Part shown: positions 1-20,252 of the stretch, one piece after another
Layout of the letters: each line of letters begins with the position of its first letter
Numbering within the stretch: the stretch's first letter is position 1
Virus record (IMG/VR): IMGVR_UViG_3300008627_000081
Location: 1-20,252 of that record
Strand: one strand, 5' to 3'
Length of the DNA stretch: 20,252 bases
Source of the DNA: a virus
Translations under genes and position numbers: made by a program
Notes under the pieces: generated by a model
The model's database searches: none
What the model saw: only the letters and a program-made list of their open reading frames with translations
Told to the model about the DNA's origin: nothing

Positions 1-1068
1 ATAGAAGCATTGGTTTCATTTTTTGGTGGTGAAAATGGAATGTTTACAAAGGGATTTCAGAAGGTTGGTAATCTTGTTACCGCTGCAACTGGACAAATGG
101 AAAATATAGAAGAAAATAATGTTACTTTGACAGTTGAACAAGTCAGTGGTGTTTTGGGAAATGATGAGGATACAGTTGCAGATGCAGATAGAAATTTTGT
201 AGATCAATTTGAGGTCAATGATTTTGTTGTGGGACCAAGAGTTAAGTTTGGTGCAAGAGTATTAGGATATGTATCTAAAGTGAATAGTACAGAAACTCCA
301 AACACAAATGAAGTTTATCAAAAACAAGAATTGGTAATAACAGGTGCAACTGAATTGGATGCAATTGGATTTCGTAATCTTGGTACTGGCGCTACTCTCC
401 AAACAGCACAATATGTTAAAGCAGAAAAAAAATATGTAGATGATAATTCTGGCAAACCAATTTCGGGTAGTTTTTATAATAGTTACAAATATATTGAAGA
501 ATTATCAACTACAGAAGCAAAAGAAGCACTCACCAAAGTTGAAAGAAAATCTAATGATCCTTTTTTATCGGAAGTATCAAAAGAAGATGTTACTGAAAGT
601 TATAATGGTAAAATTTTGAAGAAAACAGTAGTAGGTAAAATAGAAACGCCCAAATTACAAAAGGCTCCACCACCTAATTTCAAGGCCGCAAAACTGGAAG
701 ATTTGATTGGAGATTTTAATGCATTTTTTGGTGCAATCAATTCTCTTGCAGATACGTTAAGAAATATTGCAGGGGATTCTTCTACTGCACTTGATGAAAT
801 TATTGCATTTCTTGAATCAAAAATAAAAGAGTTGGATGAAATCAATAACTCTTTACAAGCAGTTCTTAAACTTTTTACAATTGGACTTCCAAAGGGTGGT
901 GTTTATGTTCTTTCAATACCATCAGCTGTAGGAGGAAACGACCTTATTAAATCAGCATTGAGTGGTGCATCTAACAAACCACCAGATGATTTAGACTTTG
1001 CAGTAGGATTCTTTATGATGGGTGGTGGTCCAAGTATGAAAGTTCTTAATACTTTACTCAACTCTTAA
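1..1068 (+). CDS. 3' part of a phage structural protein, function unknown
   Basis: This reading frame is open at the left edge, so at least 355 residues of the C-terminal part of a longer protein are visible; the TTG at 10 and ATG at 40 lack a good ribosome binding site and are probably internal. The visible part has an acidic, beta-prone N-terminal stretch, then a Lys/Glu-rich linker with Pro-rich KAPPPNF, then a predicted long helical segment at about residues 234-294. It ends in a small Gly-rich domain with GGVYVLSIPSAVGGNDL and VGFFMMGGGPSMKVL. Similar short endings (small residues, GG, 'GGP', Leu-rich end) occur in some phage tail or baseplate proteins, but I do not recognise a named family. 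It lies 23 bases upstream of gp25, so a tail or baseplate role is inferred from position only. A gp5-type hub lysozyme is not supported: no lysozyme motif or VxGxxxxx helix repeat is visible. Confidence 0.75.
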   Translation: MEALVSFFGGENGMFTKGFQKVGNLVTAATGQMENIEENNVTLTVEQVSGVLGNDEDTVADADRNFVDQFEVNDFVVGPRVKFGARVLGYVSKVNSTETPNTNEVYQKQELVITGATELDAIGFRNLGTGATLQTAQYVKAEKKYVDDNSGKPISGSFYNSYKYIEELSTTEAKEALTKVERKSNDPFLSEVSKEDVTESYNGKILKKTVVGKIETPKLQKAPPPNFKAAKLEDLIGDFNAFFGAINSLADTLRNIAGDSSTALDEIIAFLESKIKELDEINNSLQAVLKLFTIGLPKGGVYVLSIPSAVGGNDLIKSALSGASNKPPDDLDFAVGFFMMGGGPSMKVLNTLLNS

Positions 1069-1091
1069 TAAACATAATAAATAATAATACT

Positions 1092-1481
1092 ATGTCCCTA
1101 TCAACAAGAACATACAAAGACCTTGCATTTTCAATGTTTGCAAACCCTATGAACGGAGACATTGGAAAATCTACTGGTGCAACTGCTGTTAAACGTGCAA
1201 TCGTTGGAATACTCAAGACCAATTTTAATGAACGAGTATTTCAACCAGAGTTTGGTTCTAACATTCGTGCTCTTTTGTTTGAACCAATGAATCCAATCAC
1301 AGAACAACGAATGAAGACAGAGGTTGAAGAAGCAGTCAAGAGACACGAACCAAGAGCAACAGTCATTGGTGTTACAGTAGAAGGACAAGAGGAACAAAAT
1401 CGTTACGTGGTAAAGGTTCTTTTTAATCTATCTTCAGAAGCAGAACCACAAGAATTAGAAACCTATTTTGAACGAGTATAA
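1092..1481 (+). CDS. 25: Baseplate wedge subunit gp25 (gp25/TssE-like)
   Basis: The product is 129 residues, close to T4 gp25 (about 132). Family features are visible: the N-terminal motif DLAFSMFANPMNGDIG, the block AIVGILKTNFNERVFQPEFG, then IRALLFEPMNP, and the EPR core motif at residues 86-88 (HEPRATVIGV). In T4, gp25 joins the wedge to the sheath at the baseplate top, and its relative TssE does the same job in type VI secretion; family members are often labelled lysozyme-like although the role here is structural. The stop overlaps the start of gp6 by one base (TAATG), so the two are probably translationally coupled. The leader is AT-rich with no clear Shine-Dalgarno sequence. Confidence 0.95.
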   Translation: MSLSTRTYKDLAFSMFANPMNGDIGKSTGATAVKRAIVGILKTNFNERVFQPEFGSNIRALLFEPMNPITEQRMKTEVEEAVKRHEPRATVIGVTVEGQEEQNRYVVKVLFNLSSEAEPQELETYFERV

Positions 1482-3358
1482 TGGCAGAAATCACGAAACT
1501 CAACATTACAGAATTAGATTTTGATGCTATTAAGAATAACCTAAAAGATTACTTTGCATCACAAAGTGAATTTTCTGACCACGATTTTGATGGATCTGCA
1601 ATTTCGGTGATGTTGGATATTCTTTCTTACAATACTCACTATAACGCATATTACATGAATATGCTTGCAAGTGAAGCATTTTTGGATTCTGCACAATTGA
1701 GAGATTCAGTTGTTGCAAAGGCCTCAATGTTGGGATACACACCAAGGTCTGCAAGAGGTTCAAAAGCAAATGTTGCGATTACTGTCACACCAGGCGATTC
1801 TCCTGCAACTATTACCATTGACAAGAATACACAATTTACATCAACTGTCAATGGAACATCGTATGTTTTCTGTACATCAAACTCTCATACAATCACACCA
1901 GCGGATGGGGTTTATACTGCATCGGGAGTGGAGTTGACACAAGGAGTTCCAGTTACATTCAGATACACGGCGAATACTGCAAATACAGAGCAAAAATTTT
2001 TACTTCCAAATGAAAACACAGATACAGATTCACTTACAGTAACAATACAAGAATCGGCGACTGATACAAACACAGCAGTTTATACATTAGCAACAGACAT
2101 AACAACAGTCAACTCCACTTCTAATGTTTATTTCTTGTCAGAGGACACAAGTGGTCAGTTTAAGGTTGAGTTTGGAGATGGTGTTCTGGGAAGAAAACCA
2201 ATCACAGGAAATATTGTTCTTCTTGCTGGTCTTGTAACAGAAGGTGCAGATGTAAATGGTGCAAACACCTTCTCAGCTTCAGGTACAGTCGGTGGATACT
2301 CTACTGTTTCGGTTGCAACATCAAACGCTGCGGTAGGAGGTTTAGACAAAGAAACATTGGAGAGTATTAAGTTCAATGCACCAAAGAACTTTGAAACACA
2401 AAATCGTGCAGTCACAACTGATGATTATAAGTCAATTGTGGAAGGAGAAGTTTCTGGGTTGGATAGTGTTTCTGTTTGGGGTGGACAGGACAACGAAACT
2501 CCAGCGTTCGGAAAAGTTTATATTTCTGCAAAACCATCGGGTGCAACTGCATTATCAACATCTCAGGTTGCACTTATAAAATCAGCCGTATCAGATTATA
2601 ATATCTTGTCAATCACACCAGAAGTTGTGGACCCAGACATCATTGACTTGATTATGAGTATCACAGTAAAATATGATTCACGACTAACAACATTATCATC
2701 TGGGGCTGTTGCAGAAAAAGTTGTTGCAACAATTAATAATTACAGAACACAGAATTTGTTGAAGTTTGGTTCTATTTTCAGATATTCGACTTTGTCAACG
2801 AAAATTGACAATACAGACACTTCAATCATTAATAATTTGACAACAATTACTGCAAAGAAGGGTATTGTTCCTTCAACAACTGCAAATAATGCTTATACGT
2901 TGAGTTTTAATAACCCCATTTATAGTGAATCAACTACTTATGAAGGTGCAGTAACATCAACAGCATTTTCTTATACGGATGCGGCTGGAAATACTTACAG
3001 TTCTGCATTTTTTGATGACGTAGATGGAGTAATGAGAATATATTATCTTTCTGGTTCAACAAAGGTTCTTCTTTCAAACAATGCTGGTACTGTAACTTAT
3101 TCAAATGGACACATTGCATTATCTTCCTTCAAACCAAATTCGTTCACAGGTTCTAAACTTGATTTTACAATCAAACCTTCTGTTAATGATTTGATTCCAA
3201 TTAGAAACCAACTTTTTGATATTGCAAATACGAATATTACTATTACAATGCAAGATGATGCTGGAACAGGAACAACTGTAACTTCTACAAGTGCAACTGG
3301 AACTGTTTCTTCGACCACAACTGGAACTTCATCTGGTACATTAAGTACAACCTATTAA
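1481..3358 (+). CDS. 6: Baseplate wedge subunit gp6 (baseplate J-like)
   Basis: The product is 625 residues, against about 660 for T4 gp6. The N-terminal block FSDHDFDGSAISVMLDILSY and the following NTHYNAYY...LRDSVV...LGYTPRS match the T4 gp6 pattern (FLDYDFEGS...LLAYNT...LRSSVV...GYLPTS, as recalled). Later come FKVEFGDGVLG, a GADVNGANTF block, then NFETQNRAVTTDDYKSIVEG and GKVYISAKPSG, which follow the gp6/J-like core order. The last 30 or so residues are almost only Thr, Ser and Gly, a low-complexity tail not typical of T4. In T4, gp6 dimers form the inner baseplate ring, bridging gp25, gp53 and gp7. The start shares its A with the gp25 stop codon. Confidence 0.95.
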   Translation: MAEITKLNITELDFDAIKNNLKDYFASQSEFSDHDFDGSAISVMLDILSYNTHYNAYYMNMLASEAFLDSAQLRDSVVAKASMLGYTPRSARGSKANVAITVTPGDSPATITIDKNTQFTSTVNGTSYVFCTSNSHTITPADGVYTASGVELTQGVPVTFRYTANTANTEQKFLLPNENTDTDSLTVTIQESATDTNTAVYTLATDITTVNSTSNVYFLSEDTSGQFKVEFGDGVLGRKPITGNIVLLAGLVTEGADVNGANTFSASGTVGGYSTVSVATSNAAVGGLDKETLESIKFNAPKNFETQNRAVTTDDYKSIVEGEVSGLDSVSVWGGQDNETPAFGKVYISAKPSGATALSTSQVALIKSAVSDYNILSITPEVVDPDIIDLIMSITVKYDSRLTTLSSGAVAEKVVATINNYRTQNLLKFGSIFRYSTLSTKIDNTDTSIINNLTTITAKKGIVPSTTANNAYTLSFNNPIYSESTTYEGAVTSTAFSYTDAAGNTYSSAFFDDVDGVMRIYYLSGSTKVLLSNNAGTVTYSNGHIALSSFKPNSFTGSKLDFTIKPSVNDLIPIRNQLFDIANTNITITMQDDAGTGTTVTSTSATGTVSSTTTGTSSGTLSTTY

Positions 3359-3367
3359 TAGAGAATC

Positions 3368-6300
3368 ATGTCTGCAAAAGTCACTGCAAAAGCTGTTTCA
3401 CAAGTATCGGAACAACTTCCTTCTTTTATAGGTGAGGACTATCCTCTTTACGAAAAATTTATCAAAAATTATTTTGAGTTCCTTGAGACAATTGTTGTAC
3501 CATACGAAATTGTAACAGGATATGAAGATGCATATACTTTTATAGTTGGTGAAACAGTCACAGGTCAGACATCTGGTGCAACTGCTGTCGTAAAAGGAAC
3601 TGGTGCTAATTCTGGTCTTAATAAACTTTTTTTAGAACCAACAAATACACTTGATTTTGTTGTCGAAGAAACTATAGTTGGTAGCACTTCTTCTGCTTAT
3701 GGAAGTGTAACATCTCTTACACGAAACCCTGTCAATGCTCTAAAACTTTTTACATCTTTAATTGATCCTTCTCAAACAACAGAAGGTGTTCTTGAATTTT
3801 TCAAAAAAGAGTTTTATCCAAATATTAGAAATTCTTCTACTACAGACCTAAGAAAATTTATACAACACCTCAAAAATTTCTATCGGTCTAAAGGAAGTGA
3901 AAACTCTTTTAGGACATTGTTTCGTATTCTTTATGGACAAGAAAATGTAGATTTTTATTTTCCGAAAACTGACCTACTCAAAGTATCAGATGGTAAATGG
4001 TCGCAAGACATAATTGTTCAGTTAATTTTTGATTCAAATTATCTTTCTTTCAATGGTCTTACAATCACTGGTGGTTCATCTGGTTCTACAGCATTTGTAT
4101 CTAATATTACTGACAGAAAACTTGGCACTATTCCAATCATAGAACTTGTCCTTACAAATGCAAGTGGAACTTTTACTCTTGGTGAAACAATTACTGCAAC
4201 AACAGCTGCAGGAACAGTTATTTCTGCTACTATCACAGGACAATTGACAGACATCACAATCAACGATGGTGGTGCAGGGTATAATAATGATGATGAAATA
4301 ACAATTACAGATTCTACACTTCAAGGTTTTGGGGCTGCAGCTACAGTCGCAAATACATCTGGTGATGAAGTTACCATTATGACATCAACAAATGATGGTA
4401 ATGGTTATGAAGTCGATGATACATTTACATTTGATAATACAGGAACAAATGCAGATGTAACAGCAGAAGCAAAAGTCACGGAACTCAAAGACACTTATGA
4501 TCTCAGTGTTATTACTTCTCAACTATTGTCTGCGGTAGAAACCATTTCATTTAACCTAGCGGGTGCATCTACAATATTACCTTTCAATGTTGCAGTCCAA
4601 GCAGGATTTTTGATTGCAGATAATGCTACTTTTGCAAGTGCAACAAAAGTCGGAGAAGTTGTCTCTATCACAAATTCAGAGATAACAGTTTATGATCGAG
4701 CAAACGAGGCGCCTGGAGCACAATATACCAATTCGGGTCAAACCGCAGCTCTTCCGAAAACCTATGTAGCATTTGCAGATGCAGATACACTTTTTCTTTT
4801 TGATGAAAATGAAACTCCGATTACTGGAGCACAATCTGTAAGTATAGATGATGCATCATTTACAACTGTAACTTCTGATATTCTTCTCAATGGTTCTTTT
4901 GGTGCAGATTTTAATAATGCGGCGATAGGTTCGAGCATTCAAGATGCAATGACATTTGAAACCAAGACCTTTGGAAGAATTAATGCGGTTTCAATTACAT
5001 CTCATGGAAGTGGTTATGAATCAGTCCCAACTATAAGTATCACAAATGATTATTATGAAGACCTATTTGAACCAGATGCTACTTATGGTGGACTCAAGGG
5101 AAAAAATGCAGCCTTTACAATTGGAACACTTGGTGGTGAAATTATTGAGATTACAATTAGTGAGGGAGGATTTGGTTATATCACAGACCCAACTGTAACT
5201 GCATCAACAAATGCTTCCTCAACAGGTTCTACTTCTGCAAATCTCTCACCAGTATTGACTGCAACAAGAACGAAAACTGGTGTATTTACAGATGATTCAG
5301 GCAAACCAAGTTCACAGAAAAAAATTCAGGACAATGATTATTATCAAGATTTTTCTTATGTAATTCAAACATCTGATTCAATCGATGTATGGAGACAAGA
5401 TGTTCTTAAATTATTGCATCCTGCTGGTATGAAATTATTTGGTGAAGTCGCTATTGCAACATTGTTAAATGCGACAATTTTTGATAGAGGTTCTAATAAC
5501 ATCAATTCAACACTTGAAAATGGTTTATCACAATATCGTGAACTTTCTTTACAGTTAATAACAGAAATTCTTGATAATCTTTATGTGACAGCTGAAGTTG
5601 AAATGAATAAAGAGGTGCAAATGGACCTCTTTGCGGACAATTCAATTTATTATGAAAATTCTGGTGATGACCCTTTCTTATATTATGAAGATGGTGCAAT
5701 TATTATAATGGAAGATGGAGATGATCTTCTCACAGAAAGTGCTACTGAAATTACAAATAGTCAATTCACTTCAATTGCATCTGCAATTATTGAGTATTTA
5801 CAAACAATCCTTTCTACAAATGGATTGCCGGCCGAGTTCTTTTCTTTGTTATCAATTAAGAATGTAACAACTGTAGTGAATGACCCAAATTTACATTTAG
5901 AGTTAGGGAGTAATGAAGATGGTGGTGTTATTCTAAAGGAAGATGGAACAAATTTGTTAGCAGAAGAACCAAGAACAAAAATAATCACTTCGGAACCACA
6001 CTATTTTCATGTGAACGATGAAATTTACTTGAATGAATTTGAAGGGACAAATGTTGACCAGTTAAATGGCAAGTTGTTTTCTGTATCAGATGTTGATATT
6101 GAAAATTCTACTTTGTTGATGGAAGATGAAGACAACATAATGCTCGAGTCAGAAGATGGTTCAATCTTGAGTGAAGAAATATCAATCTTTACTTTGAGTG
6201 ACCCAATTTCATTGACAGATTATGGAACTATAGATGTTCCAACTGATGATGTTGATACATCTAATGTAACTATTACAACAAATGGTAATGTATATCGTTC

Positions 6301-6856
6301 TGGGAAAACAGCCTCTTCTGGATTGCCAATACAATTATTGAACAAAGAATATATTGGAGAATATTCCGATTATGAAATAGACCATTATACTTATCATTAT
6401 TTTTCTGGTGATTTGTCTTCTATTTCAAGTGATACTTATCTTCAATTTGACCCATATGACATAATTGTAGACCAAAATGGGTTGCTCTTGGAAGATGGTG
6501 ATGAAATTCTCTTGGAAGATTCATTTCCATCAACTCATGCTTCTTATAGTGGTACATCTTCGGGATTGGGGAAATTAATAGAAGAAGAGATTGTTTTATC
6601 TGCTGAACATTTTGATGGTAGAATTACTTTGACAGAAGCAGAAACAAAAGTTGTTCTTGGGTCTTATCTTAAAGATGAGACAACCGCAGGAGAAGACAAT
6701 ATATTACTTGAGGATAACGAAAAAATAGAAATTGAAAATTCAGGATTTCAAAATGGAGTATTAACTTTTGATCAACCATTTGATTATGTGAGACAATCAG
6801 GCACAAACGGATTTGGATATTTTAAACATAGAGTTGACCAAAGAGTTTCCGTATAA
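3368..6856 (+). CDS. 7: gp7-type baseplate wedge protein with beta-module insert and acidic repeat tail
   Basis: The product is 1162 residues and sits between gp6 and gp8, the place of T4 gp7 (1032 residues). Three blocks resemble the C-terminal half of T4 gp7: an N-terminal FIGEDYPLYEKFIKNYFEFL (about 18-37), FYRSKGSENSFRTLFRILYG (171-190; T4 has FYSTKGIEASYKFLFKVLYN as recalled) and IDVWRQDVLKLLHPAGM (672-688; T4 has SRWKSDVIRFVHPVGF). The second and third are separated here by about 480 residues of beta modules of the GETxTG...SGA and GxGY kinds. The N-terminal propeller-like half of T4 gp7 is absent. After residue about 770 comes an acidic tail with ED-G/D repeats, absent from T4 gp7 as I recall it. 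The assignment as gp7 rests on these motifs plus gene order; 'virion structural protein' is the cautious alternative. The start has only a weak GAGA upstream, and the stop codon lies inside a late promoter for gp8. Confidence 0.82.
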   Translation: MSAKVTAKAVSQVSEQLPSFIGEDYPLYEKFIKNYFEFLETIVVPYEIVTGYEDAYTFIVGETVTGQTSGATAVVKGTGANSGLNKLFLEPTNTLDFVVEETIVGSTSSAYGSVTSLTRNPVNALKLFTSLIDPSQTTEGVLEFFKKEFYPNIRNSSTTDLRKFIQHLKNFYRSKGSENSFRTLFRILYGQENVDFYFPKTDLLKVSDGKWSQDIIVQLIFDSNYLSFNGLTITGGSSGSTAFVSNITDRKLGTIPIIELVLTNASGTFTLGETITATTAAGTVISATITGQLTDITINDGGAGYNNDDEITITDSTLQGFGAAATVANTSGDEVTIMTSTNDGNGYEVDDTFTFDNTGTNADVTAEAKVTELKDTYDLSVITSQLLSAVETISFNLAGASTILPFNVAVQAGFLIADNATFASATKVGEVVSITNSEITVYDRANEAPGAQYTNSGQTAALPKTYVAFADADTLFLFDENETPITGAQSVSIDDASFTTVTSDILLNGSFGADFNNAAIGSSIQDAMTFETKTFGRINAVSITSHGSGYESVPTISITNDYYEDLFEPDATYGGLKGKNAAFTIGTLGGEIIEITISEGGFGYITDPTVTASTNASSTGSTSANLSPVLTATRTKTGVFTDDSGKPSSQKKIQDNDYYQDFSYVIQTSDSIDVWRQDVLKLLHPAGMKLFGEVAIATLLNATIFDRGSNNINSTLENGLSQYRELSLQLITEILDNLYVTAEVEMNKEVQMDLFADNSIYYENSGDDPFLYYEDGAIIIMEDGDDLLTESATEITNSQFTSIASAIIEYLQTILSTNGLPAEFFSLLSIKNVTTVVNDPNLHLELGSNEDGGVILKEDGTNLLAEEPRTKIITSEPHYFHVNDEIYLNEFEGTNVDQLNGKLFSVSDVDIENSTLLMEDEDNIMLESEDGSILSEEISIFTLSDPISLTDYGTIDVPTDDVDTSNVTITTNGNVYRSGKTASSGLPIQLLNKEYIGEYSDYEIDHYTYHYFSGDLSSISSDTYLQFDPYDIIVDQNGLLLEDGDEILLEDSFPSTHASYSGTSSGLGKLIEEEIVLSAEHFDGRITLTEAETKVVLGSYLKDETTAGEDNILLEDNEKIEIENSGFQNGVLTFDQPFDYVRQSGTNGFGYFKHRVDQRVSV
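4256..5210 (+). repeat. GxGY-type beta modules inside the gp7-type gene
   Basis: At least four copies of a short module of the form [I/V]xI-x(2-4)-GxGY-x(3)-[D/P]-x-[I/F/V] are visible in the protein at about residues 297-315 (DGGAGY), 338-355 (NDGNGY), 541-558 (SHGSGY) and 595-613 (EGGFGY). They are protein-level repeats with diverged DNA. A second module type, GETVTGQTSGATAVV at about 56-70 and FTLGETITATTAAG further on, lies upstream. Related GxGY modules occur in the gp8 and DUF4815 proteins. Confidence 0.6.
5681..6739 (+). repeat. Dispersed acidic ED-G/D repeats in the gp7-type protein tail
   Basis: Five clusters of a hydrophobic-acidic motif, roughly hhhEDGDxhhhE, are spread through the C-terminal third: residues 772-791 (YYEDGAIIIMEDGDDLLTES), 849-867 (GVILKEDGTNLLAEE within it), 916-937 (LLMEDEDNIMLESEDG within it), 1037-1051 (NGLLLEDGDEILLED) and 1110-1124 (DNILLEDNEKIEIEN). 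Each looks like a hydrophobic strand, an acidic turn, and another hydrophobic strand, often ending in Glu. Spacing between clusters is irregular, about 60-120 residues, so this is not a tandem array. Confidence 0.75.
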
Positions 6857-6859
6857 ATA
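6852..6859 (+). promoter_or_regulatory. T4-type late promoter before gp8
   Basis: TATAAATA is an exact match to the T4 late-promoter -10 element. It overlaps the TAA stop codon (6854-6856) of the gp7-type gene and lies 27 bases before the gp8 GTG start. T4-like phages read such sites with the gp55 sigma factor and sliding clamp. Position and exact match make it plausible; no transcript data support it. Confidence 0.65.
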
Positions 6860-6875
6860 TAGTAGAATAAACTTT

Positions 6876-6880
6876 AGGAG
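6876..6880 (+). promoter_or_regulatory. Strong ribosome binding site selecting the GTG start of gp8
   Basis: AGGAG lies 6 bases before the GTG at 6887. It is the clearest Shine-Dalgarno sequence in the window and decides the non-ATG start; the next in-frame ATG is about 18 codons later, inside the conserved N-terminal block of gp8. Confidence 0.75.
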
Positions 6881-6886
6881 AAAAAA

Positions 6887-8719
6887 GTGGCCGCATTAGT
6901 AACACAAAATTTTAGAGTTCACAACGCAAAGCAGTTTCGTGAAATGTTTGACGAAACTGAACTGTTTGGTGGAACTTCAGTAACGGATGCACAAGGATTG
7001 TTGAATACAAATGTGTATCTTTTCATCGGAAAATCAAATGCATGGTCTGGGTCTTTTAGTGACACAAGTGTACCCAACCCTGCAACAGCTGCAAATCCTT
7101 CTTCGGATACGACAGCAAACACATCTTATACTCATTGGAAGGACATGATTGCGGCCAAGAAAGTAGCTTCCTCTGATGTAAGTCATGTTGTCACTAGACA
7201 TAATTGGACTTCTGGTAGACATTATTCAATGTACGACCACACAGAAACAATGACAAATCTCCTAGCAGAAAGAACAGGTCAAACAATCAGCACTGGAACA
7301 GGAACTTTGTATCCAATGTACGTGATGAATAGTAACTTCAATGTTTACAAATGTCTTTTTAATAACAAGTCAGAAGCAGGAGTTCCACAACCATCAACTA
7401 CAGAACCAACAGCGACAACGACAACAGCAGGAGCTCCTGCTGCAATTGCAGATGGATATATTTGGAAATATATGTATTCTATTTCTGCAGCGGATTCTCT
7501 CAAGTTTGTGACATCGGGATATATTCCTGTTAAACAACTTCGTGATGCAAATGCACTTGGAAATACTGGAACCGCTGGTGGGTTGGGAACAGGCGGAACA
7601 AAAAATGATGGATCTGACCAAGCGACAATCGAATATAATGCAGTAGATGGAGCTTTAGACGTATTTGTAATCTCTAATGATGGTGCTAATTATCATTTTG
7701 AAAACAACATTTCAATTGCATCGGGAACAGGGACTTCACTTGTTCTTTCTTCATCAGGATTGACAACAGATGATTACTATAATAATTCATCGGTATATTT
7801 CACTTACTCTGGTTCATCATATGTAAGAAAAGTCACAGATAGTTCTTATAATGCTGGAACGTCACAAATGACCCTTACTCTTGATTCTACTTTAGGAGTA
7901 ACGTTATCTGGTACACTTACCGCAAATGTAGCACCTTTTGCAAGAATTATTGGTGACGGACACGGACAAGAAATTGTTCTGACTGCAAATAGTTCAGCCG
8001 CAAATTCAGTTGGTGGTGTTACTATTGTAAACTCAGGAAACAGTTTTACAACAGCGTCTCTTGACGTTTTACAACAAGGAACAGGTGCAGGAGCGAGCGC
8101 AGTCGTTACACCTATTATTCCACCAAAGGGTGGTCATGGATATGACTCAGTAACAGAATTGGGTGGATATTTCATAATGATCAATTCAAAACTAACTCAA
8201 GATGAATCTGGAACTTTCACCACCACAAACGATTTTCGTAAGATCGGATTGTTGACAGATCCAAATACTGATGGTGCATTTACCAAGTATACTGGTACAA
8301 CAGCAACTCAAGCAAAAACATTTACTTTCACATCAAATACTGCTGCTATAAGTGAGGATATCACAATTTCACAGAACAGTGTGGGTGCAAATGGTGCTAC
8401 TGCTTATGTTGTTGATGTAAATGCTACTGCAAGTACAATAAGAGTTATTGATATTACCAATGGTGCAAACTCAAGTGTAGGGTATGACGGAAAGCCGGGT
8501 TCATTTCAATGTACAACTTCTAATGCTGCAAGTGGATTTACTGGTGTAAGTGATGCAATAGCAACATTTACTTACACTGGTGGTTCCGCTGTCCTAACCA
8601 ATGTTGCAAATGGTTCAATGCAAATTGGTTCAGGTGATGTTATCTACATCGAGAATCGTGCTCCAGTTGCAAGAGCATCTGACCAAACAGAAGATATTAA
8701 ACTTATCATAGAATTCTAA
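6887..8719 (+). CDS. 8: Baseplate wedge subunit gp8, enlarged
   Basis: The product is 610 residues, against 334 for T4 gp8. The N-terminal part carries VYLFIGKSNAWSGSF, SYTHWKDMIAAKKV and the VVTRHNWTSGRHY block, which parallel T4 gp8 (FITFGRSEPWS, MWTHMMGTVKV, VIPRRDWGDTRY as recalled). It is followed by VYKCLFNN and DGYIWKYMYSIS (T4 VYRCL, DGYVWEYLFEI). The C-terminal end, DVIYIENRAPVARASDQTED, matches T4 MIYMENRPPIIMAMDQTEE closely. DFRKIGLLTDPN (about residue 446) matches T4 GFRQISIITNP. Between YIPV (about 218) and GGHGYDSV (about 415) there is extra beta-rich, Ser/Thr/Gly-rich sequence, most of it not present in T4. In T4, gp8 dimers bind gp7 and gp10 in the wedge. It starts at GTG and has its own late promoter and ribosome binding site. 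Confidence 0.95.
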   Translation: MAALVTQNFRVHNAKQFREMFDETELFGGTSVTDAQGLLNTNVYLFIGKSNAWSGSFSDTSVPNPATAANPSSDTTANTSYTHWKDMIAAKKVASSDVSHVVTRHNWTSGRHYSMYDHTETMTNLLAERTGQTISTGTGTLYPMYVMNSNFNVYKCLFNNKSEAGVPQPSTTEPTATTTTAGAPAAIADGYIWKYMYSISAADSLKFVTSGYIPVKQLRDANALGNTGTAGGLGTGGTKNDGSDQATIEYNAVDGALDVFVISNDGANYHFENNISIASGTGTSLVLSSSGLTTDDYYNNSSVYFTYSGSSYVRKVTDSSYNAGTSQMTLTLDSTLGVTLSGTLTANVAPFARIIGDGHGQEIVLTANSSAANSVGGVTIVNSGNSFTTASLDVLQQGTGAGASAVVTPIIPPKGGHGYDSVTELGGYFIMINSKLTQDESGTFTTTNDFRKIGLLTDPNTDGAFTKYTGTTATQAKTFTFTSNTAAISEDITISQNSVGANGATAYVVDVNATASTIRVIDITNGANSSVGYDGKPGSFQCTTSNAASGFTGVSDAIATFTYTGGSAVLTNVANGSMQIGSGDVIYIENRAPVARASDQTEDIKLIIEF

Positions 8720-8724
8720 AATAA

Positions 8725-11700
8725 ATGGCAAATGTAACTACAGATTTTAATGTAAGTCCTTATTATGATGATTTCGATGAGGATAAGGGATTTTTACGTG
8801 TTCTTTTTCGCCCAGGTTATGCAGTACAAGGAAGAGAACTAACACAACTTCAAACCATTCTCCAAAAACAAGTTGCAAGATTTGGAGATCATATGTTCAA
8901 GGATGGTTCAAAAGTCCTTGGAGGTGAAGTCACTCTTGACACGGAAGTTCAGTTTCTAAAACTTTCATCGTCAGATACCGCAAGTACATTTGCTTCAGGA
9001 ATTATAAACGATACAAGTTCTACAGTAGGTGCAGGAACCACACGAGCACAAGTCATTTCTACAATCAACTCTGTAGGTTCAGATGCACCGACTCTTATTC
9101 TTAAGTATCTCTCAGGAACAGCATTTTCTGCTGGTTCTACAGTTTATCTTGAAGGAACAACAACGACTGCAACTGTAGCCGCAACAAGTGCTACAGGAGA
9201 TGCATCAATTGTAAGTATTAATCGTGGTATATATTTCACAGGTGGATTTTTTGTATTGTGTTTACCACAAACATTAGTCCTTGAAAAATACAATAACACA
9301 CCCACTTATCGTATTGGTCTTACAACTACTGAAGCAATTATTGATAGTGCTTCTGACACATCTTTGTTAGACCCTGCATCTGGAACAACAAATGCAAATG
9401 CACCAGGCGCAAATCGTTTCAAAGTTACACTTACTCTTGCAAAAAAAGAAACATCTTCAACTGACCCTGTAGCTGCAAATGCAGATGCAAACTTCATAGA
9501 GTTGATGAGAGTTGAGAGTGGTGTTCCTACAAAACACGTAAAGTATCCAGTTTATGGTGAAATTGAAAAGATGATGGCTCGCAGGACTTATGATGAGTCA
9601 GGTGATTATACAATTAAACCTTTTCCAATTCAAGTCATTGACCACCAAGGAGCAACTGGAACAACTCTTGCATCATCTGATACAACAATTACTGGTGTTC
9701 TGACAGATTTTGAAAATGATTTTGAAGTTGATGATAATATTCGTCTTTCATCTGGAACTGCAACTGCAAATATTACATCAATTACGAACTCGACCTCAAT
9801 GGTTGTTAATACTGCTTTGGGAGATGGAACTTCACAAACTATTCTCAATAATAATCGTATTTCTGCAGCAATGGAGCCAGGAAAAGCCTATGTCAAGGGT
9901 TATGAATATGAAAGTATCGGTGTAGAATACGTTGATGTCAAAAAGGGCCGAGGAACAACTACAACTACAAGTTTGCCTGTCAACCCAAATATGGGCAATA
10001 GTCTAAAAGTAACAAACTTTGATTTCGGAAATGCAGCTGCCGGAGAAGCAGTTTTCAACCCTGAAGTATTGACAACTGCCTTTGATTTGCACTCTGTAAC
10101 ATCTAATAATATCACTCAAACAAGTGCAAATACTTACAACTCTACCAAAATTGGAACAACAAAAATAAGACAGATTGATTACTCTTCTGGTGTTTTTACA
10201 AATGTAGCCGTAAGCAATACTGCAATATTTGATGCGTATATTTTTGACACACAATTTACGCCAATAACAATGAATGTTGGAACACCATACACTTCTGGTG
10301 CAACTGACATTACTTTAGAAAGAGCAAAAAGTACAACAGTTGCCGATGCTTATAATGGTGCAAAAATCACTTTGGGTTCAGAGACAAGAGAAATTACAGA
10401 TTATGCAGAATCTTTTTCAGTAGGACTTGAGGATGGTCTTGGAAGTATTGTACTAGACAGTACGGATGGAGTTTTAGACGCCGACGATGATATTTTACTA
10501 GAATTTGGTGGTGCAACACTCAATCTATCATTTTCAACAAGCGCAGATATTTCAAATACAGTAACACTCAACTTCTCAACAAGAGAGATTGAGGCACTTG
10601 CAATTGCGAATTCTACTAATGGAATCGCAAACACTCCTTCTATGGATGTTGATTTGACAAGTAAAGTCAATATAAACGACAGAGCAAGTAATACAACTTT
10701 ATTTGATACTGATTTGAATTCATTGGTTTTTCCAATTGGAATTGACAATGTAAAAAATTTAAACAACGAAGCATTGACATTTCAAGCAAAAAAAGTTATT
10801 GATGCAACATTTTCTGGTTCAGGTCCAACTGCTACAATTACTGCGCCTTCTAACTTTACTTTTGAAACTGAAGGAAAATCATCTGGAACACTTGAGACAC
10901 CAAAAGCAAATTATCTTGTTTATGCAACAAACTCTGCCGCATCTTTAGCAAACTCTACTGATTCAATTACAACTGGAACAAATTACATTGCAGCTGGTGA
11001 AATAGTTGATGTTACTATTGGAGTAAACTCTGGTTCATCACTTACACTTACACCAACAAGAAATGGTAATACATTTACTGCCGGATCTTTTACCGCAAAA
11101 GTATATGCAACTGTAGATACAACTGCACAAAATGAGAAGACAAAAACACTTGTAAGTGCAACTGTTCCTGCTGCTGGTGCAGACATAGAAGATGCTGCCG
11201 CAACTCTAACGATTAGTGGTGACACAAATACAACGGATCGTCTTGCAAACGGACAATTTTTGATTGCACCATTTACTGGAACACAGTCATTACTTGTTTC
11301 TGACATTTTTCAGATCAACTCAATTATTGAAGCAGAAGATGCTGATGCAACGGCTGCATCTACACAATTTAGTTCTGCACTTTTGACCGCAGCTGTCAGT
11401 AATACCGCACATGTAAATAATATTACTTCACGATACATTTTCAATAATGGACAGAAAGACAACTTTTTAGAACATGGTTCTATTACTTTGAAGGCAGGAC
11501 AAACAAAACCAGCAAATACCATATTTGTTCTTTTTGATTATTTCGAGCATTCTACAAATGACGGATACGCAAGTGTAGAATCATATACTGGTGTTACTTA
11601 CGAACAAATTCCAGCATTTGTTTCACCAACAACTGGTGTAAGAAAAGAATTAAGAGATTCGATTGACTTCAGACCAATCAAATCAATAGGTTCGTCTGGA

Positions 11701-14700
11701 ACGTTACAAGCAAATGACAAGATACCTGATGCAGATGTAAACTTGACGGCAAATGTTGTATCGTATCTAGGAAGAAAAGATAAACTTGCACTCACAAAAG
11801 ACAGAGTGTTTAATGTTATTGAAGGTGTTTCTTCAGATGAACCGATTCTCCCGGCAGATGATGAAGATGCAATGACACTTTATAATCTTGACATTTCACC
11901 CTATACTTTTAATGCAAGTGACGTAGATACACAATATATTGATAATCGCCGATTTACAATGAGAGACATCGGTAAGATTGAAAAACGTGTTGACTCACTT
12001 GAATATTATACGGCATTGAGTTTATTGGAAAAAGAAGCATCTGATTTGTCAATCAAAGATGATGCAACAGGAACAGAACGATTTAAGAATGGTATTCTTG
12101 TTGATTCTTTCAACGGACACAATATTGGTGATGTTTCAAATGCAGATTTTAAAGCTGCAATTGATTTTGAGATGAAAGAATTACGTCCTTCTTATTACTC
12201 TGATTCATTTAGATTTTCACACGATTCTACAGGTTCAAGTGCAAATACTACAAAGACAGGTGATTTGGTTACACTCAACTATTCATCATCTAATCTTGTT
12301 GTTCAATCTCTCGCAAGTAATACAGAAAGTTTGAATCCATTTGGCACAAATCAACTCAACGGACAATTATCTCTTTCTCCAGCCAGTGACGTTTGGTTTT
12401 CTGATTCAGGAAGACCATTGGTTCTTATTAACTTGGAAGGACTGAACGATCATTGGGTGCAAGGAAACGAAAATGGTTTTGGAAAACAATGGGATGATTG
12501 GAGTTTTACTTGGAGTGGTTCACAAGTCAATGATGATAATTTGATAAAGACACGAAAAACATCTGCTACTTCAAATACAGTTTCTCGTTTTGCTAATGTT
12601 ACTGGAAAAAACAAGACACGAACAGGTATTGTATCCACAAAACCACCAGAGACAATCAAAAGATCAATTGGAAATAGAACAGTAAGTGTTTCTATTGTTC
12701 CATTTATACGAGGACAAAAAGTCCAGTTTGTTGCAAAAGGTATCAAACCAAATGCAACTTTCTATCCTTACTTTGACAATCAATCTGTATCTGGAAATAC
12801 AAAACCAGCATATGCATTGACTTATACTGCAAATACCGATTCTGCTAATTCTGGTGTTTTTAATACGAACACAGGTGAACAGATTACATTAACACAAGTC
12901 AATAGTAATGGTTCAGATAATGTAAATGCAACTGCTAAAACTCTTTATCAAAATGCATCAACTATTCTTGTCTCTGATATTACACAAGAAGTAACATTGT
13001 CAAGTGCTCCGTCAGGATTGACAATCGGAGAAACAATTACTTTTTCTGATGGTACGAATTCTGTAACTTCTATACTTGAATCTTTCAATAATGGAAATAG
13101 TACACTTACAGTAAATAGTATTTCAGGAACAATTTCAACTGACATGGATACTATCACAGGTTCAACGACAGGAACTATTACTGGAACAGTTTCTCATGCT
13201 GGTGCATTTACAACTGGTGAGGTATTTACTGGAACTGGTTCTGCAAAAGCGAATGGAAATATTACAGCTGTTGGTTCGGCAGTTCCTGCATTTAGTGGAA
13301 CATTAACTGCTGATAAGAATGGTGTTGTCGCAGGAGAATTGACAATACCAACAGATACATATCGTGTTGGTGAAAGATTGTTTCGATTAACAGACAATTC
13401 AACTGATACAGTAGCCAGTACAGAGTCGGTTGCAGAAAAAATCTTTAGAGTCCAAGGACTTTTGGAATCACGTTCTGGTAGGATTTCTTCAACAAGACCT
13501 TTGGAACCAAAACGTGAAAACGTCAAAGAAAAGAATGTTACTCAAGATACAATCAATCGTATTTCAACATCTACAAACTGGATAAATCCACTTTCTCAAA
13601 CTTTTATCGTAGACAGAAATCTACACGAAAATGGTGTATTTGTCAGTAGTATTGATGTGTTCTTTTCTACAGTTGATACAATTCTGCCCGTTACGTTACA
13701 GTTACGACCAATAATAAACGAGGCCCCAAGTTCTTCACAGATTATTCCTTTTTCAGAAGTAACAGTCAATGCTGCCGATGTAAATGTGAGTGCAACTGCA
13801 CCTAATGTAGCAACATCGACTACTTACACAAGATTCACATTTGATTCGCCAGTTTATCTTTACCCAGATGAATATGCAGTTGTTCTAACTTCACCATCCG
13901 AGAACTATTCGGTACATGTTGCAAATCTCGGCGAAACAGTAAGAAATACAACTGACACAAAAGTTTCACAACAACCTTTTGTTGCATCGTTCTACGAACC
14001 TCAAAATTCATCAATCTGGCAACCAAACGTTGAAAAACAGATGATGTTTAGAGTCAATCGTTGTAACTTTAATACTGGAACTCATGCAGTTTATCTTTCG
14101 CTTGAAGCAAATCCACTTTCAGGAAATACTTCAGGTATCAATTATGACGTATTCAAATTGTCAACAAGTGAACTAACATTTTCAAATACAGCGATTGCAT
14201 ATTCTTTCAAAGGTATCGATGAATCAAAAACTGTAAATAGTGATTCATCAAGAACATCACAGATTGATTCTGCATTTACAAATTTTTCTGCAAATCGAAA
14301 TATCACACTTGGAACACAAAGGAAAGTTGTTGCACCAATAAGTTCAATAGGACAAGTTACTTATGCAGCCAACAACTATTACTTACGTGCATTATTGACT
14401 TCAAACGATTCAAAGATTTCTCCAGCAATTGATATGTCACGAATCAATTTGATTGTAGTAGAAAATGAAATCAATCGTGGATCGTATGCTAATTCAGATA
14501 TAGTATTAACTGCAAATACAGGTGTTTTTGCATCAGCACCAACTGCTACAATAAGTGGTGGGGGTGGAACTGGAGCAAATGTAACAGTAACTACTACTGG
14601 AACAAGTCCCAGTGTCTATGTAACAGGATTAACAATAAACAATGCTGGTTCTGGATATTATGAAAGTGGCACCATTGCATTTTCTTTGACTCCAAGTTCT

Positions 14701-15138
14701 GGAACAACGACTGCAACTCTTACGAGTGAACTTGGTTCTGATGGTGGAAATGTAAAGACAAGATATATATCCAGAAGAGTAACATTGGAAGATGGTTTTG
14801 ACGCTCAGGACTTGAAAGTTTTCCTAAACGCATACAAACCAAAAGATACAGATATAAAAGTGTACTACAGAGTACACAATTCAGAAGACCCAGAAGATTT
14901 TGAAGACAAATCTTATGTTCTTTTCACACAAGAAACAGATGCAAATCTAATTTCTGCAAGTGAAAGTGACATTAAAGAGTATGTGTTTAGAACTTCTGCA
15001 AATAATATTACATATACTTCTGGAACTCAAACATACGATAATTTCAAGACATTCTCAATCAAGATTGTTCTTGGTTCAGCATCAACTGCAATCATACCAA
15101 AGATTAAGGATATGAAAGCAATCGCATTAGATTTTTAA
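8725..15138 (+). CDS. Giant DUF4815-type virion structural protein
   Basis: This 2137-residue protein is the largest in the window. Its start, SPYYDDFDEDKGFLRVLFRP then GYAVQGRELTQLQTILQKQV, is the DUF4815 signature of marine T4-like phages. EIEKMMARRTYDESGDYTIK follows near residue 280 and GKAYVKGYEYES at 386. Further conserved blocks are NPFGTNQLNGQLSLSPASDVW (about 1204), KGIKPNATFYPYFD (1338), NPLSQTFIVD (about 1621), QPFVASFYEPQNSSIW (about 1750), SPAIDMSRINLIVVENEIN (1899) and the C-terminal IPKIKDMKAIALDF. Between them are long Thr/Ser/Asn-rich beta stretches, including a GSGYYESG module and one acidic LEDG...LDADDDILLE stretch at about 566-596. It follows gp8 by 5 bases with no Shine-Dalgarno sequence, so it is probably coupled to gp8. 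A peripheral baseplate or fibre-bearing role is inferred from position; the molecular function is unknown. Confidence 0.9.
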   Translation: MANVTTDFNVSPYYDDFDEDKGFLRVLFRPGYAVQGRELTQLQTILQKQVARFGDHMFKDGSKVLGGEVTLDTEVQFLKLSSSDTASTFASGIINDTSSTVGAGTTRAQVISTINSVGSDAPTLILKYLSGTAFSAGSTVYLEGTTTTATVAATSATGDASIVSINRGIYFTGGFFVLCLPQTLVLEKYNNTPTYRIGLTTTEAIIDSASDTSLLDPASGTTNANAPGANRFKVTLTLAKKETSSTDPVAANADANFIELMRVESGVPTKHVKYPVYGEIEKMMARRTYDESGDYTIKPFPIQVIDHQGATGTTLASSDTTITGVLTDFENDFEVDDNIRLSSGTATANITSITNSTSMVVNTALGDGTSQTILNNNRISAAMEPGKAYVKGYEYESIGVEYVDVKKGRGTTTTTSLPVNPNMGNSLKVTNFDFGNAAAGEAVFNPEVLTTAFDLHSVTSNNITQTSANTYNSTKIGTTKIRQIDYSSGVFTNVAVSNTAIFDAYIFDTQFTPITMNVGTPYTSGATDITLERAKSTTVADAYNGAKITLGSETREITDYAESFSVGLEDGLGSIVLDSTDGVLDADDDILLEFGGATLNLSFSTSADISNTVTLNFSTREIEALAIANSTNGIANTPSMDVDLTSKVNINDRASNTTLFDTDLNSLVFPIGIDNVKNLNNEALTFQAKKVIDATFSGSGPTATITAPSNFTFETEGKSSGTLETPKANYLVYATNSAASLANSTDSITTGTNYIAAGEIVDVTIGVNSGSSLTLTPTRNGNTFTAGSFTAKVYATVDTTAQNEKTKTLVSATVPAAGADIEDAAATLTISGDTNTTDRLANGQFLIAPFTGTQSLLVSDIFQINSIIEAEDADATAASTQFSSALLTAAVSNTAHVNNITSRYIFNNGQKDNFLEHGSITLKAGQTKPANTIFVLFDYFEHSTNDGYASVESYTGVTYEQIPAFVSPTTGVRKELRDSIDFRPIKSIGSSGTLQANDKIPDADVNLTANVVSYLGRKDKLALTKDRVFNVIEGVSSDEPILPADDEDAMTLYNLDISPYTFNASDVDTQYIDNRRFTMRDIGKIEKRVDSLEYYTALSLLEKEASDLSIKDDATGTERFKNGILVDSFNGHNIGDVSNADFKAAIDFEMKELRPSYYSDSFRFSHDSTGSSANTTKTGDLVTLNYSSSNLVVQSLASNTESLNPFGTNQLNGQLSLSPASDVWFSDSGRPLVLINLEGLNDHWVQGNENGFGKQWDDWSFTWSGSQVNDDNLIKTRKTSATSNTVSRFANVTGKNKTRTGIVSTKPPETIKRSIGNRTVSVSIVPFIRGQKVQFVAKGIKPNATFYPYFDNQSVSGNTKPAYALTYTANTDSANSGVFNTNTGEQITLTQVNSNGSDNVNATAKTLYQNASTILVSDITQEVTLSSAPSGLTIGETITFSDGTNSVTSILESFNNGNSTLTVNSISGTISTDMDTITGSTTGTITGTVSHAGAFTTGEVFTGTGSAKANGNITAVGSAVPAFSGTLTADKNGVVAGELTIPTDTYRVGERLFRLTDNSTDTVASTESVAEKIFRVQGLLESRSGRISSTRPLEPKRENVKEKNVTQDTINRISTSTNWINPLSQTFIVDRNLHENGVFVSSIDVFFSTVDTILPVTLQLRPIINEAPSSSQIIPFSEVTVNAADVNVSATAPNVATSTTYTRFTFDSPVYLYPDEYAVVLTSPSENYSVHVANLGETVRNTTDTKVSQQPFVASFYEPQNSSIWQPNVEKQMMFRVNRCNFNTGTHAVYLSLEANPLSGNTSGINYDVFKLSTSELTFSNTAIAYSFKGIDESKTVNSDSSRTSQIDSAFTNFSANRNITLGTQRKVVAPISSIGQVTYAANNYYLRALLTSNDSKISPAIDMSRINLIVVENEINRGSYANSDIVLTANTGVFASAPTATISGGGGTGANVTVTTTGTSPSVYVTGLTINNAGSGYYESGTIAFSLTPSSGTTTATLTSELGSDGGNVKTRYISRRVTLEDGFDAQDLKVFLNAYKPKDTDIKVYYRVHNSEDPEDFEDKSYVLFTQETDANLISASESDIKEYVFRTSANNITYTSGTQTYDNFKTFSIKIVLGSASTAIIPKIKDMKAIALDF

Positions 15139-15141
15139 ACT

Positions 15142-15393
15142 ATGTACGCAAAGACGGATAAAGTTGGAATCATCAGAGACATGAACAACCAAGCGTTGTT
15201 GTCAAATGATATTTCAAGTTTACACGCACATCGTGAAGAAATAAAACGAAAGAAAGAACTACATAATAAATTGAATGATATAAATATTATGAAAGAACAA
15301 ATTCAACAATTGATGGTGCTTCGTGATGAGTTTCAAGAAATAAAACAATTGTTACAAATTCACATTCAGAGAGATAATAAATGGCAGGTGTAA
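15142..15393 (+). CDS. Small coiled-coil protein, function unknown
   Basis: The product is 83 residues. After a short N-terminal strand (KTDKVGIIRDMNNQALLSND) almost the whole rest is a charged heptad-like helix (HREEIKRKKELHNKLNDIN, then QIQQLMVLRDEFQEIKQLLQ), so a coiled coil is likely. It starts 3 bases after the preceding gene and its end overlaps the tail-fibre start by 13 bases, so it belongs to the same transcription unit. Small coiled-coil proteins in this place are common in marine T4-like phages and usually stay unnamed. It might be a fibre-trimer partner or assembly factor; nothing in the sequence decides this. Confidence 0.8.
   Translation: MYAKTDKVGIIRDMNNQALLSNDISSLHAHREEIKRKKELHNKLNDINIMKEQIQQLMVLRDEFQEIKQLLQIHIQRDNKWQV
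15279..15286 (+). promoter_or_regulatory. Possible T4-type late promoter inside the 83-residue gene
   Basis: TATAAATA is an exact match to the late-promoter element, inside the coding sequence and 94 bases before the tail-fibre start. It would give the fibre its own transcript. In AT-rich DNA an 8-base match can arise by chance, and here it encodes Asp-Ile-Asn-Ile, so support is moderate only. Confidence 0.4.
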
Positions 15394-18300
15394 ATAGAAG
15401 TAATGTCGCTGTAACCGATACGTTTGATACGTGGAGAATTCGTACAAACGAGGTAAACACTACACTTAACGAAGCAACAGATGCTATTACTGCAAACACA
15501 ATCATTTTTCGTGACGATAGTTCAAATTATACTGCAAATGCAGCGACACTCAATGCAATTGCTGTCACACACGGAACAACCACTAGTGCAGTCACAGTAA
15601 CATCTGCTCTTGCAGCCGAATCTGATGGAACCAAAGCATCTATTCTTACAACTGGTGGTATTTACGCAACACTAGATTCAAAGTTTGCCGCTGATTTAAC
15701 AATCGGTGCTAATTTATCAGTCGAAGCACACAGTACACTTGGTAATGCAGTAACAGATACAATTACCTTCACAGGTAGAATCGCTTCAGGAACACATTTA
15801 CTGCCGATTGCAAACAATTCTACAAACTTTGGAAGTGCAGATTTACAGTTTCAAAAAATCTTTTCTGAACAGAACTTAATTGTTGCAACACAAGATATTA
15901 ATGCAAACGTATTTTCTGTAACATCTGCAAATGGAGCAGGACACACAGCCGTTCTTAAGAATGATGCAGCTGTAACAGGAACAGTTCTCCAAGTTATTTC
16001 AAATTCAAATAGCACAGGAACAAGAGACATTACAAAAATTCATAATAGTAATGTTTCAGCAACTGGTGCAACTACTTTACACGTTCAAACAGATGCTGGT
16101 AGAGCACTTTTTATTGATGCAAATCTTGCTGATGGTGGATATGCATTACAAGTTGATTCTGAAATCGCAACAACTAATACAATGGCGGTTGATGCAGCTA
16201 CAACGACTGCAACTGGAGCGTTATTTAATTTTCCAAGTTTGACAACTGGTTCTGGTATTGACGTAACTTCTGCATCCTCAGACTTGGGTACAGCTGGCGC
16301 TGTTGTAGAAATTACACAATCTTCCGCTTCCATGACCTCTGCAAATGCAGCCGTTTTGAGTGTAAATCAAGCAGGTGAAGGAACTTACGGATTAAAGATT
16401 AATTCTTCTCACGCAACTGCAAACTCTTCATTGAGAATTGATTCTGTTGCAACTACTGAAAACGTAATAGAAGTCGTTGACAATTCACTTTCATCTGGTG
16501 ATATGTTTAATATGTCAACATCTGCCGCTCATAGTGGACAGATGATTTCATTATCATCAACTGCAACTGGTGATACTGCAAGAGGTGAGGCACTTTTAAT
16601 TGATTATCGAACAGCAAACACAACAGCAAATGCAATAAGAGTTACAGACGGAACCTCAGATACTGTTACAGTATCTTCCAAAGGTGATGTCACAATGGCA
16701 GGTAATCTTGACGTTCAGGGTACAACAACACAAATTACTACAACTACAACACAAATTACTTCATCTGCAACTACTGATAATATTTTTGAAGTAACTGGTT
16801 CTTCTTTGTCAACTGGTGGAGTTGCAACATTTTCTTCAACTGGTTCTAGTACAGGTTCAAGGTCATTAGTAAGTGTTATTCAGGAACATGCTTCTGCAAC
16901 TGGTTCAACTGGTTTGAATGTTAGAGCAGATGCTGGTAGGGCAGTTTTTATTGATGCAAATCTTGCCGATGGTGGATATGCATTAGAAATAGATTCAGAA
17001 GTCGCAACCACAAATACAATGGCAGTTGATGCAGCAACTACAACTGCAACTGGTGCTTATTTTAATTTTCCAAGTTTAACAACTGGAACTGGTATTGATG
17101 TAATTTCCGCATCTTCAGACTTGGGTTCTGCTGGTGCAGTTGTAGAAATTACGCAATCTTCCGCTTCCATGACCTCTGCAAATGCGGCTGTCTTAAGTCT
17201 CAATCAAGCAGGTGAAGGAACCACTGGTCTAAAAATTGCTACAACTCATGCAACTGCAAATACTGCATTAAGAATTGATTCAGATCAGACTACACAAAAT
17301 GTAATTGAAGTTGTGGCAGATGATCTTACTTCAGGTGATTTGTTGAATGCAAATACAAATGCAGAACACACAGGTCAGATGTTTTCACTCACATCTGCTA
17401 ATACGGCAGATTCCACAAGAGGTGAAGCATTACACATTCTTTATCGTACAGCAAATACAACTGCAAAAGCAGTCACAGTTGCAAATAGTTCTGCGGATAT
17501 TTTTACAGTAGAACAATCTGGTGATGTTGCAATTGGAAGAGATTTATCTATTGGTGGTAATTTATCCGTTCAGGGCACGACAACACAAATTACTTCATCT
17601 GCAACTACTGATAATATTTTTGAAGTAACTGGTTCTTCTTTAACATCAGGTGAAGTTGCAACATTTACTTCAACTGGTTCTGGTGTAGGTACATTAGTAA
17701 GTATTATTCAGGAACACGCTTCAGCAACTGGTGCAACTGGTTTAAATATTAGAGCAGATGCTGGTAGAGGTGTTTTTATTGATACAAATCTTGCTGCTGG
17801 TGGTTATGCGTTAGAGATAGATGCAGACCAAACAACAGGTGGAGCAGTCAAATTAGATGCGGCCACAACTGGTGGTGCTAGTGCAAAAGGCGCAGAGTTT
17901 CTTTTTCCTGCACTTACAACTGGAACTGGTATTGACGTAACTTCTACATCCTCAAACTTAGGAACCGCTGGTGCAGTTGTAGAAATTACGCAATCTTCTT
18001 CTTCTATGTCTTCTGCAAATGCGGCTATTCTGAGTGTTAAACAAGCAGGTGAAGGGACATACGGATTAAAAATTGAATCAACTCATGCAAGTGCAAATTC
18101 TTCTCTTAGAATTGATTCATCCGCACAGACAAAAAATGTCATAGAAGTAGTTGATAATTCACTCTCATCTGGTGATATGTTTAATATGTCAACATCTGCT
18201 GCTCATAGTGGACAGATGATTTCACTTACGTCTTCTGCTACTGCTGATTCTGCAAGGGGTGAAGCCATATTTGTCGATTATAAATCTGCAAATACAGATG

Positions 18301-19055
18301 CAAATGTTTTTAGAATAACAAACTCTGATGCTGGAGTTGATACATTTACTGTATCACAGGGTGGTGATGTAATGTTGAAAGGTAATCTTCATGTTAAGGG
18401 AACCACAACACAAATTAATACAACACAAACTCTCGTAAAAGACAAAACAGTAATTTTAGGTGCTGGAAGTGACGTAGTAGAAAATTTAACATACTCACAA
18501 CACGCAACTGCTCCTTCTGTTACATCAACTGCTCATGGATTGGTTTCTAACGATATAATTTTTTGTGTCGCTGCAACTGCAAGTGGAGTAATTACTTCTG
18601 AAACACTTTATAAAATTACAAGAGTAGATGATGATACTTTCACACTTGCATTACGAGATGGTACTGCAATTGACACATCTTCAGATTCTACTGCAAGAAC
18701 ATTTTCTTTTATTGGAAAACAAGAAGATACAACTGTTGATGATGCAGGAATATATTTGCCTGGTAACACAGCAATACATACTTTAAAGTGGGATGATACG
18801 GATAATTATTGGGAAGTAAATGATTCTTTCAAAGTTGACTCTACGGCACAATTTGTATTGCCAAAAGGAACGACTGCGGAGAGGCCTGGAGCGATAACTG
18901 CATCTCAAGCACAAATTGTCACAGGTGCAATGAGATATAATACTACCAATGATAAGTATGAAGGTGTGACAAGTACAGATGGGACAGATGCTTCAGGTTG
19001 GGAAAACATAGCGACTGAATCTTTTTCCATAGCAGTTTCAATTGCTTTGGGGTAG
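15381..19055 (+). CDS. Long tail-fibre protein with three internal repeats
   Basis: The product is 1224 residues. The N-terminal block VTDTFDTWRIRTNEVNTTLN then EATDAITANTIIF is the start typical of tail-fibre-like proteins of marine T4-like phages and is probably the virion-attachment end. Residues about 176-1020 form three long repeats of about 278-291 residues, each carrying DAGRA/GVFID, GGYAL, GAVVEITQSS, AGEGT and RIDS blocks, and each closing with a GNL(D/S/H)V(Q/K)GTTTQI strand. After the repeats come a short HGL-x-x-DI module (about 1052) and the C-terminal block LPKGTTAERPGAITASQA with GAMRYNTTNDKYEGV and GWENIA, a common fibre tip ending. The protein is Ser/Thr/Ala/Gly rich, beta-rich, and has no visible signal or membrane segment. 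The receptor and host range cannot be read from this. No intramolecular chaperone domain is visible. Confidence 0.88.
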   Translation: MAGVNRSNVAVTDTFDTWRIRTNEVNTTLNEATDAITANTIIFRDDSSNYTANAATLNAIAVTHGTTTSAVTVTSALAAESDGTKASILTTGGIYATLDSKFAADLTIGANLSVEAHSTLGNAVTDTITFTGRIASGTHLLPIANNSTNFGSADLQFQKIFSEQNLIVATQDINANVFSVTSANGAGHTAVLKNDAAVTGTVLQVISNSNSTGTRDITKIHNSNVSATGATTLHVQTDAGRALFIDANLADGGYALQVDSEIATTNTMAVDAATTTATGALFNFPSLTTGSGIDVTSASSDLGTAGAVVEITQSSASMTSANAAVLSVNQAGEGTYGLKINSSHATANSSLRIDSVATTENVIEVVDNSLSSGDMFNMSTSAAHSGQMISLSSTATGDTARGEALLIDYRTANTTANAIRVTDGTSDTVTVSSKGDVTMAGNLDVQGTTTQITTTTTQITSSATTDNIFEVTGSSLSTGGVATFSSTGSSTGSRSLVSVIQEHASATGSTGLNVRADAGRAVFIDANLADGGYALEIDSEVATTNTMAVDAATTTATGAYFNFPSLTTGTGIDVISASSDLGSAGAVVEITQSSASMTSANAAVLSLNQAGEGTTGLKIATTHATANTALRIDSDQTTQNVIEVVADDLTSGDLLNANTNAEHTGQMFSLTSANTADSTRGEALHILYRTANTTAKAVTVANSSADIFTVEQSGDVAIGRDLSIGGNLSVQGTTTQITSSATTDNIFEVTGSSLTSGEVATFTSTGSGVGTLVSIIQEHASATGATGLNIRADAGRGVFIDTNLAAGGYALEIDADQTTGGAVKLDAATTGGASAKGAEFLFPALTTGTGIDVTSTSSNLGTAGAVVEITQSSSSMSSANAAILSVKQAGEGTYGLKIESTHASANSSLRIDSSAQTKNVIEVVDNSLSSGDMFNMSTSAAHSGQMISLTSSATADSARGEAIFVDYKSANTDANVFRITNSDAGVDTFTVSQGGDVMLKGNLHVKGTTTQINTTQTLVKDKTVILGAGSDVVENLTYSQHATAPSVTSTAHGLVSNDIIFCVAATASGVITSETLYKITRVDDDTFTLALRDGTAIDTSSDSTARTFSFIGKQEDTTVDDAGIYLPGNTAIHTLKWDDTDNYWEVNDSFKVDSTAQFVLPKGTTAERPGAITASQAQIVTGAMRYNTTNDKYEGVTSTDGTDASGWENIATESFSIAVSIALG
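15906..18420 (+). repeat. Three long mosaic repeats in the tail-fibre gene
   Basis: Units start at about 15906, 16779 and 17613 (NVFSVT, NIFEVT, NIFEVT); landmark blocks recur 837 and 828 bases apart (ATTGAT landmarks at 16113, 16950 and 17778). The longest perfect match I found is 62 bases, 16746-16807 with 17580-17641. Copies differ in places, so the repeats are old or mosaic, not a recent perfect duplication. Confidence 0.85.
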
Positions 19056-19057
19056 AT

Positions 19058-19065
19058 AATAAATA
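19058..19065 (+). promoter_or_regulatory. Likely late promoter (NATAAATA type) before the 119-residue gene
   Basis: AATAAATA differs from the T4 late element only at its first base and fits the NATAAATA form reported for cyanophages. It lies in the short intergenic space just after the fibre stop codon, 29 bases before the next start, the same geometry as the promoter before gp8 (27 bases). The rest of the gap is AT-rich and holds no terminator hairpin. Confidence 0.5.
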
Positions 19066-19094
19066 TTTAAAATAAATTTTTTAGAGACAAAAAA

Positions 19095-19454
19095 ATGGCA
19101 ACAACATTTATAAATTATACGGCACAAGATATTGGAACAACCACATATCACATGATTGATGGTAATGCAACAACAGGCGATCCTACTGGTGTTGCAAATT
19201 TAGATACTGGTAAAGCACAAATTATGATTGGGTGCATGGTTGCGAATATCAAAACAACTTCAGTAGAAGCGACTGTTTCTATACGAAATGGTGCAACAGT
19301 TACTAGATTAGTAAAAAGTGTATCTATTCCTGCTGGTGATTCAGTAGAGGTTGTACAAGGAAAAGTTGTAATGGAAGCAGGAGATGAAGTCGAAGTTTCT
19401 GCAAATTCTGCTACTGCTCTTGATTGTGTGGTATCGGTGCTAAAGAATGCATAA
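19095..19454 (+). CDS. Small beta-rich virion-type protein, role unknown
   Basis: The product is 119 residues: MATTFINYTAQDIGTTTYHM, then AQIMIGCMVANIKTT, VEATVSIRNGATVTRLVKSV, SIPAGDSVEVVQGKVVMEAG and DEVEVSANSATALDCVVSVL. This strand pattern with PAGDS...VVMEAGDEVEV is a small all-beta fold common among structural genes of marine phages; an Ig-like or decoration-type fold is inferred, not shown. It stands between two fibre-like genes and has a probable late promoter of its own; a weak AGAG lies 8 bases before the ATG. It may be a fibre- or baseplate-associated decoration protein. Confidence 0.8.
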   Translation: MATTFINYTAQDIGTTTYHMIDGNATTGDPTGVANLDTGKAQIMIGCMVANIKTTSVEATVSIRNGATVTRLVKSVSIPAGDSVEVVQGKVVMEAGDEVEVSANSATALDCVVSVLKNA

Positions 19455-19474
19455 AGATAATAAAAAAGAATAAT

Positions 19475-19479
19475 AAAGG
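19475..19479 (+). promoter_or_regulatory. Ribosome binding site for the last gene
   Basis: AAAGG lies 9 bases before the ATG at 19489 and supports that start for the gene that runs off the right edge. Confidence 0.5.
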
Positions 19480-19488
19480 TTTAAATCA

Positions 19489-20252
19489 ATGGGTGTTAAA
19501 TTCATATCTGGTTTCAGAGGTTATGATAATGCAAAACAGCATTTACGCAGAAGTGTTCATGCTGGGTCTGACCTCACAAGTGGAAACACTGTATTAAATC
19601 CTTCTCAAGCCTTTGACCAACAAGCGTGTTTTGTTTATCTCAACGGAGTTATGCAAAAAGAGGGTTCTGGAGCCAACGGAGATTATACTCTCTCTGGTAC
19701 TTCTACTGTAACATTCAACTCTGCTGTTGCCACAACTGATGTTATAGAAGTCGTTTCGTATAATTTTGCGAATCCAACTCTTCCAGAAACGATGATCGAA
19801 TCCAATACAACGATCACTTCTGCACAAGCAACTTATCACAATACTTCTGTTACAAGTGCAACATATACTGCAAGTTCGGACACGTTAACAAAAACATCAC
19901 ATGGATTTTCGGTAGATGATGTAATTAACGTAACTGCTGCAACTGGCACAGACACAATCACAACTGGAAGATATAGAGTCAAAACAGTAACGGATGCAAA
20001 TGATGTTGTTCTTGAAGGAATGGACTTTTCCGCATTGACATTTTCTGGAAACGGAACAAGTGTAGAATATAGTAAAGTTCATTCACAGAGAGTCAATAAT
20101 ATGACTCTTATTAACAAAGCAATGGTGTTCCTCAATGGAATGCTTTTGGTAGAAGATACAGATTATTATCGTGATGACCAATATGTTACAATAGATGCAT
20201 CAGTAAATATACTTCAAAATCATGTTGTTGCGGTTAGAAATTTTGGGTCTTA
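19489..20252 (+). CDS. 5' part of a fibre-like structural protein
   Basis: This frame starts at ATG 19489 and is open to the window end, giving 254 residues without a stop. The start MGVKFISGFRGYDNAKQHLR is followed by two copies of a module of the form (C/M)VFLNG(V/M)...DY...VT...DVI/VxV: CFVYLNGVMQ at about residue 47 and AMVFLNGMLL at about 211, the first ending FNSAVATTDVIEVVSY. Modules with 'FLNGxL...DYxxxxxxI/VT' are frequent in phage fibres and tail appendages. Between them lies a TSHGFSVDDVINV module (from about 123) like the HGL module of the preceding fibre. It is probably a further fibre or appendage subunit; its C-terminal, probably receptor-facing, part is outside the window. Confidence 0.82.
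   Translation, partial: MGVKFISGFRGYDNAKQHLRRSVHAGSDLTSGNTVLNPSQAFDQQACFVYLNGVMQKEGSGANGDYTLSGTSTVTFNSAVATTDVIEVVSYNFANPTLPETMIESNTTITSAQATYHNTSVTSATYTASSDTLTKTSHGFSVDDVINVTAATGTDTITTGRYRVKTVTDANDVVLEGMDFSALTFSGNGTSVEYSKVHSQRVNNMTLINKAMVFLNGMLLVEDTDYYRDDQYVTIDASVNILQNHVVAVRNFGS

Follow-up and report, generated by a model that had tools for sequence, protein, structure and literature searches.

Mosaic repeat units in the probable tail-fibre gene of a T4-like marine phage

A probable tail-fibre gene lies downstream of VrlC

We analysed a 20,252-base metagenomic viral contig (IMG/VR record IMGVR_UViG_3300008627_000081), hereafter called the window. Pfam and PHROG matches revealed a run of baseplate genes in the order gp25 (1092-1481), gp6-like (1481-3358), wedge protein (3368-6856), gp8-like (6887-8719) and VrlC. 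The VrlC-like baseplate protein (DUF4815; 8725-15138, plus strand; PF16075, E=7e-49; PHROG 358) is the conserved left neighbour of the fibre gene. When its gene was searched by tblastn, the matches included the 'putative VrlC protein' of Pelagibacter phage Mosig, and the best named matches, at 35-38% identity, include Mosig and Methylophilales phage Melnitz, both Kyanoviridae. The baseplate gene order of Mosig and Melnitz resembles that of the window. Judged by this T4-type order, the phage is a Kyanoviridae-like, T4-like marine myovirus. The gp8-like protein, 610 aa long, matches the 478-position PHROG 438 profile end to end, and must therefore contain extra internal sequence.

The probable tail-fibre gene (15381-19055, plus strand) is a single open frame of 1224 aa, named for its position by VrlC. 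It lies downstream of VrlC with a single small conserved ORF of 83 aa intervening (15142-15393, plus strand), and homologues of this ORF immediately precede the fibre gene in three related contigs (L010, L014 and L015). In pelagimyophages, a hypervariable host recognition cluster begins at VrlC, and tail fibres adjoin VrlC in most genomes (PMC7029224). By its location on the VrlC side, the window gene appears to sit at the edge of this known VrlC-gp14 host recognition cluster of T4-like marine phages.

Profile searches of PHROG, Pfam and PDB with the window fibre protein gave no significant family or structure match, and tblastn with the fibre, its N-terminus or the fibre of a distant relative (L002) gave no match among named phages. 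A weak match to Pfam PF11843 fell under the cut-off of that family and was disregarded. The C-terminus of the homologue in a close relative, IMGVR_UViG_3300017912_004368 (hereafter L001), matches PHROG 6002, 'virion structural protein' (E=7e-13). AlphaFold monomer models were beta-rich and of low confidence (pLDDT 46 and 37), too poor for comparison with a fold library. Given the lack of a family match and the poor models, the term 'fibre shaft' is based on genomic context and the form of the repeats, and 'tail fibre' is a probable function rather than a family assignment. The layout is that of a fibre, with a conserved N-terminus and a variable repetitive shaft and tip.

The shaft consists of three units of three modules

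The conserved N-terminal part (15381-15905, plus strand; residues 1-175) putatively attaches the fibre to the virion, and its residues 1-171 are 93% identical to those of L001. It is followed by three units of ~278 aa, which start at 15894, 16770 and 17604 in an array that ends at 18425, and by the C-terminal domain (18426-19055, plus strand). Each unit is made up of three homologous, diverged modules of ~80-105 aa, termed A, B and C. A module profile matched the window protein nine times, three times in each unit, and L001 three times.

All modules are read from the plus strand and fall into recurring types. Copy 1 comprises module A of type A1, as in L001 (15906-16175), module B of type B1 (16176-16460) and module C with a linker, of type C1, as in copy 3 (16461-16778). 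Copy 2 carries type A2, shared with copy 3 (16779-17012), again type B1 (17013-17297), and type C2 plus linker, as in L001 (17298-17612). In copy 3, A2 (17613-17840) and C1 plus linker, as in copy 1 (18135-18425), flank a module B (17841-18134) that has a left part of its own with a 9-nt insertion and a right part like that of copy 1. A 62-nt exact direct repeat spans the copy 1/copy 2 junction (16746-16807, plus strand), and its partner lies 834 nt, or 278 codons, away at the copy 2/copy 3 junction (17580-17641, plus strand).

The closest pair of copies switches along the unit

The initial annotation had described a mosaic in which copy 1 resembles copy 2 early in the unit and copy 3 later. 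All peptides quoted in its support are present where it had placed them, and the mosaic itself was confirmed, with a richer pattern than described, as the closest pair of copies switches along the unit. Overall DNA identity is nearly equal among the pairs (72% for copies 1 and 2, 72% for copies 1 and 3, 74% for copies 2 and 3). The sliding-window profile of the three pairs is not flat: over 60-nt windows, pair identity varies between about 0.42 and 0.97, and no one pair is best throughout. Over the first ~200 nt of the unit, copy 1 stands apart from copies 2 and 3, which match each other (identity 0.95 vs 0.50 for copy 1); the initial annotation had overlooked this. Copies 1 and 2 are the closest pair in early B. 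The later likeness of copies 1 and 3 was borne out from late B into C, and the near-identical DNA pointed out at 16491 and 18165 includes an exact 35-nt repeat.

Informative triplet sites follow the same course: 44 of 53 in columns 0-150 join copies 2 and 3, 36 of 47 in columns 210-360 join copies 1 and 2, and 26 of 29 in columns 590-670 join copies 1 and 3. Codon-order shuffles gave p=5e-5 for each of copies 2 and 3 and p=0.0008 for copy 1, for which a flat profile is rejected. When the first 180 columns were removed, the values were p=0.0008, 0.12 and 0.03 for copies 1, 2 and 3, the second of which is not significant. The three copies are most alike in B (0.82-0.90 in columns 390-480), and this module holds two 32-nt exact repeats. 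Landmarks reported to lie 837 and 828 bases apart keep these distances only before the 9-nt insertion of copy 3; after it the spacing is 837 and 837, and at the unit junctions it is 834. The main repeat spacings (837, 834, 828 and 1674) are all multiples of three.

Such a pattern might also arise if short reads of different copies or strains had been misjoined, given that the record is a metagenomic viral contig and that the contigs of several relatives stop inside or near the fibre gene. However, the longest exact repeat in the fibre ORF is the 62-nt pair (16746/17580), followed by one of 35 nt, and assembly with longer words would therefore not confuse the copies. Furthermore, no exact repeat as long as 15 nt occurs within L001, and the fibre frame of the window is open throughout. 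We regard an assembly artefact as extremely unlikely.

A one-unit relative combines the front of copy 1 with the back of copy 2

Repeat number, which the initial annotation had suggested comparing in related genomes, differs: the window has three units and L001 has one. At the DNA level, L001 is 89.9% identical to the window across the VrlC gene and 88.5% identical across the first downstream gene. Its fibre of 664 aa contains the single unit A1-B1-C2, with a front taken from copy 1 of the window and a back taken from copy 2. The comparison of unit number involves L001 as the one close relative found; searches of IMG/VR with the unit, the N-terminus, the C-terminus, the downstream gene and the junction DNA returned no further close relative, and GTDB genomes yielded none. 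Among distant relatives, module counts were ~3 in L002, at least 3 in L014, where the contig end cuts the gene, ~2 in L003 and ~2 in L015, whose contig is also cut.

Topology tests that included L001 gave opposite results for the two ends of the unit. For the A segment, the grouping of copy 1 with L001 and of copy 2 with copy 3 was favoured by 95 lnL units, and for the C segments the grouping of copy 1 with copy 3 and of copy 2 with L001 was favoured by 27 and 12 lnL units. A tree of all modules contains the same four pairs. In early B, copies 1, 2 and L001 fall together with copy 3 apart, and the tests allow every topology there. Parsimony sites are divided 45 to 1 in A and 18 to 0 in early C, in favour of opposite groupings. 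The A/C combinations of the three copies and L001 show the four-gamete pattern, which implies at least one recombination inside the unit between A and C, unless whole segments changed in parallel. The recombination point is most simply placed in the conserved module B. Recombination or gene conversion between copies, as first proposed from the repeats of the window, is therefore supported, since both the incongruent trees and the four-gamete pattern need recombination.

The distal part of the fibre differs more strongly between the two phages. The C-terminus (18426-19055; to 7995 in L001) is 57% identical in amino acids, compared with ~92-94% for the proteins on both sides, and the synonymous identity of the two phages is 0.51 there, against 0.78 for the fibre N-terminus and 0.76-0.81 for the neighbouring genes. 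One of the two lineages has therefore probably had its distal fibre domain replaced, and the divergence of this domain between conserved flanks indicates that swapping between phages contributed too.

This raises the alternative that all segments were imported from the fibres of other phages and that the copies never exchanged among themselves. The distal fibre, which differs by import or deep divergence, would fit such a history, as would the left B segment of copy 3, which is unlike those of copies 1, 2 and L001. But A2 is common to copies 2 and 3, and C1 to copies 1 and 3, and import alone would require one and the same event to have happened twice at homologous places. Moreover, the synonymous identity of copies 2 and 3 in A is 0.89 (vs 0.62 elsewhere), above the background between the window and L001. 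Import as the sole process is thus rather improbable.

Synonymous sites point to exchange over time

In early C, copies 1 and 3 have a synonymous identity of about 0.8-0.86, at or above the same background. Most remaining values between copies are 0.55-0.73, with a few small-sample values outside this range. The synonymous signal was significant for copies 2 and 3 in A (p=0.0004), marginal for copies 1 and 3 in C (p=0.03) and not significant in the other tests, and codons whose residue is common to all three copies gave no synonymous mosaic signal. This weak signal suggests that most exchanges are not very recent, and the sequences as a whole would fit repeated exchange over time rather than one fresh conversion.

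The mosaic signal lies mostly at amino-acid-changing sites, with a weak synonymous component outside module A, as would be expected if a plain duplication had been followed by uneven divergence or selection in the absence of recombination. However, the A and C topologies are opposite and each strongly supported, the four-gamete pattern is carried by sites at 45 to 1 and 18 to 0, and the junction repeat is exact over 62 nt. All three speak against this course of events, which we consider very unlikely.

Probable exchange and resizing of units by homologous recombination

Taken together, these results make it likely that the gene encodes a tail fibre, or a similar host-contact fibre, of a T4-like marine phage, whose units have been reassorted and resized by homologous recombination. 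The shaft would be a higher-order repeat of three A-B-C units, and units out of register would recombine homologously, either within one genome or between co-infecting relatives. Such events would reassort A and C modules and add or remove whole units. The A1-B1-C2 arrangement of L001 is the one expected after crossing-over between copies 1 and 2 within B, with copy 3 either lost in L001 or gained in the window, as the change may have run in either direction. The conserved part of B and the 62-nt junction repeats are the candidate exchange sites. Within-genome gene conversion, unequal crossing-over and exchange between co-infecting phages would fit the data alike. Unit number would presumably set shaft length, and shuffling of units may aid adaptation to changing hosts; from this we infer that a change in units could affect fibre length or host range. 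A bolder reading, to which we give little credence, is that the A-B-C repeat is a built-in shuffling device, in which the conserved B modules and the junction repeats are kept as sites of in-frame recombination and the population continually holds several fibre lengths and module combinations.

Duplication and mosaicism of fibre repeats are already known elsewhere. In Enterococcus phage EfV12-phi1, in-frame tandem duplications in the tail fibre, with a copy number that differs within the population, arose in evolving phage (PMC6365445). There, too, a long segment of a myovirus tail-fibre gene is duplicated in tandem and in frame, but the copies are new, near-identical and laboratory-arisen, whereas those of the window are ~72% identical, old and mosaic. 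Tail-fibre domain duplications also occur in the Xanthomonas phages OP1, Xp10 and Xop411, in a paper that cites host-range duplications in T4 (PMC2248197). As here, the number and order of repeated fibre domains vary among relatives, but those domains are smaller and N-terminal, belong to another phage group and are linked to host range. The tail-associated BACON tandem repeats of crAssphage are arrays that expanded through internal duplication, and some lineages also show horizontal transfer of domains (PMC6949934). They resemble the window in this mode of growth but concern another domain and single-domain duplications, whereas the window duplicates whole three-module blocks. The pelagimyophage host recognition cluster (PMC7029224) occupies the same site in T4-like marine phages, where it directly follows VrlC, but the variability described there is at the level of genes and that of the window lies inside one gene. 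The features particular to the present case are the three-module unit and the reassortment of modules relative to a one-unit relative.

The locus thus offers a clear natural case in which module exchange and unit-number change can be read from the sequence of a probable host-contact gene, from a group of ocean phages with poorly annotated fibre genes. It leaves the general picture of phage fibre variation unchanged, and may help account for the breaks in metagenome assemblies at such genes and for their lack of matches in fibre databases. The contigs L003, L007/L014, L009/L015 and L010 end inside the fibre gene or within ~160 nt after it, and local population or strain variation may break assemblies at this gene.

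A further diverged stretch was seen by eye in the VrlC gene at ~14490-14700. This Gly/Ser/Thr-rich stretch near the C-terminus (ISGGGGTGANVTV...) differs much more from L001 than the rest of the protein, which is 94% identical, and is possibly another exchanged segment.
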